This document shows positions 1 to 64,000 of a stretch of DNA of 64,000 bases, one piece after another. Numbering within the stretch: position 1 is the stretch's first letter; every line of letters begins with the position of its first letter. The stretch covers positions 1-64,000 of the forward strand of contig JBFMDH010000007.1 in assembly GCA_040754075.1 (NCBI GenBank), in the 5' to 3' direction. Below the pieces are notes generated by a model. That model saw only the letters and a list, made by a program, of their open reading frames with translations. It did no database searches and was not told the origin of the DNA. A program made the translations under genes and the position numbers. Origin of the DNA: Acidobacteriota bacterium. Lineage in GTDB: Bacteria > Acidobacteriota > Blastocatellia > UBA7656.

Positions 1-2330
1 GCCCGTTCTGCTCACTGACGCTCAAGCGATTGCCCGCCGCGCCAAGCGTGTAGGCATACGAAGCCAATGTCGTCGTGGCTTTCGTCACCCTCACATCGGT
101 CAAGCGATTCAAGCTGTTGTAGGTGTAGCTGTGCGTGACTTGATTGGGCGTGGTGAATGAAGCGAGGTTGCCCACCGCGTCATAGGACAGGCTACTGGAG
201 CCGGTTGCAGGGCGTGTGCCTTTGGCATTGTCGGTGACGCCGCTCAAGCGATTCAAGGCATCATACGAGTAATTGACGCTCGCCCCGTTCCCGTTCAACG
301 AGCGCATGGTCAACAGATTCGAGGCGTTGTCGTAGGTGTAAGTCAGCGTCCCCTGCGGCGTCTGCTTGCCGATTAAGCGATGCCGCGTGTCGTAGCCATA
401 GGTGGTCGTGCCACTCGCATCCGTCATCGTCAACCGCTGCCCCAAAGCGTTGTAGGTGAAGGTGACTTGCGGCTCGCTCAAACTCGCGTCGGGGGTCTTC
501 GTGAGCAAGCGGTTCATCGTGTCATAGGCATAAGTCGTCGTCTTACCTTTGAAGTCCGTCCGACTCGTGAGATTGCCGACGCTGTTGTAGCTGTAGCTCT
601 CCACTTGTCCCAGCGGCAGTGTCCTCTTGAGGCGGCGACCGAGTTTGTCGTACTCGAATCGCGTCACGCGACTCAAGGCGTCGGTCTGCGACACCTGATT
701 GCCAAGCTCGTCATAAGCGTAACGGGTCACTTGATTCAACGCATCGGTCACGCTCACAAGTCTCCCCAAAGCATCGTAAGCGAACTGCGTCGTCTTCCCT
801 GCCTGATCGGTCTTGCTGATGTTTCTGCCGAGCGCATCATAAGCCACCTGGTCGAAGGTCGAGTCGGCATAAATCGTTTTCACCCGCCGATTCAAAGCAT
901 CGTACTCAAACGTCGTCACCTGATTGCGGGCATCGGTCATCGTCGCTTGATTGCCCACCGCATCGTAAGTGAACTGCGTCATGTTGCCCAAGGCGTCGGT
1001 GATCTTCGCTCGTCTCCCCGAACAACCACAGTTCGGGTCGTACTCATAGGTCGTCGCGTGATTCAAGGCGTCGGTGTTTGAAACGACTCGCCCAATCGCA
1101 TCATACGCGGTCTGCGTAAACGAGCCATCCGCGTAGGTCGTCTTGGTCAGTCTCCCCAACGCATCATAAGTGAAAGCCGTGATGCTGCCGAGCCGGTCTT
1201 TGCTGGTCAACCTTCTGCCTTCCGCATCATAAGTCGCTTCGTCAAACGTGCCATCGGCATAGGTCGTCTTCACCAGCCTGCCCATCGCGTCATACTCATA
1301 ACTCGTCTGCCGGTTCAACGGGTCAAAGGTCGCCGCCTGTTGCCCTATCGAGTTGTAACTCACCCGCGTCGAAGTGCCATCCGCATAGGTCGTCTTGGTC
1401 AAGCGACTGAGTTTGTCATACTCATAGCTCGTCGTCAGCGTCTCACTCGTCCCACTTGCCAGCGTCCGCGTCGTCGTCTGGGTCAGGCGGTTGTGGTTGG
1501 CGTCATAGGTAAACGTCGTGACATGGTTGTGTGCGTCGGTCTCTTGCAAAAGATTGCCGTCGCTGCTGTAGAAATAATTCGTGACTTGCCCCGCCGCATC
1601 GGTCATCGTCTGTGGCAAGCCTTGCGCGTTATACGCATAACTGGTCGTGTGCGTGAGGGCATCCGTGGTTGACGTCAGATTGCCCTGCCCATTGTAAACA
1701 TTGCTCGTGGTGTTGCCGCGCGCGTCTCTCACCGTGAGCACTTGATTGCGCGTGTTGTAGGTGTAAGTCGTGACGTTGTTCAACGGGTCGGTCACCGTCA
1801 ACACATTGTCGTTGCCGTCATAGGTGTAACTCGTGGTCTTGCCGATGGCGTTGGTCTCGCTGAGTTTCCGGTCTCTCGCGTCATAAGTGTACGACGTCGC
1901 GTTGCCCAACGCATCGGTCATCCGCGTGACGTTGCCGCTCAGGTCATATTCATAAAGCGTCTGATTGCCCAGGCGGTCGCTGATCGTTTCGTGCTGCGTG
2001 GCGAGGTCGTGGCTGTAGAGTATCTCTTTGCCGAACGCATCGGTGTGTTTGATGAGCCGCCCATTGGCATCATAATCGTTGCGAATCGGTTGAATGCCAC
2101 GTGGGTCAGCAATCGCGAGCAACCCGTGCGTCGCGTTGTAGGTAAACGTCGTGGTGTTATTCTCGCGGTCTGTAAACGACAGCAAATCGCCATTGGCATC
2201 ATACCCATAGGTCATCGCATTGCCCAGCGGGTCAGTAATCTGCGTGATGCGTCCCTCAGCGTCTCGCGTAAAACTAATGCTCTTGCCCGATGAATGAATG
2301 ATGCCGTTTGCATTAATCGTCAGCGTGTTG
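1..2330 (-). repeat. RHS/YD-repeat region of the giant protein
   Basis: About 35 YD-type repeats of the form YDxxGRLxxxTDALGxxTxYxYD run to the window edge. A CGCSGRR insertion occurs near 1020-1040. In RHS proteins this region forms a closed beta-cage around a C-terminal effector or cleavage product (family knowledge). The C-terminus and any core autoprotease motif lie beyond base 1. Confidence 0.85.
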
Positions 2331-5300
2331 CCGTTGAGGTCGCTCATCGACCGCAACCCCACGCCTTGTTCGATGACCAGTTTCATCCCTTCGGCTAAGG
2401 TCAATTCAAAGACTCGCGGATTATAAAGTCCGTTCGTCGTCACCAGATTGACGCTGCCTTCCGAGGGACCGTCAACCAACACATCGCCGCCGCCGACCGC
2501 TGTGAGCGTCGCCCCGGCTGTGCCTGCCGTTCCCGGCACCGCTTGATAAGTTATCGTCGAAGCCGTGAGCGGCGCGACATTCTGGCATTGCGGCGCGGGG
2601 ACAGCCGCGAATTTATACACCCGCCCGTCGCCGAAAGTGATGGTGATGAGGTGTTGCCGCGATGGCTCCAGGCAGTATTTCGGTATCAAACCCGGCGTCA
2701 ACGTCTGCTGCCAGAATCGCCCGATGGGCGCGCTCTTTTCCAGGCGCACATTTTTGATGCCGAGTTGCCAACCCACCCCGAAATCGCCCGTGCGTTTATC
2801 TCTTGAGTCATACGAACGAATGATTTCCATCGGCAGTCCGGCGACCGGCACATTCAAATCCGAGAATGCCAGGGTGAAATTGCCGACCTTCATCTGCCCG
2901 CTGACAATCACGGCGATGGTCTGCGAAGCCGTCAGTCCGCTGCCATTCGTCGATGACAATCGCAAAGCGTAAATGCCATTCAACAGCAACGTCGTATCCA
3001 GTTGGGCAAGCGCGGCATTGGTAACCGCCCCGCTGCCACTCGCCAGCGTCGTCCAGCTTTGCGTCAAGGTGTCATCGCCGCCCAGCGCATATTCCAACTT
3101 CCAGTTGCCATCCGACACCGTGCAATTGATTGCCGTCGGCGCTTTGATTTCCGCGCCATCCGCAGGCGAATTGATAGCGACGGTCGGCGGCGGAATGGTT
3201 GGGTCAACGACCGTGACTTGCACATCATCGCTAGCTGACAACACGCCATCGCTTGCCGTCAGCCTCAGCACATAAACCCCTGCCGCCGTGAAACTGGCTA
3301 TGGTCGCCGCTTCTGTGGCATTCGTGAATGTCACCGTGCCCGCGCCTGACACTTGACTCCATTGCACAGACACACTGCTCCCCACTGGTAAACCGTCGTC
3401 GCTCGTCGTGCCCTGTAGATTTACCGAATTGGTTGGCAAGTTGATCGTCTGGTCTTGTCCGGCATTCACCTGCGGCGCTTGATTTGCGCCTGTCACCGTA
3501 ATCACCACTTCATCAAACGCTGACAATGCGCTATCCGTCGCCGTGAGCCGCAAGACATAGACACCGGCTTGCGAAAAACTCGCCGTCGTGGTCAGGCTGC
3601 CGGCGCTGCTGAATGTGACGGTGCCGATGCCGCTGGTTTTCGTCCAATTCACGGACACACTGCTGCCCGCTGGCAATCCGTCATCGGTTGCCGTTCCCGC
3701 CAGTGTCACCGTATCGGTCGGTAAACTGATCGTTTGGTCTGCGCCTGCGTTCACTTCCGGCGCTTGGTTTGCAGCGATGACCGTGACCTGTACATCATCG
3801 CTAGCTGACAACACGCCATCGCTTGCCGTCAGCCTCAGCACATAAACCCCTGCCGCCGTGAAACTGGCTATGGTCGCCGCTTCTGTGGCATTCGTGAATG
3901 TCACCGTGCCCGCGCCTGACACTTGACTCCATTGCACGGACACACTGCTCCCCACTGGTAAACCGTCATCCGTGACCGTCCCTTGCAAGGTCGCTGCATT
4001 CGGCAGATTGACCGATATATCCGCGCCCGCGTTCACTTGCGGCGCTTGATTTGGATTATTGACGGTGATTTGAATATCGTCGCTCGCTTCCAAATCGCCA
4101 TCCGTTGCTGTAAGCCTCAATACGTAAATGCCTGCCGCGCTGAACGTCGCAGTCGTGTTCGCTTGCGTAGCGTCTGTGAATGTCACATCGCCCGCGCCTG
4201 ATACTTTGCGCCAGCGCACAGACACACTGCTCCCCACAGGCAAGCCGTCATCCGTTGCCGCGCCCGTCAAAGTCGCTGTGTTAGTCGGCAGTTGAACCGT
4301 TTGGTCTGCGCCCGCGTTCACAATTGGCGCAACATTGGCGGCGGTCACCGTGATGCTGACCTCGCTTGTGGATGATAATTGCGAATCCGTCGCCGTGAGT
4401 CTGAGCACATAACTGCCTGCCGCGCTGAACACCGCAGTCGTCTGCGCTGCGTTCACGTTGGCAAACGTCACCGTGCCCGCGCCGCTCACCAAACTCCAGG
4501 TTGTCATAAGTCCGCCGCCCGTTGGCAATCCATCATCCGCCGCCGCGCCGTTCAAGGTCGCCGCCGCGTTGGTTACGGCTCTGAGCGATAGCCCGTCAAA
4601 ATAAGCGTCGTTGGTCGCGCCGCTCTGCCGCGTGGCAATCAGGCGCACGCGAATCCAACCTGTGCCAACCGGCGCAACTCTGCGGTCTGTCACCTCTCCC
4701 CAATCGTTGGCAATCGGTTGCGGGTTGATGGTCGCTGTGAATAGCGTCGTCGTGTTGGTTGCATCACGATATTCGATAATCACGCGAGGCTCATCCGTAG
4801 GATTCTCATCGGCGTTACGCGCGAAGCCTTTGAACTCGAACTCCTGCGCGCCTGCCGCTATGCTTGCCGCAAATGGCGAGACGTTGACATCTTGTATCAG
4901 TTCTGCCGAAACCGCATTGCCCGCGTAAAAATAGGTCAAGCCATGTTGTGCTTCGGGCAAACCGTTGGTTCCGGCAGTCGCTTGCGTCCAACTGCCCGAA
5001 ATCGCGTTCCAATTCGGGATTTCATTATTTACCAAAGGCGCTTCGCCGCTGGCGTTTTGCAATAGATTCACCGCAAGCGAAAGCGTTTGCGCAGCTCCCG
5101 AATCAACCGTGGGCGGTTGATTGACCGGCGCGGGGTTGACAGTGATCTCGACATCATCGCTGGTTGATAATTGCGTGTCGCTCGCCGTAAGCCTCAGCAC
5201 ATAAACGCCCGCCGCCGTGAAACTGGCTGTGGTAGCCGCTTGCATGGCATTGGCGAAATTGACATCGCCCGCGCCCGTGACGACGCTCCACTGATAAATC

Positions 5301-8300
5301 AAACTGCTGCCGATTGGCAAACCATCGTCGGTCGCAGTTCCCTGCAAATCTGCTGTCGCAGGCAAGGTAATGGTCTGGTCTTGCCCTGCCGAAACCTGTG
5401 GCGCTTGATTGGGCGGTAACCAGGTGCGACTGGCAGTTGCCGAATAGTTCTGCACCGCCGCAGTAATGAGGTCAGAGCCAGCCGTTGTTCCCGTATAACA
5501 GAACTGCGCCTGCCCTTGCGCATTGGTGGTGGCGCTGGCGCTCAGCGAATTGACGCCGCTCACCGTAAAATTAACCGTTACCCTTGAGACCGGGTTATTG
5601 CTGGCATCGCGCACCGTCGCTATCACACAGGTTTGCGTATTGACCGCTAAACTTTCGCTCGCCGGTTGCAATTCAACCGTTACCGTCGAAATCACTGAGG
5701 CGACACACATTCCCGCCGGATGTGAATAGGCATCGGTTTGCGCAAAACCATAAACTGTTGCGCCGAATTCAACCGGCGCGACAAGGCTGTGCGCCGGTTG
5801 CGACACCGTAATCGTCGCTCCTGAATAACCCGTGTTGCCGATGGCTGTGAAATTGGCTGAGGCAATCGGCGAACCATCCAGAATGATTTGCCCGACAGCC
5901 GAAGTCGGCACCACCAGGTTCACATAATTGGTTGTCGTATTGCTGCCGAGTTGTTGCCCCTTGAAGGTATAACGCTTCAACCAATGGGTCGCCGGGATCA
6001 ACAGCGTCATACTCGGATCGCTGTTGATCACCAAATCAAAGGTATAACTGTTTGAATATTGCGCAACCAGTATGGGCTTGTCTGCGAAGATGCGCGCCGC
6101 GCCGTTAATTATCTGTTCATGCAATTGTCCGCTATTGAGGGTCGTCGCATAGTTGCCATTGATATAAACCCGCGTGTTGTTTTCGGCGGCAAGGAAACGG
6201 AAAGTGTCGCCGCCGGTGCGCGTAGCGAGCGGTTGCGAGAAAAATTCATTTCCCCACGCAGCCAAAGGCGGCATCTGCTCAACAATATGATTGGCAAACT
6301 GAATATTGGTCGGGATGTTCGCGCCTGTATGCCCCGAAAAAACCGCGATGGGTTGCGTAGCCGTGATGCGCGTGCCGCTCAGATCGCCGGTTGACAATGC
6401 GCTAAGCTTCAACTGATAGGTCTGCCCTTGATTGAGGGTGATGGTGTAAGGCGTGCCCACCGCGTGTGTGCCGACGGTTGCCGCAGGCGTGATGGTGACT
6501 TGCGTTTGATTGACCGTAGCCGCAATAGCAAAGAGCGAGCCGTTGAGCCCCCCGACGTTTTTATAACCCAGCGTCAAATAATTTGTCCCCAACGTCGCTG
6601 TCGGCAATGCCAGATAGCCATCGGTCGTGAATTGAGCGGGGCTGAAAGCATAAACTGAGACCGGCGCTTGCGTCGTGATATGTATCGCTTTGTTTTCGAT
6701 TTGCTCGGACACATAAAGCGGCGCGGTGTTGGGCAAGGTAATTTGTGTGACGCCATTGGCAGCTACCGTGAAGTTTTGCGAAAAGCCTATCTCGGAAAGT
6801 GTAAGGGTGCCTGAGGTGGCGTTCTCTGCTGCAATGAAAATTTGTGGCGAAACTGCACCCACCGCATTTTCCGGGATAGCAATCCAGAAATCCGTGCCGC
6901 GACTATCGCCCGTACAACGTCGCGCGCCGGGTTGCGGCGGAATGACAGTGATGCCGCCGCCGCCTGCCAGGTAAAGGTCGTCGCCGCCAAAATCTACTGA
7001 GGCGACGCTGACATCAATGCCCGGCGCATATGGCAAAATTGCTTGTGCATAACCGTCTGCCGTGGATGTTGCAGTTGCGCTACTTCCACCCATGCCAAAT
7101 GTAACCGATTTGCCAGCGAGCGGTTGTCCGGCAAAATCATCTGTCAATTTCGCTCGCAACACGATGCTCGTCTCATTGGTTTGGGAGGTAAAATCAACAA
7201 AGCGAGTTGGGCGTTTATTCACAATGAAATTGATGCTGGCGTTTGCCGCGCCGCCGTCTTTGTCGGTCACGGTGAGCGTCGCTGTATAAGCGCCCGGAAG
7301 CGCATAGGCGTGCGAGGCAATGCCGTTCGAGTTGGTGCAATTGCTGATTTGGGTGGTTTGTCCGTCACCGAAATCCCAACCGCAAACGAGCGATGTTCTA
7401 TCCACCGGACTGGGGTCTGAAATACTCGGCGTCCGTGTCCACGCTTGTCCCCACACCAAAGTCGTGGCTCCCGTGCTCAAACTCACTGACGGGTTGAGAT
7501 TGACTGCCTGAATAGGTTTAGTTGCGGTGAAATTGATATTGATCGGGTCGCCGAAGGTAAGCCTTACGGTGTATAGCCCGTTGTCATGATAGTTGTGGAT
7601 GGTTTGAATGAAACTGCCGGTTTGATTGTCGCCGAAATCCCAATTGCGTAACACCTTCGTTCCCATGCGATAGGAGGAAATGTCTTGGAAATTGGCAAAC
7701 ATAATCTCTTCCCAGGGCTTGAGCGGCGAGATTGTAAAGTCTGCCTGCAAGGTATTGAAGGCGTAATAAGGGATTTGTGTAGAATGCGTCAGACCATTGT
7801 TATCTGTGACCGTAAGCCTCACGGTGTATGCGCCCGGCGTTGCAAACGTGTGAACCGGGTCGCGCTCGGCGCTGGTTTGCCCGTCGCCGAAATCCCAGTT
7901 GTAGGCAACAATCTGTCCGTCTGCGTCGGTTGATTGGTCGATGAAACGGGCAATCGTGCCACCGGTATTGACCGCATAAACCTGAAAATTCCTAAGCCCC
8001 ATCTGCGATAAGTTGCCGTAATTGTTTTTCAACAGCAATCGAACAAACCGGGCTTGCGTTGGCGCGAAGGTGAAAAATTGCAACTCGTTGCGGTTTTGCA
8101 GGACGCCGGAAAAGATGGTGGTAAACGAGGCGTCTGCCGCATCGGTCGTTGATACCTGTATCTCGAAATCTTTCGGCGAGGTCAACAGATTCGGGTCTGC
8201 GGCGGATGAAAATCCCGGTTGCAAAGCGATTTGATTGATCGTCCACAAATCGGCGTTCGGCAAGATGAGTTTCAACCATTGATTGGTTATTTGTCCGGTC

Positions 8301-11300
8301 GGGGTTTCCCATGCCGTGCCGGACGTGTCTATGTCAAGCGGGTTGTCCGCTCCGAATTGGGTTGACGATTGGCTGGAAAACCCGTAAAGCCCTGCGCCTT
8401 CCAAGGGCGCTGCCAATACTTCTAAATTTTTAGTGATGATGAATGAAGGGTGATAACCGTTGCGCCAGAAAAACTGCACATATTTGGCATCAAGAAGACC
8501 AGAGAACAAAAATTCCTGGGTAACCCCGGCGCTGGTCGCTGTCCCCGTATAGACGGTGGTAAATGCCGCATCATCATCGGTCGTCGTTGAAACCCGTATC
8601 TCAAAATCTTTGACCCCGGCTCCGGTATTCGGAAGGATGCGGACGCCGTAAATTTTTCGCGCCGATTCGCTCTCCAATCGTATTTTGATCCATTGATTAG
8701 TCACTTGATTCGTGGCGGTTGTCCACTGACTATTCACTTCCGAATCAATCGCCAGTTCGGGAATATTGACTATCGAATTGAAACTCGATGCGCCAACCAC
8801 TGCGGCATGGTTTCCCGTAGCGCCATCGTTTTCCGTAATCACATCGAAAAGGTCTGTGCCGATGACCGCATTTCCGCCGTGATTGTTGAGCGCGATATAT
8901 TTGACATACTTTGCCTGAATCGTCCCACCGGGAAAGAGAAAGGTTTGCGGATTGGTATCGGTCGTCACACTCGCAGTCAAAACTCTGTTGAAAGCCAGTG
9001 TATCTGTCGTGGTATTGGATACCCAAACTTCAAAATCCCTCACCGCCCAGGAGGTGTTGCCATCAACCCAGGGAGCAATCTTAACGCCCTTGAGCGCGTA
9101 ACTCATTGCGCCTGCCAGTTGAATGGTGACGAATTGATTGCTATTTCCGCCGCTGATCCAACCGCCATAGTTATAATCAAGCATTTGATTAACCGTGTTA
9201 CTGTTGCCGTCTCTCTGGCTGCTGAAATCAAGGACGACAGCGCCGTTAGCGATTAAAGCCGGTGAGCCGTTACGCGCTGCATTCGGTTGTCCGGGTAACG
9301 AGATGATGCTATCGGCGCTTCCCAGGCTGATCATTTGGAATCTGGCAAGCTGAACGTTCGATGTCGAACCGTAGTTGTTTTTCGCAACCAACTTCACATA
9401 ACGCGCCCGCACAGCCCCGCCCGGAAATACGAATTGTTGCAGGGTGACGTTGAGTTGCATTGTGCCGCTTAACACGGTTGTGAAAGCTGCGGCGTCTGTT
9501 GTGGTGGTTGAAATTTGTATATCAAAATCTTTGAGCGATAGGGTGCTGCCACCTGAACTCGAAGATTGCAGGCGCACGCGATCAATGAAATATTCACTTA
9601 CTCCGGTTAGCTCGAAAAGAATGAACTGGTTGGTCACCTGTTGATTGGCAGAGCGCCAGATCGTCGTCTGTTGCTCGTCCAATAAATTTTCCGGGCGGAA
9701 ACTCTCATCGGCATAGCTCGAATAGCCCACAACTGTGGCTGACAACGGCTTCCACGCGCTCGGGACCGAGAAACTCGCCGTCGGAGGAAGATTTGCGGGA
9801 TTGACCGTAACCACCACATCATCACTTGCCGATAATTGTGAATCGCTTGCTGTCAGCCGCAAAACATAAATGCCGGATTGACTGAAACCGGCGGTTGTCA
9901 CTAATGCGCCAGAGTTGGTAAAGGTGACCTCGCCTGCGCCCGATACTTTACTCCACTCATAAGTCAACGAACTGCCCGACGGCAAGCCATCATCGGTTGC
10001 CGTGCCATTCAAGCTCACATTACCCGGAAGCGTAATCGTCTGGTCAGCGCCGGCGCTGACCTGTGGCGGCTGGTTTGCGGGAATCACCGTGATGGTCACA
10101 TCATCACTCGCTGAAAGTTCCGAATCCGTTGCCGTCAGTCTCAATACATAAACCCCTGCCGCCGTGAAACTGGCTATGGTCGCCGCTTCTGTGGCATTCG
10201 TAAAAGTGACATCGCCCGCGCCCGTGACGACGCTCCATTGCATGGACACACTGCTCCCCGCAGGCAAGCCGTCATCAGTTGCTGAACCATTTAATAAAGC
10301 GGCATTGGGCAAGGTGACGGTTTGATCCGCGCCTGCCGAAACTTGTGGCGGTTGATTCTGCGGATTGACCGTAACCGTCAGTTCATCAGTACCGACCAAA
10401 TCGCCATCGCTAACGGTAAGTCTCAGCGTATAAGTTCCGGCTGCGCTGAAAGTCGCGGAGGTTGACAAGGCATTGGCGTCGGCAAAACTTACGTCGCCCG
10501 CGCCACTCACTTTGCTCCACAGGGTTGTCAAGGCGCTGCCCGGTGGCAATCCCTCATCAGAAGCTATGCCGCTGAGGTTTACGCTGGCTGTCGGCAAGGT
10601 AATCGTCTGGTCTGCGCCTGCATTCACCGTCGGCGGTTGATTGAGCGCCTGAACGATGACCGTCACCTCATCATTGGCGGTTAATTGCGAATCCGTTGCC
10701 GTCAGTCGCAAAACATAAGTACCCGCGTCCGTAAACGTCGCTTGCGTTATCGCGGCGTTCTGCGCTGTGAAGGTAACGGTGCCGGGACCACTCACCTGGC
10801 TCCACGATAAAGTCAATGAACTTCCAAATGGCAAGCCATCATCGGTGGCTGCGCCGATGAGTTTAACTACCGCCGTATTCGGAATCGCCTGCAAGGATAA
10901 ACCGTCAAAGAAAGCGTCATTGCTCGTTCCGGTGTTGCGCGTTGCAATTAACCGAACCCTGATCCAACTTGTGCCTGCCGGTACAGTTTGAAGATTTGAG
11001 ACCAATGCCCATTCCGTTGATGAAGTGAATTGTCCCGAATCGAATGTGGCAAGCGTTTGCTCGTTTGCGCCATCGCGATATTCGACAACGATCCGCGCGC
11101 TGTCAGGCGATGCCTCATCAAGTGAACGTACATATCCCTTGAAACTGAATTGCTGATTGCCCGATGCGATGGTTGCGGCGAAGGCGGAAATATCTACATC
11201 CTGGCGCAACTCGGCTTCCGCATCGTCACCAGCATAAAAATAGGTTGCGCCTTGAAATTGCTGAGGAAAGCCGTTGGTTCCGGCTGTCGCCTGCGTCCAG

Positions 11301-13657
11301 TTATTGCCAAGGGCTTTTGTCCAACCTTCAACCTCACCGTTTATTAGGGGCTTTTCATTGCCGGGGTTTTGCAACAGATTGAGGCTGATTACCTGATCTG
11401 CGCCGGCAGAGACCTGCGGTGGTTGATTCTGCGGAATGACCGTAATGGTTATTTCATCGGAACTGGTCAGTTCAGTATCGCTCACGCTCAGTCGTACTAC
11501 ATAAACCCCCGCCACACTGAATGACACAGTTGTTACAAGCGCATTAGGATTGGCGAAAGTGACATCTCCTGCGCCTGAGACTTTGCTCCAGGTTGTCGTC
11601 AATGTACTGCCTGATGGCAAACCGTCATCGGTTGCCGTACCGTTAAGCGTGGCTGAGTTTGGCAAGGTGATGGTTTGTGCTTGCCCGGCAGAGACTTGAG
11701 GCGCTTGGTTCTGCGGAATGACATTGATCGTTACTTCATCGCTGGTGGTTAATTCACTATCGCTTGCCGTAAGCCGTAAGACATATGTACCGGCTGCGTT
11801 GAAACTCGCAGCGGTTACCAGAGCATTGGCATTGGCGAATGTGACATCGCCAGCACCACTAACCTTGCTCCAAACTGTATTCAGGGAACTGCCTGTTGGT
11901 AAGCCATCGTCCGTCGCAATGCCGTTTAAAGTCACGCCGCTTGGCAGGGTGATGGTCTGGTCGGTTCCGGCATTGACGACCGGCGGTTGATTCTGGGGAT
12001 GGACAGTGATTTGCACATCGTCACTGGTAGAGAGCGCGCCATCCGTTGCAGTGAGTCTCAAGACATAGACCCCGGCAGTCGTGAAACTGGCTGTGGTAGC
12101 CAGTTGCGTGGCATTGGCAAAGCTCACCTCACCGCTGCCGGTTAATTTGCTCCATTGGTAGGTCAACGGGCTTCCCGTTGGCAATCCGTCATCACTGGCG
12201 CTGCCGGTTAAAGAAGCTGCATTGGGCAAGGTGATAATTAAATCCGCGCCGGCATTCACCTCAGGTGCCTGATTTTGGGGAATGACGGTTACGGTTATCT
12301 CATCGTAGCTGGTCGACACCGTATCACTTGCCGTCAGCCGTAACACATATGTCCCTGCAATGCTAAAGGTCGCCGTGGTGGTTAATGCACTCGCATCGGC
12401 GAAAGTCACCTCTCCTGGACCACTCACTTTGCTCCAGGAATAGGTGAGTTGACTATTGGGCAAGCCATCATCGGTAACTGCGCCGCTGAGGTTTGCTGTG
12501 CCTCCAAATCCGATGCTCTGGTCGCTGCCCGCATCAACCGCAGGCGACTGATTCCCGACCCTCACTTTCAAGGTTCCGTTCAGGGTTAAACGATCACAGT
12601 AAAGCGCGCCGTCAAGCGTGCTGCCGCCATCGATTTTCACCAACGTCGTGGGAGCGAGAACCAATCCATGCAGTGTCGCGTTGCCGCTCAGTTTCAATCC
12701 CGGTGTGGTGCTGTTGAGTGGGGTTTGCACCGCAAGTTTTAGTAACAACCAGTCCGCATGCGTGCCTTCACCAACCAGTGATAAACCGGATAGGTTTACC
12801 CCATTTGCCACCGTCAGGATGACCGGGCCCGCAAGCCGCAAGGTGCTTGAGCCGCTGAGCGTCAGTTCCTGCAGGTTATAAACGCTCGTGGAATTGGCTA
12901 CCCCTAAAACGAAACTGGTCTGTCCGCTGCCGGTAAAATTGCCATAGGTTCCCGGCGGTACGCTCACCGAACCTGCCTGTCCCGACAACGTCAAATTGCG
13001 CAAGGTTGAAAAATCTCCGACGCTTTGTCCCTGCTGGGTTAAGGAAACATCTCGCGTGCCCGCAGGCGCAGGCGGCAAGGCAATCGGTTGAAGCTCGAAA
13101 GGATTCGTCCGGGTAATCAGATTGCGCAGACTGGCATTGCCTTTGATCGTTACCGTGTAGTTGTTGGGTTGCTGATCGCCGCTGCCTTCCAGCACCCCTG
13201 CGAATGTTGGTTGCCCATTGATCTGCACATTGGGGCTGCCGGGAACCAGCAGGTCTTGGGTAATCACCGAAGAACCATCCAGAGTAACATTTTCACCTGA
13301 AAGCTGTTGGGCTGAACCTTCGATTCTTCCGCTGTTAAGATTCAACACCCGTTTGATAACTGCCGTAGGCGTATTCAACACAAAAGGAGTAAAGGCTAAT
13401 CTCGGAAGCAGGGATGGCGTAGAAGCCGACTTCATCGGCAACTGGTTTGCAGTCGTAGCGTTGGTGGCGACAGTCGAACGCTTCGAGGGTAATTTAACGG
13501 CACTAACCGGAGCAGCAAAAAATACCGGAGGCGTGGCGGACAGCAATATGGTCGGTAGCAATATAATGGCAACCAATCTTTTTAACTTAGAGCTGATAGC
13601 GTAAGGATTGCTGGAAAAAAGTGTGCAGATTAGCGTCTCATATTTATGGATTGTCAT
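1..13657 (-). CDS. Giant exported PKD-like / discoidin / IgGFc-binding / RHS-repeat surface protein (C-terminus outside window)
   Basis: One open minus-strand frame runs from an ATG at 13657 to the window edge, giving over 4,550 residues. Seen, from the N-terminus: a signal-peptide-like segment (about residues 27-50, hydrophobic, ending near FFAAPVSA); a repetitive beta region; a block of PKD/Ig-like modules (about 370-1290) interrupted by a jelly-roll-like domain; discoidin-like modules (about 1290-1890); classical PKD modules with WDFGDG motifs (about 1890-2150); an IgGFc-binding-type domain (about 2240-2650); a Big-1-like domain; more PKD-like modules (about 2750-3490) with a second jelly roll; an RHS entry region; and YD repeats to the window edge. 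Such proteins are known as adhesins or polymorphic-toxin carriers. Whether this one ends in a toxin cannot be seen. All plus-strand reading frames here are shadows. The frame was followed by eye without finding a stop; the start could lie slightly downstream. Confidence 0.9.
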   Translation of the reverse strand, partial: MTIHKYETLICTLFSSNPYAISSKLKRLVAIILLPTILLSATPPVFFAAPVSAVKLPSKRSTVATNATTANQLPMKSASTPSLLPRLAFTPFVLNTPTAVIKRVLNLNSGRIEGSAQQLSGENVTLDGSSVITQDLLVPGSPNVQINGQPTFAGVLEGSGDQQPNNYTVTIKGNASLRNLITRTNPFELQPIALPPAPAGTRDVSLTQQGQSVGDFSTLRNLTLSGQAGSVSVPPGTYGNFTGSGQTSFVLGVANSTSVYNLQELTLSGSSTLRLAGPVILTVANGVNLSGLSLVGEGTHADWLLLKLAVQTPLNSTTPGLKLSGNATLHGLVLAPTTLVKIDGGSTLDGALYCDRLTLNGTLKVRVGNQSPAVDAGSDQSIGFGGTANLSGAVTDDGLPNSQLTYSWSKVSGPGEVTFADASALTTTATFSIAGTYVLRLTASDTVSTSYDEITVTVIPQNQAPEVNAGADLIITLPNAASLTGSASDDGLPTGSPLTYQWSKLTGSGEVSFANATQLATTASFTTAGVYVLRLTATDGALSTSDDVQITVHPQNQPPVVNAGTDQTITLPSGVTLNGIATDDGLPTGSSLNTVWSKVSGAGDVTFANANALVTAASFNAAGTYVLRLTASDSELTTSDEVTINVIPQNQAPQVSAGQAQTITLPNSATLNGTATDDGLPSGSTLTTTWSKVSGAGDVTFANPNALVTTVSFSVAGVYVVRLSVSDTELTSSDEITITVIPQNQPPQVSAGADQVISLNLLQNPGNEKPLINGEVEGWTKALGNNWTQATAGTNGFPQQFQGATYFYAGDDAEAELRQDVDISAFAATIASGNQQFSFKGYVRSLDEASPDSARIVVEYRDGANEQTLATFDSGQFTSSTEWALVSNLQTVPAGTSWIRVRLIATRNTGTSNDAFFDGLSLQAIPNTAVVKLIGAATDDGLPFGSSLTLSWSQVSGPGTVTFTAQNAAITQATFTDAGTYVLRLTATDSQLTANDEVTVIVQALNQPPTVNAGADQTITLPTASVNLSGIASDEGLPPGSALTTLWSKVSGAGDVSFADANALSTSATFSAAGTYTLRLTVSDGDLVGTDELTVTVNPQNQPPQVSAGADQTVTLPNAALLNGSATDDGLPAGSSVSMQWSVVTGAGDVTFTNATEAATIASFTAAGVYVLRLTATDSELSASDDVTITVIPANQPPQVSAGADQTITLPGNVSLNGTATDDGLPSGSSLTYEWSKVSGAGEVTFTNSGALVTTAGFSQSGIYVLRLTASDSQLSASDDVVVTVNPANLPPTASFSVPSAWKPLSATVVGYSSYADESFRPENLLDEQQTTIWRSANQQVTNQFILFELTGVSEYFIDRVRLQSSSSGGSTLSLKDFDIQISTTTTDAAAFTTVLSGTMQLNVTLQQFVFPGGAVRARYVKLVAKNNYGSTSNVQLARFQMISLGSADSIISLPGQPNAARNGSPALIANGAVVLDFSSQRDGNSNTVNQMLDYNYGGWISGGNSNQFVTIQLAGAMSYALKGVKIAPWVDGNTSWAVRDFEVWVSNTTTDTLAFNRVLTASVTTDTNPQTFLFPGGTIQAKYVKYIALNNHGGNAVIGTDLFDVITENDGATGNHAAVVGASSFNSIVNIPELAIDSEVNSQWTTATNQVTNQWIKIRLESESARKIYGVRILPNTGAGVKDFEIRVSTTTDDDAAFTTVYTGTATSAGVTQEFLFSGLLDAKYVQFFWRNGYHPSFIITKNLEVLAAPLEGAGLYGFSSQSSTQFGADNPLDIDTSGTAWETPTGQITNQWLKLILPNADLWTINQIALQPGFSSAADPNLLTSPKDFEIQVSTTDAADASFTTIFSGVLQNRNELQFFTFAPTQARFVRLLLKNNYGNLSQMGLRNFQVYAVNTGGTIARFIDQSTDADGQIVAYNWDFGDGQTSAERDPVHTFATPGAYTVRLTVTDNNGLTHSTQIPYYAFNTLQADFTISPLKPWEEIMFANFQDISSYRMGTKVLRNWDFGDNQTGSFIQTIHNYHDNGLYTVRLTFGDPININFTATKPIQAVNLNPSVSLSTGATTLVWGQAWTRTPSISDPSPVDRTSLVCGWDFGDGQTTQISNCTNSNGIASHAYALPGAYTATLTVTDKDGGAANASINFIVNKRPTRFVDFTSQTNETSIVLRAKLTDDFAGQPLAGKSVTFGMGGSSATATSTADGYAQAILPYAPGIDVSVASVDFGGDDLYLAGGGGITVIPPQPGARRCTGDSRGTDFWIAIPENAVGAVSPQIFIAAENATSGTLTLSEIGFSQNFTVAANGVTQITLPNTAPLYVSEQIENKAIHITTQAPVSVYAFSPAQFTTDGYLALPTATLGTNYLTLGYKNVGGLNGSLFAIAATVNQTQVTITPAATVGTHAVGTPYTITLNQGQTYQLKLSALSTGDLSGTRITATQPIAVFSGHTGANIPTNIQFANHIVEQMPPLAAWGNEFFSQPLATRTGGDTFRFLAAENNTRVYINGNYATTLNSGQLHEQIINGAARIFADKPILVAQYSNSYTFDLVINSDPSMTLLIPATHWLKRYTFKGQQLGSNTTTNYVNLVVPTSAVGQIILDGSPIASANFTAIGNTGYSGATITVSQPAHSLVAPVEFGATVYGFAQTDAYSHPAGMCVASVISTVTVELQPASESLAVNTQTCVIATVRDASNNPVSRVTVNFTVSGVNSLSASATTNAQGQAQFCYTGTTAGSDLITAAVQNYSATASRTWLPPNQAPQVSAGQDQTITLPATADLQGTATDDGLPIGSSLIYQWSVVTGAGDVNFANAMQAATTASFTAAGVYVLRLTASDTQLSTSDDVEITVNPAPVNQPPTVDSGAAQTLSLAVNLLQNASGEAPLVNNEIPNWNAISGSWTQATAGTNGLPEAQHGLTYFYAGNAVSAELIQDVNVSPFAASIAAGAQEFEFKGFARNADENPTDEPRVIIEYRDATNTTTLFTATINPQPIANDWGEVTDRRVAPVGTGWIRVRLIATRQSGATNDAYFDGLSLRAVTNAAATLNGAAADDGLPTGGGLMTTWSLVSGAGTVTFANVNAAQTTAVFSAAGSYVLRLTATDSQLSSTSEVSITVTAANVAPIVNAGADQTVQLPTNTATLTGAATDDGLPVGSSVSVRWRKVSGAGDVTFTDATQANTTATFSAAGIYVLRLTATDGDLEASDDIQITVNNPNQAPQVNAGADISVNLPNAATLQGTVTDDGLPVGSSVSVQWSQVSGAGTVTFTNATEAATIASFTAAGVYVLRLTASDGVLSASDDVQVTVIAANQAPEVNAGADQTISLPTDTVTLAGTATDDGLPAGSSVSVNWTKTSGIGTVTFSSAGSLTTTASFSQAGVYVLRLTATDSALSAFDEVVITVTGANQAPQVNAGQDQTINLPTNSVNLQGTTSDDGLPVGSSVSVQWSQVSGAGTVTFTNATEAATIASFTAAGVYVLRLTASDGVLSASDDVQVTVVDPTIPPPTVAINSPADGAEIKAPTAINCTVSDGNWKLEYALGGDDTLTQSWTTLASGSGAVTNAALAQLDTTLLLNGIYALRLSSTNGSGLTASQTIAVIVSGQMKVGNFTLAFSDLNVPVAGLPMEIIRSYDSRDKRTGDFGVGWQLGIKNVRLEKSAPIGRFWQQTLTPGLIPKYCLEPSRQHLITITFGDGRVYKFAAVPAPQCQNVAPLTASTITYQAVPGTAGTAGATLTAVGGGDVLVDGPSEGSVNLVTTNGLYNPRVFELTLAEGMKLVIEQGVGLRSMSDLNGNTLTINANGIIHSSGKSISFTRDAEGRITQITDPLGNAMTYGYDANGDLLSFTDRENNTTTFTYNATHGLLAIADPRGIQPIRNDYDANGRLIKHTDAFGKEILYSHDLATQHETISDRLGNQTLYEYDLSGNVTRMTDALGNATSYTYDARDRKLSETNAIGKTTSYTYDGNDNVLTVTDPLNNVTTYTYNTRNQVLTVRDARGNTTSNVYNGQGNLTSTTDALTHTTSYAYNAQGLPQTMTDAAGQVTNYFYSSDGNLLQETDAHNHVTTFTYDANHNRLTQTTTRTLASGTSETLTTSYEYDKLSRLTKTTYADGTSTRVSYNSIGQQAATFDPLNRQTSYEYDAMGRLVKTTYADGTFDEATYDAEGRRLTSKDRLGSITAFTYDALGRLTKTTYADGSFTQTAYDAIGRVVSNTDALNHATTYEYDPNCGCSGRRAKITDALGNMTQFTYDAVGNQATMTDARNQVTTFEYDALNRRVKTIYADSTFDQVAYDALGRNISKTDQAGKTTQFAYDALGRLVSVTDALNQVTRYAYDELGNQVSQTDALSRVTRFEYDKLGRRLKRTLPLGQVESYSYNSVGNLTSRTDFKGKTTTYAYDTMNRLLTKTPDASLSEPQVTFTYNALGQRLTMTDASGTTTYGYDTRHRLIGKQTPQGTLTYTYDNASNLLTMRSLNGNGASVNYSYDALNRLSGVTDNAKGTRPATGSSSLSYDAVGNLASFTTPNQVTHSYTYNSLNRLTDVRVTKATTTLASYAYTLGAAGNRLSVSEQNG
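3211..3397. repeat. Near-identical direct repeat, copy A (partner 3781-3967)
   Basis: Compared with 3781-3967, exactly 570 bp away, the 187 bp differ at only three positions by eye (3218, 3221 and 3368). The other modules of the same gene are much more diverged. A 55-bp part is also found unchanged at 10146-10200. This suggests recent duplication or gene conversion between modules. Confidence 0.85.
3781..3967. repeat. Near-identical direct repeat, copy B (partner 3211-3397)
   Basis: This is the second copy of the 187-bp repeat described for 3211-3397. It encodes the part of a PKD-like module from PVGSSVSVQWSQVSGAG to the following DDVQVTV strand. The repeat spans two module units (570 bp). 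Confidence 0.85.
4605..5100 (-). other. Jelly-roll-like domain inserted in a PKD-like module (copy 2)
   Basis: This paralogue of the 10865-11400 domain shares NLLQN-GE, WTQATAGTNGLP, YFYAG, ELIQDVNVS, FKGFAR, VIIEYRDA, WIRVRLIATR and YFDGLSLRA. It sits at the same place inside a PKD-like module, just before AATLNGAAADDGLP. The second copy suggests that the module-plus-insert was duplicated as a unit. Confidence 0.65.
5700..6960 (-). other. IgGFc-binding-protein-type domain of the giant protein
   Basis: The segment starts TDFWIAIPEN and continues with ITLPNTAPLYVSEQIENKAIHI, APVSVYAF, DGYLALPT-LGT-Y, TGTRITA-like and PIAVFSGH motifs, then EQMPPLAAWGNEFF. This order is characteristic of the N-terminal domain named after the IgGFc-binding protein and found in many bacterial surface proteins. 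The ligand in bacteria is generally unknown. A WxPxxHWLKRYTF-like stretch follows. Confidence 0.6.
7990..9780 (-). other. Discoidin (F5/8 type C)-like modules of the giant protein
   Basis: Successive segments contain KDFEIxVSTTTxD-AFTTV-SG and FPGG-AxYVKxxAxNNYG, together with NQWxKIxL, the pattern of F5/8-type-C-like beta-sandwich domains. About four partial or complete copies are visible. In the family these bind sugars or anionic surfaces, which fits a surface-adhesion role (inference). Confidence 0.6.
10865..11400 (-). other. Jelly-roll-like domain inserted in a PKD-like module (copy 1)
   Basis: The segment opens with NLLQNPGNE and contains W-TQATAGTNGFP, YFYAGDD, ELRQDVDIS, FKGYVRS, WIRVRLIATR and FFDGLSLQA. 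It resembles carbohydrate-binding or choice-of-anchor beta-sandwich domains that start after a 'NLLxNPGFE' motif. It interrupts a PKD-like module between the strand ending in VISL and the strand starting VVKLIGAATDDGLP. A second copy lies at about 4605-5100. Confidence 0.65.
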
Positions 13658-14466
13658 TTTCAAATTTTCATCCCCATTCCCTGATGAAATGATCACGGAA
13701 GCGTTATCAATATCTTGATGGTTGCCTTCTGAAAATAGGCATTAAAAGTTATATGTGCTGTAGAATCGTGGGCGGTCTTGCAGGAAGTCCCGATTTGATT
13801 ACAGGGCACACTTCACCTAAAACCAGATATTCAGAAAGCCCTACCCCCCTGATGACTAGATAAAGGTGTACCGATGACGCCTGAAACGTGTTGCTCATCG
13901 GTTTGAGTTTTTGGAACGCAGACTCAATAAAAGTTTCTTTATTTCACACACGCTATCTCAGCACGGTCGTCACTATAAACGGATAGCGGTAAATCGTGTT
14001 TTTCGGTTAAGAGAAATTTTGATTTTGATCTTTTAAGAATCAGGTATCGAAATCCCATTCAGTTTTTCTTGCAACCTATTTATTCAGTTTTTGAAACTTG
14101 ATTAAGCGGACGCAGTTATAACGCTTTCATTCAACGAGTGTCAAGAAGTTTAATCCGTAATTAATGAGTAATCGCAAACAAACACCAAAAAAGACGGGGA
14201 AAATGCCCGGTTTTGAATCTGAAACCAAGCGATAGCTCAGCTAAATTTTATTTAGGTTCAACAACCTTGAAATCAAAGTGGGATTATTTTCAAGAAGCTC
14301 ACTATTCGGTTAATGACACGCCTTACCGAATCAGCTTTGAAGCAAATGACCCGGTAAGGCGGCTACTCAACTTTGTTCAGGCAAAATATCCCCCGGCTCG
14401 TCCTGGGGTGAGTCTGCTATTTTCTTTTCACATCAATTAATTTCAGGCAAAAAAATGTGTGCCGGG
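13658..14466. other. Intergenic leader of the giant gene; two adjacent hairpins, no convincing gene
   Basis: Seen: an inverted repeat ACCGATGA (13870-13877) / TCATCGGT (13895-13902), directly followed by TTGAGT (13903-13908) / ACTCAA (13922-13927). Both lie 210-270 bp before the giant gene's start and could fold in its 5' leader. A TTG-started frame at 14213-14440 would give 75 residues but has no good ribosome binding site and no recognised family. No clear promoter was found. Confidence 0.4.
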
Positions 14467-16263
14467 TTAATTTTGCGGAGGCTTCTTTTCTTCTTTCTTT
14501 TTATCGCCGCCGCCGAATATTTTCTTGAAGAATCCGCCGATGCCGCCTTTCTTCTTCTCTTCCTTTTTCTCTTCTTTCTTTTCAGGCTCTTTGGCTACTG
14601 TGGTCGTGGGTTCCTGTTTGGGCTGTTGAGTTGTAGTTGCAGGCTGTTGCTGTGGTTGCGTCGTGGGCTGCGCCGGTTCCTCTGTTTTGGCTTCATCAGT
14701 TCCTTCGGCAGGCTGCTCGGTCTTATCGGCTTTTTTCTGTTTAGCCTGTTTGCTTGAATTGCTGTTGGCGTTTTCTTCGCCTTCTAATGTGCCATCGGAG
14801 TTTGTCGGCGTTTGATTTTCAACCTCAGTGTTGGTCGGGGGTTGTTCCGAATTTGCAGGTTCGCCCACGGTTTCGGTCGGCGCTTGTTCAACCGCTGGCG
14901 ATTGCGGCGTTGCATTATTTCTCTTGAGAAAAAATGCTGCGGAGGCGCCAACCAGCGCCAATATAATAACGCCGACTCCGGCAAACATTTTCCAGTTCGA
15001 TTTACTTCCGGTTGCCGCCGTCACATTCGCAGCGACGGCTTGCGGCTCGACCGCTTGAAATTTTTGTACCGCTTGATTCTCAAGCGGTTTTGCGGGCGGG
15101 TTAAAACTGACAACCTGAGTCGCAGGAGGCGCAAGGTTTGCCTCAACCTTTCCTCCGAAAACCTGCGTGGCAGGCAACGCCTCTTTTTCACCGGGGGCGT
15201 TGGCAACGCCGAGCACTCGCGTCGTCTCAACCTCACCGGTTGGCGGCTGGATTGCGGGGGTTTGTAACGCCCGGTCAACCCGCGTTTCCATCGAAGGGGT
15301 TCGCGAATCCGCAACTTTTTCTCCGGTGTTGGGAGGAATCGCAGCGGCGCGGTCGGCGGAAAGTTTTGCTGCCCGTTCATCAGTGGTGACGATTCTGGTT
15401 GCCGGCGCTGCGTAATTTCCGGTTGATGCGGTGCCGAACTGGCTGGTGCTGGCGACTAAAGTTCTTAATAAAACGGCGCGGAATTCGCCTGCGGTCTGAT
15501 AGCGGGCATCACGCTTTTTCGCCAGCGCCCGCATAATCGCCTGTTCGATTTGCGGTGGAATATTTGCCGAATGGGTGGTCGGCGGCGGCGGCGCTTCTTC
15601 AACTTGAAAGCGCATCAGTTCATATTCGCTGGTGCTTTCAAACGGCAACCGTCCGGTGAGCATTTCATAGAGCAACATGCCCAGACTGTAAATATCGGAA
15701 CGCGCATCGGTCTCCTCGCCTTTAATCTGTTCGGGCGACATATACTCGATGGTGCCAACGACATTGCCCTGCCGGGTGAGACGCGCCGAACCAAGCATTC
15801 GCGCAATCCCGAAATCCATCACCTTTACCGAACCGGTTTCCAAAACCATGACGTTTGCGGGTTTGATGTCGCGATGAACGATGCCCTGTTTATGGGCGTG
15901 GTCGATGCCTTCGAGCGCCTGACAAAAAAGCGGAATGGCGCGTTCATACGAAATCGCTCCGAAATTTCGGATGATGGCTTCAAGGGTGTTGCCGCGCACA
16001 TATTCCATCACCATAAAATAATCGTCGCCGTGACGCAGAAAACTATAAAGGGTCGCAATGTTCGGATGGTTGAGTTTGGCAAGGGTAACGGCTTCCGAGC
16101 GGAAACGTTCGACAACATCGGGTTGGCGAGCCAGTTCCGGGCGCAACATTTTTATCGCGACTTCGCGTTCCAGCATTTCATCCAGCCCACGAAAAACCGC
16201 CCCCATTCCACCTTCCCCGATTTTGTCGGTAATTTTGTAATTTCCAAGAACTGTGCCAATCAT
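14467..16263 (-). CDS. Membrane-anchored Ser/Thr protein kinase (Hanks type)
   Basis: This 598-residue protein has an N-terminal Hanks-type kinase domain (about 1-270). Its glycine loop is GEGGMG (16-21), the ATP lysine is K38 in VAIK, the catalytic motif HRDIKPAN has D132, and DFG has D150. An SPE motif follows the activation segment. The Arg before the catalytic Asp marks an RD kinase, so activation by loop phosphorylation is expected. A Thr/Pro/Ala-rich linker leads to one membrane helix (near MFAGVGVIILALVG). The C-terminal region after the helix is low-complexity, rich in Gln, Thr and Glu, and ends in a Lys/Gly-rich tail with GGIGGFFKKIF. The kinase domain should be cytoplasmic and the tail outside (inference). 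It is closely similar in its kinase domain to the protein at 17574-19064 and is the last gene of that cluster. The substrate is unknown. Confidence 0.92.
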   Translation of the reverse strand: MIGTVLGNYKITDKIGEGGMGAVFRGLDEMLEREVAIKMLRPELARQPDVVERFRSEAVTLAKLNHPNIATLYSFLRHGDDYFMVMEYVRGNTLEAIIRNFGAISYERAIPLFCQALEGIDHAHKQGIVHRDIKPANVMVLETGSVKVMDFGIARMLGSARLTRQGNVVGTIEYMSPEQIKGEETDARSDIYSLGMLLYEMLTGRLPFESTSEYELMRFQVEEAPPPPTTHSANIPPQIEQAIMRALAKKRDARYQTAGEFRAVLLRTLVASTSQFGTASTGNYAAPATRIVTTDERAAKLSADRAAAIPPNTGEKVADSRTPSMETRVDRALQTPAIQPPTGEVETTRVLGVANAPGEKEALPATQVFGGKVEANLAPPATQVVSFNPPAKPLENQAVQKFQAVEPQAVAANVTAATGSKSNWKMFAGVGVIILALVGASAAFFLKRNNATPQSPAVEQAPTETVGEPANSEQPPTNTEVENQTPTNSDGTLEGEENANSNSSKQAKQKKADKTEQPAEGTDEAKTEEPAQPTTQPQQQPATTTQQPKQEPTTTVAKEPEKKEEKKEEKKKGGIGGFFKKIFGGGDKKKEEKKPPQN

Positions 16264-16396
16264 TTCATTGCCTCCGAACTGAATAAAAAAATGCGCCGGT
16301 CAAATTTATTAAGCGCAAACCAATGGGTGAATCGCTCATTGAGGATTATATAACGCTCAGGCTAAACAGATAGAATCGTCTGAATAATCATACGAC

Positions 16397-17542
16397 TCAG
16401 TAGCTTTTTATCAAATTGACAACCAACTTTGATTCATCTTTTTTGGTTGTAGCAGGTGCAAAATTGAAGGTCTTGGTCTTCTTCTTCTTATCGTCTTCAA
16501 AAACCTTGATGTGAAATGCGCCATATTCGGAGCCGACAAAATCATTCAATTCCGACTCTTTAATCACGGTGTCAAAGGCTTCAAAGGTGTGCTTGCCGTC
16601 GTCAGCTTTAAAGGTCACGCCGGCTTTGGATACAAAGAAAGTTCCCTGACAATAGGTTTTAAAAAATCCGTCGTGGTCGTGATAAACCCGAAAGGTTGCC
16701 GCGCCGCCGCGTTCCATCGCGGCGCGCATGGATTGCTCTGCCGAAGCGATGTTCTGATAGCCATAGAGCTGGGCAAATCCTAACAACTGGTAAGCGGTGG
16801 GGTTTGCCGGTTCCAGACCCACGGCTTTTTCCAGCAAGCGAATAGCTGATGCGGCGCGCTTGCTCTGCATTTCGGATATTGCCTGGTCAGTCAAATCATC
16901 ATAATCCGGCTCGGTGGTTTTCGGCGTCACCCGGCTGTTATTGTTGGCAACCGGGTCGGTATTTTTAACATTTTTCGCATTGACACTGATTGCCCCAATC
17001 AGCGAACGGCTGCCCCCGGCGGCAATAATCTCTCTGGAGATTTCCGGCGTGATGGCGAAATTCACGCCTCGCGCCTCGACATATTGCTCCATGCGTTCGG
17101 ATGAGGTTCCGCCATTGAGTTGCGATAATATTTCATTTTTTGAAAGCGGCGGACCGGCAGGCACCGACGAATTATTTCGATTGGCTTTGTTGGTCGGCGT
17201 CGCGCTGTTTGTCGGATTCGTGGTCGCAACCGGTTTTGCGCCGCGATAATTATTGCGCATGGTTTCAATCAATTCGGGGCGCGCGCCAGCGTCGGTAAAC
17301 TCGGCTTCGATTGCCGGCGTCATTTGAAAATCCACGCCGCGTTTTTCTATCGCTTGAACAACCTCCTGGGTGGACAGCGCATTGAGTTTTACAACTTTCA
17401 ACAACCGTTCTTTATCATAAGGAGTTTTGCTCTGCATCTCGGCAGAGCCGATAAATAAAAACGTTAAACTCATCGCGGCGAAAATAATTTTAATCAGGCG
17501 ATTGAATTTCAAGATTCCAATAGACCTGTTTTCTCTTTTCAT
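16397..17542 (-). CDS. Unrecognised exported or anchored repeat protein between two Ser/Thr kinases
   Basis: This 381-residue protein has an N-terminal hydrophobic segment (about 15-34), probably a signal peptide or anchor. Two related segments follow, each with a V-x-A/R-RGV(D/N)F-x-(M/I)TPEI motif and a later R(P/S)ELI or RSLI motif; they fall near residues 50-95 and 130-180. A TPR-like stretch (about 215-275, with AIRLLEKAVGLEPANPTAY) precedes a C-terminal beta-rich domain with FxxYCQGTFFVSKAGVTFKA. The start is supported by AGAGGG 9-10 bases upstream. The gene is 31 bp after the upstream kinase and 133 bp before the downstream one, so co-transcription is likely. It could be a substrate or partner of the kinases (inference). 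I do not recognise the family. Confidence 0.8.
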   Translation of the reverse strand: MKRENRSIGILKFNRLIKIIFAAMSLTFLFIGSAEMQSKTPYDKERLLKVVKLNALSTQEVVQAIEKRGVDFQMTPAIEAEFTDAGARPELIETMRNNYRGAKPVATTNPTNSATPTNKANRNNSSVPAGPPLSKNEILSQLNGGTSSERMEQYVEARGVNFAITPEISREIIAAGGSRSLIGAISVNAKNVKNTDPVANNNSRVTPKTTEPDYDDLTDQAISEMQSKRAASAIRLLEKAVGLEPANPTAYQLLGFAQLYGYQNIASAEQSMRAAMERGGAATFRVYHDHDGFFKTYCQGTFFVSKAGVTFKADDGKHTFEAFDTVIKESELNDFVGSEYGAFHIKVFEDDKKKKTKTFNFAPATTKKDESKLVVNLIKSY

Positions 17543-17573
17543 TTTTCAGTCCCTCTGAAAATAAATCGAATGG

Positions 17574-19064
17574 TTATTGATCTAATAACTTTCTGGCTTC
17601 CTTGGCTTTTCGCGCTTTTTCCCGCGCCGCTGCTGCGGCGCGCGCAGCGGCAGCATCTTTTTCAGGTTTGGTCGGTTTCTCATCTTTCGCGGTGGATTTC
17701 TCATCCGTAGAATCCGTCGTTGTTTTTTTATCGGTTCCGTCTATGGTGCCTTTTTTATCGGCATCAACCGTAGATGAAGTATTACTGTTGGGGTTGGAAG
17801 TATTGACCGGCTCATTGGTTTTTGTCGGTTTAGGTTCATCAACCTTGGGGTCGGTCTTTGGCTCTGTCGTCAGATTATTCGGTTGGGTGACGGTCGAATT
17901 TTTTAATTCGTTTTTATTGGCATTCAATAAATAAAGCGGCGCGCCAACCAGTACGGCTAATAAAAGCGCCGCCGTCAAATAATGCGGAAATTTCAAACGG
18001 CTAAAGAAGGAAGTCGTTTGCGGCGCAGTCGAATAACCCGATTGCTGACCGGTTGAATAAAAAGCGCCTGCTGAGGGAGAGACCAATTGCGTGCTGCCTG
18101 ATTGACCCTGACGCGGACCGGTGGTTGGATTTACCACCATTGTGTTTCCCATTTGCGAATGAACATCAATGGGTCGCGTGGCAACGCCGTCCTGACTGAC
18201 AGCCAACTGATTTAATGGAACCGATGAAGCCGTTTTTTGCGCGAGGGGATTGGTAACTGAACTGCCCTGCAAGGCGAGCCGGAACTCTCCCACACTTTGA
18301 AATCGCGCTTCCGGTCTTTTGGCAAGGGCGCGCATGATTGCCTGTTCAATATGCAGCGGGATATGCGGCGCAAGGGTTCTCGGCGGCGGCGGCGAATCAT
18401 TAATCTGCATCATCATCAAGCCGTATTCCGAATCATTTTTAAACGGCACACGACCGGTGAGCATTTCATAAAGTAAAATGCCCAAACTATAAATATCGGT
18501 TCGCGCATCGGAATCTTTGCCTTGAATCTGTTCCGGCGCCATGTACTCGACCGTACCGATAATGGTTCCCTGTCTGGTCATGCGGGTTGAACCGAGCATC
18601 CGCGCGATGCCGAAATCCATGACCTTGACCGAGCCTTTTTCATTGACCATGAGGTTTGCCGGTTTGATGTCGCGATGAATAATGCCCATCGTGTGCGCGT
18701 GACCGATGCCTTCAAGCGCAAGCCCGAAAAGTTGTACGGCGCGCTCAACCGGAAAGGGACCGCTGCGTCTGATGATGCTATCGAGGGTTTCACCTCGAAC
18801 GTATTCCATCACCATGAAAAAATCGTCGCCCTGCCGGAAAAAACTATGTAAGGTTGCGATGTTCGGATGATTGAGTTTGGCAAGGGTGATGGCTTCCGAG
18901 CGGAAGCGTTCGACAATTTCAGATTCGCGCGTCAGGTCTGGCCTGAGCATCTTGATGGCAACATCGCGTTCGAGCATTTCATCCAGTCCTCGGAATACTG
19001 CTCCCATCCCCCCTTCACCGATTTTGGCGGTGATTTTATAATTCCCGACGATGCTGCCTATCAT
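17574..19064 (-). CDS. Membrane-anchored Ser/Thr protein kinase (Hanks type), first gene of the cluster
   Basis: The 496-residue protein has GEGGMG (16-21), K38, HRDIKPAN with D132, DFG with D150 and an APE motif, so all catalytic residues are present. The kinase domain is followed by a Ser/Thr/Gln-rich linker, one membrane helix (near YLTAALLLAVLVGAPLYLL), an Asn/Thr/Lys-rich stretch and an Ala/Lys/Arg-rich helical tail. GGAGG lies 9 bases before the ATG. It is paralogous to the kinase at 14467-16263; the two share almost the same first 200 residues, while the tails differ completely. The shared kinase with different outer tails suggests two sensors feeding related phosphorylation (inference). 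Confidence 0.92.
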   Translation of the reverse strand: MIGSIVGNYKITAKIGEGGMGAVFRGLDEMLERDVAIKMLRPDLTRESEIVERFRSEAITLAKLNHPNIATLHSFFRQGDDFFMVMEYVRGETLDSIIRRSGPFPVERAVQLFGLALEGIGHAHTMGIIHRDIKPANLMVNEKGSVKVMDFGIARMLGSTRMTRQGTIIGTVEYMAPEQIQGKDSDARTDIYSLGILLYEMLTGRVPFKNDSEYGLMMMQINDSPPPPRTLAPHIPLHIEQAIMRALAKRPEARFQSVGEFRLALQGSSVTNPLAQKTASSVPLNQLAVSQDGVATRPIDVHSQMGNTMVVNPTTGPRQGQSGSTQLVSPSAGAFYSTGQQSGYSTAPQTTSFFSRLKFPHYLTAALLLAVLVGAPLYLLNANKNELKNSTVTQPNNLTTEPKTDPKVDEPKPTKTNEPVNTSNPNSNTSSTVDADKKGTIDGTDKKTTTDSTDEKSTAKDEKPTKPEKDAAAARAAAAAREKARKAKEARKLLDQ

Positions 19065-19382
19065 CTACGCTTCCTCCAAAAACAACATTATGCCGTATGG
19101 TCTATGCTAAATGCCAACTCCCGCAAATGCAATCTTATAGTTATTTTTCGGTTCAACCGGCGAAGCCCATGAAACTGACTTTTCTAAAATTATTTACCGT
19201 CAGTTGATGCTTGAACGCTTGCCAACGCGCAAGTTAAAACCTGGAGACGATGGGGACATCTTCATATTGCGTAAACCTTCAGTCATTATTAATATTCAAT
19301 CCCCAACAAAAATAGGATTATGCGCTATAAAAAACACGGTTCGAGATAACCAAAAACCGTGTCGTTTCGATTGCTTCATTCA
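19065..19382. other. Divergent intergenic region with an inverted repeat before the propeller kinase
   Basis: An 8-bp inverted repeat ACACGGTT (19334-19341) / AACCGTGT (19355-19362) ends 20 bases before the chosen ATG at 19383. It could be an operator or an RNA hairpin that affects translation. No clear -35/-10 pair was found for either direction. Confidence 0.4.
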
Positions 19383-22300
19383 ATGAAATTTAGGTTTTTC
19401 CAACTGGCTTCCTATCGGGCGCTTTTATTTCTGCCGATTGTGCTTTTCAATTATTCCATTGCATCGGCGGAACAATATCGCTTCGATAAATGGACGACAG
19501 ATAACGGACTCCCACAAAACTCGGTTCATTCAATCATCCAAAGTCGGGACGGCTATATCTGGTTTACGACTTTTGAAGGACTGGTGCGGTTTGATGGTGT
19601 GCGGTTTACGGTTTTCGATAGCACCAACAATCAGGGAATCACCAATACGCGGTTTTTCGCCGTCTATGAAGATACCAACGGCACCATCTGGGCGGGTACG
19701 GATGAAGGGGATTTATTACGTTACCGGGATGGCAGATTTACCGCCCTGACCGCGGAAGAGGGCTGGATATTCGACACCGTATTAAGTATTCAAGGCAATC
19801 AGGACGGCGAGGTTTTAGTGCATACCGAAAAGGGTTATTACCTCTGGCGCGACGGGAAATTTTCTCCTTACGATACCCCATCAACCTTACTCAACCGGGT
19901 GGTTTATCTCAGTCGGAACAATGCCATCTGGACACTTGATGAACGGGGGCTTCAGGAAAAGAAAAACGAAGAAACCAAAATTTATCCGATTCGCTTGCCA
20001 CCAGTTCCTCAATATGGCTATCGGTTTGACAGAGTCATCTACGAAGACCCGAAAGGGAGTTTGTGGATTTGTTCTATTCAAAATGGAATTTACCGATTAA
20101 CCAATGGCGTAGTCGAACATTTTCGCGTTCCGCTTGCGCAATTCACCGATGGGGACAGGTTCAAAATTAAAACCGCGAGCCATTATGTAACCTCCGCCTG
20201 TATGGATGATGAGGGCTATCTCTGGTTAGGCACGACCAACGGTTTAGCTCGGTTCAAGGATGGGGAGTTTCGATGGTTCACCACTAAAGACGGACTTTCC
20301 GACCAGGAAATCGCTCAGGTTTTTAAAGATTTTGAAAATAATATCTGGATAGCCACCGTTCGTGGCGGTTTGAATCGTTTACAAAAACAATTCATTACCA
20401 CCTATTCGGTCTCCCACGGACTCGCTTCCAAAGAGATTTATCCGATTCTCCAAGACCGTAAAGGGGAAATCTGGATTGGCTCCACCCTTTTGAATAAATT
20501 TACCGACGGCAAGTTTTCTCTTTTCGATACCCATCAACCACCGCTCTATAGTGACCCGCAATCTCTGTTTGAAGACCGCAAGGGAACCCTCTGGATTGGT
20601 CAATATCACGGGCTGCATAAATTCAAAGATGGGCAAAGTGAATTCCTCCCGTTAGACGGAAGTTCCGTTTGGGCGATTCACGAAGACCGCAAGCAGGCGC
20701 TCTGGTTTGCTACCAACAACGGACTTTATCATTTAATCAATGGACATCTGCGGCTTTTTACGGTTGCGCATGGGTTGCCTGACAATAATGTAAGAACGAT
20801 TCTGGAAACCCAGACAGGAGTCTTGTGGGTAGGGACGAATAACGGCATCGCCTACTTTGCAGATGAGCGCTTCATCTCCGAAAACCCGGAGCAACAAAGG
20901 GGTATCCGCAGTGTCAGAACGATTATTGAAGATAGCCAAGGAACTTTTTGGATAGGCACTTATGCCGATGGCATCTTCCGCTTTAAAGATGGTCAGTTCA
21001 AACGGATTACGGTTGCCAACGGTCTCTTTAATAATGGCGCATTCAGCATCCTCGAAGACTCGCAGAACAATTTTTGGATAACCTGCAATCGCGGTATTTA
21101 CCGGGTCAGTAAACAACAATTGAATGATTTTGCGGATGGTAGAATTGCTTCGGTTACCTGTCGCGCATATGGCAAAGCTGAAGGCATGCTGAATGCGGAA
21201 TGTAACGGCGGTCGTCAGCCTTCGGGAATTAAAACTCAAAATGGTTTGTTCTGGTTTCCGACGCAAGACGGAGTAGCCGTTCTTAACCCCGCGGAGGCGC
21301 CCTATAATCCCAAACCGCCACGCGTGTTGATTGAATCAATCAGTATTGATTCGCAATCGCTCGACAATCGTTCGGACATTCACATCAAAGCCGGCGATCA
21401 TCGATTGGAAATTCTTTATACCGGTTTAAGTTTCATTCAACCCGAACAGCTCAAATTCAAATTCAAAATGATCGGCTACGATGACGAATGGGTCAATGCA
21501 GGTACGCACCGCGCGGCTTATTACACCTCCTTACCCGACGGCAATTATACCTTTCAGGTAATTGCGGCAAACAGTGACGGGGTCTGGAATGAAACCGGCG
21601 CAACGATTAACATTCGGGTTTATCCGCCTTTCTGGCGCACCTGGTGGTTTTTGTCGCTCGGCATGCTAACGGTTCTGATCATCGGTATCGCGATTTATAA
21701 AAATCAGATTAAGCGATTGCAGAAAGCTAAAAAACAACAGGAACGGTTTACTGCCCAATTGATTGAACGACAGGAAAGCGAGCGCAAGCGGTTTGCCGCA
21801 GAGATGCATGACAGCATCGGGCAAAATCTTTTAATCATTAAGAATCGCGCTTTGCTGGCGCTGACTGCGCCCGACGATGACCAGGTTGTTCAGGAACAGT
21901 TAAATTTGATTTCCGATATTTCTTCGCAATCTATCGATGAAGTGAAAGCCATCGCTTATAATCTGCGACCCTATCAAATTGACCGGCTGGGTTTAAAAAA
22001 AGCGATTGAGACGATGGTTCGCGGAATCGCGGAATCGTCCGGCATTCAATTCACGGTTCGGATTGATGATTTGCAGGGCTTCTTTTCCAAAGAGTCGGAA
22101 ATCAATTTTTATCGCATTGTCCAGGAAGCCGTTAATAACATCGTCAAGCATGCCCGGGCTTCAAATTCCACAATCACCATCAATCAACAACATCATAGTT
22201 TGTATTTGACCATTGAAGATGACGGTTGCGGCTTCAACTTGAACCCCTCGGCTCCCTATCAAAGCAATGGCAAAGGGTTGGGGTTGGTTGGCATTGGCGA

Positions 22301-22400
22301 ACGTGTGCGAATTTTAAAAGGCACCTATCAAATTCAATCTGTTGAAGGGCGTGGCACCAAAATCCAGGTCGTTATTCATTCGCAAGAGGAAAGAAAATGA
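19383..22400 (+). CDS. Two-component-regulator-propeller histidine kinase (NarX/HisKA_3 type)
   Basis: The ATG at 19383 (1005 residues) is preferred over the GTG at 19359 because it begins a signal-peptide-like sequence. The order is: signal peptide (1-28); a large periplasmic array of Reg_prop repeats (about 35-640) with recurrent IWxGTxxGLxRFKDG motifs; a Y_Y_Y domain (about 670-745); one membrane helix (about 755-775); a HisKA_3 dimerisation domain with the phospho-acceptor H809 in MHDSIGQ; and a HATPase domain with an EAVNNIVKHA N-box and a GKGLGLVGIGER G-box. This is the architecture of large one-membrane-pass sensors that respond to outer stimuli, often polysaccharides, in Bacteroidota and Acidobacteriota. 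It overlaps the next gene by 4 bp, so the downstream LuxR-type regulator is the natural partner. Confidence 0.92.
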   Translation: MKFRFFQLASYRALLFLPIVLFNYSIASAEQYRFDKWTTDNGLPQNSVHSIIQSRDGYIWFTTFEGLVRFDGVRFTVFDSTNNQGITNTRFFAVYEDTNGTIWAGTDEGDLLRYRDGRFTALTAEEGWIFDTVLSIQGNQDGEVLVHTEKGYYLWRDGKFSPYDTPSTLLNRVVYLSRNNAIWTLDERGLQEKKNEETKIYPIRLPPVPQYGYRFDRVIYEDPKGSLWICSIQNGIYRLTNGVVEHFRVPLAQFTDGDRFKIKTASHYVTSACMDDEGYLWLGTTNGLARFKDGEFRWFTTKDGLSDQEIAQVFKDFENNIWIATVRGGLNRLQKQFITTYSVSHGLASKEIYPILQDRKGEIWIGSTLLNKFTDGKFSLFDTHQPPLYSDPQSLFEDRKGTLWIGQYHGLHKFKDGQSEFLPLDGSSVWAIHEDRKQALWFATNNGLYHLINGHLRLFTVAHGLPDNNVRTILETQTGVLWVGTNNGIAYFADERFISENPEQQRGIRSVRTIIEDSQGTFWIGTYADGIFRFKDGQFKRITVANGLFNNGAFSILEDSQNNFWITCNRGIYRVSKQQLNDFADGRIASVTCRAYGKAEGMLNAECNGGRQPSGIKTQNGLFWFPTQDGVAVLNPAEAPYNPKPPRVLIESISIDSQSLDNRSDIHIKAGDHRLEILYTGLSFIQPEQLKFKFKMIGYDDEWVNAGTHRAAYYTSLPDGNYTFQVIAANSDGVWNETGATINIRVYPPFWRTWWFLSLGMLTVLIIGIAIYKNQIKRLQKAKKQQERFTAQLIERQESERKRFAAEMHDSIGQNLLIIKNRALLALTAPDDDQVVQEQLNLISDISSQSIDEVKAIAYNLRPYQIDRLGLKKAIETMVRGIAESSGIQFTVRIDDLQGFFSKESEINFYRIVQEAVNNIVKHARASNSTITINQQHHSLYLTIEDDGCGFNLNPSAPYQSNGKGLGLVGIGERVRILKGTYQIQSVEGRGTKIQVVIHSQEERK

Positions 22401-23056
22401 CTAGCCCACTGCGAATTATCATTGTCGATGACCATCCGATTTTTCGACAAGGGTTAAGACAAGTTATTGAAAAACACCCTGAATTTTCGATTATCGGTGA
22501 AGCCAATGACGGCGAGTCGGCAATTGCATTGATTGCTGAAACGCAACCGGATGTGGTTATTCTCGATATTGATATGCCTAAAATGGATGGCTTCGAGGTC
22601 GTCAAACAGCTAAAAGAAAAAGCTCTCAGCACCCACATTATTTTTCTAACCATGCATAAGTCCGAAGAGATGTTTAATGAGGCTTTGAATTTGGGAGTCA
22701 AAGGATATGTGGTAAAAGAAAGCGCGGTCATCGATATTTTGCAGGGCATTAAAACGGTTTATGCAGGAGAATTTTATTTCAGTCCGCAACTGATGGCTCA
22801 TCTAATCAATCGTAAAAAGCAAATCACTGCGCTTTATAAACAAAAACCCAGCCTGAGCACCTTGACCGCCACCGAAAGAAAAATTTTACTAATGATTTCC
22901 GAACAAAAAACCAGCCGCCAAATCGCCGATGAGTTGTATATCAGTATTCGCACAGTCGAAAATCACCGCAATAACATCTGCCATAAATTGCATCTCAAGG
23001 GGACTCACTCATTGGTAAAATTTGCCCTCGATAATAAATCGGAGTTACACGATTAA
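22397..23056 (+). CDS. NarL/LuxR-family response regulator
   Basis: The 219-residue protein has a receiver domain (1-125) with acidic residues DD (10-11), the phospho-acceptor in VVILDIDMP and the conserved Lys in GYVVKES. A LuxR-type helix-turn-helix follows (about 150-212) with LTATERKILLMISE and SIRTVENHRNNICHKL. The ATG overlaps the kinase stop codon (ATGA), which indicates translational coupling. It should be phosphorylated by the propeller kinase and bind DNA as a dimer. Its targets are unknown. Confidence 0.93.
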   Translation: MTSPLRIIIVDDHPIFRQGLRQVIEKHPEFSIIGEANDGESAIALIAETQPDVVILDIDMPKMDGFEVVKQLKEKALSTHIIFLTMHKSEEMFNEALNLGVKGYVVKESAVIDILQGIKTVYAGEFYFSPQLMAHLINRKKQITALYKQKPSLSTLTATERKILLMISEQKTSRQIADELYISIRTVENHRNNICHKLHLKGTHSLVKFALDNKSELHD

Positions 23057-23192
23057 GCTCCCTTTCCCCCGCGAATTGCGCACTTGCGATAGCCAGATAA
23101 GTAGAACTACTCAGTTAAAAATAAGCGGATTTCTCTATTCCATTCCGTTTTTCTCTGATTTATATTGTCTCAAGAAACCAGTGAGGGGAATC

Positions 23193-23558
23193 GTGAAGGC
23201 ATTAATCGTAGATGACAATGTAACGATGAGAAAATTGATTCGTAGCGTCACCCAACGATATTTCAGCGAATTTCGCGAGTGCAGTGACGGTTCGGAGGTG
23301 CTGCAAATCTACAGAGAATTTTGCCCTGATTGGGTATTGATGGATGTTCAAATGCAAATGCAGGATGGAATCGCCGCCACGAAACAAATTCTCGCGGCAT
23401 TCCCGGATGCTAAAATCGTCATTGTTACGGCATATGATGATGCCGATTTACGTGAGTCCGCGCGACTCGCAGGCGCTCACAGTTTTTTATTAAAAGAAAA
23501 ACTCTTGGATATTAAAAACATCATCAGGCGTGATGTTGAGGCGAGCAGTCGATTTTAA
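23193..23558 (+). CDS. CheY-like single-domain response regulator
   Basis: A GTG at 23193 preceded by GAGGGG gives a 121-residue receiver-only protein beginning MKALIVDDNVTMRKL. An upstream extension from 23022 has no receiver homology and overlaps the previous gene, so it is rejected. Seen: DD at 7-8, the phospho-acceptor in DWVLMDVQM, Thr in IVTAYDD, and Lys in FLLKEKL. There is no output domain, so it may act by protein contact or in a phosphorelay. It lies 136 bp after the LuxR-type regulator. Confidence 0.85.
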   Translation: MKALIVDDNVTMRKLIRSVTQRYFSEFRECSDGSEVLQIYREFCPDWVLMDVQMQMQDGIAATKQILAAFPDAKIVIVTAYDDADLRESARLAGAHSFLLKEKLLDIKNIIRRDVEASSRF

Positions 23559-23849
23559 ACTCGGTACTCCCCGTTTAGCGTATGCTGAATTTTAAGGTCT
23601 CCTTCTGCTTGTAAGCATTCTTCTAAAAGAATTGACCAATACCTTGTCCAAGCCGAAAGATTACAGTAATGGGCAAAGGGTAGCTTTGGGAATTACAGCG
23701 GATTGCAAAACATTTGATTGAGTTGAACAAGCGGTCATAGCCCTCTCTCTCAATAGTCGATGAGTAAATTCAAGGGCAAACCGCTCTGGTTGAGTGATTG
23801 ATTCAAAAAGCCACTGAATCAGTTCTTTGAATAATATCGCGGTAGGGTT

Positions 23850-24007
23850 TCTGTGGTCATTCCAGTTGTAACCAATAGGGGTGCAGGCAAATGGGGTTGA
23901 TTCTAGCTAAGGGGCTTGCAAGCAGAGTGGAGTTTTTCAGCTTTGATTCTGTGTTGATTACAACTATCCTGGAGGAAGGGGATGACCTCCGGGGGAATGA
24001 CCACAGA
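23850..24007. ncRNA. Candidate structured RNA or small palindromic element of unknown family
   Basis: A perfect 14-bp inverted repeat, TCTGTGGTCATTCC (23850-23863) and GGAATGACCACAGA (23994-24007), encloses a second one, AGTTGTAA (23864-23871) / TTACAACT (23958-23965). On the 3' side between them lies a local hairpin CCTGGAGG...CCTCCGGG (about 23968-23992). A further 7-bp stem TGCAGGC (23883-23889) / GCTTGCA (about 23920-23926, one G-T pair) lies in the centre. The whole gives a branched fold of 158 nt. No target-site duplication, promoter or U-tract is evident, so either strand and either RNA or mobile-element origin remain possible. Confidence 0.4.
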
Positions 24008-24057
24008 GATTCTTTTACCATACATTATTGAACGGCATTCGCTCTTCAAACTTAATA

Positions 24058-24088
24058 AAAAAAGCTACGGTTGAAACGTAGCTTTTTT
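24058..24088 (-). terminator. Intrinsic terminator of pilR
   Basis: A 12-bp perfect stem AAAAAAGCTACG / CGTAGCTTTTTT with a 7-nt loop lies 75 bp after the pilR stop codon. A U-rich tail follows on the minus strand. It could also work for plus-strand transcripts. Confidence 0.85.
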
Positions 24089-24163
24089 TATTTCAGGCTG
24101 CGGCATTTTCCGCCAGTCGTGACCGAGCAATCATGAACAGGAGGTTCGCGTTCCGCAGTGCAA

Positions 24164-25591
24164 TCATCTGTAAAAAGCCAGGTCACCGCCACCGCTGGCT
24201 TCGCGAAGTAAACTCGCAGTTTGTCGGATTTTGTGTTTATCCAGTAAATGCCGCAAACTTCGCACTGACATATTCAAAAGTTCCGCCGCGCGTGTTTGAT
24301 TGCCACCGGTTCGTTGCAGGGCTTTGATGATGTAATCCTTTTCTAATTGCGCCAGATAAGCCTCCAGATCAAACCCTTGTTCGGGAATATCAACGTCAGT
24401 AATGGTGCGCGGTTTATATTTCAAAATGCGCTCCGGCAAGCGTTCCGGCTCGATATTACTTCCACGTTCCAGAGCAACCGCGCGTTCAATGGTGTTTTCA
24501 AGCTCGCGGACATTCCCGGGCCAATCATAGGCTTCCAGATAGTGAACCGTCTCTTCGGAAATTTCCAATTTCGCTCGCCCCGCCTGTGAACTATATTTTT
24601 CCAGAAAATGATGCACCAGGTCAGGTATATCTGCGCCGCGCGCGCGTAACGGCGGCAATTCAATCGGAATCACGCTGATACGGTAATAGAGGTCATTACG
24701 AAAGGTTCCTTCTTCGACCATGCGTCCGAGGTCGCGGTTGGTCGCCGCCACGACGCGACAGTCCACAGGGATTTCTTCGACGCCACCCACGCGACGAATG
24801 CAACGTTCCTGCAAGACGCGCAACAGTTTCACCTGCATGGCTGGCGTGGTTTCGCCGATTTCATCCAGAAAAATCGTTCCCCCCTCGGCGGCTTCAAACA
24901 ACCCCTTGCGATTGGCGACCGCGCCGGTAAACGAGCCTTTCATATAACCGAATAATTCGGATTCCAACAGGGTTTCGGTAAATGCGCCGCAGTTGATGGA
25001 AACGAAGGGAGCCGATGAGCGCGGCGAGAGATTGTGAATGGCGCGGGCGGCGAGTTCTTTTCCGGTTCCCGATTCGCCGGTAATCAACACTGTCGAGGTG
25101 GTTGCCGCAACCGTTTGAATCATCTGGTAAACCGCCTGCATCAAGGGCGAGCGCCCGATGATGTTATCCAGAGAATTGCGCTGCCGCATTTCCCGTTTGA
25201 GCAACTCATTTTCCTGACGCAGGTGTTTTTTCTCCAACACCTTGCCAACCAGTATGGTCAATTCTTCAACATCAAAACCGGCATCTTTAATCAGCAAATC
25301 TTCAGCGCCGAGTTTCCAGGCGCGACGCGCCGTATCAACGGTGGCAAAAGCGGTAATCATAATGACCAGAGTTTCCGGGGAAATATCTTTGACTCGTTGC
25401 AGTAAATCAATGCCGTTGATATCGGGCATTTTGACATCCGAAATCATCAAGTCATAAACATTCTGGCGCACCAGGTCGAGCGCCCGCGTGCCGTTTTCAG
25501 CGGTGTGAACCGCATAGCCGTTACGTTTCAAGACCAGTTCCAACAACTCACGCATGCTTCGTTCATCATCAACAACTAATATCTTTTCCAT
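24164..25591 (-). CDS. pilR: Sigma-54-dependent response regulator PilR-like
   Basis: The 475-residue NtrC-class activator has a receiver (1-120; D52, K102), an AAA+ domain with Walker A GESGTGKE (172-179), the sigma-54 contact loop GSFTGA (219-224), the ELEN segment, and a Fis-type helix-turn-helix (about 420-460) with GGNQTRAAELLNMS. The GSFTGA variant and the LEAYLAQLEKDYI segment before the DNA-binding domain resemble known PilR proteins. The residue after K102 is Asp, where Pro is usual. PilR turns on pilin transcription with sigma-54. The likely kinase is the PilS-like protein upstream. No pilin gene lies in the window, but pilB, pilT and pilC follow at 41-45 kb. Confidence 0.85.
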   Translation of the reverse strand: MEKILVVDDERSMRELLELVLKRNGYAVHTAENGTRALDLVRQNVYDLMISDVKMPDINGIDLLQRVKDISPETLVIMITAFATVDTARRAWKLGAEDLLIKDAGFDVEELTILVGKVLEKKHLRQENELLKREMRQRNSLDNIIGRSPLMQAVYQMIQTVAATTSTVLITGESGTGKELAARAIHNLSPRSSAPFVSINCGAFTETLLESELFGYMKGSFTGAVANRKGLFEAAEGGTIFLDEIGETTPAMQVKLLRVLQERCIRRVGGVEEIPVDCRVVAATNRDLGRMVEEGTFRNDLYYRISVIPIELPPLRARGADIPDLVHHFLEKYSSQAGRAKLEISEETVHYLEAYDWPGNVRELENTIERAVALERGSNIEPERLPERILKYKPRTITDVDIPEQGFDLEAYLAQLEKDYIIKALQRTGGNQTRAAELLNMSVRSLRHLLDKHKIRQTASLLREASGGGDLAFYR

Positions 25592-25803
25592 CTATCCTCT
25601 CACTAATTAAAGACCTGATTTATGCTGGTTATGTTGTAAGGGCGCGAATGATGCTTAATCTCTTCTAATCTATTACTTTTTCGTGAATTTGGAAGTTAAA
25701 TCTTAACTTTCAAAAATTTAATCGACCTAAACCGGTAAGCTGGTTCGCCATTAGAGTCTCATCATAATCCCAAGCTAAGCTTTGTGCAAACCACACGAAA
25801 AAG

Positions 25804-27498
25804 TTAATTCACCGACCCGACAGCAATCAAATTATCGCTTGCCGATTGATAGGGGGTATTTGATTCTTCCCGGATTACCAGGGCGTTGGCGGGAAGGATA
25901 ATTGCTATTTTGGTTCCCTTCCCGACTTCACTTTCAACCGTAATTTTGCCATTGTGGTCGCGCACCAACTGATAAACGATTGCCATTCCCAACCCGGTCC
26001 CGCCGCTTGATGAATTGAAGGGTTCAAACAATCGGTCAATCTGCTCCCCCGTCATCCCCTGCCCGCTGTCAATGAAAGAGATGACGACGCCTTCATCTTT
26101 CATCTGTTCCAGTACAACTTTCAATTGTCCGCCTGTAGGCATGGCTTGCAGGGCATTGCGCGAAAGATTCCAGAATATCTGTTTCATTTGATTCTGGTCG
26201 CCGCAATAGAGCACCGCCTCATCCGGGTAGTCTTCAATAATCGAATGGTCATCGTGCAATTCAGGATTGTTCCTTAACAAAGCAACGGTTTCCGAAAGAA
26301 TACTTGCAAGATTCATAACCGCGGGTTCGGTTTTAGGGGGTCGCGCATAGGTTAAGAAATCCGAGACAATCCGGTTCAAGCGTTCGGATTCGCGCAGGAC
26401 AATATTCATGAGTTGCAATTGTTCGGGCGACAAATCCAAATCACCGGCAAGCACCTGAACCGACCCGCGCATTGATGCCAGCGGATTGCGGATTTCGTGA
26501 GCCAACCCGGCAGCCATTTTTCCTAAAGCCGCCAGCCGTTCCTGGCGTCGCACTTCGCGTTCGAGTTCCATCACTTCAGTCAAATCCTGAAAGGTCAGCA
26601 CGTAACCTCTGGCGTTTTCCGATTCATCAATCAACGGAGCGACCGAAAAACCCAGATGAATCTCTTTTCCATTGGCAGTCTTGCACCCCATTTCAAACCG
26701 CGGAACCCGGGTGCGGGTGCGGATTGCCTGCAATCCCATCTCCATCTGTTTTTCAATGTCGCCGAATATCTTATAAATATTAGCGCCGCGAACTTCGTTG
26801 GATTTGTATTTGGTTATCTCTTCGGCAGCACGATTAAAAGTGGTGATGTTGCCGCGCAAATCCGTGGTAATCAATCCGCTGCGCACACTTTCAATAATGC
26901 GGTCATTGAATAACCGGTACTCCGCTAAATCTTTGGTCGCAGTCGCCAGTTCGCTCTCGTTTTTTCGCGCCCGTTCTGCCAGATGCCCGGATAAAAAAGT
27001 GACGGCGAAAATTGCCAGGAGATTGAGCGAGAACATGAATTTCGCTGACGCCAGAGAACCCGATTGATAATTTGACCAACCGGCAGCGCGTTCAAAAAGG
27101 CTATTAATCACGCCCATTCCGACCAGTCCGTAAAGGATGCCTCCTGAAATGCCAATTGCTCCCACTTCGCTTCTACCGAAAAGCGTGCTGGCGGCAAAAA
27201 CAATTACCAGATAGAGCGCCAGAAACGGGGATTCAATATCGCCTGTCGAATAGACCAGCCAGGTGATGATGCCCAAATCGACCGAAAGTTGAATATAGGC
27301 GTGAATTTTATGAGGCAGCGAAGTCTTCAAGGCAATCGCATAAAAAATCGAGAGCAATAAAGTGGTGAGCGCCACGGGCACTAACACCGGGGCGAACGGT
27401 TTGGAGATTCCGCTTCGTTCAATTAAGGCAACGGCAACCAGTAACACCACCGCAATTAAAAGGCGTGAAATAAGCAGCCATTGAATCTTTTTTAACAT
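25804..27498 (-). CDS. pilS: PilS-like membrane histidine kinase with PAS domain
   Basis: The 564-residue protein has about six N-terminal membrane helices (1-180), a short coiled linker, a PAS domain (about 200-310) with TFNRAAEEI, a HisKA domain with the H-box GLAHEIRNPLASMRGS, and a HATPase domain with NLSRNALQAM and a G-box around GGTGLGMAIV. Helices-PAS-HisKA-HATPase is the PilS arrangement. It is upstream of, and same-strand with, the PilR-like gene; the 212-bp gap between them shows no clear terminator. It should phosphorylate PilR. In the known system PilS senses pilin in the membrane, and that role is inferred here. Confidence 0.85.
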   Translation of the reverse strand: MLKKIQWLLISRLLIAVVLLVAVALIERSGISKPFAPVLVPVALTTLLLSIFYAIALKTSLPHKIHAYIQLSVDLGIITWLVYSTGDIESPFLALYLVIVFAASTLFGRSEVGAIGISGGILYGLVGMGVINSLFERAAGWSNYQSGSLASAKFMFSLNLLAIFAVTFLSGHLAERARKNESELATATKDLAEYRLFNDRIIESVRSGLITTDLRGNITTFNRAAEEITKYKSNEVRGANIYKIFGDIEKQMEMGLQAIRTRTRVPRFEMGCKTANGKEIHLGFSVAPLIDESENARGYVLTFQDLTEVMELEREVRRQERLAALGKMAAGLAHEIRNPLASMRGSVQVLAGDLDLSPEQLQLMNIVLRESERLNRIVSDFLTYARPPKTEPAVMNLASILSETVALLRNNPELHDDHSIIEDYPDEAVLYCGDQNQMKQIFWNLSRNALQAMPTGGQLKVVLEQMKDEGVVISFIDSGQGMTGEQIDRLFEPFNSSSGGTGLGMAIVYQLVRDHNGKITVESEVGKGTKIAIILPANALVIREESNTPYQSASDNLIAVGSVN

Positions 27499-27871
27499 AA
27501 CCTCAATATTCGCTTTTTAATTTATGGGAAGCTGACTTTCTTCTGCTCAAGAAAGTTTTAAATATGAATGCTAATGATATTTTCCTGTGAGAAATCCGTC
27601 CAGTTCCTGGGGGGAGTTGAGAAGGTCGAGCGAATTTATGCAGGGTAAATTTTCCTCAGCAGGAGAAAAATCAGTTTTTCAAACTTACGAGCAACGCATT
27701 TTCTTAACTGAGATTTTGATTGCCTAAAGGAGCCGAATCAAACCTTTCTGCTCACGCTCAACTTACCATACGAATGACCGTTTGCCAATATATTTGCCAG
27801 CCGCCTAAAAAATTAAGGCATCAATTTTTGTCGATTGATGCCTTTCAATCGGTTGTCGAGAGGGCGACGAT
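27499..27871. other. Intergenic region between the second NtrC-type gene and pilS
   Basis: It contains a perfect 8-bp hairpin ACTTTCTT (27535-27542) / AAGAAAGT (27549-27556) in the pilS leader and the terminator at 27815-27844. The rest shows no gene or motif. Confidence 0.5.
27815..27844 (-). terminator. Intrinsic terminator of the NtrC-type regulator gene
   Basis: An 11-bp perfect stem AAGGCATCAAT / ATTGATGCCTT with an 8-nt loop lies 28 bp after the stop codon. On the minus strand it is followed by a T-rich run (TTAATTTTTT). Confidence 0.85.
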
Positions 27872-29401
27872 TTACACCTCGATTTTATGTTTTTTAATCA
27901 TCCCATAGAGCCTTGGTCGATAAACTCCCAGCAAGTTGGCAGCTGCCTGTTTATTGCCTTTCGTCCGTTTGAGCGCGGCGCTGACGACGACTTTTTCAAG
28001 GTTATCGAAAATATCCTGCCTGCCCTGTCCATTGGATTTGGTAAAATCGGTGGCATTATTCAAAATCAAGGTTCCCAAATCTTCAAAACTGACCTCAGCT
28101 TCGGCAATCGGTTTCGCCGGAGCAGGGGTGTAGCTTGGCGGAATTTCAGTCTGCGCAGGCGGCATATTGTAATCATCGGTTTGCATGGCTTCAGGATAGA
28201 TATTATTCGGCATGGCAACACGCGCGGCTTCTCCCTGCCCGATGGGTAACATCGACGCCTCAATCACTTCACCTTTTGCCAGGAGCACGGCGCGTTCAAT
28301 CATGTTTCGCAATTCGCGAACGTTACCGGGCCACGGCGCTTCATTCATCAATTCCTGAGCTTCGGGTGAAATGGCATAAACCGGTCGATTATATTTTTCG
28401 GCAAATTCCTGCAAGAAATGGATCGCCAGATTTTGAATATCATCACCGCGCTCGCGCAATGGGGGCAGAAAAATTTCAATGGTGTTGATGCGATAATATA
28501 AATCATCGCGCAATTTCCCATCATTGATGGCATCCATCGGATTGCGATTGGTCGCGGAAATTAACCGGAAGTTTGCTTCCTGAGCCTTTTCACTTCCCAG
28601 CCTGAAATAGACCCGCTCCTGCAATACGCGCAAAAGTTTCGGCTGCAATTCGGTTGGCATCTCGCCGATTTCATCTAAAAACAGGGTGCCGCCGTTAGCC
28701 TGCCCGATCAATCCGGTTTTCTCCGTCCCGGCTCCGGTAAACGCCCCTTTGGTATGTCCGAACAACTCCGATTCGATCAACTCTTTCGGCAATGATGAAC
28801 AATTGATTTTGATAAGCGGTTTTTTGGCGCGCAAACTTCTGAAATGGATGGCATTGGCAACCAGTTCTTTGCCGGTGCCGGATTCTCCGAGCAATAAAAT
28901 ATTGGCATCCGATTCTGCGACATTATCAATGAGGTCATAGATTTCCTGCATCTGTTTGCAACTGCCGATCAGGTTGTAATAGGAACTGCGGTTGGTCAGC
29001 CGTTTTTTGAGTTGTTGAATTTCCTGCGCCTGTTGTCGGCGTTCAAAAGCCTTTTCCAGCAAAACCGACAACTCGTCAAACTCAATGGGTTTTTCAATAA
29101 AATAGAAGGCTCCGGCTTTTGTCGCCTCAACCGCTTTTGAAACGGAACCATAGCCGGAAATCATGATAATTTCCGTTTCAGGAGAAATTTCTTTAACCTG
29201 TTTTACCAACTCGATGCCGTTGACATCAGGCAGTTGTAAATCAGTTAATATGACGGCGAATTTATCTTGATGAATATGGTCTAATGCTTGTTGACCGGTT
29301 GCCGCTGTGACAGGCTCGCAATTTAACGATTGTAAATAAGCCCTCATCATTTCCAGCGTATCAATGGCATCATCAACGACTAAAACTTTTTGGTTATTCA
29401 T
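27872..29401 (-). CDS. NtrC-family sigma-54-dependent response regulator
   Basis: The 509-residue protein has a receiver (1-120) with D54 and the K104-P pair, an AAA+ domain with Walker A GESGTGKE (172-179) and the canonical sigma-54 loop GAFTGA (219-224), a Pro/Ala-rich linker of about 70 residues, and a C-terminal Fis-type helix-turn-helix (about 465-509) with KGNKQAAANLLGV. It is the third gene after a membrane histidine kinase and a receiver protein (gap 51 bp), so it probably belongs to that operon. The sigma-54 promoters at 32224-40941 make it the best candidate to activate the neighbouring small membrane-protein genes (inference). Confidence 0.9.
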   Translation of the reverse strand: MNNQKVLVVDDAIDTLEMMRAYLQSLNCEPVTAATGQQALDHIHQDKFAVILTDLQLPDVNGIELVKQVKEISPETEIIMISGYGSVSKAVEATKAGAFYFIEKPIEFDELSVLLEKAFERRQQAQEIQQLKKRLTNRSSYYNLIGSCKQMQEIYDLIDNVAESDANILLLGESGTGKELVANAIHFRSLRAKKPLIKINCSSLPKELIESELFGHTKGAFTGAGTEKTGLIGQANGGTLFLDEIGEMPTELQPKLLRVLQERVYFRLGSEKAQEANFRLISATNRNPMDAINDGKLRDDLYYRINTIEIFLPPLRERGDDIQNLAIHFLQEFAEKYNRPVYAISPEAQELMNEAPWPGNVRELRNMIERAVLLAKGEVIEASMLPIGQGEAARVAMPNNIYPEAMQTDDYNMPPAQTEIPPSYTPAPAKPIAEAEVSFEDLGTLILNNATDFTKSNGQGRQDIFDNLEKVVVSAALKRTKGNKQAAANLLGVYRPRLYGMIKKHKIEV

Positions 29402-29452
29402 AAAAACTCTCCTTAAATCGCTTACATCCTATTCGGATAATGCGTCAACCGC

Positions 29453-29896
29453 CTAAATACGTTTTCCGGTTAGATTGGTTACTTTACAGATCAATGAAAC
29501 CAATTTATCGGGTTCGACAGGCTTGGCTAGATGCGCCTGAAACCCCGATGTGAGGGTTCGCAATTTGTCAGTCGTGCTACAAAAACCTGTAAGGGCAATA
29601 GCCGGGATATTGCCGCCCTGCTCTTCATTCAATTTTCTCAACTCTTCAATAAAGTAATACCCGTCCATGTCCGGCATCCCGATATCCGAGACAATAATGT
29701 CGGGCAGGATCAACCAGTGCTGTTCCTTAAATTTTCGTAAAGCTTCTTCTGCCGATGCAGCGGTCTCGACCATTGCCCCATAGTGAGAAAGCATAATCAC
29801 CATCAAATCCCTGGCATCATTTTCATCATCAACAACCAGGATGCATAGATGCTTGAGATTCCCATCATGCCCATTATGTACTTCGCCTACATCCAT
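29453..29896 (-). CDS. Single-domain response regulator (receiver only)
   Basis: The 147-residue protein has a receiver domain from about residue 15 with VVDDEND, the phospho-acceptor in DIIVSDIGMP, Thr in AIALTGF and the LAKPV motif. Its start overlaps the end of the upstream kinase gene by 10 bp, which implies coupling. It probably receives phosphate from that kinase. The receiver ends the protein, so it has no output domain of its own. Confidence 0.85.
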   Translation of the reverse strand: MDVGEVHNGHDGNLKHLCILVVDDENDARDLMVIMLSHYGAMVETAASAEEALRKFKEQHWLILPDIIVSDIGMPDMDGYYFIEELRKLNEEQGGNIPAIALTGFCSTTDKLRTLTSGFQAHLAKPVEPDKLVSLICKVTNLTGKRI

Positions 29897-31695
29897 ACGT
29901 AACGTTTCCCTCTTTGCTGAATTCCCACCGCTTCTTCCGGCAGCTGTTTCGGTAACTCGACATAAAAGGTTGCCCCTTTCCCTTCGCCGGCGCTTTCAAC
30001 CTTGATTGTCCCGGCGTGGAGTTCAACCAGATGATGAACAATCGCCAACCCCAAACCCAAGCCGCCGAATTTTCGCGTATGGGAACTATCCGCCTGACGA
30101 AAGCGATCAAAAACAAACGGCAAAAAACTTTCCTGAATGCCGATTCCCGAATCAGCAACCACAATCATAATTTGGTCTCTGCTATCCAATAGTTTTATCT
30201 CAATGTGCCCGGATGCCTGTGTAAATTTAATCGCATTGGACAATAAATTGCGGACGACTTGTTGCAAACGTTCCGCATCTCCCATGATTTTTGCAGGGTT
30301 TTCCATCATCGAAATTTGTAAATCCAGTTTCTTTTCTTCAATCATCGGTCGTAAACTTTCAACGGCTTCGGTCACAATGGATTTGAGGTCAATCGCAACC
30401 GACTCCAATCGCATCTTCCCCGAAATAATTAATGAAACATCCAGCAAATCATTAATCAGTAAGCTTTGAGAGCGCGCGCTACGTTCAATAATTTCAACCG
30501 CTCGGGTTGCCGATGCCGTATCCAGTTTTCCACCTCTCAACAAGGTTGCCCAGCCCAGAATGGAATTCAAGGGCGAACGCAACTCATGAGAAATAATCGC
30601 AAGAAACTCATCTTTCAGGCGATTCACCTTTTCCTTTTGAATATTTAAATCGGCTTGCGCTTGTTGTCTTGCAGAAGTTTCTTCGGTTAACTCCTTGGTT
30701 TTTACTTCGATTTCGGCAGTCTGGCGTTTGACCCGCACAGCCAATTTTTCATAAGCCTGGTTTAATTCCTCTCTGGCTTGATTTCTCTCGGTGTCCAGTT
30801 TGTGTATCAGAATAGAGTTTCGCCAGAAAATCATTTGAAAAATAACGATCTGGGTGACCGCCAATAATGCCAGTCCTAAAATCGCATCAAAATAACCGGC
30901 TTGGATGCCAAGAAAAATCAATCCGCCAAGCAATGAAGGAATAATAATCGCCGATGGAAACAGGTGTCGCGCCATTACCCCGCCGATACTTTCACTTCTC
31001 ATAATTGCCAGTATGCCTTTATTCGGACGAAGGCAAAACACCGCAATTGATAAAGCTAAAAGCGAAAAAGCGATAAACGTGATGCTGATCGTATAGGCGG
31101 CAGAATTGCCCAAAAACGTAAATTCATACCACCCACCCAGCAGAGCAAAAAATGAGAGAACCAGTACCACAAACGCCAGATATTGCGCCGGTCGTTGTCC
31201 TTCTCCCACCTCAACATCAATCGTCAATAAGGAGACCCCTAAAATGAAAAAACTCAAGGTTAGATTAATCGGTAACTTGATGCTTAAAGAGGACTCCAAA
31301 CTGGTTGAAGGATTCCCCATTACTTTTACATTTCCCTGATAGCCACCCAGAAATACCAATCCGGCGGCAACCAGAGTAATTAAAGTCGCTAACCCCCTTT
31401 GAAAGGTGAACTGGAGATGCTCTGCAAGTTGACTGGACGCCAAAAACTGATTGAGCAATAAAAAGCTGCCGGACAAGAATAAACAGGTTATGGTAAAAAC
31501 ATCCAAATGCGCAAAGAAACCGGCAATCGGGCTAAAAAGATTGGTTCTGGCTTGAAAAATGATCTGGAGGAACCAGCCTTGAAATGCAATCAACGACAAT
31601 ATCATCACTAACAGTCCGATAGTAATCGAGATTGCCTTTAACCGTGTATCAATCCCTGGATTCGCGATACTCATCACAATAACTTTCAATCGCAT
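29887..31695 (-). CDS. Multi-pass membrane histidine kinase
   Basis: The 602-residue protein starts at 31695, or at the ATG at 31674; neither has a clear ribosome binding site. Eight or so hydrophobic segments fill residues 20-290. A coiled coil (about 295-365) leads to a HisKA domain with the H-box AIISHELRSPLNSILGW and a HATPase domain with NLLSNAIKF and GLGLGLAIVHHL. The sensory membrane part is not recognised. It is the first gene of a kinase-receiver-NtrC operon. Its leader contains the 12-bp inverted repeat at 31701-31773 right before the start codon. Confidence 0.88.
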   Translation of the reverse strand: MRLKVIVMSIANPGIDTRLKAISITIGLLVMILSLIAFQGWFLQIIFQARTNLFSPIAGFFAHLDVFTITCLFLSGSFLLLNQFLASSQLAEHLQFTFQRGLATLITLVAAGLVFLGGYQGNVKVMGNPSTSLESSLSIKLPINLTLSFFILGVSLLTIDVEVGEGQRPAQYLAFVVLVLSFFALLGGWYEFTFLGNSAAYTISITFIAFSLLALSIAVFCLRPNKGILAIMRSESIGGVMARHLFPSAIIIPSLLGGLIFLGIQAGYFDAILGLALLAVTQIVIFQMIFWRNSILIHKLDTERNQAREELNQAYEKLAVRVKRQTAEIEVKTKELTEETSARQQAQADLNIQKEKVNRLKDEFLAIISHELRSPLNSILGWATLLRGGKLDTASATRAVEIIERSARSQSLLINDLLDVSLIISGKMRLESVAIDLKSIVTEAVESLRPMIEEKKLDLQISMMENPAKIMGDAERLQQVVRNLLSNAIKFTQASGHIEIKLLDSRDQIMIVVADSGIGIQESFLPFVFDRFRQADSSHTRKFGGLGLGLAIVHHLVELHAGTIKVESAGEGKGATFYVELPKQLPEEAVGIQQRGKRYVWM

Positions 31696-31700
31696 AACGC

Positions 31701-31773
31701 TTGATTGGTTAAAGGAAGCTGTCGCACTAAAGCTTGATTTTTTAAAAGCTAATCTTTCCCCTTAACCAATCAA
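31701..31773 (-). promoter_or_regulatory. Leader hairpin just upstream of the histidine kinase start
   Basis: A perfect 12-bp inverted repeat TTGATTGGTTAA (31701-31712) / TTAACCAATCAA (31762-31773) is extended by a GGAA / TTCC pair. The near arm ends six bases before the start codon. It may mask the translation start or be an operator. Confidence 0.5.
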
Positions 31774-32223
31774 AGACTTTTCATTCTCTAATCCCTCGTG
31801 ATTAGGTAACGATATTTTTTTACTTTAATCATCTAAACCATTACCTTTTTGCTATCTCGATTCAGTCGCTTTTGAAATTTTAAAAATCCAAGTTGAAAAT
31901 ATCTTGACCAATCAACTCAATGCTTATTTTCCTAATCACTATTTATAGAATTTTAATCAGGGTCATGCGGTTAGGGGGCTGCGCTTCCCTGAAGCCTTCA
32001 TTCGCATGTTTTTCTCCAATAATCCAAAATTGAATTTCTGCAAAAGTCATTCCACTTATTTTGCTTTCTAACTTCAAGAAATACTCGCATTTTCCCTTCA
32101 AGAGTAGTTACCTGAACCGATTGCTGAACTTATTAAGTACAATTCGTACATTTTCAAGACACGCTTAATCCCAGTTGCAGTTAAGAATTAGCTTAGGCAA
32201 AGACATTCAATCGCCTAAACAAC
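31774..32223. other. AT-rich intergenic region between the divergent kinase operon and the sigma-54 stress operon
   Basis: No gene was found. A TTAGGC (32193-32198) / GCCTAA (32213-32218) inverted repeat lies six bases upstream of the sigma-54 promoter. It could bind a repressor or another regulator. The rest shows no recognisable motif. Confidence 0.45.
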
Positions 32224-32238
32224 TGGCACAACGATTGC
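32224..32238 (+). promoter_or_regulatory. Sigma-54 (-24/-12) promoter of the small membrane-protein operon
   Basis: TGGCAC (32224-32229), five bases, then TTGC (32235-32238) matches the sigma-54 consensus TGGCAC-N5-TTGC with correct spacing. Transcription should start near 32250, 26 bases before the start codon at 32276. Such promoters require an NtrC-type activator; two are encoded within 8 kb. Confidence 0.8.
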
Positions 32239-32275
32239 CGAGATGAAAATTGAATATTGTTAAGGAGTACAAAAT

Positions 32276-32425
32276 ATGTTGTGGACGATATTAATGGTGA
32301 TTTTAATTCTCTGGCTTTTAGGGTTCATCGGCAATGTTGGTGGAAGTTTGATTCACCTGTTGCTGGTTGTAGCCTTAATTGTTTTCTTAATTCAAATTTT
32401 TTCAGGAAGAAGAACCGTGGTTTAA
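32276..32425 (+). CDS. Lmo0937-family small membrane protein
   Basis: The 49-residue protein is not in ordinary frames of more than 60 residues. It starts MLWTILMVILILWLLG, has a central GNVGGSLIHLLLVVALIVF segment and ends RRTVV. Two hydrophobic helices separated by a G-x-GG turn and a basic end are typical of the lmo0937 family. AAGGAG lies 9 bases before the ATG. The molecular function of the family is not established. It is the first gene downstream of the sigma-54 promoter. Confidence 0.85.
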   Translation: MLWTILMVILILWLLGFIGNVGGSLIHLLLVVALIVFLIQIFSGRRTVV

Positions 32426-32554
32426 CTTCTTTGAATAACTGCGGTCAGTCGATTAAAACGTAACCGGAATAGTGGATAAAACCAAAGGGCTTTATCCCCC
32501 GAACGATTTTACGAAAGACCGCACTCTTATTTTCAGGCTATGAAAGGAGAAGAG

Positions 32555-32833
32555 ATGACGGTGCTTTCTTTTTTACTTCTACTATTAGTTGCCGCCATTT
32601 GCGGGGCAATTGGACAGGCAATCGTTGGGTTTAGTCGAGGTGGTCTTTTAACAACCATTGCCATCGGCTTTATTGGGGCTTTATTTGGAATGTGGTTAGG
32701 TGGGCTATTGGGACTGAAAGAACTTTTTGCTGTGAATATCGGCGGATACACCTTCCCCATTGTCTGGTCGATTGTCGGCGCTGCCCTGTTTGTTGCGATT
32801 ATCAGTTTCTTCACTCGCCGACGGTACATTTAG
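32555..32833 (+). CDS. GlsB/YeaQ/YmgE-family stress-response membrane protein
   Basis: The ATG at 32555 is chosen because AAAGGAG precedes it; the ATG at 32540 has no such signal. The 92-residue protein has three hydrophobic segments with GAIGQAIVG, GFIGALFGMWLG and the final WSIVGAALFVAII, matching the transglycosylase-associated (YeaQ/YmgE) family. It ends with basic residues (TRRRYI). Family members are induced by stress but have no established activity. It probably shares the sigma-54 transcript of the 49-residue protein (129-bp gap, no terminator seen). Confidence 0.88.
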   Translation: MTVLSFLLLLLVAAICGAIGQAIVGFSRGGLLTTIAIGFIGALFGMWLGGLLGLKELFAVNIGGYTFPIVWSIVGAALFVAIISFFTRRRYI

Positions 32834-32863
32834 CTGGCTTTTAACCAATAAGGAGCAACGATT

Positions 32864-33385
32864 ATGGATAAGCTGGGCGAAAAAGTGACTGTTGATGAGA
32901 ACCAGCGGTTGTTGCAACACGAAGCTGTTAAAGCCGATGTAAGAAACGAAATTAATTCTGAAATTTCACGTCATGCCGAACAGCTTTCATCAACCGATGA
33001 GGCGCGTGCCGCTCAGGTTGGCGAACAATTACGGGGCAAAGCCATGCGCGAAGTTGAATCGACAGAATCAGAAATTGAAAAAGCTCGCAGAGCCGCCAGA
33101 TTTTCACAAGTTGTTGATTATGTTTTTTATTTAATATACGGATTGATCACTTTAGAAATTTTTCTCGATTTGCTGGGCGCTCGCCAGGGAAATTCATTTA
33201 GGGAATTTATTGATACGCTAAGCGCCCCGGTTCTTGCGCCATTTAAACGCTTAATTGCAGACCCCGCGAGCGGACGCTTTCAATTAAGACTTTCATTTAT
33301 TTTTGCGTTGATTTTTTATATTTTACTGCACCTCGCGATTAACGGGCTTTTGCGATTGCTGGCGCATCGAAAAACTTCTGTTTAA
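32864..33385 (+). CDS. YggT-like membrane protein with N-terminal coiled region
   Basis: The 173-residue protein has a charged helical N-terminal half (about 1-80) and two membrane helices (about 85-105 and 143-165). The pattern LDLLGARQGNSFREFIDTLSAPVLAPFKRLI is typical of YggT-family proteins. The start follows AAGGAG by nine bases and lies 30 bp after the YeaQ-like gene, so the two are co-transcribed. Its function is not known. A terminator follows at 33413-33440. Confidence 0.75.
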   Translation: MDKLGEKVTVDENQRLLQHEAVKADVRNEINSEISRHAEQLSSTDEARAAQVGEQLRGKAMREVESTESEIEKARRAARFSQVVDYVFYLIYGLITLEIFLDLLGARQGNSFREFIDTLSAPVLAPFKRLIADPASGRFQLRLSFIFALIFYILLHLAINGLLRLLAHRKTSV

Positions 33386-33412
33386 ATAACACCCAAAAAC
33401 GAATAAACCAGG

Positions 33413-33440
33413 AAAGGGAAACTGCTGGCAGCTTCCCTTT
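33413..33440. terminator. Bidirectional terminator between convergent genes
   Basis: AAAGGGAA (33413-33420) pairs with TTCCCTTT (33433-33440), with an inner CTGC/GCAG stem. It separates the YggT-like gene from the superoxide dismutase gene. Confidence 0.75.
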
Positions 33441-33457
33441 CTTTTACCGATTTTATC

Positions 33458-34096
33458 TTATTGGGCGCTTTTACCTCTAATCATCACCGGCTCACCGATG
33501 CGGTCGTTGACCATTTGCCAGTTTATATTGGAAAAAAAGGCTTCAATATATTTGGGTCTTTCGGCGGGTTTGTAATCAAGTAGAAAAGCGTGTTCCCAAA
33601 CATCCATGACCAGAATCGGGCGATTGCCAGCCAGGTTGCCAATTTCGTGTAAGGTAATCCACTCATTCACCAGGCTGCCATTGAGCGGGTCCTGAAAACA
33701 GATTGCCCAACCAATGCCTCGCATTTTTCCTACACGAGTGAAATCCCCTTTCCAGGCTTCAAAACTTCCGAAGGTATCAACCGCCGAATGATAGAAGCGC
33801 GAGTTTTTCTCAGGCTCTCCGGTGCCGTTTTTCATTAGATTATCAAAATAGTATTCATGCAAAACCATTCCATTAAACTCAAATCCCAACCGACGACGCA
33901 CTTCAGAATAAATCACATTTTGTTCATCAGTTTTGGATTCAACCCGGTTTAACTCATCAGTAATTTCCAATAGCCGATTGGTCTCTTTTACATAACCTTC
34001 ATAAAGTTTGAAATGCATTTCAAGAGTTGCATCGGAAATTCCTTTCAGTCCACTAAGATTAAATTGTTTGGCTTGGTAAAGCCGCTGCGTATTCAT
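33458..34096 (-). CDS. Fe/Mn-family superoxide dismutase
   Basis: The ATG at 34096 follows AAGGAGG and gives 212 residues; the longer frame from 34156 is rejected. The four metal ligands of the family are present: H28, H80 in LHEYYF, D165 and H169 in DVWEHAF. The protein would dismutate superoxide to oxygen and peroxide in the cytoplasm, as it has no signal peptide. The usual His-His pair near the first ligand (HxxxHHxxYV) is replaced by H-F-K-L-Y-E-G-Y-V, a known divergent branch. It lies between sigma-54-controlled small genes, but no sigma-54 site was seen in its own upstream region. Confidence 0.88.
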   Translation of the reverse strand: MNTQRLYQAKQFNLSGLKGISDATLEMHFKLYEGYVKETNRLLEITDELNRVESKTDEQNVIYSEVRRRLGFEFNGMVLHEYYFDNLMKNGTGEPEKNSRFYHSAVDTFGSFEAWKGDFTRVGKMRGIGWAICFQDPLNGSLVNEWITLHEIGNLAGNRPILVMDVWEHAFLLDYKPAERPKYIEAFFSNINWQMVNDRIGEPVMIRGKSAQ

Positions 34097-34241
34097 TACT
34101 ACCTCCTTATAAATGGGAATAATTGAAAGGATAAAACAAAACGCGTGTAAGACCAAATAAACCAGTTCATTTGAGATTAAAGCGAATCGGTCAATTCTAA
34201 GGCGGAGACCGGGGAAAGCTGACAGGTTAATAATTTTGATT

Positions 34242-34436
34242 TCATCGCCTCAGGAAAGAAAAACGGGTTTCCCCCATCAAGAGAATCGTTCCTGATTTTG
34301 GTGTTTCAACATTGATATCAATCTCTTTTTTACGATTAAAAAGGCCACTGAAATAAAGTACAGCGACAATCAATAAAACTAAAATTACCGTAACCAGTGC
34401 CCACATTGCGCCACTTGCTGCATTACTGTCCGCCAT
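34242..34436 (-). CDS. Small single-pass membrane protein
   Basis: The ATG at 34436, with AGGTGGAG before it, gives 64 residues starting MADSNAASG. One membrane helix (about 11-31) precedes FNRKKEIDINVETPK and a short C-terminal tail. A frame with a longer start at 34523 lacks a ribosome binding site and overlaps the sigma-54 promoter's expected transcript start. I do not recognise the family. The sigma-54 promoter at 34531-34545 supports expression. Confidence 0.75.
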   Translation of the reverse strand: MADSNAASGAMWALVTVILVLLIVAVLYFSGLFNRKKEIDINVETPKSGTILLMGETRFSFLRR

Positions 34437-34530
34437 GATTCTCCACCTCTTCAATCTAAGGGAAGGGAGGAAGATGAAATGGCTCCCCCTAATCGAAGCA
34501 TCCATCCTCTTCTTCCCTGTCATTTTAAAG

Positions 34531-34545
34531 GCAATGATTGTGCCA
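34531..34545 (-). promoter_or_regulatory. Sigma-54 promoter of the 64-residue membrane protein gene
   Basis: On the minus strand TGGCAC (34545-34540), five bases and TTGC (34534-34531) match the -24/-12 consensus. The transcript should start near 34519, leaving a leader of about 80 nt. Confidence 0.78.
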
Positions 34546-34733
34546 TTAAATAGACCTGCTTTTTCAGTTAAATATTTCCGACAATTTAGACATTAGTCCG
34601 CTTCAAATTAATTTGACCTGGAATTTTTTTTATTATGGTGTACTTAAAAAGAACTATACGACTCTGATTATCAAACACTGCTGTATTGAAAAGAACCAAT
34701 CCTCAAGTTTTTCGGCGACCTCGTTTGATAAAT

Positions 34734-34922
34734 TTAACCCGAAAACAAGGCGCTAAATTGTTTTCGCGGACTCTTGGCTTGGGTCGAACGATTTTTTTCC
34801 ACCCACTCTCGAACCGTATTCATCATTAAATTAATTTTAGAATGGTCTGGTTTTCCCACCTCTTCAACGACAGGCTTCTCTTCCGGGCGTTCATCTCGTT
34901 TGATTAATCTCACTTGTTTCAT
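34734..34922 (-). CDS. Small charged protein of unknown function
   Basis: The 62-residue protein is rich in Lys, Arg and Glu, starts MKQVRLIKRDERPEE and contains MNTVREWVEKNR. It has no membrane helix. GAGGAAG precedes the ATG and a sigma-54 promoter ends 42 bases upstream, which makes a real gene likely. No family is recognised. Confidence 0.65.
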   Translation of the reverse strand: MKQVRLIKRDERPEEKPVVEEVGKPDHSKINLMMNTVREWVEKNRSTQAKSPRKQFSALFSG

Positions 34923-34963
34923 AGCTCTTCCTCTTCAACACTTTTAATTTCCCTTCCTATGAG

Positions 34964-34978
34964 GCAAGCAAAGTGCCA
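34964..34978 (-). promoter_or_regulatory. Sigma-54 promoter of the 62-residue protein gene
   Basis: On the minus strand TGGCAC (34978-34973), five bases and TTGC (34967-34964) match the consensus. The predicted start is near 34952. It is divergent from the weaker site at 35183-35197. Confidence 0.78.
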
Positions 34979-35045
34979 GGCAAATTGTCCCCTTTTTAGC
35001 CATTCCGCTGGCATTGATGGGAGGCTTTTTAAACCCGTTAAAAAG

Positions 35046-35085
35046 TTGCATACAGCTTGTATTAAACCATTGCAAAGCTGTTGCA
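35046..35085. promoter_or_regulatory. Imperfect inverted repeat between two divergent sigma-54 promoters; possible enhancer
   Basis: TTGCATACAGCTTG (35046-35059) and CAAAGCTGTTGCA (35073-35085) are imperfect reverse complements. The centre is about 90 bp upstream of the 34978 promoter and about 120 bp upstream of the 35183 promoter, the usual distance for an NtrC-type activator site. The role is inferred from position. Confidence 0.4.
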
Positions 35086-35182
35086 TTGAATTCTGGCAGC
35101 AAATAATTTTCAACTCATTCAACTCTCTCTCATAACTGATTAAGGGTTGGGTTCACAACAGATATTAAAGCCTTTCGAGCAA

Positions 35183-35197
35183 GGGCACGGGGCTTGC
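35183..35197 (+). promoter_or_regulatory. Probable sigma-54 promoter before the interrupted small gene
   Basis: GGGCAC (35183-35188), five bases, then TTGC (35194-35197). The first T of TGGCAC is G here, and the spacing is correct. The expected transcript start is near 35209, 81 bases before the ATG at 35290. Confidence 0.6.
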
Positions 35198-35289
35198 CTT
35201 TTTCAAGTATGGTTTTGATTTCAATGAAATATATTTTGTTTGAACGAACAATTGAACCAATTCAGGTGAAGGTTAAATAAGAGGTTTGT

Positions 35290-35475
35290 ATGTTTAAAAA
35301 AAGAGCACAACCGCCCGATTATAATGCGGCATCCACTTGACTGATTTTTCAAAATCTCGAAATTGCCCATATTTTAATGAAAGGGGATTCCGAGGTGCTG
35401 ATTTATGTTGATAAATCAGGACATTTATATTTTGGGATTTTTGAAAAAAACTTGGAAGGCGTTAATGCCAAATAG
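35290..35475 (+). pseudogene. Small gene interrupted by an in-frame TGA
   Basis: The ATG at 35290 follows AAGAGG. The frame reads MFKKRAQPPDYNAAST, then TGA (35338-35340), then continues open for 44 codons (LIFQNLEIAHILMKG ... FGIFEKNLEGVNAK) to TAG at 35473-35475. The second part has an alternating hydrophobic pattern and could start at an internal ATG (35377). The simplest reading is a nonsense mutation or sequencing error in a small sigma-54-driven gene. A selenocysteine reading is unlikely without a SECIS-type hairpin. Confidence 0.45.
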
Positions 35476-35505
35476 GGAATGTCATTATTGAATATCATTA
35501 ATTTT

Positions 35506-35563
35506 CAGTAGCTTGATTTGAAATGATCTTGATTCTAGCCCCGTCCATTTCATCAAGCTACTG
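35506..35563. terminator. 12-bp inverted repeat, likely terminator or leader hairpin
   Basis: CAGTAGCTTGAT (35506-35517) and ATCAAGCTACTG (35552-35563) are perfect reverse complements with a 34-nt loop. It follows the interrupted gene and precedes the glycine-zipper gene. Confidence 0.5.
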
Positions 35564-35619
35564 ATGGTTTTATTTATCGCCTCAGAATGATTCTATCGAT
35601 ACGGAAAGGAGAATCAATA

Positions 35620-37170
35620 ATGAATAATCGTAAAAACATTTATATTTTGATGGCATTTCTTTTAATTTTAACGAGTTTTAATCATTCGTTATTCGCCCAA
35701 CGCGCTTATCGTGTCAGCGATAGAGAAATGCAAAATCTTTTAAATCGAATCGAAACACGAGCGACGCAATTTCGCAGTTCACTTGATCAAGCGATTGATC
35801 GAAGCAGTTTGAACGGTACTCAACGCGAGGATGAAATCAATCAGTATGTAAGAGATTTTGATGTAGCAATCGCCAGACTGGCGGAGCGATTCAGAGATCG
35901 TCGTGATGTGGCAGCAGATGTTGAAGAGGTAATCAATCGAGGATGGTCGATTGATTACTTTATGAGGAATAATTATTTGTCAGGAGCACAAAGCGATTGG
36001 AACTTGCTGCGCATTGATTTGCGCCGGTTAGCCGGTAATTACAACGTCGCCTGGGTTTGGGATAGTCGCAATTCCCTCCCGCCTTATTATCAGGCAAATA
36101 TCAATAATCGCAATCAGCGATTTATGGGAACCTACACCTTGGACACTTCGCGAAGCGATAATGTCGCTTATTTAGCCGAACAAGCTGCCAGACAATCGAC
36201 GATTTCCGATACTGCGCGGATACGCAGAGTTCTCGAACGACGGTTGTCGCCGCCGGATTCGATTGCGCTTGAACAAACCGGCAGACAGTTTGTGATGGCG
36301 TCGACGACTTCCCCGCAAGTTGATTTCATTGCCGATGGAATTGCTAAAACCGAAACCCGACCTAATGGAAGAACCGTTCGCACAACTGCAACCCTAAGAG
36401 GTAATCAATTGGTGATTGCTTCGACAGGTGATCGAGGAAGCGATTTCACAGTGACTTTTGAAAGAATTGAAAACGGCAATGCTTTGCGAGTCACTCGTGA
36501 AATTTATCTCGAAAGATTGAATCGACCGGTCATCTCCAGAAGTATTTATCGGAAAACCTCCGAGATTGCGCAGCTTAACCTTTTTGACGGTAACCGCAAT
36601 CGCCCCGGGATAAATGATGACAATCGCTTTGTATTTCCACGCGGAACCGTTTTCTCGGCGATTCTCAATGATGAGATAACCACCAGACAAGCACGAGTAG
36701 GAGATCGATTTACCATGCGCATCTCTTCACCTAGCCAATTTGCCGGAGCTGAAATTGAAGGACATGTGGCAAAGGTTGATCGCGCCAGCCGTCTAACCGG
36801 ACGTTCGGAATTGGCGCTTGAGTTTGACCGGATTCGTTTGCAGAACGGAAGAAGCTACAACTTCGACGGTTACATCGAAGAGATTAGAACAACCAATGGT
36901 GATCGAGTGAGTTTTGATAATGAAGGAATCGTTAGAGAAGATGATTCACAAACCGGTAGAACCGTGAGAAACACCGGCATCGGAGCGGCGATTGGCGCGA
37001 TCCTCGGCGGTCTCCTTGGCGGCGGTGAAGGTGCCGTTGTTGGTGCTGTGGTTGGCGGTGGCGCAGGTGTTGGCTCGGTAATTTTACAGGGACGCGATGA
37101 TTTAAATTTAACCAGTGGTACGGAATTTAGAATCAGTTCGGCGATACGAACAACGGTTTCTTCGCGTTAA
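35620..37170 (+). CDS. Exported glycine-zipper protein of unknown function
   Basis: The ATG at 35620 follows AAAGGAG and starts a signal peptide (1-27, ending near SLFAQ); the frame from 35587 is rejected. The 516-residue protein has a helical, charged region (about 30-150), a middle beta-rich region, a segment with RGTVFSAILNDEITT and GDRFTMRI (about 345-375), and a C-terminal glycine zipper (about 455-490, GIGAAIGAILGGLLGGGEGAVVG) resembling YMGG-like proteins that insert in the outer membrane. The last 25 residues are polar. The function is not known. A strong terminator follows. Confidence 0.82.
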   Translation: MNNRKNIYILMAFLLILTSFNHSLFAQRAYRVSDREMQNLLNRIETRATQFRSSLDQAIDRSSLNGTQREDEINQYVRDFDVAIARLAERFRDRRDVAADVEEVINRGWSIDYFMRNNYLSGAQSDWNLLRIDLRRLAGNYNVAWVWDSRNSLPPYYQANINNRNQRFMGTYTLDTSRSDNVAYLAEQAARQSTISDTARIRRVLERRLSPPDSIALEQTGRQFVMASTTSPQVDFIADGIAKTETRPNGRTVRTTATLRGNQLVIASTGDRGSDFTVTFERIENGNALRVTREIYLERLNRPVISRSIYRKTSEIAQLNLFDGNRNRPGINDDNRFVFPRGTVFSAILNDEITTRQARVGDRFTMRISSPSQFAGAEIEGHVAKVDRASRLTGRSELALEFDRIRLQNGRSYNFDGYIEEIRTTNGDRVSFDNEGIVREDDSQTGRTVRNTGIGAAIGAILGGLLGGGEGAVVGAVVGGGAGVGSVILQGRDDLNLTSGTEFRISSAIRTTVSSR

Positions 37171-37190
37171 ATCAAAGAGCCATTTCATCC

Positions 37191-37222
37191 AAAAGCTATG
37201 CTTCAATTGAAGCATAGCTTTT
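37191..37222. terminator. Intrinsic terminator
   Basis: AAAAGCTATGCTTC and GAAGCATAGCTTTT form a perfect 14-bp stem with an AATT loop, 20 bp after the glycine-zipper gene. Confidence 0.85.
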
Positions 37223-37387
37223 GGTGTCTTTAAAATTAAGCTGACCCATTTTAAAGTTATTTCGTAAAGCGGGTGAAATGAATGATTTTTACAGATTCAT
37301 TTATACCCATCATTAATTATCAGTCGGAGTCATAGCGAAATGTATTTTTGCCTGGTTCAATCCCAACGATAAAGGCAGATTTGAACA

Positions 37388-38809
37388 ATGCTGAAAGATC
37401 AAAAATTGATAGTGGTTATTGTGCTGGCGCTCGTTGTCCTGGGACTCAACGCCTACGTTTCCTATTATGCAACGAAAAATATTGTTGATAATGAACGAAG
37501 GGTTTCTCTTACCCTGGAAGTAATGAATTATCTGGAATCCTTACGGGCGTTATCCATTGCCAACGAGAGTAGTATGCGCGGATTTGTTTTAACCGGAGAT
37601 AATTTTTTCATCAATGATTACGAGCAGGATAAAGCGCAGACCTTTGAACTCATTCAAAATATTCGCAACCGAACCTCCGATAACCCGCTTCAACAGCAGC
37701 AAATCAACAAACTCGAAACTTATATTCAGGAGAAATTTCTTTATTCCGATGAAGCCGTCAAACGGCGGTGGGAAAGCGGGTATGAAACGGCTAAAGAATT
37801 TGTCGCATCCGGTAAAGGTAAAGGCTTGATGAAGGAAATCAATAGTACCGCTGAAACGATGATCAAAGAGGAGACCAATCTATTAAATATCCGTCAGGAA
37901 CAATCTGCCGATAGTATCCGCACTGCCAATTTCAGTTTTGCGGTTACGACCATTTTAGCCTCTTTGTTACTCTTCGGGGTTTACTATTTCTTCAGTCAAA
38001 TTCTTAAAGAGCGACGAAACTCCGAAGATGCGTTAAGAATTGCCAATGAAAAGCTGGAAAGCACGGTTGCCGAACGAACTCTTGAACTGGAACGCAGCAA
38101 CCGTGAATTGCAGGATTTCGCCTTTGTGGCTTCTCATGATTTGCAAGAACCTTTAAGAAAGATTCAAGCATTTGGAGATCGCTTAAAGCTCAAATACCGC
38201 CCGGAACTTGGTGCTCAGGGGACGGATTACTTAAATCGCATGCAGAACGCCGCTGAACGAATGAGCCGATTGATTACCGATTTATTAACCTTTTCAAGGG
38301 TTTCAACCCATACCCAGCCGTTTCAACCCATCAATCTCAATCAAACCGTTGATGAGGTGTTATCGGATTTAGAGGTGCGTATCCAACAAACGGCTGGCAA
38401 AGTTGAAGTCGGTGAGTTGCCGGAAATTGCCGCCGACCCTTTGCAGATGCGTCAACTCTTTCAAAATCTGATTGGTAATGCCCTGAAATTTCATCGCCCC
38501 GAAGAGCCGCCAATCATCCACATTATAGGTGAAATATTGAATGGCAACGCCAATGACTCGGAAGACCTTACGGCGACAGTTCCCCAATGCCAAATCATCG
38601 TTTCAGATAATGGCATTGGATTTGACGAATCTTATGTAGAGAGAATTTTCACCCCTTTTCAACGACTGCATAATAAAAATGAATATGAAGGAACCGGAAT
38701 GGGGTTGGCAGTTTGCCGGAAAATCGTCGAACGTCACAACGGAACGATAATTGCCAAGAGTACCCCAGGCCAAGGCAGTCAATTTATTATTAACCTCCCG
38801 ATAAATTAA
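37388..38809 (+). CDS. CHASE3-type histidine kinase
   Basis: The 473-residue protein has a membrane helix (7-28), an outer helical domain of about 150 residues with SMRGFVLTG (the CHASE3 pattern), a second membrane helix (about 180-202), a coiled linker, a HisKA domain with the H-box VASHDLQEPLRKIQAFG, and a HATPase domain with NLIGNALKFH and GTGMGLAVCRKI. The SHDLQEPLR motif is characteristic of kinases that work with Rcp1-type receivers, and such a receiver is the next gene. The outer ligand is unknown. Confidence 0.9.
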   Translation: MLKDQKLIVVIVLALVVLGLNAYVSYYATKNIVDNERRVSLTLEVMNYLESLRALSIANESSMRGFVLTGDNFFINDYEQDKAQTFELIQNIRNRTSDNPLQQQQINKLETYIQEKFLYSDEAVKRRWESGYETAKEFVASGKGKGLMKEINSTAETMIKEETNLLNIRQEQSADSIRTANFSFAVTTILASLLLFGVYYFFSQILKERRNSEDALRIANEKLESTVAERTLELERSNRELQDFAFVASHDLQEPLRKIQAFGDRLKLKYRPELGAQGTDYLNRMQNAAERMSRLITDLLTFSRVSTHTQPFQPINLNQTVDEVLSDLEVRIQQTAGKVEVGELPEIAADPLQMRQLFQNLIGNALKFHRPEEPPIIHIIGEILNGNANDSEDLTATVPQCQIIVSDNGIGFDESYVERIFTPFQRLHNKNEYEGTGMGLAVCRKIVERHNGTIIAKSTPGQGSQFIINLPIN

Positions 38810-38823
38810 AGGAGTTTGGTTTA

Positions 38824-39291
38824 ATGGATAGTAACGCAAAACCGATTGTCATCCTGATTGCCGAAGATGACCCGGATGATCGGGTTTTAGCCAAGGATGC
38901 CTTTGAGGAGAGCCGTTTGCTCAATGACGTCCGATTTGTCGAAGACGGTGTAGAACTGATGAATTACCTTGAGAATAAAGGAAAATACAGTGATGGCAAT
39001 GAGTCGCCGCGACCCAGCATTATTTTGCTCGACCTCAATATGCCCAAAAAAGATGGGCGCGAGGCACTTAAAGAAATTAAAAATAATCCCGCTCTACGCC
39101 GCATTCCCGTCGTGGTGATGACCACCTCGAAAGCCGAAGAAGATATTTTTCGCAGTTATGATTTAGGCGCCAGTTCATATATCACCAAGCCTGTGACCTT
39201 TGAAGGTCTGGTTGATGTAATTAAAACCCTGGGTAAATACTGGGTTGAAGTTGTTGAATTACCCACTCAGAGTGATACCGCGACTTCATGA
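38824..39291 (+). CDS. Rcp1-type response regulator
   Basis: The 155-residue receiver-only protein has AEDDPDDR near residue 13-20, the phospho-acceptor in IILLDLNMPKKDG, and TTSKAEEDI followed by YITKPV. These signatures, the 15-bp gap after the kinase and the 4-bp overlap with the next gene mark it as the middle element of a phosphorelay operon. Confidence 0.9.
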   Translation: MDSNAKPIVILIAEDDPDDRVLAKDAFEESRLLNDVRFVEDGVELMNYLENKGKYSDGNESPRPSIILLDLNMPKKDGREALKEIKNNPALRRIPVVVMTTSKAEEDIFRSYDLGASSYITKPVTFEGLVDVIKTLGKYWVEVVELPTQSDTATS

Positions 39292-40442
39292 TAAGTCTTA
39301 CAACAATGGAAAACGTAAAAGCTCTGCTTGTCGAAGACGACGAGGATGATTATTTAATTACCGATGCCCTCTTTTCCGATATTTATGAGGGCGCGTATAC
39401 CTTGGATTGGGTAAGGGATTATGATGAAGCCCTGAGAAAGCTCGAAAGTAATGCCTATGATATTTGCCTGCTCGATTATCGTCTGGGCATTCACAACGGA
39501 TTGGAACTGCTGCGCCAGACGACCGAAAGAAACTGCAAAATACCCATCATTTTTTTAACCGGTCAAGGTGACCGCTCGCTCGATGTTGAGGCGATGAATG
39601 CCGGAGCAGCCGATTATCTGGTCAAAGGGCAACTCAATGCGGCTCAACTGGAACGCTCGATTCGTTATGCGATTCAACAACGGCGATTTGAAGAGGAACG
39701 GATTCGTCGCTTGCTTGAAGGCGCGGCGCGCGCGCAGGCGGAAATCGCCAATCGGCAAAAGGATGAATTCTTAGCAATGGTTTCCCATGAATTACGTGGC
39801 CCGTTAAATTCCATGCTCGGGTGGATTCAGTTGCTGAAAAGCGGCAAGTTGAGACCCGAAGACATTGCCAAAGCCATTGAGACTATCGAACGCAATAGTC
39901 GTTTACAGGTTCGCATTATCGAAGATTTACTCGACACCACGCGCATCCTTAATGGCAATCTCTGTTTACAGATTGTCGATGTGAAGTTCATCGAGGTGAT
40001 TGAAGAAGCCTTTAAAGCCGCTTTCCCTTCCGCACAAGCAAAATTGATTATGATGACCAAATCTTATGACCCGTCGGTGGGAACGGTTCAAGGAGATTTT
40101 GAGCGGTTGCAACAGGTGGTTTCCAATCTGCTTTCAAACGCCATTAAATTTACGCCGGAAGGCGGTCGCATCGAATTGAAACTGGAAAATCGCCAGAGCT
40201 TTGCGCATTTGATTGTTAAGGATTCGGGAATCGGCATTGATCAGGAATTTCTTCCCTATGTTTTTGAAAAATATAAACAGGCAAAAACCGAAACCGGCAA
40301 AAAAAATCATGGACTTGGTTTAGGCTTGGCTATCGTCAGGCATATCGTTGAAGCTCACAACGGAATGGTCGAAGTCGAAAGTCAGGGCGAGGGTCGCGGT
40401 TCAACTTTTAAAGTCTCCATTCCCTTACCGGGTTCTGGTTAA
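39288..40442 (+). CDS. Receiver-histidine kinase hybrid (receiver first)
   Basis: The 384-residue soluble protein has an N-terminal receiver (about 10-130; LVEDDEDDY, DICLLDYRLG, FLTGQGD, YLVKGQL), a helical linker, a HisKA domain with AMVSHELRGPLNSMLGW, and a HATPase domain with NLLSNAIKF and GLGLGLAIVRHI. Its kinase domain resembles that of the protein at 29887-31695. The ATG overlaps the previous stop, and another ATG lies at 39306. The receiver of this protein may accept phosphate from the CHASE3 kinase and control its own kinase activity (inference). Confidence 0.9.
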   Translation: MISLTTMENVKALLVEDDEDDYLITDALFSDIYEGAYTLDWVRDYDEALRKLESNAYDICLLDYRLGIHNGLELLRQTTERNCKIPIIFLTGQGDRSLDVEAMNAGAADYLVKGQLNAAQLERSIRYAIQQRRFEEERIRRLLEGAARAQAEIANRQKDEFLAMVSHELRGPLNSMLGWIQLLKSGKLRPEDIAKAIETIERNSRLQVRIIEDLLDTTRILNGNLCLQIVDVKFIEVIEEAFKAAFPSAQAKLIMMTKSYDPSVGTVQGDFERLQQVVSNLLSNAIKFTPEGGRIELKLENRQSFAHLIVKDSGIGIDQEFLPYVFEKYKQAKTETGKKNHGLGLGLAIVRHIVEAHNGMVEVESQGEGRGSTFKVSIPLPGSG

Positions 40443-40444
40443 TC

Positions 40445-40894
40445 TTACCCTTTCAAAAAATTTTTCGTCGCCAGATAGGCATCGAGCGGCGATAACAAAA
40501 TGATCAATAAGCAGACGGGAATAAAGGTTAAAAAGGCGAGTGCCGCCTTTTCAAAACCACTTTGAAATTGCAATGAAGTAGTCTTCAAACTTTCTACGAA
40601 TGAATGAATTAAATATCCCGACACGCGCAAATTTATAGCTTCTTTATTTAAGCTTACAGACGCCAGATTTGCGGGTTGATTAAGGGGCGTGGTGGTGTAA
40701 ACCTCCGCCGGTTTAAATGACTCGTCGGAATCAAGTGGCGATGATACGGGCACAGATGAATCCGAAGCATTGATTTGTTCTCCACACCAGCGACAAAAAA
40801 AACTTTCCAGGGCATTCAATCCGTCACAATGACGACAAGTGAGAAACGGCATTTCGCGACTGTCATATTTTAATTTTTCCAATTGAGTTGCCAC
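40445..40894 (-). CDS. Zinc-ribbon protein with C-terminal membrane helix
   Basis: The GTG at 40894 lies eight bases after AAGGAG and gives 149 residues; the GTG at 40903 is too close to that signal. Four cysteines (20, 23, 34, 37; CxHC...CRWC) form a zinc-ribbon motif. A Ser/Pro-rich linker leads to a C-terminal membrane helix near 120-140. It converges on the hybrid kinase gene with 2 bp between stop codons. The sigma-54 promoter at 40927-40941 is right upstream. The function is unknown. Confidence 0.78.
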   Translation of the reverse strand: MATQLEKLKYDSREMPFLTCRHCDGLNALESFFCRWCGEQINASDSSVPVSSPLDSDESFKPAEVYTTTPLNQPANLASVSLNKEAINLRVSGYLIHSFVESLKTTSLQFQSGFEKAALAFLTFIPVCLLIILLSPLDAYLATKNFLKG

Positions 40895-40926
40895 GCTTTT
40901 CACTCCTTTTTACATAATGGAAAAGG

Positions 40927-40941
40927 GCAATCATCGTGCCA
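40927..40941 (-). promoter_or_regulatory. Sigma-54 promoter of the zinc-ribbon gene
   Basis: On the minus strand TGGCAC (40941-40936), five bases and TTGC (40930-40927) match the consensus, including the G after TGGCAC. The predicted start is near 40916, about 21 bases before the GTG. Confidence 0.8.
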
Positions 40942-41223
40942 GATTTTTTTCAACCGGGATTAATTATTTTTCTCCAATATTTCAAGATTTAAGCGATTGG
41001 TTTATTAATTTCGAGACTCGTAAGTAATATCGATACAAGAATGCCTTGCGCCAAGTATTGATTTCTTCCATAAATGTGTTCGACAGTAAAACAGCAGCGC
41101 AAACACAACAAAAAAACCGGTGCGATGATCAAACACCACACCGGCTTTTTATTTTTGAGAAGAACCAACTGCCAGCCCGTTAAGCGGCGATTGGATGCGG
41201 AAGGTTCTTCGATTTATTGCTGC
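40942..41223. other. Region between the sigma-54 promoter and pilC, with a terminator
   Basis: No gene is supported. It holds the terminator at 41115-41150; 40942-41100 shows no recognised motif. Confidence 0.5.
41115..41150 (-). terminator. Probable terminator of the pil operon
   Basis: CCGGTG and CACCGG arms lie about 70 bp after the pilC stop codon. On the minus strand the stem is followed by a run of seven T. Confidence 0.65.
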
Positions 41224-42447
41224 CTATTTTCCGCCCGCGAGTTTGCCAATCAACGTGAAGAGCGGCAAATACATCGCGATAACGATTGTACCGATGGTCA
41301 CACCCAAAAACAGAATCATTGCCGGTTCCATCATACTGAGTAAGTTGGCAATCGCCGCATCGACTTCCTGTTCATAAAAGTCGGCAATCTTCGATAACAT
41401 CGCATCCATCGCGCCGGTCTGTTCACCGACGCCAATCATTTGCGAAACCATTACCGGGAAAATCTGTGTCGCTTTCAACGGTTCGACAAAAGTCTGCCCC
41501 TGTTCAATGGCGGCGCGAACTTTCAAAATCGCTTCCGAGACGATGACATTGCCCGCCGTTCGCGCGGTAATATCGAGCGATTCGAGAATCGGGACGCCGG
41601 AACTCATCAAGGTGGACAGGGTGCGGCTGAATCGCGCAATCGCAATCTTTTTCAAAATGACGCCCAGAATCGGCAACTTCAAAATCACATTGTCAATGAC
41701 GTGACGACCACTGTCGGTGTTATACCAGGCTTTGCCGGCAAATACCGTGGCACCGATGACGATACCGATCAACCACCAGTAACTCGCCATAAAACTCGAA
41801 ATGCTAACCACCAATTCCGTCAGCCAGGGGAGTTTTTCGCCAGGTCCAAGCAACCCTTCAAAAATGTTTTTAAATGCCGGAATAACCACAATCATAATGA
41901 CTGAGATGACCACAATGGCAATGAAAATAACCGCGATGGGGTAAATCAATGCGCTTTTGACGTCGCTCTTTAACTTGACCATCTTTTCAAGGTAAGTTGA
42001 TAGTCGTTGCAAAATAATATCGAGAATACCGCCGGTTTCGCCCGCTGCAACCATATTGCAATAGAGATGGTCGAAAACTCTCGGATGTCTGCCCATCGCG
42101 TCAGCCAGCGTGCTGCCGGATTCGACATCGGAACGGGTTTGAAAAATTACCTTCTGAAAAAATTTGTTATCCTGCTGCTGCCCTAAAATTTCCAGACATT
42201 GAACCAGTGGCAGTCCGGCATCGAGCATTACTGAAAATTGGCGTGTAAACAACGCTAAATCTTTCGCTTTAACCTTCTCACGACCGACTTTCGGCAAACT
42301 GATGTCGCGCCCTTTTTCTCTGGCGCTGGTCAGAATAATTTGTTCACGCCTGAGCAAACCTTCAAGCGCGCCTCGGTCTGTTGCTACACGCTCACCGACC
42401 ACGACTTCATTAAATCGGTTGCGACCTTTAAATACATACGTTGGCAT
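41224..42447 (-). CDS. pilC: Type IV pilus inner-membrane platform protein PilC
   Basis: The 407-residue protein has two T2SS/PilC-type (GspF) domains of about 120 residues each. The first contains LALFTRQFSVMLDAGLPLVQ and the second RFSRTLSTLMSSGVPILESL. Three membrane helices lie near 170-195, 220-240 and 375-400. It anchors the pilus motor ATPases in the inner membrane. It is last in a pilB-pilT-pilC order on one strand, 83 bp after pilT. Confidence 0.93.
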   Translation of the reverse strand: MPTYVFKGRNRFNEVVVGERVATDRGALEGLLRREQIILTSAREKGRDISLPKVGREKVKAKDLALFTRQFSVMLDAGLPLVQCLEILGQQQDNKFFQKVIFQTRSDVESGSTLADAMGRHPRVFDHLYCNMVAAGETGGILDIILQRLSTYLEKMVKLKSDVKSALIYPIAVIFIAIVVISVIMIVVIPAFKNIFEGLLGPGEKLPWLTELVVSISSFMASYWWLIGIVIGATVFAGKAWYNTDSGRHVIDNVILKLPILGVILKKIAIARFSRTLSTLMSSGVPILESLDITARTAGNVIVSEAILKVRAAIEQGQTFVEPLKATQIFPVMVSQMIGVGEQTGAMDAMLSKIADFYEQEVDAAIANLLSMMEPAMILFLGVTIGTIVIAMYLPLFTLIGKLAGGK

Positions 42448-42530
42448 TTTACACCTTCACCTCTTCTGAGTTTTTGGTTTTTTTAGGAGCAACACATCAC
42501 GTGGTTTTCGATAATCAAATCAGAAACCGT

Positions 42531-43712
42531 TTATTTACCGACACGACCAAGCGGGCTTAAGGGTCTGCCGGTTGGGCCATTCATGTTCGAGGCGTTCGGA
42601 CGCACCTGTTGCTGATGTTGCGCAGGGTTTTGCAAAGTCTGTACGCCCCGATTGATCAAGTCTTGTAATTCATCGGGATTTGATGAACGCGCCAGCCCCA
42701 ATTCCAGGGTGATCTGTTTTTTGAAATACAGACTCGCCAGCGATTGATTAAAAGTCTGCATGCCGAATTTATCCTGACCGGTTTGCATCATCGAATAAAT
42801 CTGGTGAATTTTATCTTCGCGAATCAGGTTGCGAATAGCCGCATTGGGAACCAGAATTTCCATCGCCAGACAACGCCCCTGCCCATTGGCTCTCGGCAAC
42901 AACGATTGGGTGACGATGCCTTCGAGAACCATTGAAAGCTGAGTGCGGATTTGCGCCTGCTGGTGCGCCGGGAAAATATCGATGATACGGTTAATTGACG
43001 ATGACGCGGAATTGGTGTGCAAGGTCGCAAATGTCAGGTGACCGGTTTCAGCAATTCGCAGCGCGGTTTCAGTGGTTTCGAGGTCGCGCATTTCACCGAT
43101 GAGCACGACATCCGGGTCTTGACGCAAAGCCGCGCGCAACGCATTTGAAAATGAATGAGTATCGGATTGCACTTCCCTTTGATTCACTAAACAATTTTTA
43201 TGGGTGTGCAAAAATTCAATCGGGTCTTCAACCGTAATGATATGCTCGTGTCGCATACGATTGACTTTATCGAGCATAGAAGCGAGCGTCGTCGATTTAC
43301 CGGAACCGGTTGGCCCGGTCACGAGAATGAGTCCGCGAGGTTTCTCGCAGAGTTTTTCGATGACCGGCGGCAAGCCCAATTCTTCAAAGGTTTTTATTTC
43401 ATAGGGAATGGCGCGAAAGACTGCGCCAACCGCGCCGCGCTGGTTGAACAGGTTGGCGCGGAAACGCGAAAGCCCTTTAATACCGAATGAAAAATCGAGT
43501 TCGAGATTTTCTTCAAAGCGGTGCTTTTGCGCATCCGTCAAAACCGAATAAGCCACTTGTTTGGTTTCAGCCGGTGTGAGTTCGGGATAATCGAGCGGTC
43601 GTAGATGCCCGTGAACTCGAACCATGGGCGGCGAACTGGTGGTGATGTGCAGGTCTGAGCCGCCCATTTCAATCATTTTTCTGAGTAATTCGCTTAATAT
43701 GATTTCAGCCAT
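42531..43712 (-). CDS. pilT: Type IV pilus retraction ATPase PilT
   Basis: The 393-residue protein has an N-terminal PAS-like domain (1-100), Walker A GPTGSGKS (133-140), an Asp box with EDPIEFLH, Walker B VLIGEMRD (203-210), a His box GHLTFATLHT and the retraction-specific AIRNLIRE motif near 290. The C-terminal 50 residues form a Gln/Pro/Asn-rich extension, which is longer than in most PilT proteins. It powers pilus disassembly. Gene order and strand agree with a pilB-pilT-pilC operon. Confidence 0.94.
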   Translation of the reverse strand: MAEIILSELLRKMIEMGGSDLHITTSSPPMVRVHGHLRPLDYPELTPAETKQVAYSVLTDAQKHRFEENLELDFSFGIKGLSRFRANLFNQRGAVGAVFRAIPYEIKTFEELGLPPVIEKLCEKPRGLILVTGPTGSGKSTTLASMLDKVNRMRHEHIITVEDPIEFLHTHKNCLVNQREVQSDTHSFSNALRAALRQDPDVVLIGEMRDLETTETALRIAETGHLTFATLHTNSASSSINRIIDIFPAHQQAQIRTQLSMVLEGIVTQSLLPRANGQGRCLAMEILVPNAAIRNLIREDKIHQIYSMMQTGQDKFGMQTFNQSLASLYFKKQITLELGLARSSNPDELQDLINRGVQTLQNPAQHQQQVRPNASNMNGPTGRPLSPLGRVGK

Positions 43713-43825
43713 TTTTTTATAGGATTCAGGATTCAGGATTCAGGACTGAGGATTCGATTTGGTTATGCTTTTTGATAAACCAATTCGCAATCCGCAATCC
43801 GCAATCCGCAATCCGCCTCCGCCTC
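43713..43825. repeat. Two heptamer tandem arrays between pilB and pilT
   Basis: The unit AGGATTC occurs in five copies (43721-43755, the fourth degenerate), and the unit CGCAATC in four exact copies (43786-43813) followed by CCTCCG-type units. On the opposite strand the second unit is a circular permutation of GGATTGC, and the first of GGATTCA. These resemble the heptanucleotide repeats well known in cyanobacteria. Confidence 0.85.
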
Positions 43826-45574
43826 CTATTTCACGGTTTCTCTGACAACCTCTTCAACGGTCGTCGCGCCCATACGAATTTTTTCGATTCCGCTCATTCT
43901 AAGCGTCAACATTCCTTCATCAATCGCTTTACGACGCAATTCCAAACCCGAGGCGCCGACCAGCACCAACTCACGTAAATCTTCGGTCACTTCCATCACT
44001 TCATATAAACCGACGCGCCCTTTGTACCCGGTGCCATTGCAGGTCTGACAGCCCGCGCCTTTATAGGTTTTGATGTCGCCCGCTTCACTTGCCGGGAAAC
44101 CGACATCGATCATCGCTTCAACCGGCGTATGGATTTCCATCTTGCAATCCTTGCAGATTTTTCTAACCAGGCGTTGCGCTTGAATGAGGTTCACCGAAGT
44201 CGCAACCAGAAAAGGTTCGATACCCATATTCATTAAACGACTCACCGTTGATGGCGCGTCGTTGGTGTGCAAAGTGGAAAGCACCAGGTGACCGGTGAGC
44301 GCCGCTTTAACCGCGATTTCAGCGGTTTCAAAGTCGCGGATTTCACCGACGAGAATAATGTTCGGGTCCTGGCGCAAGAATGAACGCAAAGCGGCTGCGA
44401 AATTCAAGCCGATTGACTCTTTCATCTGCACCTGATTGATGCCTTGGAGGTTGAATTCCACAGGGTCTTCGGCGGTCATAATGTTGGTTTCGGGTGTGTT
44501 TAGACTTTGCAGCGCCGAATAGAGCGTCGAGGTTTTACCCGAACCCGTGGGTCCCGTAACCAGAACCATGCCGTAAGGTTTATTAATATTGCGTTTAAAT
44601 TTTTCCAGACTCTGCGGTTCAAAACCGAGTTGCGTCATATCCAGTCTGAGGTTTTCTTTATCGAGCAAACGCAGCACGAGTTTTTCCCCGAACATCGTCG
44701 GCAATGTCGAAACCCGGAAATCGAGTTCACGCGAACGGCCCTCCAATTTCACGCGGATTTTGATGCGCCCATCCTGCGGCAAACGCTTTTCGGCAATATC
44801 GAGCCGCGACATAATTTTCAATCTCGATGTCAAGGCATCGCGCATCTTCATCGGCGGATTCATAATGTTGTAAAGGATGCCGTCTATACGAAAACGCACG
44901 CGCAACTCTTTTTCATAAGGTTCAATGTGAATATCGGATGCGCCGCGACGCAGCGAATCAACCAGAATGACGTTCACCAGTTTGACCACCGGCGCGTCAT
45001 CTGCCATCTTCTCTAAATTTTCAAGGTCGATTTCATCCTGGGCATCTTCGACTTCTTCAAGGGTGTCGGCAAAATCACCATACTCATCCTGCGTCATGGT
45101 GCTTTCGGCTACCAGGTCTTCCATGACACGCGCAAGTTCGAGTTCTTTTGAGGTGCCGTAATATTTGGCAATCGCCAGTTGCAGAGTGGTTTCGCTGACC
45201 ACGACCGGTTCAACCGATAGCCCGGTCATAAATTTAATATCATCGATGGCGAAAACATTGGTCGGGTCGACCATCGCCAGAGTCAATGTCGAGCCAACTC
45301 TTGAAAGCGGTAAAACCATATAACGCTCGGCAGTCTCTTGTGGCACAAGATTCACGGCTGCCGGGTCGACTTCAAATAAATCGAGATTAACCGATGAGAC
45401 CCCGTAATGACGGCTGAGTACGGCAGTGACTTCTTCGTCCGACAACATTCCCAATCGCACGAGGGTTGAGGCAAGGCGGCCTCCATGTACTCTTTGATAG
45501 TCGAGCGCCTCTTTCAATTGTTGAGGCGTTATGAGGTTTTCATTTAGAAGTGCTTCACCGAGTTTAGCCGACAT
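43826..45574 (-). CDS. pilB: Type IV pilus assembly ATPase PilB
   Basis: The 582-residue protein has an N-terminal MshEN-like domain (about 1-150; ALDYQRVHGGRL, SVNLDLFEVDP), a Walker A GPTGSGKT motif near 343-350, an Asp box with AEDPVEF, a Walker B motif in ILVGEIRDFETAEIA, and a zinc site with two CxxC pairs near 485-520 (CKDC, CQTC). It drives pilus extension. MshEN domains can bind cyclic di-GMP; whether this one does is not shown. It heads the pil operon here. Upstream lies an 810-bp region with no pilin gene. Confidence 0.95.
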   Translation of the reverse strand: MSAKLGEALLNENLITPQQLKEALDYQRVHGGRLASTLVRLGMLSDEEVTAVLSRHYGVSSVNLDLFEVDPAAVNLVPQETAERYMVLPLSRVGSTLTLAMVDPTNVFAIDDIKFMTGLSVEPVVVSETTLQLAIAKYYGTSKELELARVMEDLVAESTMTQDEYGDFADTLEEVEDAQDEIDLENLEKMADDAPVVKLVNVILVDSLRRGASDIHIEPYEKELRVRFRIDGILYNIMNPPMKMRDALTSRLKIMSRLDIAEKRLPQDGRIKIRVKLEGRSRELDFRVSTLPTMFGEKLVLRLLDKENLRLDMTQLGFEPQSLEKFKRNINKPYGMVLVTGPTGSGKTSTLYSALQSLNTPETNIMTAEDPVEFNLQGINQVQMKESIGLNFAAALRSFLRQDPNIILVGEIRDFETAEIAVKAALTGHLVLSTLHTNDAPSTVSRLMNMGIEPFLVATSVNLIQAQRLVRKICKDCKMEIHTPVEAMIDVGFPASEAGDIKTYKGAGCQTCNGTGYKGRVGLYEVMEVTEDLRELVLVGASGLELRRKAIDEGMLTLRMSGIEKIRMGATTVEEVVRETVK

Positions 45575-46136
45575 AATTTTGAATTCAATCCCAGTTCCTG
45601 CTCCAACCGGAGCGAGTGAAATTCAACCTAACGAGGACAAGAGCTTATTCATCAAACAGCCCGGAGATTCCGTAGTGAGGAATGAATCATCTCAAGGCTG
45701 CGCGCTCTCGGAATGTATTGGGGGTGATTTCTAGCAGAATGCGACAGGTTCGGGTTTCGGTTGCAGGGGCAGCAGTTTATATCCAAGCTCTATGCGATAT
45801 TGTTTGGCATCAAACAATTTTAAGGGAGATAAATAAACCGCACCTACCTTTTAACATCCGACCTATACCATGTCAATAATAAATTCCGCCGAAGTTTTGT
45901 CGGTCTAAATTGAACCGTCGCTATGCTTAAAGGCGGTAAAAAAGCCAATAAAATTCGTGGATTTCCTCAACCAAAGCGCAGCGCCTACTGTAAAAAAACA
46001 GCGAACACCGAGACCGTTCATCAGGGAGGTATAAAACCGCGTTCCCCTTTTTTCCTGCATCAACAAGAATTTTGAGAACCGCCAAACGGTTAAACATTTT
46101 TCCGAAAATGCCACGCTGGAACGCGCGGCATTCCAC
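45575..46136. other. Intergenic region between pilB and the small RNA candidate
   Basis: No gene is supported. One hairpin AATGCCACG / CGCGGCATT (about 46107-46133, one mismatch) lies just before the -10 element at 46137. No sigma-54 site for pilB was found. Confidence 0.45.
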
Positions 46137-46142
46137 TATAAT
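46137..46142 (+). promoter_or_regulatory. Candidate -10 element of the small RNA
   Basis: A perfect TATAAT lies about six bases before the predicted RNA start near 46148. No good -35 hexamer is found at 16-18 bases, so the promoter remains uncertain. Confidence 0.45.
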
Positions 46143-46147
46143 GCGAG

Positions 46148-46305
46148 CGTGATAAAAGGGGAATTATTCTGATAGGAGTGGTAAAGCCTGCCCTTGTTCT
46201 TTAACCTTATATTGCCTTCGGTGGTGCTGCTTAACGGGTGGAACTGCCATTAATTGCCTTCGGTTAAGCGGACGAGGGCACACTTTACCATTCAACCGTT
46301 TTTTT
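46148..46305 (+). ncRNA. Candidate small RNA with two alternative folds (6S-like shape possible)
   Basis: A closing stem TGGTAAAG (46179-46186) / CTTTACCA (46283-46290) continues, after CC / CA, as an 11-bp stem 46189-46199 / 46270-46280 with two G-T pairs. Seven T (46299-46305) follow eight bases after the closing stem. Inside, TTAACC (46201-46206) can pair with GGTTAA (46262-46267), or GCTTAAC (46229-46235) with GTTAAGC (46263-46269), but not both. A 13-bp segment AATTGCCTTCGGT or a close variant occurs twice (46211 and 46252 regions). The long hairpin with a large inner loop resembles 6S RNA in outline; no sequence-level match to 6S could be confirmed. It may also be a riboswitch-like leader of the next gene. 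Confidence 0.5.
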
Positions 46306-46324
46306 AAGCAGATGGTCTGGAGTC

Positions 46325-46347
46325 ATTACTTTCACAGTCAAAGTAAT
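46325..46347 (+). promoter_or_regulatory. Hairpin in the leader of the 684-residue protein gene
   Basis: ATTACTTT (46325-46332) and AAAGTAAT (46340-46347) form a perfect 8-bp stem with a 7-nt loop, 36 bases before the ATG. It could be a terminator remnant or a leader element. Confidence 0.4.
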
Positions 46348-46383
46348 TCAACCTTGTAGGCTGGAGAAAAAGACTAGAGCGGT

Positions 46384-48438
46384 ATGGAAAAAACAGACCT
46401 GTTGGATGTCACCATTAACCAGGCGCTTAGTCTGGCATATTTCATTCATGGCGACAAAACCTTGGCTTTGCAAATTGTCACCAGTGCGTTGAACAAATTG
46501 GAAGTCGCGGTTCAGGCGCAAGACAAGCGATTGTATTATGAACCCCAGGGTCGAACCACCGCGCGCAAAGCCAGAAACCGAATTAATTATAATGAGAAAC
46601 ATCTCTTACAACGATTGATTTACCTGGAATCGGAACCTTATGAAAAGGAGAAAGAGCGCGAGGGCAAGCTCGATGAACGCCGCATGATTACGCATTTCAT
46701 CAAACATCTGGTGAAAATAACCCTCAAACGCAATTCTTTCTATGTCGCGCTCGGTATCAGTCGTTTGCTGCACAACTATACAACCGCTGAAGCCATGGAA
46801 ATTTATAATTTAGTGGTGCAAGACCCGGAGCGCGCCCGCGATGATTATTACTATCGCTCACGCAAGGGTCGATTGATGCAGGAGATGAAAGAGCGTTTCG
46901 GCGACCTGCTCAATCTCATCAAAGTCAATCGCGGCGAAGAACGGTTTGAACCCCGCCCTTCATCCAAACAGTTCAACGGGTTTGTTTTCGATTGCCTGGA
47001 TAATTTTACGCCCTGGGCAACGGCTTGTGTTATCCCGTCAAGCTATAACCCATTTGCCACTTCCCTAAAAGAGTTGGAATTTGATAGTCAAGACCCGGAT
47101 GCCGAACATCATATCGAAATCAATCGCACCCACACGATTCTGCATCCAGATTGTTTTACAAGGTTGGTAAAAGCATTGAAACTGAATCCTCCCAATGATC
47201 GCCTCGAAATCCCGAACTTTAATTTATCCACAAGCGCAACCGACAATCATCGCAACGACCCACCGACATTCGGTCGCGATGAGTTGGAAGCGATTAAATC
47301 ATCGCTTGACGAACAAGCTCATCGCCGCAAGCGATTTTCAGCAGGTCTGCTTAAAGTGGTAGTTGATGGCGCATTGATGGGCGAAATTGATTTGCAACGG
47401 GTTTGCAATCTCCAGGTCGAAATCGCAGAGGGCGCGGAACTGATTGAAATTATCGGCAACTCCAAAAATGAGGAGGTGCGGCTTGCCTCTTGTTTTATTC
47501 AGGCGCACCAGCCGACAAGCAAAAATACCATCACCCTTGAAGGCGGTCAGGAAATCACCTTTTCCCAAGCCCACAAAATCGACCAATATGGAGAAGTTGA
47601 AACCTCAACTCTCAACATCGATTATCGTGAGACGCGCGCCTTCAAAGCCGCTGCACTTGCAATTAATCACCGCATCAATCGTTTGGGTGATGCCTTGCGA
47701 ATCAATAATCTGGCAGGCGTAATCAAACCGGCGCTCGCCTTTATGCTGGTGGCGCTGCTTGGATTGGGCGTGTGGTTCTTTGCGATCAAAGGCGACCCAA
47801 GACCGTTGGAACAGGCAGATCACAATCAATCTTCTCCGCAACCGGAAAACCCTGAAGTTACGCCCAATCAATCACCGGATAGCAAACAGGCAGATAATCG
47901 AGATGAGCCAAATTCAGGGAAGATTCAAAATCAGGATAAACAAGAAAAGCCGCAGAAGCCTCGCAAATCCGATAATGACCGTTTAATAGCCTCTGACCGC
48001 AAACCAACTAACCCGGAAGATGCGGATGCAGTAAAGCCGGGAACCCGTTCAACGCAACCGGCGGTGAGTGGTCTGGCATTAAGCGAAATCAAACTGATTG
48101 GCATTCAAATCTCCTGCGACGATGCGCACTGTCAGGAATTGCGCACCCGTTTGATTGAAGGGTTATCTGCAAGCAATCGCTTTGCTTTTACGAACGATTT
48201 GAACAAAGCCGATGCCCTTTTAAAAATTTCTGATATTCGTGAAACTCCAAATGATTCGCAAGCTTCGGTGATTGCGCGCCTGGCAAATGCCAAAGGCTTT
48301 GTGCTCTTCCCTGCCAATCGCGGCGGTTCAGGTAATCGCTATAGAGGTCAGCCCGCAGAGGTTGCGCAAAAAATTATTAACGACCTGTTGGAAGAATCTC
48401 TAAAAGCCGCTAAACATCCAGCGGGGAATAAGCAGTAG
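46384..48438 (+). CDS. Unrecognised single-pass membrane protein opposite a CHAT protein
   Basis: The 684-residue protein has a helical N-terminal domain (about 1-200) starting TINQALSLAYFIHGDKTLALQIV, faintly like a sigma-factor region 2, then a middle domain to about 440, one membrane helix (about 447-467), a Gln/Pro/Asp-rich linker and a C-terminal domain (about 560-684). That last domain contains RTRLIEGLSASNRFAFTNDLNKADALLKI, a pattern seen in proteins that score peptide or lipoprotein variants (weak). The membrane helix suggests a cytoplasmic first part and an outer last part. It converges on the TPR-CHAT gene (225 bp between stops), so the two might be functionally linked. I do not recognise the family. 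Confidence 0.75.
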   Translation: MEKTDLLDVTINQALSLAYFIHGDKTLALQIVTSALNKLEVAVQAQDKRLYYEPQGRTTARKARNRINYNEKHLLQRLIYLESEPYEKEKEREGKLDERRMITHFIKHLVKITLKRNSFYVALGISRLLHNYTTAEAMEIYNLVVQDPERARDDYYYRSRKGRLMQEMKERFGDLLNLIKVNRGEERFEPRPSSKQFNGFVFDCLDNFTPWATACVIPSSYNPFATSLKELEFDSQDPDAEHHIEINRTHTILHPDCFTRLVKALKLNPPNDRLEIPNFNLSTSATDNHRNDPPTFGRDELEAIKSSLDEQAHRRKRFSAGLLKVVVDGALMGEIDLQRVCNLQVEIAEGAELIEIIGNSKNEEVRLASCFIQAHQPTSKNTITLEGGQEITFSQAHKIDQYGEVETSTLNIDYRETRAFKAAALAINHRINRLGDALRINNLAGVIKPALAFMLVALLGLGVWFFAIKGDPRPLEQADHNQSSPQPENPEVTPNQSPDSKQADNRDEPNSGKIQNQDKQEKPQKPRKSDNDRLIASDRKPTNPEDADAVKPGTRSTQPAVSGLALSEIKLIGIQISCDDAHCQELRTRLIEGLSASNRFAFTNDLNKADALLKISDIRETPNDSQASVIARLANAKGFVLFPANRGGSGNRYRGQPAEVAQKIINDLLEESLKAAKHPAGNKQ

Positions 48439-48663
48439 GACTGTAGAGGTTACACGCCCATATTGGTATGGGGTTTAATTTTCCTACTGCCTATTGCCCG
48501 CTGAGCCTCGCCTTTTATTTCAATGCTCAAAATCCTGACTACAGCAATGGGCTTGATGATTATGATGATTACCCAACAGCGAAATGATTGCTTGAATTTA
48601 CCCGATGTTGGTTGGGGCGCGGTCAATGACCGCTTTCTCAACCTCAATCGTTTTTAATCTTCA

Positions 48664-51600
48664 CTATTTCGGTTCGCCCTGCAAAACAAAAGCTGCCCAG
48701 TAATAGGGTGATGACCAGCGTTTATCTTTTGCCATCGAGGCTCTCACCGCTTTCAACGCCGCTGCCGCGCTCATCCCCTCTTTGAGCATCGCTCGATAAA
48801 ACCGTCCCATAAATTCTGCGGTCGCCTCATCGCTTACATCCCATAAACTCACCAGCACCCGCGCCGCGCCCGCATACATAAACCCGCGCGTCAGTCCCAC
48901 CAATCCCTCGCCGCGTATTTCTTTGCCCAGTCCCGTTCGACATCCTGAGAGCACCACCAATTCCGCAGGCAATTTCAAATTGTAAATCTCATGCGCCCGC
49001 AAAAAGCCGTTTACCTCATTGCCGCCCTCATCGACCATCGACAACACAATGCCTGAGAGTTCCGGGTGCGCGGTGTTTAAAAAACCGTGAGTGGCAAAGT
49101 GAATGATGCGGTAATCGCTCAACTCGCGGCTGGTTGCCGTCTCACGATTCGCCGCGAAATCAATCGCCGCTTTCCGTTGGGTTGAGGCAACCAGAGATGC
49201 GACAACCATCGCCTCTTTGCGTGTAAAAGGAATGCGCGGCAATGACAAACCTTCATTGCTCATCTCAACATCAGCCATCGCGCGGGTCATTTCGTTATCG
49301 AGGACTGCCGGTTTATGGCTTTTTTCTTTTAGCGAATTTTCCTCTGCTAGAGTAATGCCGCGAGATTGCGCAACCATGTTTGATAACCCTTTGCGATTCG
49401 CCTGGGCTGATTTCAATCGCTCATCAGCTTTATCGAAAACCGGGTCGGCAAATATGGCGATAGTCTTTGCCGCAGGTTTTCGGTCTTTCAATTCTCGCCG
49501 CATCACTGCAAGCGTAGAAATCGACGGGAGGCTCACGATTTCATTGGTGATGCCTAAATACCCAACCGTTGGTTTATGGTTGGGATTTCTGCTTTCCGGT
49601 TTCGCTACGGGTAACGCGGCAAACGGAATATATTGCAACGCGCCATCGCCAACGACCAGCAGCTTTTTGTTTTGAATTTGTGAGGCGACGGGCGCAAGGA
49701 TCATCCGGGAAAGCCCATTCGCAGCCTGTGCATATTCGGATTCGGCTTTGGCGATTCGCGCTTTACGTTCATCAACGGTTTCAAATTTCACTACTTTGTT
49801 TCGCGCCGCGAGCAAATCATAAACCTGCTTGGCTGCCGAATCGATTTCGGAACGCTTTGGCAAGTTAAAGACTTTGAGCACATTTGACGAAACCGCGAAC
49901 AGATAACTGCGGTCTTTGCCAAGCGAATATTCCAGCAACAAGGTATCATCATCAATCAATTGTTGTCGGATTTCATCAAGTGTCAGTGGTTGAGTCTTGG
50001 TTATCGCCGCATAACGCGGGCTGAGGCTTTGCAACTTCGCCTGAAATTCATCGGTTTGAATTTTTGCCAATTCATAATCTTTTCGCGCTTTTTCCAACTG
50101 TTCACCGGTGTGTTTGGCGTTCAGCACTTTTTGCAGTTGTTGACTCGCCTGATATAAACGCGATTGTAAATCCTTATCTTTTTCGAGCATTCCGGCATCC
50201 AAACCGGCTCGTAAATCGATTCGCGAACGCGCCAACGTATCGAGCAAGGTTCGGGCGCGTCCCCTTTCAACAAATTGAAACGCCAATGCGTCATAACCTT
50301 TGGTCGCATCCCGTTGATGCAATTGCATGAGTAAATCAACTTTTAAATCATAAAAATCTTTCAAGGATGCAAGAAATAATGTTCGTGCCGAATCAATCTC
50401 AATCTTGCTTCTAATGGATTCGATTCGCGCGATGGCTTTATCTACATTGGTCTGCGCCGCCTCAATATTTCCCGATTCGTTTTGAATACGGGCAATAGCA
50501 AACAGTCCAATCGCTTCATCCAGTGGATTGGCGGTTGCCATAACGATGGGCAAGGCTTGGTTGTAAAACTCAAGCGCCTTCGCCGTATTGCCCGCTGCAT
50601 AATTGATGGTTCCAAGATAACGCAGGATTCGCCCTTCCCCGACCCGATCACCTAAAGACCGTTTGATGGTAAGCGCCTGCTCACATTGCTCTATGGCTTT
50701 TTGCCGGTCGCCGAGCATGTGATAAGTGAGTCCGATCATTCCTTGTGTAGTGCTGGCATACCAGGGGTTTTTATTTTGTTGATATAAATCGTAAGCCTGT
50801 TGAAAAAAGTCCAGCGCCTTTTCATATTCGCCAAGTTGATAATGCGAAACCCCGATGCTGTTAAACACAGTGGATAGCTGACGAGTGTCCTTTTCCTCTT
50901 TTAAAATTGTCAGGGCTTGATGGTGAAAGACCAACGCCTTATCAAAATCCCGCATATTTTCATAGGTTCCGCCAATATTATTGAGCGCGAAGGCTTCCGA
51001 TAATCGACTTTTTCTGAGGCGAAAGATTTCCAGGGTTTCATTGAATCCTTCGAGCGCCTTAAACGGTTCGCCGACGCTTTTATAGATTGCCGAAAGGTTA
51101 TTGATGGTCTGCACAACCCCCGCATCATTTATTTCACGCCGTATTTTCAAAGCCTGCTGGCAATAGTCGATGGCATTGTCCTGGTCGCCTAATAGATTGT
51201 AATTGGCGCAGAGGTTATTGAGCGCCACGCCTTCATTTTGTCGGCTGCCGAGTTGTCTCGAAAACTCCAGGTATTTAAAGTTGTATTCCAGCGCTTTTCG
51301 ATGGTCGCCGGTGATAAAGAAATGCTCTTGCAAACGGTAATTGGCTTGCGATTCGAGTCTGCGGTCGCCGGATTTTTGACTGAGTTCAAGCGCCTTTTGA
51401 TAATAGACGAGGGCTTTTTCGGTTTCTAAAATCGCCCGGTGCAATGTTCCCAAATCAAGGTTGGCAATGGTTTCACCATACAGATCACCGACCGTCTGGA
51501 ATAAGCCGATAGCTTCTTCATATTTGGGGATGCCTTTTTTCCTGACCTCATTATTATTGGTCTGTAATAAATTAATGGCTTCACCCATGACAATGCCGGC

Positions 51601-52101
51601 TTTGACTCTCGTCTTATCCTGCTCAGTTGCGGCGCGTAAATCCTGAACCGCCAGTTTATATTTTCCTGATTTATTCTCCTGTCGCCATGATCTCACTTCG
51701 ACGAAATATTCGCCCGATTGCGGAGCAAGCAGAAAGCCTTCATCGGTTGCCAGGTTGGGCGCATAGCCTCGACTGTAACCAATCTCTTTATTATCGCCAG
51801 TAAAAAATGTCATCTTTAAGTTGAGTTGGTTTTCATAAAGAAAAACCCGCAAGAATTGCCCTGCCGCAAGGGTTACCGAATAGCGATGGATTTCACTATC
51901 TTTTTTGTCGCGCTCTACGGGTTGGGTGAGCGAAAGCGGTTGCACATCAATCGCTTCAGCTTTTTTCTGTGCCTGAGTTTGCGCCGGTAAACTGGATTGC
52001 CCCGACCACAGAAGCCAGACAACGCTTAAAAACAAACCGATTGTTTTTCGCTTATTGACGGTGAAGGGGCGAAGAAAAATTTCAACAGCTAAATTTGCCA
52101 C
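48664..52101 (-). CDS. Exported TPR-CHAT domain protein
   Basis: The 1145-residue protein has a signal-peptide-like segment (about 15-42, ending LPAQTQA), a PPC-like beta domain (about 60-150), a TPR array (about 180-560) with repeats of the form AIDYCQQALKIRREINDA, a helical linker, and a C-terminal CHAT protease-like domain (about 790-1145). The catalytic pair is H1005 in FATHGF and C1054 in SGCRTG. CHAT proteins are caspase-like peptidases. The signal suggests action outside the cytoplasm, unlike the defence-type CHAT proteases. TPRs should bind the substrate or partner. The neighbouring convergent gene is a membrane protein of unknown function. Confidence 0.9.
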   Translation of the reverse strand: MANLAVEIFLRPFTVNKRKTIGLFLSVVWLLWSGQSSLPAQTQAQKKAEAIDVQPLSLTQPVERDKKDSEIHRYSVTLAAGQFLRVFLYENQLNLKMTFFTGDNKEIGYSRGYAPNLATDEGFLLAPQSGEYFVEVRSWRQENKSGKYKLAVQDLRAATEQDKTRVKAGIVMGEAINLLQTNNNEVRKKGIPKYEEAIGLFQTVGDLYGETIANLDLGTLHRAILETEKALVYYQKALELSQKSGDRRLESQANYRLQEHFFITGDHRKALEYNFKYLEFSRQLGSRQNEGVALNNLCANYNLLGDQDNAIDYCQQALKIRREINDAGVVQTINNLSAIYKSVGEPFKALEGFNETLEIFRLRKSRLSEAFALNNIGGTYENMRDFDKALVFHHQALTILKEEKDTRQLSTVFNSIGVSHYQLGEYEKALDFFQQAYDLYQQNKNPWYASTTQGMIGLTYHMLGDRQKAIEQCEQALTIKRSLGDRVGEGRILRYLGTINYAAGNTAKALEFYNQALPIVMATANPLDEAIGLFAIARIQNESGNIEAAQTNVDKAIARIESIRSKIEIDSARTLFLASLKDFYDLKVDLLMQLHQRDATKGYDALAFQFVERGRARTLLDTLARSRIDLRAGLDAGMLEKDKDLQSRLYQASQQLQKVLNAKHTGEQLEKARKDYELAKIQTDEFQAKLQSLSPRYAAITKTQPLTLDEIRQQLIDDDTLLLEYSLGKDRSYLFAVSSNVLKVFNLPKRSEIDSAAKQVYDLLAARNKVVKFETVDERKARIAKAESEYAQAANGLSRMILAPVASQIQNKKLLVVGDGALQYIPFAALPVAKPESRNPNHKPTVGYLGITNEIVSLPSISTLAVMRRELKDRKPAAKTIAIFADPVFDKADERLKSAQANRKGLSNMVAQSRGITLAEENSLKEKSHKPAVLDNEMTRAMADVEMSNEGLSLPRIPFTRKEAMVVASLVASTQRKAAIDFAANRETATSRELSDYRIIHFATHGFLNTAHPELSGIVLSMVDEGGNEVNGFLRAHEIYNLKLPAELVVLSGCRTGLGKEIRGEGLVGLTRGFMYAGAARVLVSLWDVSDEATAEFMGRFYRAMLKEGMSAAAALKAVRASMAKDKRWSSPYYWAAFVLQGEPK

Positions 52102-52345
52102 TGATGCGACCTCCGACGAAAATTATTGCCGGTTGCAGATAACGTTGGGTTGGATTAAGTGCCTAAGAATAATTGCCCAAGTGGGAGTAATACTATCACC
52201 ATTTTTTTTTGCCGCTCAAGTCAATAGCATCGGGTTGGGATTTATTTATTTTTTGGTGTAATCTTTCAATTTAGATGGCACACGATGTGTAAAAACCACC
52301 GCAATCAATTATCTCTAAACAGCAAAAGGATTGTTATCCGAACCT

Positions 52346-52876
52346 ATGTCTGAATTGAAAAAACAGAAAGCGCATTTGCAATTCCACTTGAACGGCGAAC
52401 CGGTGGAGGTCGCTTTTGCTCCCCATAAAACGTTGCTCGAAGTCTTGCGCGAAGATTTAAATCTGACCGGCACCAAACATGGTTGCGAACTCGGCGAATG
52501 CGGCGCTTGCACCGTGTTAATCGACGGGCGGGCGGTGCTCTCTTGTCTGGTACTGGGTCTGGATTGTGAAGACAAAGAAATCCTCACCATCGAAGGCATG
52601 AGCGCCAACAATCAACTTCATCCGTTGCAGGAGATGTTTGCCGATTTAGGCGCAGCGCAATGCGGCTATTGCTCTCCCGGTTTTTTACTCGTTGCCAAAG
52701 AACTTCTCGAAAAAAATCTTCACCCGACGCGGGATGAAATCAAAGATGCTTTATCGGGCAATATCTGTCGTTGCACCGGGTACATTAAAATTTACGAAGC
52801 CGTTGAACTTGCCGCCGCCCGCATGCGCGGCGAAGCGGTCACGATTCCACAAGAGGTTGTTTACGGACTGGAATAA
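52346..52876 (+). CDS. [2Fe-2S] subunit of a xanthine-oxidase-family molybdenum enzyme
   Basis: The ATG at 52346 gives 176 residues. The plant-type ferredoxin domain has C47, C52, C55 and C67 (CELGECGAC...C), and the second domain has C106, C109, C141 and C143 (CGYC...CRC). Both clusters carry electrons between the molybdenum and flavin sites. The gene opens a set of subunits that, together with the FAD gene at 56731, resembles 4-hydroxybenzoyl-CoA reductase (HcrC role). The protein has no signal peptide and so is cytoplasmic. Confidence 0.9.
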   Translation: MSELKKQKAHLQFHLNGEPVEVAFAPHKTLLEVLREDLNLTGTKHGCELGECGACTVLIDGRAVLSCLVLGLDCEDKEILTIEGMSANNQLHPLQEMFADLGAAQCGYCSPGFLLVAKELLEKNLHPTRDEIKDALSGNICRCTGYIKIYEAVELAAARMRGEAVTIPQEVVYGLE

Positions 52877-52885
52877 ACGAGGTGG

Positions 52886-53212
52886 ATGATGAGTGTACGC
52901 CTGCCTGTCTATCAATCGGCAATTACCTACCCTGAAAGCGACGGCAAACCGACGGCAGAAACCGATTACCTGAGTGAGCCATTGATTGCCTATCGGCTTG
53001 AAGATGGAAAATTTGTTGAGGTCGAAATCATCAATGGTCGCTTAAGAAGCAATGCACCAGGCTTGGATATTGTTGACACTGGAAAAACTTTGCGCTTGGT
53101 CAACCCCAAGACGAAAAAGTTTTTACTGACCCCTGATGAAGCGATGGAAGCCGTTCAATCTCAACAAGCCAAATCGACAGGAAAAAAATCAACGAAATCG
53201 CCAAAGAAATAA
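52886..53212 (+). CDS. Small protein resembling the C-terminal part of Uma2-type proteins
   Basis: The 108-residue protein has LSEPLIAYRLEDGKFVEVE, NGRLRSNAPGLDI and LRLVNPKTKKFLLTPDEA, which match the beta-strand tail that follows the nuclease domain of many Uma2 (PD-(D/E)XK) proteins. The catalytic part is absent. The start follows GAGG by a few bases. It lies between subunit genes of a molybdenum enzyme with 9-bp and 54-bp gaps, so it is translated from the same transcript. It might be a domain recruited from an Uma2 gene. Confidence 0.65.
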   Translation: MMSVRLPVYQSAITYPESDGKPTAETDYLSEPLIAYRLEDGKFVEVEIINGRLRSNAPGLDIVDTGKTLRLVNPKTKKFLLTPDEAMEAVQSQQAKSTGKKSTKSPKK

Positions 53213-53266
53213 CTTGAATCATTCTGATATAGTCGGAAGGAAAACCAACCGACCGAAAAAACAATT

Positions 53267-55699
53267 ATGAAGAACGGAAGAAACGGAAATCTAAAAGTTG
53301 TCGGCAAACCCTATCGCAAAGTGGATGCGCGAATGAAATGCACAGGGCAAACCAAATTCGCGGATGACGTCGCGTTGCCGCGCATGCTTTACGCGAAACT
53401 TTTGCGCAGTCACATTCCCCACGCGCTCATCAAACATATAGATGTTTCTAAAGCTCTTGCGCTTCCGGGGGTTGTGGCAATCCTAACCGGCAAAGATTTG
53501 CCTATTCCTTACGGCATTCTGCCCGTCAGTCAGGATGAACACACGCTTTGCATAAACAAAGTCCGTTTCATCGGCGACCCGGTTGCCGCGATTGCCGCGA
53601 TTGACGAGGACACGGCGTTTGAGGCGATGGATTTAATCGAAGTTGAATATGAACGTTTGCAACCCATCGCCTCCATCGAAGACGCGCTCAACATCAATGA
53701 GCCGCGCATTCACGAATACGGCGACCACGGTAATACTCATAAAAAAGTGTCGCTTGAATTCGGCAACCTGGATGAAGGTTTTGCCGAAGCCGACCACATA
53801 CGCGAAGACATTTTCTTTTACGAAGGCAACACCCATCTGCCGATTGAACAACACGCCTCGCTTGCCAATTTTGACCCGGACGGGAAACTGACGCTCTGGA
53901 GTTCAACGCAAACGCCGCATTATGTCCACCGCGCGCTCGCCAAAGTTTTAGAGATGCCCGCCGCGCACATTCGCGTCATTGCCACACCGAACGGCGGCGG
54001 CTTCGGCGGCAAAAGCGACCCGTTCAATCACGAAGTCGCGGTGTGCAAACTTTCGATGATAACCGGTCGTCCTGTGAAAATTACTCTCACCCGCGAAGAG
54101 GTTTTCTATTGTCATCGCGGGCGTCATCCGGTTTTGATGTGGGCGAAGACCGGCGTCAAAAAAGACGGATCGATTACCGCCATGCACTTTCGCAATTTCC
54201 TGGATGGCGGCGCGTATGGCAGTTATGGTGTAGCTTCAACCTTTTATACCGGCGCATTGCAAACCGTGACCTACGAAGTACCGCGTTATAAATTTGAAGG
54301 CACCAGAGTTTTCACCAACAAACCGCCTTGCGGTCCGAAACGTGGACACGGCACGCCGCAACCGCGATTTGCGCTTGAAGTTCAACTCGATAAAATCGCG
54401 AGTGACCTGGGACTCGACCCGGCAGAGATGCGCCGCCAGCATCTCGCCCCGGCAAACTCGATTACCGCAAACTGGCTGCGCATCGGTTCGATGGGGCTTG
54501 GCGCGTGCATTGATAAAATCGTTGATGCGAGTGATTGGAAAAACAAGTTCCGCAAACTTCCTTACGGTAAAGGCATCGGTATCGCTTGCAGTTCGTACCT
54601 GTGCGGCGCGGGCTTGCCGATTTACTGGAACAACCTGCCGCATTCGGGTGTGCAACTTCGCCTGGACAGACAAGGCGGCGTTTGTGTGATGTGCGGGTCA
54701 ACCGACATCGGGCAAGGTTCGGATTCGGTTCTCGCTTACATAGTCGCAGAAGTCTTAGGCATTGAACCGTTCGACATTCGCATCGTGACCGCCGACACCG
54801 ATTTAACCCCGGTTGATTTGGGCAGCTATTCAAGCCGCGTGACCTTGATGACCGGCAACGCCGCTGTGCAAGCCGCCGAACGCGCCCGTGAAATTTTAGC
54901 TAAAGCGGTTGCCGAAAAACTCGATGTGCCGGTTGAAGATTTATCATTTGCAGAACATCGGGTTTTCGATGTGCGAAACCCTGAACACGGCGTGAGTTTT
55001 GCTGAAGCCGTGGTTTTAGCAGAATCAAAATTCGGCACCGTGGGAACCGTCGGTTCATACACGCCGCCGCGTTCGCCCGGCAAGTTCAAAGGCGCGGGAG
55101 TGGGACCTTCGCCGGCATACAGCTATTCAGCAGCGATTGCCGAAGTTGAGGTTGATGCCGAGACTGGTATCACAACGGTTGAACGCATTTGGATTGGTCA
55201 TGACATCGGGCGTTCGCTCAATCCTGCGCTGGTGATGGGGCAGGTTGAAGGCGGCGTTTACATGGGACTCGGTGAAGTCTTGATGGAAGAGATGGTCTAT
55301 CGCGCGAGTCGCAACATCGTGCATAAATTCCCGTCGATGCTCGAATACAAAAGTCCGACGACGATGGAGATGTGCGAGGTCAAAACGTTTTTAATTGAAG
55401 ACCCAGACCCCAACGGGCCATTTGGCGCAAAAGAGGTCGGGCAAGGACCGCTGCTGCCGGTGATGCCTGCGGTGGTGAATGCAATTTATGATGCAGTGGG
55501 CGTTTATGTTGATGAAATCCCCGCGACCCCTGAAAAAGTGTTGGCGGCGCTCAAGGCAAAAGCCCAAGGCAAGGAAGGGCGCTTTGGACCCAAAGCGGTT
55601 CCGACAGTTGACTGGGGCAATCCCTTAAAAGTTTTAACTCCGCTTGAGGGCGGCGACGGCAAAGAAATGCCCAACGCCGCAGTGCATTTGAGAGAGTGA
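53267..55699 (+). CDS. Molybdopterin-binding large subunit, xanthine-oxidase family (HcrA-like)
   Basis: The 810-residue protein has an N-terminal a/b-hammerhead domain (about 15-125) with GKPYRKVDARMKCTG and ALPGVVAILTGKDLP, followed by the large molybdopterin-binding domains with GGGFGGKSDP, RGHGTPQPRFALEVQLD, SSRVTLMTGNA and the catalytic Glu723 in GAKEVGQGP. Its usual place is the alpha subunit of aldehyde, xanthine or 4-hydroxybenzoyl-CoA converting enzymes. The partner FAD subunit (56731-57720) carries a reductase-type iron-sulfur insert, which favours a low-potential dehydroxylation. The substrate cannot be read from the sequence. A C-terminal extension of about 45 residues follows the conserved domain. 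Confidence 0.88.
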   Translation: MKNGRNGNLKVVGKPYRKVDARMKCTGQTKFADDVALPRMLYAKLLRSHIPHALIKHIDVSKALALPGVVAILTGKDLPIPYGILPVSQDEHTLCINKVRFIGDPVAAIAAIDEDTAFEAMDLIEVEYERLQPIASIEDALNINEPRIHEYGDHGNTHKKVSLEFGNLDEGFAEADHIREDIFFYEGNTHLPIEQHASLANFDPDGKLTLWSSTQTPHYVHRALAKVLEMPAAHIRVIATPNGGGFGGKSDPFNHEVAVCKLSMITGRPVKITLTREEVFYCHRGRHPVLMWAKTGVKKDGSITAMHFRNFLDGGAYGSYGVASTFYTGALQTVTYEVPRYKFEGTRVFTNKPPCGPKRGHGTPQPRFALEVQLDKIASDLGLDPAEMRRQHLAPANSITANWLRIGSMGLGACIDKIVDASDWKNKFRKLPYGKGIGIACSSYLCGAGLPIYWNNLPHSGVQLRLDRQGGVCVMCGSTDIGQGSDSVLAYIVAEVLGIEPFDIRIVTADTDLTPVDLGSYSSRVTLMTGNAAVQAAERAREILAKAVAEKLDVPVEDLSFAEHRVFDVRNPEHGVSFAEAVVLAESKFGTVGTVGSYTPPRSPGKFKGAGVGPSPAYSYSAAIAEVEVDAETGITTVERIWIGHDIGRSLNPALVMGQVEGGVYMGLGEVLMEEMVYRASRNIVHKFPSMLEYKSPTTMEMCEVKTFLIEDPDPNGPFGAKEVGQGPLLPVMPAVVNAIYDAVGVYVDEIPATPEKVLAALKAKAQGKEGRFGPKAVPTVDWGNPLKVLTPLEGGDGKEMPNAAVHLRE

Positions 55700-55704
55700 A
55701 CGCT

Positions 55705-56091
55705 ATGGGAAAGTCGAGAAAGATCGTTGTTGATGGCATGACTTATATGTGGCGATTTGCGCCAGGCTATGAAAAGACGGGTGAGGCTGCCAATCGCTAT
55801 CGCTGTCACGACATCTTCACAGCCTATATACACGAATACCGGCACAGCCCCCTGCAAGCGCATTTCATCACCTGGGAAGACCCAGTGATCGGCGGACCTC
55901 TGCATATGGGAGCGCCGATTAATCTTTATGATTCAACTTCGCCGCGCATCAACCTGCATGAGCCGAAAAACGCGGCGAAGATGATTCGACTGGCATTACA
56001 ACTTGGCTGGCAACCGGCAAACGGTAAGAAACCTTTTGTGATCGAAAACGGGCAAGACATCTTAGCGGAATTGTGGAATAAGGCGGAATAG
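55705..56091 (+). CDS. Conserved-looking protein of unknown function in the molybdenum-enzyme operon
   Basis: The ATG at 55705, six bases after the previous stop, gives 128 residues. It contains VVDGMTYMWRFAPGYE, FITWEDPVIGGPLH and a C-terminal LALQLGWQPANGKKPFVI segment. The GWxP motif near the end recurs in small orphan proteins of unknown role. No catalytic motif is evident. Being between the enzyme subunits suggests a cotranscribed passenger. Confidence 0.6.
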   Translation: MGKSRKIVVDGMTYMWRFAPGYEKTGEAANRYRCHDIFTAYIHEYRHSPLQAHFITWEDPVIGGPLHMGAPINLYDSTSPRINLHEPKNAAKMIRLALQLGWQPANGKKPFVIENGQDILAELWNKAE

Positions 56092-56101
56092 AGGAAAAGT
56101 C

Positions 56102-56680
56102 ATGGCATCGAATCCCAAAAAACTATTTACTCCTGAAGAATATTTAGAGTCGGAACGTCAATCCGAATATAAGAGCGAATATTTAGATGGTGAGATATTC
56201 GCCATGGCAGGAGCCAGTGAGGCGCATATTCTGATTGAAGCAAATGTGATTGCTGAGTTTAACGTCCAATTCCAAAAGAAACCCTGCCAGGTTTATACGG
56301 GCAATATGAAAATAGACCTCAGCAAGCACGGTATGTATGCTTACCCTGATGCCGTTGTGGTGTGTGGCGATCCCATTTATAGCGATAAGTACAAAGATAA
56401 TTTGCTCAACCCATTGCTTATCGTGGAAATTCTTTCACCTTCAACTGAAGCCTATGATCGAGGGGAAAAGTTTTTCCGTTATCGAAAGCTGGAAACTTTC
56501 AAAGAGTATTTATTGATTTCACAACATACTCCGCATATTGATCACTATTTTAAACAGGAAACTAACAAATGGATATTATCCGAAAGCGACGGGTTGCAAG
56601 ACACTCTTAAGTTACCCACACTTGAAATCACACTCAGTCTTTCTCGAATATACGAAAAGGTAAAATTCGATCAGGCTTGA
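56102..56680 (+). CDS. Uma2-family putative endonuclease (PD-(D/E)XK)
   Basis: The 192-residue protein has YLDGEIFAMAGASEAH, YPDAVVVCGDP, LLIVEILSPST and AYDRGEKFFRYR, which carry the acidic and lysine residues typical of Uma2-family nuclease-like folds. The family is common in bacteria as multicopy genes; its function is not established. It lies 10 bp after the 128-residue gene and 50 bp before the FAD subunit. Its place inside a metabolic operon is unusual. Confidence 0.82.
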   Translation: MASNPKKLFTPEEYLESERQSEYKSEYLDGEIFAMAGASEAHILIEANVIAEFNVQFQKKPCQVYTGNMKIDLSKHGMYAYPDAVVVCGDPIYSDKYKDNLLNPLLIVEILSPSTEAYDRGEKFFRYRKLETFKEYLLISQHTPHIDHYFKQETNKWILSESDGLQDTLKLPTLEITLSLSRIYEKVKFDQA

Positions 56681-56730
56681 AAAATAGAGAATGGAAAAGG
56701 TAGTAACCCAATCAAGAGAAATAAATCCTT

Positions 56731-57720
56731 ATGATGAGACTTCCGAAATTTGACTACCGCGTCCCCAAAACCATTGAAGACGCGGTAAAAATAAAAGCCG
56801 CTTGCGGTAGTGATGCGATGTTCGTTGCAGGCGGCACTGACCTTTACCCGAACATGAAGCGGCGACAACAAACGCCCAAGACGGTAATTTCCGTGATGCG
56901 CCTCGCTGAATTGCATTCCATCAAAGGCGACGGCGAATCGGGCTTAACCATTGGCGCGGGCATTTTGCTCAGTGAGATTTGTGCAAGTTCACTAATCAAT
57001 CAGTCACACAAAGTGGTTGCCGATGCGGCGCGCACCATTTCAACGCCGTTGCTTCGCAATATGGGAACGATTGGCGGCAATCTGCTTTTAGATACGCGCT
57101 GCAATTATTACGACCAGAATTATGAATGGCGTAAAGGCATCAACTTCTGTATGAAAAAAGACGGCGATACCTGTTGGGTCGCGCCCGGCAGTTCGACGTG
57201 CTGGGCGGTGCAATCTTCGGACTTAGTCCCGGTGATGGTGGCGCTCGGCGCGCGTTTGAAATTCGTTTCAAGCGCAGGCGAAAGAGTGGTTGAAGCCCGT
57301 GAACTTTATAACAATGACGGCATCAATTACCTGCACAAACAAGCGAATGAATTGCTTACGGAAATTTATATTCCGCCGATGAAAAATAAACATGCAGTTT
57401 ATAAAAAACTCAGACGACGCGGGGCATTCGATTTTCCGGTGTTAGGAGTTGCCGCCGCCGTCGAAGTCGCGAGTGATGCCACGATTGCAGCGGCGCATAT
57501 CGTTTTGGGCGGTGTCGCTCCTGCACCGGTTGAAGTCAAAGATGCTGAAGCCGTTTTAATCGGACAGGCATTTACTGAAGAAACTATCGAAGCCGCAGCC
57601 GAGGCTTGTTATCTGAAAGCCCGACCTCTGGATAACACGGATTTTGTGATGGGCTGGCGTAAACAGATGGCGCGACCGTTTGCGCGACGCGCGCTGGTTG
57701 AATTGCAATCGGCGTTATAA
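56731..57720 (+). CDS. FAD-binding subunit with [4Fe-4S] insert, 4-hydroxybenzoyl-CoA reductase beta-like
   Basis: The 329-residue protein has the FAD-binding motifs VAGGTDLYPNMK and TIGGNLLL. Between residues 121 and 162 it has an insertion with C124, C140, C148 and C157 (C-x15-C-x7-C-x8-C). An insert of this kind, holding a [4Fe-4S] cluster, is known from the HcrB subunit of 4-hydroxybenzoyl-CoA reductase, and I recall the same spacing there. The C-terminal CO-dehydrogenase flavoprotein domain follows (VYKKLRRRGAFDFPVLGVA). The insert is not found in ordinary xanthine dehydrogenase flavin subunits. The enzyme probably reduces an aromatic thioester, but the substrate is unproven. Confidence 0.85.
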   Translation: MMRLPKFDYRVPKTIEDAVKIKAACGSDAMFVAGGTDLYPNMKRRQQTPKTVISVMRLAELHSIKGDGESGLTIGAGILLSEICASSLINQSHKVVADAARTISTPLLRNMGTIGGNLLLDTRCNYYDQNYEWRKGINFCMKKDGDTCWVAPGSSTCWAVQSSDLVPVMVALGARLKFVSSAGERVVEARELYNNDGINYLHKQANELLTEIYIPPMKNKHAVYKKLRRRGAFDFPVLGVAAAVEVASDATIAAAHIVLGGVAPAPVEVKDAEAVLIGQAFTEETIEAAAEACYLKARPLDNTDFVMGWRKQMARPFARRALVELQSAL

Positions 57721-57758
57721 ACATTCGGTTCGCGGCATTCAACTGCGAAAGGATTATT

Positions 57759-57857
57759 GTGGTCGTTTTATTTTTACTATTTATCGCCGTAGTTTTCGGA
57801 TTAGCCATCGCCGGGTTTGTGACCTGGGCAATTCTCAGCGAGCGAAAGAAGAATTGA
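57759..57857 (+). CDS. Possible small single-pass membrane protein
   Basis: A GTG at 57759, with GAAAGGA before it, gives 32 residues: a hydrophobic helix (MVVLFLLFIAVVFGLAIAGF) and a basic end (SERKKN). It lies 38 bp after the FAD subunit gene and may be its last co-transcribed gene. Short hydrophobic frames can arise by chance. Confidence 0.45.
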   Translation: MVVLFLLFIAVVFGLAIAGFVTWAILSERKKN

Positions 57858-57927
57858 GCAGCAGCGCAAATCTTTGTGCTACTGCTCACCATCAATTATA
57901 AATTTCACGCCTGTGTGATTTCCTCAA

Positions 57928-60591
57928 CTATTGAACAATCAGAGTCAGAGTAGCGGTTCGCGTCCTACCGGAATCGTCTCTGGCTTGAAAGGTTAATAGG
58001 TGTTGGCCAAGCGCCGCGCTGCCTTTCACCTTTAATTTGAAATTTACCCGGCTTTCCGTTGTCGAAACCGAATCACCAACTAAAACGATACCTCTGGGCA
58101 GAGGGGTCGCGGCAGTGATGGTGACGTTGCCAGTGAAACCGCCCGTGCGGTTGATGTCGGCAGCGATTTTGACCTTGCCGAATGAAGTGGTGACGGTCGG
58201 CTGGCTAAACGACAGCGAGAAATCCGGTCCTGTGGGAATGGTAACGGGCGAATACTTGACCAGAAAGGCATCGTTGCTCCCTTTGAGTTCGCGTTGAAAC
58301 GCGCCTGTGGTTGTCGGGAAGGTCGAACCATCAGTGACGATACCAGAGACGAAGATGTTGCCTTGCGGGTCAACGGCGATGCCTTGCGGGAGGGTAACGC
58401 CGTCGCCGCCTAGATAAGTCGCAAACAGCACATCGTAAGTATCGGGGGCAAAGACGACGACAAAGCCGTTTTCGTTTACACCGCCAGGCGTGGACTGGGT
58501 CGGGCTGACGGTCGGCAGGTCGGTTGAGTTAGTATCGCCTGTGATATAAATAGCCCCGCGTGAATCTTTTGCCGAGGCGGATGTAAATTCGTCACGGCTG
58601 CCACCAAATATGCCTTTCGCGCTACCATTGCCGTTTTGATCAACGGGCGCAACGACAACGTCGTATCCGCCGCCGGTGGCTTGAGGCGCTACAGAAGAAG
58701 GGCTAACCAGACCGCTACCACCGGGAGGATATACGGCACTGCCCGTAAGTTGACCCATAAGTGGATCAGGGGGGGAGATTCTGTCGTATAATTCCTCTAG
58801 TATTTCTACACAGGTCGGCTCTCGCCCCAATCTGTCACGTAGTTTGTTTTGAATAGCTGCGATAGCTAAAGTCGGGTGTACGCGAACATCGGTGTAGCCG
58901 GAATCTCCAATAGAATAGGCTTGTAGTATGTTTTCCAGTTCGTCACAGCTTGGATCAGTTGCCTGCAGAGCAATGCCGCCTGTGGTTAGGTTTGTCGAGT
59001 CGCTTGCGCCGACAATCACTATCTGGTTTCCGTCGGATGAGACCGAAACCGAACTCGCTTCCTCGTCGCCATTCCCGCCAGAAAAAGTAGAGAACAACAG
59101 GCTCGTTCCGGTTGCCGAAACAACCGACAAAAACATATCGCGGTCGCCGCCGCCATAGTTTGCCTGCGTCGGATTGACCGTCGGAAAGGTCACGCTCGTG
59201 GCTCCACGCCCATCAATTGTGCCGATAAGGTAAGCATTATTCTGAGCGTCGAGCTTGAGGTCTTTGGCTTCATCAATTTGGTTACCGCCGAGAAAGCTCG
59301 AATAAATTATTCCTGTCCCGTCGCTAGTGAGTTTGGCAACGAAAGCATCAAGGCTGCCTCCCTGGGTTGATTGAAAAGCATTCCTGATAGGGAAATCGGA
59401 AGCGGCGGTTGCGCCCGCGATATAGATAGCGCCTGTCGCATCAAGGGCTATCGCATTGCCGCGACTGCCGCTGTCGTTGCCGCCGAAAAAGGTTGAGAAA
59501 ATCAGCGAACCATCCGGCGCAAACTTGCTGATGAACGCTTTGTTGCTGGAGTTATTGGCTTTCGTTCCGTCAATCGGATTGCGCGTCGGAAAATCGCTCG
59601 ATTGAGTTGTGCCAATAATGTAAGCGTTGCCCTCAGCGTCAACCGCCACATCGTATGCGCCATCGAAGTTGCCTGCCGCGCCGCCCAGCAATGTTGAATA
59701 CACAACCACCGGATCAATCACCAGAGGCTTGCTTTCATCGTATTCGCCGAGTTCAAAAGCAACCAGAGGATTTTGGATTTTGGATTTTGGATTTTGGATT
59801 GTTGAAGGCGGAGCTACAAGTTTGTACTGTCCGGCGATTTCCTGACGCTTGCCGTTGATCTCTTGATAGATGCGCGGCGCGTGTTGTCGCAACCGACCGA
59901 CGGCTGTATTTAATATTAAACCACCCGATGCATGATCTAATTCGACCCTATCGGCTCCTTCAACAGACATGGCGATCAGGCCAGGATTGGCTCCCACAGC
60001 CACTTTGAAGTCATATTCCAGTTCGCCTGCTTCGTTGCAGTAATAGATCAAATCAATGCCGGGATAGAGATTTTCATATTTGACCTTGGCGTACGCTTCG
60101 ACATTCGCGCGCCATTTTCGCGGGTCGTTGCCGATGAAATAATTGGACACGCCCGGCAATTTATCAATTCCGATAATACGCGGCTCGCGGTTGCTGTTGA
60201 TGGGACGCAACCCAATCACGGCGCTTTCAACCGGATGGATGATCTCCTCAGGCATCGCTTTACGCCTTGCATCTTTTGTTTCCGGGGTTTCCCTTAACTT
60301 TGGCAGACGCAGCACGGCTTCGCTTGCCGTCAGAAAGAGCGTGCTGTCTGAGGTTTTGGCGATGAAGCGCACCTCGGCGTCGGTCTGCCCGCGATTCGCC
60401 TCAAACCGCAACGGCATCTTCTTGAAAGCGATTCCTTGCGCTGTTGCGTCAACCGCCAGGCTCGGCATCGGCGAATCTGCGAAGGCAATCATTTGCGGAA
60501 CCTTTTCAAGGTTGGCAGGTAGGATGACGAAAATACTCAAGATGGACAATATCAACATCAAGCTAATCGGGCGACGTAGAGATTTTTTCAA
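57928..60591 (-). CDS. Exported SBBP-repeat beta-propeller protein
   Basis: The 887-residue protein has a signal peptide (1-38), a conserved N-terminal domain with RFEANRGQTDAEVRF and PGIDLIYYCNEAGELEYDF (about 60-260), SBBP-type propeller repeats of the form YSSFLGG...AVDxxGNAYIxGxT (about 300-560 and 660-790), an inserted helical segment (about 550-625) with CDELENILQAYSIGD, and a C-terminal Ig-like domain (about 800-887). A heptamer array lies at 59768-59801 and encodes QNPKSKI units. The protein should act at the cell surface. It lies 13 bp after a helix-turn-helix gene, so the two form an operon. Confidence 0.88.
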   Translation of the reverse strand: MKKSLRRPISLMLILSILSIFVILPANLEKVPQMIAFADSPMPSLAVDATAQGIAFKKMPLRFEANRGQTDAEVRFIAKTSDSTLFLTASEAVLRLPKLRETPETKDARRKAMPEEIIHPVESAVIGLRPINSNREPRIIGIDKLPGVSNYFIGNDPRKWRANVEAYAKVKYENLYPGIDLIYYCNEAGELEYDFKVAVGANPGLIAMSVEGADRVELDHASGGLILNTAVGRLRQHAPRIYQEINGKRQEIAGQYKLVAPPSTIQNPKSKIQNPLVAFELGEYDESKPLVIDPVVVYSTLLGGAAGNFDGAYDVAVDAEGNAYIIGTTQSSDFPTRNPIDGTKANNSSNKAFISKFAPDGSLIFSTFFGGNDSGSRGNAIALDATGAIYIAGATAASDFPIRNAFQSTQGGSLDAFVAKLTSDGTGIIYSSFLGGNQIDEAKDLKLDAQNNAYLIGTIDGRGATSVTFPTVNPTQANYGGGDRDMFLSVVSATGTSLLFSTFSGGNGDEEASSVSVSSDGNQIVIVGASDSTNLTTGGIALQATDPSCDELENILQAYSIGDSGYTDVRVHPTLAIAAIQNKLRDRLGREPTCVEILEELYDRISPPDPLMGQLTGSAVYPPGGSGLVSPSSVAPQATGGGYDVVVAPVDQNGNGSAKGIFGGSRDEFTSASAKDSRGAIYITGDTNSTDLPTVSPTQSTPGGVNENGFVVVFAPDTYDVLFATYLGGDGVTLPQGIAVDPQGNIFVSGIVTDGSTFPTTTGAFQRELKGSNDAFLVKYSPVTIPTGPDFSLSFSQPTVTTSFGKVKIAADINRTGGFTGNVTITAATPLPRGIVLVGDSVSTTESRVNFKLKVKGSAALGQHLLTFQARDDSGRTRTATLTLIVQ
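59768..59801. repeat. In-frame GGATTTT heptamer array inside the SBBP gene
   Basis: Four copies of GGATTTT plus a partial fifth run through the coding region and encode a QNPKSKI repeat on the minus strand. The unit shares the GGATT core of the arrays between pilB and pilT. A change of one unit (7 bp) would shift the frame. Confidence 0.85.
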
Positions 60592-60604
60592 GGGTCTGCT
60601 CCTT

Positions 60605-60934
60605 TCAACTTATCGAATAAATGTTTGGCGTCAGGTCATTTTTTTCTTCTGTCCGATGGAGGAAATCTTGATCGGCAGTTACCTCTGCATGAAGCGTACG
60701 AAATAGGGAGTGGCGACAAATACGTTGCCCGCCACCGGCAGTCTTTACCCCGTGCGCCTTGCCCGAAGCGAGCCAGCGATAAATACTTTTGGGCGTTACC
60801 TGCGTAAGGGCGCTGGCTTGCCGAGTGGTGAGAAATTCACTGCTCAGGCGACAGATCGGGCAGAGCATCTGCGCCGGTTTTTTGATGATTCGCTCGCGCT
60901 CGAAGGCAATAATTTCAACTCGTCTCTTAATCAT
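60605..60934 (-). CDS. Small helix-turn-helix (excisionase/MerR-like) protein
   Basis: The 109-residue protein contains FLTTRQASALTQVTPKSIYRWLASGKAHG (about 34-62), a helix-turn-helix of the excisionase or MerR-like type, and HSLFRTLHAE after it. A CPIC motif (25-28) is the only cysteine pair. The C-terminus is polar. The gene lies 13 bp before the SBBP gene and is divergent from the winged-helix/TPR gene, so it may control either. The phage-type excisionase role is unlikely because no integrase is near. Confidence 0.75.
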   Translation of the reverse strand: MIKRRVEIIAFERERIIKKPAQMLCPICRLSSEFLTTRQASALTQVTPKSIYRWLASGKAHGVKTAGGGQRICRHSLFRTLHAEVTADQDFLHRTEEKNDLTPNIYSIS

Positions 60935-60941
60935 TAGTGGT

Positions 60942-60969
60942 TTGCCTCAACCCCATGAATTGGTATAAT
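60942..60969 (+). promoter_or_regulatory. Candidate sigma-70 promoter of the winged-helix/TPR gene
   Basis: TTGCCT (60942-60947) and TATAAT (60964-60969) are 16 bases apart. The transcript would begin near 60976 and leave a leader of about 160 nt before the ATG at 61138. Confidence 0.5.
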
Positions 60970-61137
60970 CGGCCCATCTTTATTTGGCAGCACAGACTCC
61001 AGTTCGTTTAACTTTCTGAAATCTGCAAACTGAAGCCTGCGCCCCTTTAGACAATCCCGATTCTATGAAATCAAGAAGCGCGAATCTGGAAAAGAATCGG
61101 AAAATAAACGGAAAAAATAGGATTGCCGGAGGTTATT

Positions 61138-63102
61138 ATGGTTGTTCAGATAAATAAGGTTTATCTTCTGGACAAATACCGCCTTGAACCTGGCAAACGC
61201 CTGCTCTATTTGGACGATGCGCCGGTTCATCTGACCCCGCGCCCCTTTCAAGTCCTGGTTTACCTCATCGAAAACCGCGACCGCGTAGTGACCCGGCAAG
61301 AACTCTTTGATGAGTTCTGGGAGGGGCACGACGTTTACGATGACACCTTGAGAAAATGCGTCGGCGCGATTCGCAAAGCCTTGAAGGACAACGCCAATCA
61401 AGCGCGATTTATTGAGACGCATTATGCCGGCGGCTATCGTTACATTGGCGCGGTCGAAGAGGTCATCGAAGAAAGCTCGTCCGTCGTTGAAGTCGAAAAA
61501 ATGCATGGCGTGCGCCTGGTCATCGAAGAAGAGATTCACGATTCATTACCGCCGGAAGTCAATCAACAAACCGTGACGACATCGGCGACGCCCGTAAAGG
61601 AGCCAAGACTTTCACATCGCGCCGTCGCCTTCGTGAGTTTGATTGCGGTTATTGGTTTGCTGGCGCTGGCATTTTTGCGCTTCCGCAATTCTGGCAATGC
61701 CGAACCCGATACCCAGTCAACAGCGATTCGTTCCATAGCCGTTTTGCCATTGAAGAATCTCTCGAATGATGAAGCGCAGGAGTTTTTCAGCGATGGACTC
61801 ACCGAAACCTTTATCACAGAGTTGTCGAAGATTGACGGTTTGAAAGTTATCTCGCGCAATTCCGTATTCACCTTAAAAGGCAAGGATATTGACCCGCGAG
61901 AGGTTGGCAAACGACTGGATGTCGCAGCGATTTTGGAAGGCAGCGTTCGCAAAAATGGCGATACGGTTCGCGTTGATGTGCGTCTGGTGAATACACGGGA
62001 TGGCAGCGTCATCTGGTCGGGCAACAACTATGACCGCGCGTTGAACGATATACTCGCGGTTCAAGACGAAATCGCCTGTAGCGTGGTTGCCGGATTGCGC
62101 GTCAAATTTTGCAAAGATGCCGAGCCGTCGAAACACTACACCAGCAATGTTGATGCTTATCAAGCCTATTTGAAAGGGCGTTTTTATTGGAACAAGCGAA
62201 CCTCTGAAGGCATACGGCGAAGCGTCGACTATTACGAGCAGGCAATTGCCCTTGATCCGAATTATGCTTTGGCTTATGCGGGACTGGCGGATAGTTATAT
62301 TCAAGGCATTTGGCACGTACCTTTTGATCCCACAGAGGTGCTGCCGAAAGCGAAAACGGCTGCCTTGCGGGCAATCGAGATAGATGACCAGTTGGCGGAA
62401 ATTCATACGGCTCTCGCCAACGTTTATCAAATGGAATGGCAGTGGGCGGATGCGGAACGAGAGATAAACCGGGCGATTGCCCTCAATCCGGGACTTGCCA
62501 GAGCCTACCACGTTCAAGCCTTCCAGATGGATATGACCGGGCGACATGAAGAAGCCGTAGCGTCAATCAAACAGGCGCAAATACTTGACCCGTTGAATCT
62601 GGTTATCAATGCCGATATGTCGTTTATTCTTTGGAACGCAAGATATGCGGATGAAGCTTTGACGCAAGCCCTGAAAGTTGTAGAGATGGATCCGAACTTT
62701 GCTTTCGGGCATGAAAGGCTCTACGAACTTTACCTGTTTCAAGGCAAAGAAGAAGCGGCTGCCGAAGAATATTTCAAAACCCTGATGCTTGGCGGCAGGA
62801 GCGATGCGCAGGTCTTGGCTTACCGAAAAGCCTTTGAGAAAAGCGGCTGGAAGGGCATTGCTCAAAAGAGGTTGGATGAACGACTGCAAGATCAAAGGCA
62901 GGGCAAGTATAGTTCGCTAATTTTCATCGCGGGGTCCTATGCCGAGCTTGGTCAGCCGGAACTTGCATTCAACTATTTGGAGAAGGCTTACAATCAACGC
63001 AGCGCCGAAATGGGCATCGTCAAAAACTCGCCGTATTTCGCTCCCCTGCATTCCGATCCGCGCTATCAATCCCTGTTGCGGCGCATCGGATTTTCTGAAT
63101 GA
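61138..63102 (+). CDS. Winged-helix regulator with TolB/FlgO-like and TPR domains (CadC-type)
   Basis: The ATG at 61138 follows GGAGG and gives 654 residues. An OmpR-type winged-helix domain (about 1-105; TPRPFQVLVYLIENRDRVVTRQELFDEFW, GGYRYIG) is followed by a membrane helix (about 160-180), an FlgO/TolB-N-like domain (about 195-320; FSDGLTETFITELSKIDGLKVISR, EGSVRK) and TPR repeats (about 330-600). The DNA-binding part faces the cytoplasm and the rest the outside (inference). No receiver or kinase is present, so this is a one-component membrane regulator like CadC. Its target may be near but is not visible. It shares the intergenic region with the helix-turn-helix gene. Confidence 0.88.
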   Translation: MVVQINKVYLLDKYRLEPGKRLLYLDDAPVHLTPRPFQVLVYLIENRDRVVTRQELFDEFWEGHDVYDDTLRKCVGAIRKALKDNANQARFIETHYAGGYRYIGAVEEVIEESSSVVEVEKMHGVRLVIEEEIHDSLPPEVNQQTVTTSATPVKEPRLSHRAVAFVSLIAVIGLLALAFLRFRNSGNAEPDTQSTAIRSIAVLPLKNLSNDEAQEFFSDGLTETFITELSKIDGLKVISRNSVFTLKGKDIDPREVGKRLDVAAILEGSVRKNGDTVRVDVRLVNTRDGSVIWSGNNYDRALNDILAVQDEIACSVVAGLRVKFCKDAEPSKHYTSNVDAYQAYLKGRFYWNKRTSEGIRRSVDYYEQAIALDPNYALAYAGLADSYIQGIWHVPFDPTEVLPKAKTAALRAIEIDDQLAEIHTALANVYQMEWQWADAEREINRAIALNPGLARAYHVQAFQMDMTGRHEEAVASIKQAQILDPLNLVINADMSFILWNARYADEALTQALKVVEMDPNFAFGHERLYELYLFQGKEEAAAEEYFKTLMLGGRSDAQVLAYRKAFEKSGWKGIAQKRLDERLQDQRQGKYSSLIFIAGSYAELGQPELAFNYLEKAYNQRSAEMGIVKNSPYFAPLHSDPRYQSLLRRIGFSE

Positions 63103-63158
63103 GACAGGCAGCGCAGGATTTTCAACGCATAAAAGAAAAGGAAGTAATAGGAATTTGC

Positions 63159-63213
63159 AAAAAAGAGAAGGTGAAGATTCTTTCAATACTGCAATCTTCA
63201 CCTTCTCTTTTTT
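63159..63213. terminator. Strong bidirectional terminator
   Basis: AAAAAAGAGAAGGTGAAGATT (63159-63179) is the reverse complement of 63193-63213, a perfect 21-bp stem with a 13-nt loop and A/T runs on both sides. It separates two convergent genes. Confidence 0.9.
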
Positions 63214-63224
63214 CAGCAGAACAG

Positions 63225-64000
<776 letters not shown>

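Follow-up and report, generated by a model that had tools for sequence, protein, structure and literature searches.

The window, a stretch of 64,000 nucleotides of an Acidobacteriota bacterium (contig JBFMDH010000007.1), contains between 52331 and 57720 the genes for all three subunits of the 4-hydroxybenzoyl-CoA reductase (HCR) type: a molybdenum subunit, an FAD subunit and a subunit with two [2Fe-2S] clusters. The features are listed in Table 1. The eight ligand cysteines of the small subunit are found at positions 52, 57, 60 and 72 and at 111, 114, 146 and 148. This subunit scored 174 bits against TIGR03193 (cut-off 257.8) and its best NCBIfam model was that of a glyceraldehyde dehydrogenase subunit, also below the cut-off. 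The gene order small-large-FAD is conserved among the relatives, and all Fe-S ligands as well as the order are kept across phyla. Three further reading frames break up this order in the window, namely a Uma2 remnant, a 131-aa ORF and an intact Uma2 gene, and none of them is a conserved part. The remnant matched the Uma2 protein of locus L043 in two pieces with 52% and 58% identity, the 131-aa ORF showed no Pfam or NCBIfam match, and the intact gene is common to only one close relative (L038) at this position. Uma2 was inserted twice between the enzyme genes; in the relatives the same intergenic gaps hold other small genes, one of them resembling BrnT.

Table 1. Features of the three-subunit locus, with coordinates in the window.
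Feature	Coordinates	Strand	Basis
Small subunit, two [2Fe-2S] clusters, TTG start	52331..52876	+	Pfam Fer2 and Fer2_2; TIGR03193; Cys positions
108-aa ORF between small and large genes, Uma2 remnant with the middle missing, not part of the enzyme	52886..53212	+	blastp
Large molybdopterin subunit, HcrA-like, Q-type	53267..55699	+	best PDB match 1rm6_A; TIGR03194; tree
Gln726 codon, motif AKEVGQGPL	55442..55444	+	alignments with HcrA E726 and XO E1261
131-aa ORF between large and FAD genes, outside the conserved core	55696..56091	+	comparison with relatives
Intact Uma2-family gene separating the large and FAD genes, variable in the relatives	56102..56680	+	PF05685
FAD subunit with HcrB-type four-Cys insert	56731..57720	+	PF00941 and PF03450; TIGR03195; best PDB match 1rm6_B
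Codons of Cys124, 140, 148 and 157, predicted [4Fe-4S] ligands	57100..57201	+	alignment to 1rm6_B; invariance

The FAD subunit (329 aa) scored 252.4 bits against TIGR03195, which is below the equivalog threshold of 404.55. The preliminary description had reported an insert with four cysteines in this ORF and took it as a hallmark of HcrB. The ORF, its coordinates, the cysteines and their spacing of 15, 7 and 8 residues were confirmed. The insert lies after TIGGNLLLDTR, and in the phmmer alignment Cys124, Cys140, Cys148 and Cys157 correspond one-to-one to C122, C138, C146 and C155 of HcrB (1rm6_B). All four are invariant in 17 aligned FAD orthologs. Across 80 further loci the RC-x15-C-x7-C-x8-C spacing is exact in all 68 FAD matches covering the region, the other loci having truncated, missing or partly aligned FAD matches. 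Judging from the sequences, the pattern is not due to chance and the four cysteines are the predicted ligands of an extra [4Fe-4S] cluster; the AlphaFold2 model is uninformative on the cluster geometry (pLDDT below 50 across the insert). The positions thus match HcrB, but the insert is not specific to it. A paralogous FAD subunit at C8 of the same genome (L036 9680-10642) carries a four-Cys insert with a spacing of x8, x7 and x17, and the associated large subunit falls outside the HCR clade in our tree. As a version of the insert is also present in this more distantly related protein, the insert alone is not diagnostic and we rejected it as sole proof of an HCR.

For the large subunit the best solved match was HcrA (1rm6_A) with 618 bits, followed by CoxL with 289 bits. 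The score against TIGR03194 was 842.7 bits (cut-off 994.55), and the HCR model ranked first among the NCBIfam models for both the large and the FAD subunit, in both cases below the equivalog cut-off. A phylogeny had been proposed as a check of the assignment to HCR. In a maximum-likelihood tree of the large subunit, HcrA, its homologues with Glu at position 726 (Glu-type) and the clade with Gln at this position (Q-type), which includes the window enzyme, were joined with a support of 96/90. Support was 100/99 for the monophyly of the Q-type and 99/98 for L166 as its sister. The HcrA of Thauera lies inside the Glu-type group (99/97), and the Q-type forms a sister group to the HcrA-containing clade and is not placed within it. 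CoxL, quinoline oxidoreductase and the other XO-family proteins of the own genome fall outside the HCR clade, where some outgroup branches are long. Neither in the tree nor in the profile and PDB comparisons did the window large subunit cluster with xanthine, aldehyde or CO dehydrogenases. Q-type enzymes were found in Acidobacteriota, Gemmatimonadota, Planctomycetota and Eisenbacteria with ∼70% identity of the large subunit between phyla; among the class relatives its mean column identity is 81%. The AlphaFold2 model of the large subunit (mean pLDDT 49) is uninformative on the active-site geometry.

A further difference to HcrA concerns the active site. Where HcrA has the motif AKEASEG the window large subunit has AKEVGQG, and residue 726 is therefore a Gln instead of the family's catalytic Glu (HcrA E726, XO E1261). 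We observed Gln726 in 13 out of 13 class relatives, in 79 out of 79 readable loci from the four phyla and in every further Q-type locus for which the motif was read. The Glu is kept in all Glu-type relatives with a readable motif. In this family the Glu activates the Mo-oxo ligand and is essential for hydroxylation, and the same residue has been proposed as the proton donor for oxygen abstraction in XO (PMC10420851). About twenty other positions separate the Q-type from the Glu-type group, with clade-specific replacements that include Q195, C476, E670, P728 and L730. Glu670 is found where HcrA has Gln673. Since L166 has a Glu at the 670 position while it retains Glu726, the change to Glu670 may have preceded the change to Gln726. 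The earlier proposal of a reductive dehydroxylase of the HCR kind therefore stands in part: HcrA is the nearest solved relative, ahead of the aldehyde and CO dehydrogenases, but the enzyme belongs to a sister clade, scores below all three TIGR cut-offs and has Gln for Glu. On this basis it is most fittingly placed in the HCR lineage, in a Gln726 clade of its own, and a standard 4-hydroxybenzoyl-CoA reductase is not supported. We would not file it under that name because it deviates in two of the family features tested: the scores stay below the cut-offs and the catalytic Glu is missing.

No CoA ligase or ring reductase had been noticed in the window, and we saw no aromatic pathway gene in 50000-64000, the part that was read. 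The recommended search of the genome did detect such genes outside the window. Two proteins scored above the benzoate-CoA ligase family cut-off, BoxB reached 729 bits (cut-off 499) and BoxC 781 bits (cut-off 712), and a boxR-type regulator, boxB and boxC adjoin one another at C10. A CoA ligase and a pathway that consumes benzoyl-CoA hence occur in the same genome as the window enzyme. The outcome that had been named as refuting the preliminary description, a large subunit grouped with aldehyde or CO dehydrogenases in a genome devoid of aromatic pathway genes, was thus not observed. A second cluster at C28 (L135 10987-19083) contains an SDR gene, BcrC-, BcrB-, BcrA- and BcrD-like genes and an enoyl-CoA hydratase. 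The best models for its B and C subunits are the BCR families, with scores far below the equivalog cut-offs. This cluster, in a genome that also has boxBC, holds a hemerythrin-like gene and a gene of the tryptophanase/tyrosine phenol-lyase family as well.

Physical linkage of Q-type genes to boxBC was observed at one locus only. The locus is L081, from a Terriglobia MAG. Here the Q-type small subunit gene lies ∼40 bases downstream of boxC and boxB, and the genes of the large subunit, a PLP enzyme and the FAD subunit come next on the same strand; boxR is divergent from this operon. In L042 and L079 a boxR-type gene and a PaaK-like ligase adjoin the Q-type genes, and L177 has a PaaK-like ligase beside them. 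L123 has a TetR gene, a CoA ligase and beta-oxidation genes immediately upstream, along with a homologue of aromatic/histidine ammonia-lyases that scores below all cut-offs; this arrangement fits a delivery of aroyl-CoA. L176 shows ech-thiolase-ech upstream, and most other Q-type loci have no informative neighbours. The histidine ammonia-lyase near L047 and L120 was set aside as a pathway clue, as it is a true HutH. In L059, L067, L071 and other Pyrinomonadales loci the Q-type operon is immediately preceded by FolK, PanB and PanC and followed by MocA; a functional link to PanB, PanC and FolK was rejected, the arrangement looking like lineage synteny.

The nearest Glu-bearing relative, L166, adjoins the benzoyl-CoA pathway genes Had (475 bits, cut-off 338.65) and Dch (296.3 bits, cut-off 292.5). 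Other Glu-type operons (L163, L164, L165, L167 and L169) include an enoyl-CoA hydratase, a BoxB-like oxygenase of the PaaA family and usually an aldehyde dehydrogenase, and those of L163 and L169 also CoA-transferase subunits, a rhodanese and an amidohydrolase. The oxygenase is 35% identical to BoxB, and the copy in L169 scored 232 bits (cut-off 499). It is possible that these operons represent a second aerobic HCR-linked pathway.

We then compared the distribution of the genes across 297 Acidobacteriota genomes. Genomes were classed as Q-type for an FAD subunit identity of at least 43% (n = 44) and as Glu-type for 36-39% (n = 11), the Gln/Glu state being read directly in those genomes whose loci were fetched. 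BoxB was found above the cut-off in 49 genomes and a BCR-like subunit in 65. Q-type and BoxB occurred together in 26 genomes with 7.3 expected (OR 14.4, p 8e-13), and at the family level 15 were shared, out of 24 and 22 (OR 12, p 1e-5); these Fisher p-values are too small, as shared ancestry of the genomes is ignored beyond the family count. BoxB was absent in 18 of the 44 Q-type genomes. For the BCR-like genes we detected a weak excess (15 observed, 9.6 expected), and 29 of the 44 had no BCR-like match at 1e-30. Within the same genomes the Glu-type is not associated with BoxB (1/11) but it is associated with BCR-like genes (7/11, p 0.003). As a control we used an unrelated Mo-hydroxylase paralog, because PaaA was too rare (4/297) for a strong control. 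The paralog gave an OR of 4.6 with BoxB, which fell to 3.0 when one over-sampled family was left out, and the link between Q-type and BoxB persisted in both strata of the paralog (Mantel-Haenszel OR 14.9). Within the phylum the distribution of the Q-type follows the aerobic box genes more closely than those of the anaerobic ring reductase.

The picture differs outside the phylum. Among 39 Q-type genomes of Gemmatimonadota, Planctomycetota, Eisenbacteria and one unnamed bacterium, BoxB was detected in 3, PF06050 genes in 13 and neither in 25. Most of the Q-type Gemmatimonadota sampled have neither BoxB nor BCR-like genes. These carriers are MAGs of unreported completeness, though we judge the pattern too strong to result from MAG gaps alone. 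Therefore the box link explains the Acidobacteriota at best, and the enzyme of the Gemmatimonadota needs another account.

Our preferred reading, to which we assign a probability of roughly 0.45, is that the locus encodes a three-subunit XO-family enzyme of the HCR lineage and Q-type which performs a reductive dehydroxylation and feeds benzoyl-CoA to the aerobic box pathway. Electrons would enter at the FAD subunit, where the additional [4Fe-4S] cluster is predicted, and travel through the small subunit with its [2Fe-2S] pair to the molybdenum cofactor, which would reductively strip the ring hydroxyl from a thioester of the hydroxybenzoyl-CoA type. The benzoyl-CoA would pass to the BoxB/BoxC pathway and possibly also to the BCR-like operon at C28. 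Gln726 and the neighbouring residues would support reduction but not hydroxylation. The anatomy, the Fe-S ligand residues, the clade, the invariant Gln726, the association with BoxB and the L081 operon come directly from the comparisons above; the substrate, the direction of electron flow and this role of the residues are inferred. In favour of the reading, HcrA is the nearest solved relative, the cysteines match HcrB, L166 adjoins Had and Dch, the own genome has box genes and benzoate-CoA ligases, BoxB co-occurs, and the L081 operon and the contexts of L123 and L176 point in the same direction. The reading is weakened by the scores below the HCR cut-offs, the missing Glu, the Q-type genomes without BoxB in Acidobacteriota, the carriers without BoxB and PF06050 elsewhere and the single linked locus. 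On balance the Q-type enzyme probably acts on an aroyl-CoA and is tied to the aerobic benzoyl-CoA pathway.

It is also possible, and in our view only somewhat less likely, that the Q-type catalyses some other non-hydroxylating reaction (ring reduction, dehydrogenation or hydration) on an aryl-CoA, an alicyclic-CoA or another substrate, with the Gln marking a changed chemistry and the box link being one use of several. The invariance of the Gln in four phyla, the further clade-specific replacements and the 25 non-acidobacterial carriers are in line with this, and the identity of the large subunit between phyla suggests one specific old function. The box operon, the beta-oxidation contexts and the position next to HCR instead favour aroyl-CoA and reductive dehydroxylation. 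An ordinary HCR that tolerates the Gln and feeds the BCR-like operon in anoxic growth, as in Thauera, is unlikely: the C28 cluster and the weak excess of BCR-like genes agree with it, but the BCR-like subunits score far below the BCR equivalogs and most Q-type genomes have no such match, whereas most Glu-type genomes do. Very unlikely is one of the usual oxidative molybdenum hydroxylases, be it an aldehyde, xanthine or CO dehydrogenase, with a chance four-Cys insert; the C8 paralog does show such an insert beyond the HCR clade, but this reading was already disfavoured by the tree and by HcrA leading all other solved relatives by >300 bits, and the window enzyme lacks the Glu on which oxidative members rely (PMC10420851). 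A catalytically dead or decaying enzyme, as the lost Glu and the Uma2 insertions might suggest, is hardly credible given the column identity among class relatives and the fact that neither the Fe-S ligands nor the gene order change across phyla.

The invariant Gln and the company of the box pathway suggest that common soil bacteria possess a branch of aromatic breakdown which has yet to be characterised. In its widest form, which we give rather less than even odds, a widespread unnamed HCR branch without the catalytic Glu would remove ring hydroxyls from CoA thioesters in oxygen-using soil bacteria, so that phenolic acids enter the box pathway; in Gemmatimonadota the enzyme would serve another route. 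If this is true, the coupling of an HCR-like enzyme to the box pathway would give abundant soil phyla an additional route for phenolics of the lignin type and for those derived from tyrosine. A Gln that is invariant at the site of the catalytic Glu would also be a natural test of which XO-family reactions need the carboxylate, and would bear on the question of one-electron versus two-electron chemistry in HCR.

The reductive removal of hydroxyl groups from phenolic acids is known from anaerobes, and to our knowledge the known box pathways contain no XO-family enzyme. Here BoxB and BoxC are present in the own genome and statistically linked to the Q-type. In our paper searches, which were not literature-wide, HCR-like enzymes were described neither from Gemmatimonadota nor together with the box pathway, except for SAR324 bins reported to have both HCR and BoxB/BoxC annotations (PMC4782131). 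With HcrABC of Thauera aromatica (PDB 1rm6, 1sb3) the window enzyme shares the three subunits, the positions of the Cys insert and a joint large-subunit clade; it differs in the Gln for Glu726, the ∼20 clade-specific residues, the sub-cut-off scores and the linkage to boxBC in one host. The Glu-type HcrA homologues of Acidobacteriota (L053, L054, L163-L171) have the same anatomy with a four-Cys FAD subunit and are, together with HcrA, the nearest relatives. They differ in that the Glu is kept, in that L053 and L054 score above the TIGR03194 cut-off and in their linkage to dch/had (L166) or to the BoxB-like oxygenase (L163-L165, L167, L169). By its description Ucdh of Enterocloster bolteae is also alike: it belongs to the XO family, dehydroxylates a phenol reductively and has HCR as its closest characterised relative. 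It differs in using NADH and a free lactone substrate (urolithin C) and in coming from a gut anaerobe (PMC12771579).
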